A DNA stretch of 10,122 bases, taken from assembly GCA_031254955.1 (NCBI GenBank), contig JAIRTK010000475.1:1-10122 (forward strand), in the 5' to 3' direction. The notes beneath the pieces were generated by a model. That model saw only the letters and a list, made by a program, of their open reading frames with translations, was not told the origin of the DNA and ran no database searches. Every line of letters starts with the position of its first letter. Position 1 is the stretch's first letter. This stretch comes from Opitutaceae bacterium (GTDB taxonomy: Bacteria > Verrucomicrobiota > Verrucomicrobiia > Opitutales > Opitutaceae). Shown in pieces: positions 1-10,122 of the stretch. The position numbers and the translations under genes were made by a program.

Positions 1-1161
1 ACCCTCGCCCTCTCCGCCACAACCAGCCGCGCCCCCGGCGACCTCTCCGTCACCTTCCTCGGACGCCGTCTCCCCGACGCCTCCCCCGACTACAAAATTG
101 CCCTCCTCCCCGACACCCAGTATTACACCAACAGCCACCACGGCGGCGCCCCCGAAATGCTCGCCTCCCAAATGAAATGGCTCGCCCAAAACGCCAAAAA
201 ACTCGGCGTCGCCTTCGCCCTCCATCTCGGCGACATCACCGACACCGGCGACGCCGCCGAGGACGAATGGAAAGTCGCCTCCGAACAAGGCCTCTACCTC
301 CTTGAAGACCCCGCCCTCACCGGCCTCCCCGAAGGCCTCCCCTACAGCCCCGCCGTCGGCAACCACGACCAGCGCCACCAAGCCGCCCCCGGCAAAATCG
401 CGTGGGACGGCCCCGGCGCGCTCTACGAAAAATATTTCGGCGTCGCCCACTTCAAAAACAAATCCTACTACGGCGGCCACCTCGGCAAAACCAACCACAA
501 CCACTACATGCTCTTCGACGCCGGCACCGACAAATACATCGTCATTTCCCTCCAGTTCGGCTTCCCCAAAAAGAACCCCGACGCCCTCGCGTGGGCCTCC
601 GCCCTCCTCGACCGCCACCCCGACCGCCGCGCCATCCTCGTCACCCACGGCGCGCTCCTCCCCGGCCTCCAAGGCAACTTCCTCCCCGACGGACAAGCCG
701 CCTACGACGCCCTCAAAAAACACCCCAACCTCATGCTCATCGTCGGCGGCCACGTCACCGGCGAAGGCCACCGCGCCGACACCTTCGAGGACCGCGTCGT
801 CCACTCCATCCTCATGGACTTCCAGCACGACGACACCGCCGGCGTCGAAAACGGCGGCAACGGCTTCCTCGGCATCCTCACCCTCTCCCCCCGCCGCAAC
901 ACCATCCGCGTCCAAACCTACTCCCCTTACACCAACACCTGGCGCACCGACCCCGCCGCCGACTACACCCTCGACCACGACTTCGGCGCGAAAATCGAAC
1001 CCTTCCAAAAACTCGCCACCACCACCGCCGCCGCCGGCGCCACCGCGACCTTCCGCTGGGAAAACCTGAAGCCCGACGCCGCCTGCGAATGGCGCGCCGA
1101 AATCTCCGACGGCAAAAAATCCACCCTCACCGAACCGCAACTTTTCCAAACCTCCCGATGA
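1..1161 (+). CDS. calcineurin-like metallophosphoesterase, 5' truncated by window edge
   Basis: The frame is open from base 1 to the TGA at 1159-1161 (386 residues visible), so the true start lies left of the window and the first in-frame ATG (157) is internal. Metallophosphoesterase metal-site motifs appear in order, numbered by window codon: PDTQ with D38, GDITDTGD with D78, GNHD at 120-123, VTHG with H216 and GGH with H251. The first motif is D-x-Q rather than the common D-x-H. After about residue 310 the chain has a small beta-rich, fibronectin-III-like tail. The family hydrolyses phosphomono- or diesters with two metal ions; the substrate cannot be told from sequence. The visible N-terminal 30 residues could be the end of another beta domain. 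Its last bases overlap the next gene, which suggests translational coupling with an exported phosphoesterase. Export of this protein is inferred, because its N-terminus is missing. Confidence 0.85.
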   Translation, partial: TLALSATTSRAPGDLSVTFLGRRLPDASPDYKIALLPDTQYYTNSHHGGAPEMLASQMKWLAQNAKKLGVAFALHLGDITDTGDAAEDEWKVASEQGLYLLEDPALTGLPEGLPYSPAVGNHDQRHQAAPGKIAWDGPGALYEKYFGVAHFKNKSYYGGHLGKTNHNHYMLFDAGTDKYIVISLQFGFPKKNPDALAWASALLDRHPDRRAILVTHGALLPGLQGNFLPDGQAAYDALKKHPNLMLIVGGHVTGEGHRADTFEDRVVHSILMDFQHDDTAGVENGGNGFLGILTLSPRRNTIRVQTYSPYTNTWRTDPAADYTLDHDFGAKIEPFQKLATTTAAAGATATFRWENLKPDAACEWRAEISDGKKSTLTEPQLFQTSR

Positions 1162-2066
1162 CCTCCGCCCTCCACGCCACACTCCACGCCGCCCTCCGCA
1201 CGGCGCTCCCCCTGTTCCTCGCGCTCGTCCTCCCCGCCCGCGCCGCCCCCGGCATGCTTCCCGCCGCCCCGGACGCCGTGAGCTTCCGCGTCGCGCAATA
1301 CAACATCCGCGTCGCCGCCGCCGCCGACGAAAAAAGCGGCAACGGCTGGGACATCCGCAAGACCCCTCTCGCGCAATTAATCACCCGGCACGATTTCGAC
1401 ATCGTAGGCACGCAGGAAGGAAACGCGCGCCAGCTCGAAGACCTCGACGCCCTCCTCCCCGCATACGCCCGCACCGCCGCGCCCTACGCCGGAAAACGCG
1501 GCGACTCCCACAACTGCGCCATCTACTACAAACGCGCCCTTTTCGAGCGAATCACCACGGGAACCTTCTGGTTCAGCGAAACACCCGACGAACCCAGCAT
1601 CGGCTGGGACGCCACCGACCGGCGCATCTGCCACTGGGCCAAACTCCGCGAGAAAAAATCCGGACGCGAATTCTATTTCCTCACCGCGCACTTCTACTGG
1701 AAAAACGTCACCGCGCGCCAGAATTCCGGCCCGCTCATGGTGCGCAAAATAAAAGAAATCGCCGGCGACGCCCCCGTCATTCTCACCGGCGACCTCAACT
1801 CCAAACCGGAAACCCGGCAAATCCTCGCCATCAAAAAAATCCTCGCCGACGCCTATGACACGACCCAAACGCCGCGCAAAGGCCCCGACGGAACAGGCTT
1901 CCCCGGCGGCGTGTTTCAAGGCAAACCGGGCGCGCGCATTGATTACATTCTCACCAGCCCCCATTTTGATGTCCTCGACTATCTCGTCCTGACCGACACC
2001 TATAACGGCGACCACCACCCCTCCGACCACCTCCCCGTCACCACCCGTCTCACCCTGAAAAAATAG
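1158..2066 (+). CDS. exported endonuclease/exonuclease/phosphatase (EEP) family protein, copy 1
   Basis: This 302-residue protein starts at the ATG overlapping the upstream stop codon (ATGA, 1158-1161). That start gives a plausible signal peptide: a hydrophobic run LPLFLALVLP followed by an ARAA cleavage-like site near residue 30. The long upstream extension of the same frame is antisense-free shadow of the previous gene. EEP (DNase I/Mg-dependent phosphodiesterase) motifs are visible: YNIR with N49, GTQE with E87, TAHF with H178, TGDLN with D212 and N214, RIDYI with D262 and the terminal SDH with D290 and H291. All expected catalytic residues therefore seem present. The middle segment GTFWFSETP recurs in the second EEP gene downstream, so the two are homologous but divergent. 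Members include nucleases, phospholipases, sphingomyelinases and inositol phosphatases; the substrate here is unknown. No Shine-Dalgarno precedes the start, so translation probably depends on coupling. Confidence 0.88.
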   Translation: MTSALHATLHAALRTALPLFLALVLPARAAPGMLPAAPDAVSFRVAQYNIRVAAAADEKSGNGWDIRKTPLAQLITRHDFDIVGTQEGNARQLEDLDALLPAYARTAAPYAGKRGDSHNCAIYYKRALFERITTGTFWFSETPDEPSIGWDATDRRICHWAKLREKKSGREFYFLTAHFYWKNVTARQNSGPLMVRKIKEIAGDAPVILTGDLNSKPETRQILAIKKILADAYDTTQTPRKGPDGTGFPGGVFQGKPGARIDYILTSPHFDVLDYLVLTDTYNGDHHPSDHLPVTTRLTLKK

Positions 2067-2180
2067 CCGGGCAACGCCGACACCCTCGCCGGCTTATATA
2101 TGAAGACGCCATCCATCCGCGCGGCAAATAAATCCTCAATTTCCCCACGTATCACAAAACCAAATACAAACACGCCAGCC

Positions 2181-3158
2181 ATGACAAAAACCCGCTCCAT
2201 CACCACCCGCCTCCTCGCCCTGCTCGCGCTCTCGTGCGCGACCTCTGCCACCGCCCATTCCGCGCCGAAAACGCCGCCCCCCGCCGCCGCGCCCGTGCGC
2301 GTGCTCACCTTCAACATCCTCGCCTCCCAGCCATCATGGGAAAAGAACGCCAAATGCGAACCCTGGGCCGTCCGCCAACCCATTGTCCTCGAAGTCATGC
2401 GCGACAAGACCGGCGGCGCGCCCTACGATTTCATCGGCACGCAGGAAACCACCGTCCACCCCGACGCCGCGCTGCACCAAGTCAACCAACTCGCCGCCGC
2501 CCTCCTCCCCGACTACGACTCCCACTACGCCGCGTGCAGCGGCGAACGAAACGGCAAAACCCACAAAGAATTTTCCCTCTCCAACATGATCTTCTGGCGC
2601 AAAGACCGCTGGAAAATCGACCGCGCCGACCGCGGCACCTTCTGGCTCTCCGACACCCCCGAGACCCCCGGCTCCAACCAATGGGCGCCCGGAGGCAAAG
2701 GCGGCAAACGCAACGTCACCTACGCCCTCTTCCACGAAATCGCCGACGGCAAACGCACCGGCAGAAAAGTCTACTTCTTCAACACCCACCTCAACGTCCA
2801 CGTGCCCGCCGCCCGCGCCAAATCAGCCCTCCTCCTCATGGAGCGCATCCAGCAACGCCGGACGCAATCCGCGCCCGTCATCCTCACCGGCGACTTCAAC
2901 GCCAGACGCGACTCGATTATATATAAATACCTCACCGGCGGCGCCATTGAATTTGACAACGAAACCCACCGTCCGCCGCTGGCGCTGACCGAAGCCTACG
3001 CCGCCGCCAACCCTGATAATCCGAAAAAGCCCGGCATAGACTTTATTTTCTCCACCGCCGGCCTCCGCGCGCGCTCCGCCACGGTGATAGACAAACGCCG
3101 CGACAACATCCGCGCCAGCGACCACAACGCCGTGGACGCCCTGCTCGAATGGCAATAA
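2181..3158 (+). CDS. exported endonuclease/exonuclease/phosphatase (EEP) family protein, copy 2
   Basis: This 325-residue protein ends at TAA 3156-3158. I chose the ATG at 2181 over the in-frame ATG at 2100 because it places a standard signal peptide at the N-terminus: basic MTKTR, hydrophobic LLALLALSC and a small-residue site TATAHSA. A start at 2100 would add 27 polar residues before it. Catalytic EEP motifs: TFNIL with N45, GTQE with E89, NTHL with H203, TGDFN with D238 and N240, GIDFIF with D287, and ASDH with D314 and H315. The segment GTFWLSDTPETPGS matches GTFWFSETP of copy 1. It lies 114 nt downstream of copy 1. That gap has a weak GCCGG/CCGGC hairpin followed by TTATATA near 2093-2099, which could end one transcript or give a -10-like promoter. 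Function is presumed to be hydrolysis of a phosphodiester or sugar phosphate outside the cytoplasm. Confidence 0.87.
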   Translation: MTKTRSITTRLLALLALSCATSATAHSAPKTPPPAAAPVRVLTFNILASQPSWEKNAKCEPWAVRQPIVLEVMRDKTGGAPYDFIGTQETTVHPDAALHQVNQLAAALLPDYDSHYAACSGERNGKTHKEFSLSNMIFWRKDRWKIDRADRGTFWLSDTPETPGSNQWAPGGKGGKRNVTYALFHEIADGKRTGRKVYFFNTHLNVHVPAARAKSALLLMERIQQRRTQSAPVILTGDFNARRDSIIYKYLTGGAIEFDNETHRPPLALTEAYAAANPDNPKKPGIDFIFSTAGLRARSATVIDKRRDNIRASDHNAVDALLEWQ

Positions 3159-3192
3159 AGACCGCGCCCCCGCTTCATAACTGAGTCTACGC

Positions 3193-3231
3193 GGCGCGAC
3201 ACAAAGTCGCAGGACCTGCCCTTCTGTCAGG
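3193..3231. repeat. decayed REP-like hairpin pair
   Basis: GGCGCGAC-ACAAA-GTCGC (3193-3210) followed by CCTG...CAGG (3215-3231) resembles the better preserved pair at 3422-3494. It lies 34 nt after the second EEP gene and could act as its transcript end. The stems are shorter and imperfect, so this looks like a degenerate copy. Confidence 0.4.
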
Positions 3232-3246
3232 CCGCATCCGCCTGTC

Positions 3247-3398
3247 ATACCCTTTCCCAGAGAACATGACCCTTTAGAAACAGAGCCATGTAGGGGCTTC
3301 GCTTGCGAAGCCCGTTGCTGGAGCACGGCCTGCCCGGTCATCAAGCCGGGCGTCGCAAGCGACGCCCCTACAAAAGAGTGATTTTCATTGGGAATGGG
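3247..3398. repeat. palindromic intergenic element, copy A (152 bp)
   Basis: The element has imperfect terminal inverted repeats: the left end reads CCCTTTCCCAG and the right end, reverse complemented, CCCATTCCCAATG. Further in, CTCTTT-like and TGTAGGGGC motifs recur in inverted orientation. Two near-perfect internal hairpins follow: GGGCTTCGC-TT-GCGAAGCCC (around 3295-3313) and GGGCGTCGC-AA-GCGACGCCC (around 3348-3367). A directly oriented near-identical copy lies at 4961-5120. No open reading frame is inside. The structure suggests a REP/BIME-like or MITE-like non-autonomous element. Confidence 0.85.
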
Positions 3399-3421
3399 TG
3401 TCAGACCGCGCCGCCAACCCC

Positions 3422-3494
3422 GGCGCGACACAAGGTCGCGCCCTACGAAACCCCGCGAGACCCGCCGCCGCCGTAGCCTGACCTTGTGTCAGGC
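3422..3494. repeat. paired REP-like hairpins with complementary loops
   Basis: Hairpin 1 is GGCGCGAC-ACAAG-GTCGCGCC (3422-3442, perfect 8-bp stem). Hairpin 2 is GCCTGAC-CTTGT-GTCAGGC (3476-3494, perfect 7-bp stem). The two cores are reverse complements over 11 nt (GACACAAGGTC versus GACCTTGTGTC). The unit can therefore fold as two small hairpins or one larger one, a BIME-like layout. Confidence 0.7.
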
Positions 3495-3545
3495 CGTGAA
3501 GCACCGTCTCTTGAGCAGCGAATCCAAGTCCTGAAACTCTGAAGA

Positions 3546-3562
3546 GCGGGCGGGCCGCCCGC
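3546..3562. repeat. GC palindrome between direct repeats
   Basis: GCGGGCGG-G-CCGCCCGC is a near-perfect 17-nt palindrome. It is flanked by two direct copies of GCGAATCCAAG about 59 nt apart. It may be part of another intergenic repeat family; function unknown. Confidence 0.5.
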
Positions 3563-3730
3563 GCTCCATAGTCCTTGGCGAATCCAAGACCTGCCCCCGC
3601 CGCCTCGCCTCCCCCCACACACACCACACACACTGCCCCCGCACACACTGCCTCGCCCGCCCTCGCTGCTTTTCATTCTTGCGCTCCCGCGCCGCGCATG
3701 ACGCGATGGACGCTTTTCCACCCTGCAAGC

Positions 3731-3814
3731 CATCCGCCATCCCTTTTCTCACCATCCGCCATCCCGCTTCCAGCATCCGCTATTCCGCTTCCAGCATCCG
3801 CCATTCCTCTTCCC
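3731..3814 (+). repeat. degenerate heptamer tract abutting the prfB start
   Basis: About 12 heptamer-length units related to GCATCCG, CCATTCC and GCTTCCA, with one register shift near 3752. A 21-nt super-repeat is clear: GCTTCCAGCATCCG at 3766-3779 and again at 3787-3800. The tract ends 3 nt before the prfB ATG, exactly where a ribosome binding site would sit. The strand sense to prfB is pyrimidine-rich with no GGAGG. It resembles tracts before sufS and rsmI on their own sense strands. Confidence 0.75.
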
Positions 3815-3817
3815 ATC

Positions 3818-4961
3818 ATGATCACACCTGAAACCTTTTCCCATATCGAAAATATCAAAAAGCGCGCCGGCCACTTATGGAGGTTTCTTTGACGTTGACC
3901 AAAAGACCCGCGAAATAGAAGCGCTCGAAGCCTGCATGGGCGCGCCCGATTTTTGGGACAACAACGAACGCGCCCAGCAACACATCGCCAAGCTGAACGG
4001 CCTGAAACACGCCATCCAGCCCCTCGTCGCGTTCCAGAAAAAAGTCGATGACATCGCCGTGATGATCGAACTCGTCGAAGCCGCCGGGGACGAAGAGCAG
4101 GAAACCTACGCGCAAGAACTCGACGCCACCACGCTCGCGATGCTTGAGGAACTCGACGGCATCGAAATCGCCTCCTTCCTCACCGGACGCTTCGACAGGA
4201 ACAACGCCATCCTCTCCATCCAGTCCGGCGCCGGCGGCACCGAGTCCAACGACTGGGCCGACATGCTCTTCCGCATGTATGCCCGCTGGGCGGAACGCCG
4301 GGGCTTTGAAATCGAAGTGCAATACGTGCAACCCGGAGACCAGGCCGGCATCAGCCGCGCCACGCTCCTGATCAAGGGCGAAAACGCCTACGGCTACGCG
4401 AAAGCCGAGCGCGGCGTGCACCGCCTCGTGCGCATCAGCCCGTTCGATTCCAACAAACGCCGGCACACCTCGTTTTGCGCGGTGGATGTGATCGCCGAAA
4501 TCGACGACGAAATCAAAATCGACATCCCCGAAAACGAGCTGCGCGTGGACGTTTACCGCTCCTCCGGCAAAGGCGGCCAAGGCGTCAACACGACCGACTC
4601 CGCCGTGCGCATCACGCACCTCCCGAGCGGCATCGTGGTGGTCTGCCAGAACGAGCGCTCGCAAATCAAAAACAAGGCCAGCGCGATGAGCGTGCTGAAG
4701 GCGCGCCTCTACGAAAAGCGCCTCGACGAGCAACGCGGCGAGATGGAACGTTTCTACGGCGAGAAAGGCCAGATTGGCTGGGGCAGCCAGATCCGCAGCT
4801 ACGTGCTGCAACCCTTCCAGATGGTGAAAGACTTGCGCACGGGCATCGAGACCAGCGACACGCAAGGCGTGCTCGACGGCGAGATTGCCCGCTTCATCAA
4901 CGGCTGGCTGCGCGCCGGCTGCCCGCGTCACCGCAACAAGGACATCCAAATGGAAGAGTAA
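3818..4961 (+). CDS. prfB: peptide chain release factor 2 with programmed +1 frameshift
   Basis: RF2 recognises UAA and UGA in the ribosomal A site and triggers peptide release in the cytoplasm. The reading frame is split: 24 codons from ATG 3818 reach an in-frame TGA (3890-3892), and a +1 shift continues at GAC 3891 through 356 codons to TAA 4959-4961, for a 380-residue product (E. coli RF2 is 365). The RF2-specific anticodon tripeptide SPF is at 207-209 and the catalytic GGQ at 252-254, each two residues from the E. coli positions. The N-terminal helical domain is residues ~1-110, followed by the codon recognition and GGQ domains. RF2 level is autoregulated, because low RF2 lets the ribosome pause at UGA and shift. 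The start ATG has no Shine-Dalgarno; a heptamer tract precedes it. The gene is convergent with metY and flanked by two copies of a palindromic repeat. Confidence 0.98.
3879..3893 (+). promoter_or_regulatory. prfB programmed +1 frameshift site
   Basis: A Shine-Dalgarno-like GGAGG (3879-3883) sits three bases before the slippery codon CTT (3887-3889), followed by TGA and C (3890-3893). The arrangement SD, 3-nt spacer, CTT TGA C matches the classical bacterial RF2 recoding signal. The conserved protein continues in the +1 frame ([13 protein letters not shown]), while the zero frame ends after LWRFL. This rules out a sequencing error as the explanation. Confidence 0.96.
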
Positions 4962-5120
4962 TACCCTTTCCCAGTGAAAATTACTCTTTAGAAGCAGGGC
5001 CATGTAGGGGCTTCGCTTGCGAAGCCCGTTGCTGGTGCACGGCCTTTGCTGGTGCACGGTTATCAAACCGGGCGTCGCAAGCGACGCCCCTACAAAAGAG
5101 TGATGTTCATTGGGAATGGG
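4961..5120. repeat. palindromic intergenic element, copy B (160 bp)
   Basis: Same element and orientation as 3247-3398: ATACCCTTTCCCAG at the left end, GGGCTTCGC/GCGAAGCCC and GGGCGTCGC/GCGACGCCC hairpins inside, CATTGGGAATGGG at the right end. It differs by a near-tandem duplication of TTGCTGGTGCACGG (5029-5042 and 5046-5059), present once in copy A, which accounts for most of the length difference. The left end coincides with the last base of the prfB TAA. Lying between convergent genes, its hairpins could end transcription from both sides. Confidence 0.87.
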
Positions 5121-5213
5121 GATAAGGCGCGTGCCGCCCCGAGGGCATGCAGGTTTGTTTTGCGACCTATTAAGCGGAAATTGTTCTATTCTATTTTTGC
5201 TTGGGGGTGGGCG

Positions 5214-6515
5214 TCAGACTTGCGCGAGGGCTTGTTCGAGGTCGGCTTCGATGTCCACGAAATCCTCCGTGCCGATGGAGAGGCGGATGAAGTCGGGGGA
5301 GACGCCGGCTGCGTGCAGTTCGGCGGCGTTGAGCTGGCTGTGCGTCGTGCTCGCGGGGTGGATGGCGAGCGAGCGGGCGTCGCCGATGTTGGCCACGTGC
5401 GAAAACAGTTTCAGCGATTCGATGAGTTTGCGTCCGGCATCGTATCCGCCCTTCACGCCGAAGCCGAGCAATCCGCCGTGGCCGCCGGACAAATACTTTT
5501 TGGCGGCTTCGTGGTGCGGGCTTTCTTTCAGTCCGGGGTAGTTGGTCCAGGCGACTTTGTCGTGGGCGGCGAGGTAGTGGGCGGTTTTGAGCGCGTTGTC
5601 GCAGATGCGCGCCATGCGCAGGTGCAGGGTCTCCAGGCCTTGGAGCATGAGGAAGGCATTGAAGGGCGAGAGGCAGGCGCCCATGTCGCGGAGGAGTTGG
5701 AGGCGCATTTTCATGGCGTAGGCGATGTTGGCGCCGGCGGCGGGGGCGAAGTTGCCGAAGGTTTCCCAGTGTTTGAGGCCGTGGTAGCTTGGGTCGGGTT
5801 CGGTCAGGCCGGGGAAGCGGGCGCCGGTCGTCCAGTCGAAGTTGCCTCCGTCAACGACGATGCCGGCGATGGAGGTGCCGTGGCCGCCGATGTATTTCGT
5901 GGAGGAGTGGACGACGATGTTGACGCCCCATTCGAAGGGGCGGTTGAGGATGGGCGAGAGGCAGGTGTTGTCCACGATGACGGGGATGCCGGCGTCGCGC
6001 GCGATTTTGGAGACTTCTTCGAAGGGGAAGATGTTGAGCGCGGGGTTGCCGAGGCCTTCGCCGTAGAAGGCTTTGGTGTTGGGGCGGAGCGCGCGGCGGA
6101 AGGCGTCGGGGTCGTCGGCGTCAACGAAGGAGACTTCGATGCCGAGTTTTTTGAGGGTGTAGTGGAAGAGGGTGTAGGTGCCGCCGTAGAGTTGGGAGAC
6201 GGAGACGATGTGGTCGCCGGCTCCGGCGAGGTTGAGGATGGCGTTGGTGATGGCGGCCTGGCCCGAGGCGTGCGCGAGCGCGGCGGTGCCGCCTTCGAGC
6301 GCGGCGACGCGTTGCTCAAACACGTCGGTCGTCGGGTTCATGAGGCGGGTGTAGATGTTGCCGAGTTTGCGGATGCCGAAGAGGTCGGCGGCGTCGGCGG
6401 CGTCGCGGAAGACGTAGCTGCTGGTTTGGTAGAGGGGGACGGCGCAGGAGCGGGTGGCGGGGTCTGCCTGCTGGCCGGCGTGGAGGGCTTTGGTGCCGAG
6501 TCCTTGGTAGTGCAT
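5214..6515 (-). CDS. metY: O-acetylhomoserine sulfhydrylase (aminocarboxypropyltransferase)
   Basis: This cytoplasmic PLP enzyme of the Cys/Met metabolism family makes homocysteine from O-acetylhomoserine and sulfide (direct sulfhydrylation for methionine synthesis). I chose the ATG at 6515, giving 433 residues, typical for the family; the in-frame ATG at 6578 would add a 21-residue low-complexity Thr/Arg-rich leader. Visible family features are YTRLMNPT (55-62), SGQAA with the cofactor phosphate-binding region (84-88), SQLYGGTY (107-114), VDNT (181-184), and the Schiff-base lysine in SSTKYIGGHG at about K207. The C-terminal IRLSIGTED is also characteristic. Cystathionine gamma-synthase and methionine gamma-lyase are relatives, but the long insertions and the GNPALNIFP segment favour MetY. 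It is downstream of sufS on the same strand with a 177-nt gap, so co-transcription is possible but unproven. No Shine-Dalgarno is seen. Confidence 0.93.
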   Translation of the reverse strand: MHYQGLGTKALHAGQQADPATRSCAVPLYQTSSYVFRDAADAADLFGIRKLGNIYTRLMNPTTDVFEQRVAALEGGTAALAHASGQAAITNAILNLAGAGDHIVSVSQLYGGTYTLFHYTLKKLGIEVSFVDADDPDAFRRALRPNTKAFYGEGLGNPALNIFPFEEVSKIARDAGIPVIVDNTCLSPILNRPFEWGVNIVVHSSTKYIGGHGTSIAGIVVDGGNFDWTTGARFPGLTEPDPSYHGLKHWETFGNFAPAAGANIAYAMKMRLQLLRDMGACLSPFNAFLMLQGLETLHLRMARICDNALKTAHYLAAHDKVAWTNYPGLKESPHHEAAKKYLSGGHGGLLGFGVKGGYDAGRKLIESLKLFSHVANIGDARSLAIHPASTTHSQLNAAELHAAGVSPDFIRLSIGTEDFVDIEADLEQALAQV

Positions 6516-6564
6516 GGTGGCGGGTGTGGTGGTTGAGGCGGTGGCGAAGAGGGAAAGGCGGCGG

Positions 6565-6590
6565 GTGGCACGTGGCAAGTGACAAGTGGG
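6565..6590 (-). repeat. short heptamer repeat upstream of metY
   Basis: On the + strand the units are GTGGCAC, GTGGCAA, GTGACAA, GTGGG; in metY sense this is CACTTGT CACTTGC CACGTGC CAC. Only about 3.5 units, ending 50 nt before the metY start. The rest of the sufS-metY gap (6516-6692) is GC-rich low-complexity sequence with no identified promoter or terminator. Confidence 0.5.
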
Positions 6591-6692
6591 CGCGGGGCGG
6601 GGCGGGGTTGGGGAGCGGTGCGGGCGGGCGGGGGTGTGTCCGTGGCGTTTGGGTTGACCGGACTCGCGTTGGCTTCAGTCAATGAGGGGGAG

Positions 6693-7928
6693 TCAGGTGA
6701 AGAATTTCAGTATCCGGCGCAGGGATGCGGTGAGCTTGTCGATTTCTTCGGGGGTGTTGTAAACATAGAAGCTTGCGCGTGTCGTGCTCGGGAGGCCGAG
6801 TTTTTTCATCAGCGGCTGGTTGCAGTGGTGGCCGCCGCGCAGGGCGATGCCGTCTTGGTCGGCGAGGGTCACGATGTCGTGGGCGTGCACGTCCTTGAAG
6901 GCAAAGCTCACGGTCCCGCCGCGTTGCACGGAATCGAGCGGGCCGAGGATGCGGATGCCGGGCAGTGCGCGCAGGGCTTCGTGGCAACGGGCGGCGAGGG
7001 CGGTGTCGTGCGCGGCGATGGCCGGGCGGCCAAGTCCGTCGAGGTAATCCATCGCGGCGCGCAGGCCGATGGCGTCGGCGACGTTGGGGGTGCCGGCTTC
7101 GAAGCGTTCGGGCGAGGGTTTCCAGGTGCTGCCGGTATACTCGACGGTGTTGATCATGCCGCCGCCGCCTTGCCAGGGCGGCATGGTGTCGAGGAGTTCG
7201 CGCCGGCCGTAGAGCACGCCGATGCCGGTGGGGCCGGCCATTTTGTGGCCGGAGAAGGCGAGGAAATCGCAGCCGAGGGCGCGCACGTCGATGGGTTCGT
7301 GTCCGATGGATTGCGCGGCGTCGATGAGGGTGAGCGCGCCGGCTTTGCGGGCGCGGGCGCAGAGGTCGGCCACGGGATTGATGACGCCGAGGGTGTTTGA
7401 GATGTGCGTGAAGGCGAAGAGTTTCACCGTGGGCGTGAGCAGGCGGTCGAGCGCGTCGAGGTCGAGGCCGTGCTCGGCGTTTTCGCCGGCGACGGGCACG
7501 TGGCGGAGTGTCGCGCCGGTGCGTTGCGTGATGAGTTGCCAGGGCACGAGGTTGGAGTGGTGCTCCATTTCGGTGATGAGCACGGTGTCGCCGGGGCGGA
7601 GGTTGGCGGTGCCCCAGCTTTGGGCGACGAGGTTGATGGATTCGGTGGTGCCGCGAGTGAAGACGATTTCGGAGGGGGCAGCGGCATTGATGAAGGTGGC
7701 GGCGCGGGCGCGGGCCGCTTCGTAGCCGTCGGTGGCGCGCATGGAGAGCGCGTGGAGGCCGCGGTGCACGTTGCTGTTGTCGTGTTCGTAGTAACGGGTG
7801 AGCGTGTCGATGACGGCGCGGGGTTTGTGCGTGGTCGCTGCGTTGTCGAGATAGACGAGCGGTTTGGCGCCGACTTGCTGGTGCAGCGCGGGGAAATCGA
7901 GGCGGATATGGGCAAAGGTGTCGGACAT
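6693..7928 (-). CDS. sufS: cysteine desulfurase SufS (group II)
   Basis: SufS is a PLP enzyme that removes sulfur from cysteine as a protein persulfide for iron-sulfur cluster assembly. The 411-residue length is standard. Visible are the N-terminal YLDNAATTHKP (26-36), HRGLHALS (55-62), TRGTTESINLVA (91-102), EMEHHSNLVPW (120-130), the PLP lysine in FSGHKMAGPTG at K229, and the catalytic cysteine in RGGHHCNQPLM at C369. The short loop around the cysteine marks group II (SufS-type) rather than IscS/NifS. The ATG at 7928 gives the normal N-terminus; no Shine-Dalgarno precedes it, and a heptamer tract begins 20 nt upstream. Its partner sufU lies just upstream on the same strand with a 245-nt repeat-filled gap. 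SufBCD genes are not in the window. Confidence 0.96.
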   Translation of the reverse strand: MSDTFAHIRLDFPALHQQVGAKPLVYLDNAATTHKPRAVIDTLTRYYEHDNSNVHRGLHALSMRATDGYEAARARAATFINAAAPSEIVFTRGTTESINLVAQSWGTANLRPGDTVLITEMEHHSNLVPWQLITQRTGATLRHVPVAGENAEHGLDLDALDRLLTPTVKLFAFTHISNTLGVINPVADLCARARKAGALTLIDAAQSIGHEPIDVRALGCDFLAFSGHKMAGPTGIGVLYGRRELLDTMPPWQGGGGMINTVEYTGSTWKPSPERFEAGTPNVADAIGLRAAMDYLDGLGRPAIAAHDTALAARCHEALRALPGIRILGPLDSVQRGGTVSFAFKDVHAHDIVTLADQDGIALRGGHHCNQPLMKKLGLPSTTRASFYVYNTPEEIDKLTASLRRILKFFT

Positions 7929-7948
7929 GGCGGAAAGGCGGATTTTTA

Positions 7949-8038
7949 GGAATGCTGAATGCTGAATATGGAATGCTGAATGTTGAATGCTGAATGAGGA
8001 ATGTGATTTTGGTTTTTGGAATGTGGATTTTGGAATGT
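7949..8038 (-). repeat. heptamer tract upstream of sufS
   Basis: Eight consecutive in-register heptamers occupy 7949-8004 on the + strand (GGAATGC, TGAATGC, TGAATAT, GGAATGC, TGAATGT, TGAATGC, TGAATGA, GGAATGT). After a T/G-rich break come three more units (8018-8038: GGAATGT, GGATTTT, GGAATGT). In sufS sense the consensus is GCATTCM. It fills the leader region directly before the sufS start, just as the tract before prfB does. Confidence 0.85.
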
Positions 8039-8050
8039 GTTTTTTCTTAT

Positions 8051-8124
8051 TCGTTCTCGTTCTCTTACTCGTTCTCGTTCTCTTTTTTTGGGGCGCAATT
8101 TCCCGGAAGAAAGAACGAGAACGA
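8051..8124. repeat. CGTTCT hexamer inverted repeat between sufU and sufS
   Basis: TCGTTCTCGTTCT occurs at 8051-8063 and again at 8069-8081. Its exact reverse complement AGAACGAGAACGA is at 8112-8124. This gives a 13-bp stem with a ~30-nt loop that contains a T-run and GGGGCGCAATTTCCC. In the sufU/sufS direction it could act as an attenuator or terminator, but the T-run is inside the loop rather than after the stem, so that role is weak. Confidence 0.7.
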
Positions 8125-8173
8125 AAACGATTGTTTGGGCGGTGCTGCGGAGTGGGCGGAGGGTTTTCGGCTT

Positions 8174-8638
8174 TCAGGGGGTCAGGGTTTCAGGGTTTCT
8201 GGAGTTCAGGGTTTCAAGGGTTTCCTTACGGAGCGCGTCGAGCGCGGCGTGCCAGGCGAGGGTGGCGCATTTGATGCGGGCGGGAAAGGCGTGCACGCCG
8301 GCAAACGCGGCCATTTCGCAAAACTCCTCGGGAGCGCGTCCGGTTTTCACGATGGTGGCAAATGTCTCGAAGGTCGCGGCGGCTTCGGCGGCGGTTTTTT
8401 CCTTGAGCAGCGTGGTCATGAGCGAGGCGGAGGCTTGCGAGATGGCGCATCCGGCGCCTTCGAAAGTGATTTCGGCGATGCGGTCGCCTTCGAGCCGCAG
8501 GTAAACCGTGCAGTGGTCGCCGCAGGTCGGGTTGTCGCCGGTGGCGGCGCGGGTGGCGTTGGGCATCCGGCGGCGGTTGCGCGGGCGTTTGTTGTGGTCG
8601 AGGATGACGGACTGGTAGAGATCGTTGAGTTCGCTCAT
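8174..8638 (-). CDS. sufU: SufU, zinc-dependent sulfur transfer protein for Fe-S assembly
   Basis: SufU is an IscU-like protein that accepts persulfide sulfur from SufS, using a bound zinc ion. The 154-residue product starts at ATG 8638; the same frame is open further upstream, but that extension runs through a polypurine repeat and would add 81 low-complexity residues. The expected ligands are present: C39 and D41 in NPTCGD, C64 in GAGCAISQAS, and C124 in RIKCATLAW. The insertion before the last cysteine (~100-123, containing FAGVHAFPARIKC) distinguishes SufU from IscU. The conserved fold ends near residue 138. The last 16 residues (139-154, ETLETLNSRNPETLTP) are encoded exactly by an AGGGTTTC octamer tract, an apparent repeat-derived tail. 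It sits directly upstream of its partner sufS on the same strand. Only a weak purine cluster precedes the start. Confidence 0.95.
   Translation of the reverse strand: MSELNDLYQSVILDHNKRPRNRRRMPNATRAATGDNPTCGDHCTVYLRLEGDRIAEITFEGAGCAISQASASLMTTLLKEKTAAEAAATFETFATIVKTGRAPEEFCEMAAFAGVHAFPARIKCATLAWHAALDALRKETLETLNSRNPETLTP
8176..8224. repeat. AGGGTTTC octamer tract encoding the SufU C-terminus
   Basis: On the + strand the units are AGGGGGTC, AGGGTTTC, AGGGTTTC, TGGAGTTC, AGGGTTTC, a single A, AGGGTTTC. The tract lies inside sufU from codon 139 and stops at the last base of the stop codon. Confidence 0.85.
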
Positions 8639-8732
8639 GAACGGCCCGCCAACATGGACGCAAAACGCGGGCAAGGCAATCGCCGGGATGCGCGGATGGA
8701 CGTGAAGGGTGCGTTTCAAACCAAGGACACGC

Positions 8733-8849
8733 CCTCTTTCTTCGTTACTCTTTCTTCGTTCTCGTTCTCGTTCTCTTTCTTTTTTCCCCTCCGAGCGGTG
8801 CCGCTGGGGGAGAAAGAGAAAGATAAAGATAAAGAGGAAAGAAGAAAGA
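8733..8849. repeat. polypyrimidine/polypurine inverted repeat upstream of sufU
   Basis: A ~58-nt C/T-rich arm (8733-8790, including three CGTTCT units at about 8757-8774) is followed by a small palindrome AGCGG-TG-CCGCT and a ~44-nt G/A-rich arm (8806-8849, AGATAAAGATAAAGAGGAAA-like). The arms pair imperfectly around the central hairpin. The strand asymmetry could also permit triplex or slipped structures. It lies 95 nt upstream of the sufU start. Confidence 0.7.
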
Positions 8850-8922
8850 TCGCGGACGCATGGCCTCACTCGGAAGCGCACTTGGGCGCGGAATGTCCGC
8901 CACCGGCCTATCCTTCTAATTA

Positions 8923-9028
8923 ACTGATGTTACGCGGACGGCGTAGTGCAGGCACGGCAGCGCCGGCAGGGAGGCCTCTCCGAGGCCTCCCTGCTTTCCT
9001 TTGGAAATGGAATCCGCGTAACATTAGT
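8923..9028. repeat. MITE-like element with 16-bp terminal inverted repeats
   Basis: Left end ACTGATGTTACGCGGA (8923-8938) and right end TCCGCGTAACATTAGT (9013-9028) are inverted repeats with one mismatch. Inside is a perfect 13-bp hairpin GCAGGGAGGCCTC-tcc-GAGGCCTCCCTGC (8966-8994). Total length is 106 bp with no coding capacity. No clear target-site duplication is seen. Confidence 0.7.
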
Positions 9029-9062
9029 GAGTAAAATCAACCACGGATATTACGGATTAAAA

Positions 9063-9102
9063 CCTAATGTGATAACCTTTACTAATGGAAATCACACTAA
9101 GG
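9063..9102. repeat. imperfect inverted repeat in AT-rich segment
   Basis: CCTAATGTGAT (9063-9073) and ATCACACTAAGG (9091-9102) pair imperfectly around a 17-nt spacer. The TAATG words resemble the adjacent 8923-9028 terminal repeat, so it may be a remnant of the same family or an operator-like dyad. Confidence 0.35.
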
Positions 9103-9113
9103 AAGCCGTTAAG

Positions 9114-9166
9114 GGTAGGGCGGCCGCGAGCGGTTCACACGGCTTGGCGGGACGCCTCGCCCTACC
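9114..9166. repeat. GGTAGGGCG/CGCCCTACC inverted repeat
   Basis: Perfect 9-bp inverted ends (9114-9122 and 9158-9166) enclose a GC-rich centre. They have the same character as the GTAGGGGC ends inside the elements flanking prfB. Probably another small intergenic palindrome family. Confidence 0.55.
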
Positions 9167-9208
9167 TGAAGGGGGATTTCCAGTCACAAATGGCATTACG
9201 CGGCGCGT

Positions 9209-9287
9209 AGAGCCTGGCCTTGCTTCAGGCCGCGGATGACCTGTGCGGTCTCCCACGCACGCGCGGCCTGAGGCAGGGTCAGGCTCT
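9209..9287. repeat. 26-bp inverted repeat downstream of rsmI
   Basis: The arm at 9209-9234 begins AGAGCCTGGCC and the arm at 9262-9287 is its reverse complement with three mismatches. Each arm contains its own CCTG...CAGG mini-hairpin. The sequence is related to GCCTGACCTTGTGTCAGGC at 3476-3494, so the two sites may be one family. It lies 50 nt after the rsmI stop and may form its transcript end. Confidence 0.65.
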
Positions 9288-9336
9288 GCGCAATTCGCGC
9301 GCGGCGCGCGGCATCAGTTAATGGCACGGGCTGGGG

Positions 9337-10122
9337 TCAGAGGGTGAATCCCTCCGGGGCGATGAGGATGGTGAACTCGCCTTTGAGGCTGGTTCGGGCC
9401 AGGCGGTCGCGGACTTCGGCGGCGGGGCCGGCGAGGAAGGTTTCGTGGAGCTTGGTGACTTCCTTGGCCACGCAGAGGACGCGGGCGGGGCCGAGTTTTT
9501 CGGCGATTTCGGCGACCAGCTTGTCCACGCGATGGCAGCTTTCGTAGAGGGCGAGGGTGTATTCAAAGTCGCGGTATTTTTCCAGAAACGCGACGCGGGC
9601 GGAGGATTTGGGCGGCAGGAATCCGGCGAAGAGAAAACCATTGGTCGGAAGGCCGGAGGCGCTGAGCACGGCGGCGAGCGCGCAGGCGCCGGGCACGGGG
9701 ACGACGGGCAGTCCGAGGCGGCGGCAGGCGCGCACGAGGCGGAAGCCGGGGTCGCTGATGGCGGGCGTGCCGGCGTCGCTCACGACGGCGACGGACTTGC
9801 CCGCGGCGATTTGCGCGGCGAGGCGTCCGGCGGCGGCGGTTTCGTTGTGGTCGTGATAGGCGGCGAGTTCGCGGCGCGGGAGGCCGAGGCGGGCGATGAG
9901 CGCGCCGGTGGCGCGGGTGTCCTCGCATGCGATGAGATCGACAGTGGAAAGGATGGCGCGCGCGCGGTCGGTGAGGTCGGCGAGGTTGCCGATGGGCGTG
10001 GCGACGACATAGAGGTGGCCGGGACGCGGGGTGAGGGAGGCGTTGGGGGAGTGCGGAGTGCGGATTGCGGAGTGCGGAGTGTGGAATGTGGATTGCAGAA
10101 TGGGAAATGTGGATTGCGGAAT
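9337..10122 (-). CDS. rsmI: 16S rRNA (cytidine1402-2'-O)-methyltransferase RsmI, 5' end unresolved
   Basis: RsmI uses S-adenosylmethionine to methylate the ribose of C1402 in the 16S rRNA decoding centre. The conserved protein begins at GHLYVVATPIGNLADLT (from 10020) and continues through CEDTRATG, YHDHNE, SDAGTPAISDPG, PGACALAAVLSASGLP and FAGFLPPKS to LKGEFTILIAPEG, then TGA at 9337-9339. These are hallmark motifs of the tetrapyrrole-methylase-fold YraL/RsmI family. It lacks the ~50-residue C-terminal helical domain of the E. coli enzyme, as many homologues do. No ATG, GTG or TTG occurs in frame between 10020 and the window edge at 10122. The frame instead stays open through a heptamer tract, so the start is either beyond the window or non-standard. 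The end coordinate given is the edge, not a start codon. Confidence 0.95.
   Translation of the reverse strand: MPQSTFPILQSTFHTPHSAIRTPHSPNASLTPRPGHLYVVATPIGNLADLTDRARAILSTVDLIACEDTRATGALIARLGLPRRELAAYHDHNETAAAGRLAAQIAAGKSVAVVSDAGTPAISDPGFRLVRACRRLGLPVVPVPGACALAAVLSASGLPTNGFLFAGFLPPKSSARVAFLEKYRDFEYTLALYESCHRVDKLVAEIAEKLGPARVLCVAKEVTKLHETFLAGPAAEVRDRLARTSLKGEFTILIAPEGFTL
10048..10122 (-). repeat. heptamer tract at the 5' end of rsmI
   Basis: Ten heptamers in unbroken register on the + strand, from GGAGTGC (10048) through GGATTGC, GGAGTGT, GGAATGT and GAAATGT to GGATTGC (10117), then GGAAT at the edge. In rsmI sense the consensus is RCAYTCC, close to the sufS tract. It probably continues beyond the window. 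Confidence 0.88.

Follow-up and report, generated by a model that had tools for sequence, protein, structure and literature searches.

Why several unrelated genes of one bacterium should each lie beside a run of degenerate heptamers is the question raised by the window, a complete contig (contig 180) of 10,122 bases from an Opitutaceae-like MAG. The initial annotation described tracts with a strict 7-nt period directly before prfB, sufS and rsmI and a shorter one before metY, and offered leader elements, protein-binding arrays or a self-propagating repeat that favours leaders as explanations. The source MAG (G000) is fragmented (574 contigs, 3.58 Mb, 68.7% complete), and a search of a plasmid collection with the window gave no match. 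The account favoured here, with moderate confidence, is that the tracts are pieces of scattered REP-like palindromic units that spread non-autonomously, with arms that slip and single arms that remain.

Heptamer tracts in the window

The features under discussion are as follows.
3731..3814, + strand: heptamer tract in the prfB leader (a 21-nt unit fits), TRF score 108, ending 3 nt before the ATG at 3818
3818..4961, + strand: prfB, from sequence, ORFs and orthologues
6565..6590, - strand: short CACTTGY-family tract, TRF score 36 (weak), with the likely metY ATG (6515) ~50 nt downstream
6693..7928, - strand: sufS, an ORF with matches in 34/34 genomes searched
7949..8038, - strand: GCATTCC/GCATTCA-type tract in the sufS leader, TRF score 73, 20 nt from the ATG
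8045..8130, no strand: inverted repeat with TTCTCG-type hexamer arms, separating a sufU-like gene from sufS
9337..10122, - strand: rsmI, an ORF with matches in 34/34 genomes searched, its 5' end lost at the contig end
10048..10122, - strand: GCATTCC-type tract inside the rsmI ORF, reading IPQSTFPILQSTFHTPHSAIRTPHS, TRF score 76, reaching the contig end

TRF thus finds tracts near all four genes at roughly the coordinates first claimed. Their period is not strict: at prfB the best description is a 21-nt unit with 87% matches and indels. The common pyrimidine-rich consensus on the gene sense strand holds for prfB, sufS and rsmI but not for metY, whose tract belongs to the CACTTGY family, which forms inverted arms elsewhere (L191, L195).

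The prfB leader is 99 nt long in G000 vs. 35 nt in the congener G002, a difference of 64 nt, and the G002 leader contains a short pyrimidine seed. The tract thus seems to have expanded locally from such a seed, still visible in G002. It has no inverted partner and its predicted RNA folding is weak (-3.9 kcal/mol). The G001 leader carries an apparent period-8 tract, and no tract is marked in the prfB leaders of G004, G006 and G022. Within the gene, CTTTGAC at 3887-3893 is presumably a +1 programmed frameshift site. Separately, an inverted pair with GTAG ends (GTAGGGGCTTCGC... ...GCGACGCCCCTAC) occurs in two copies at 3290-3371 and 5004-5093, within a longer common repeat, resembling a GTAG REP dimer.

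The sufS tract also has no inverted partner among the listed pairs, and its RNA is nearly unstructured (-0.7 kcal/mol). At the same leader G002 carries a different palindrome and G001 a different tract, and other repeats are present in the sufS leaders of G005 and G008, which belong to other genera. The neighbouring sufU-like gene has repeats of its own. A period-8 tract of the CCTGAAAC type (8160-8224) overlaps the 3' end of this ORF, the C-terminus of which (ETLETLNSRNPETLTP) looks repeat-encoded as a result, and a second inverted pair with TTCTCG/TCTTTC-type arms lies upstream of the gene at 8734-8849.

The tract at rsmI does not lie directly before the gene, as first described, but inside its ORF. 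The frame is open up to the contig end, and no in-frame ATG, GTG or TTG separates the tract from the conserved part. In the congeners G002 and G001, the in-frame ATG precedes the shared NASLTP motif by 96 nt in one and 141 nt in the other, and the frame passes from the ATG through a shorter tract into NASLTPRPGH, while rsmI of G004 is without a tract. By this comparison the rsmI tract is predicted to be coding. It is also the point where the contig stops, as would be expected if repeats break assemblies.

Dispersed families of period-7 repeats

Four sets of intergenic sequence were scanned for periodicity, comprising 40 systematic contigs of G000, a second G000 sample of 20 contigs chosen largely for their tract hits, and stretches of two other genomes (22 of G002, 20 of G022). 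Period-7 tracts numbered 13 in the systematic sample, 33 in the hit-enriched one, 11 in G002 and 5 in G022, against 0.0 in dinucleotide shuffles each time. In G002 and G022 no lag between 4 and 12 except 7 exceeded 2 tracts. The scan therefore bears out tracts far in excess of shuffles, but 7 nt is not the sole period of G000, where in the systematic sample lag 6 gave 15 tracts vs. 13 for lag 7 and lags 8, 9, 10, 12 and 13 are raised as well (6 to 9 tracts). Several families of degenerate period-7 repeats are dispersed genome-wide in spacers, leaders and ORFs. The strict GCATTCC-type pattern occurs in 18 of 288 Verrucomicrobiota genomes, with a patchy distribution.

Palindromic units with a common core

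Many of these tracts are arms of palindromes, in which a heptamer arm is followed by a GC-rich core and an inverted arm. The sampled sequence yielded 60 rows of inverted pairs, representing 57 distinct elements, of which 19 lie within called genes. Near-perfect inverted arms of at least 30 nt occur at many loci. Among GCATTCC-type tracts, 20 of 43 have a partner within 280 nt, always on the same side, with none on the other. The predicted RNA fold of a full unit is strong, at -79.5 kcal/mol over 111 nt.

A single core, GGCGCGGYRGCGYC, is present in 34 copies in the sampled sequence. A period-7 tract follows it in 13 of these (AATCGAA in four, AATCGTA in three, CATTCCG in three, ATTCCTA and CTACTCG in one each, and one unnamed) and the remaining 21 adjoin none. 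Five scrambled versions of the core gave 8 copies in total, none followed by a period-7 tract. Hence one core is common to the arms of five families, two of them through a single copy each.

The core is a short palindrome in many dispersed copies, as are GTAG REPs and REPINs. None of the 34 copies has the GTAG tag itself in the 8 nt on the 5' side of the core, and one (the CTACTCG-armed copy, L019) has CTAC in the 8 nt on the 3' side. At another locus, L029, GTAG stands beside a palindrome.

Inserts read in frame inside genes

The complete list for G002 holds 41 GCATTCC-type pattern matches at 22 sites. Called ORFs contain 19 of these sites, including one in the first codons (L315), and the reading frames are open across the inserts. 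By eye, we take the insert-bearing proteins to be PurL, Mfd, a U32 peptidase, GcvP, UvrA, MnmG, RdgB, an M3 peptidase, a Snf2-type helicase and others. Coding sequence makes up 81% of the G002 sample, such that ~18 of 22 sites would fall in ORFs by chance, and therefore coding DNA is not avoided.

Orthologues differ at these sites. At GcvP site 2 the distance between anchors is 17 aa in G004, 21 in G006 and G022, 25 in G001, 29 in G003, 42 in G000 and 83 in G002, with CAAATGCGG common to G001 and G002. At Mfd site 1, G002 has a complete pair spanning 42 aa and G000 has 63 aa with a decayed left and a long right arm. The interval is 11-16 aa in representatives of five other genera, and 16 aa in G001, where a GC-rich stretch may be a remnant. 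The heptamer differs between G001 and G002 at both Mfd site 2 and GcvP site 1. Across the compared orthologues the frame stays open, even as inserts come and go and differ in length and sequence. Mfd site 2 also shows different heptamer-armed palindromes at the same site in G001 (L332/L325) and G002 (L323), and the G001 inverted repeat extends into the flanks.

Position and orientation relative to genes

A consistent place before start codons had been proposed for the tracts. The three G002 sites outside ORFs are indeed in leaders, none of them more than 13 nt from a start, although starts are approximate because they come from a simple codon-usage gene caller. Under random placement in same-strand spacers of the four samples, tracts within 15 nt of starts numbered 2 vs. 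a mean of 1.4, 3 vs. 3.8 and 0 vs. 1.0, and 8 vs. 4.9 (p=0.09) in the second sample, mostly chosen for tract hits. With no significant excess in spacers and 19 of 22 G002 sites in ORFs, closeness to start codons was rejected as a general rule.

Orientation fares better. The rule first suggested for the GCATTCC family is upheld, as 37 of the 40 unpaired tracts that are informative have GCATTCC on the gene sense strand, a count drawn from partial listings of several genomes with possible residual duplicates. Six other families together give 19 sense vs. 11 antisense. Tracts between divergent or convergent genes (3 unpaired) were excluded as uninformative. Rows without an overlapping period-7 tract were dropped, along with duplicates, because loose patterns gave short chance hits for ATTTTCG; this changed the GCATTCC-type count from 38 vs. 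3 to 37 vs. 3. Some tracts counted as single, L313 and L001 among them, appear in the inverted-pair list with a diverged left arm, and one of the three exceptions (L016) is itself a pair there. For G002, where the list is complete, each of the 12 unpaired tracts agrees with the gene sense; 9 of the 12 follow the chromosome halves, and the three that do not still follow the gene. No clear replichores were seen in the G002 sample, where local skew tracks gene orientation.

The bias may follow strand composition. Sense strands are C-rich, and the last 30 nt of G000 leaders have a C content of 0.385 and a G content of 0.167. Of 158 G000 leaders, 7 contain an SD-like motif vs. 45 for the complement control, with approximate starts, which suggests SD-independent initiation. 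C-rich sense strands and G-poor, SD-poor leaders may thus account for GCATTCC on the sense strand. The opposite arm, GGAATGC, is G-rich and carries an ATG in every frame, and a tentative alternative, somewhat unlikely and compatible with REP-like spread, is that orientation reflects avoidance of this arm in mRNA rather than base composition. The clear bias does appear only where the opposite arm has an ATG (37 vs. 3, compared with 19 vs. 11 for the others), but strand composition could account for the same bias, and paired elements inside ORFs show no depletion of ATG in their left arms. The ATG-making base is present in 25 of 33 left arms vs. 26 of 38 right arms (p=0.60), which does not support ATG avoidance as the sole cause.

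Proposed origin and spread of the tracts

Under the favoured account, palindromic units would spread as non-autonomous REP-like elements, their arms would change in length in both directions by slippage, and the loss or decay of one arm would often leave a lone tract. The sense bias of single arms would probably stem from strand composition or selection. In the window, the tracts of rsmI and sufS would be single arms, and that of prfB would have expanded locally. Of the earlier idea of a self-propagating repeat favouring leaders, the spreading repeat is retained but the preference for leaders is not, given the ORF sites of G002. Several sites are common to congeners, so that much of this may be ancient and passed on by descent, with no movement involved, and different heptamer families at one site could reflect tract turnover without insertion. 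No target-site duplication was established. No mobiliser was identified. The RAYT family (PF01797) would be the obvious candidate, but it is present in 43 of 57 genomes and does not evidently track the heptamer pattern; it occurs without the pattern (e.g. G005, G009), and the pattern occurs without it in G019, G025 and G031.

A doubtful alternative treats the tracts as ordinary heptanucleotide microsatellites, arising by local slippage in pyrimidine-rich leaders and tolerant protein loops, with pairs made by template switching and no mobile element. It fits the apparent growth of the prfB tract from the seed seen in G002, the C-rich leaders, the different tracts borne by relatives at the same sites and the raised periods of 6, 8, 9, 10, 12 and 13 in G000. 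However, near-perfect inverted arms of at least 30 nt at many loci, and a core common across families, are hard to make by local slippage alone.

A stop-free heptamer would encode the same seven residues in every frame (AFRIPHS for GCATTCC), because 7 is not a multiple of 3, and this frame-independent reading would therefore make coding insertions tolerable. That the palindromes form a class of non-autonomous, frame-neutral coding elements, with stop-free arms and a unit length adapted for colonising ORFs like spacers, is quite unlikely.

By analogy, the tracts might be functional leader elements, arrays to which a translational regulator (S1, a Csp or CsrA, for example) would bind, a very improbable reading which gains from the gene-sense orientation, the scant RNA structure (as at sufS) and the start-proximal position of all three non-ORF sites of G002, but which faces 19 of 22 sites in ORFs, a start preference that is not significant in the samples and orthologous leaders that do not conserve the tract sequence. 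The protein-binding array of the initial annotation is likewise disfavoured by unrelated repeats at the same places in congeners (Mfd site 2, the sufS leader) and relatives (GcvP site 1).

If REP-like units are indeed the source, enzymes of this lineage such as Mfd, UvrA and GcvP bear loops encoded in frame by repeats and unlike from one congeneric species to another, which offers a natural experiment in how proteins absorb repeat DNA. Two cautions follow for work from raw sequence: apparent leader repeats may be coding, and strand composition may yield an orientation bias.

Comparison with known systems

Cyanobacterial STRRs, the parallel drawn in the initial annotation, are heptanucleotide arrays which the window tracts resemble by description, and period-7 direct repeats in intergenic DNA, as in STRR and TAACTGA repeats, are found here. 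Opitutus terrae belongs to the Opitutaceae, the family that the source MAG resembles. Among the species examined by Di Nocera et al. (2013; PMC3733652), O. terrae is reported as the richest in GTAG REPs inside genes, with double REP insertions in both uvrA genes and many REPs paired, most 20-100 bp apart. The units described here share with these a verrucomicrobial host and palindromic repeats within ORFs. They differ in that O. terrae REPs are described as 20-40 bp long and GTAG-tagged (PMC3733652), whereas the arms here are period-7 arrays, the likeness being one of description.

Rickettsia palindromic elements (RPE) also lie in frame in protein genes, and palindromes within genes here likewise have open frames and shorter orthologues. 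RPE belong to a different phylum, and heptamer arms are not among the RPE features described in the available text (PMC3733652).

The TAACTGA repeats of Beggiatoaceae, as reported by MacGregor (2015; PMC4679880), are also period-7 direct repeats, mostly oriented to start codons with some in ORFs, and have been proposed as binding arrays for a translational regulator. Unlike the tracts here, they consist of one invariant heptamer arranged in groups of 2-6; of the 170 sets, 25 are not wholly intergenic. Read in the forward sense they have a stop in every frame, and one inverted case is reported (PMC4679880). Here tracts do not lie mainly immediately upstream of start codons. In Xanthomonas and Nostoc, GGGAATC and GGGGA(T/C)T heptamers likewise have the C-rich strand as the sense strand close upstream of ORFs and include intragenic cases, with inverted pairs in Xanthomonas. 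They differ in being G-rich units that form quadruplexes in vitro, and a palindromic core common to copies is not among the features described in the available text (PMC4692102).

Literature searches listed no publication on heptamer-armed palindromes in Opitutaceae among their matches. Intragenic REPs and heptamer repeats are each already known; within the literature searched, no description came up of heptamer-armed palindromes lying in frame inside conserved genes, a combination that would unite two lines of research in one lineage.
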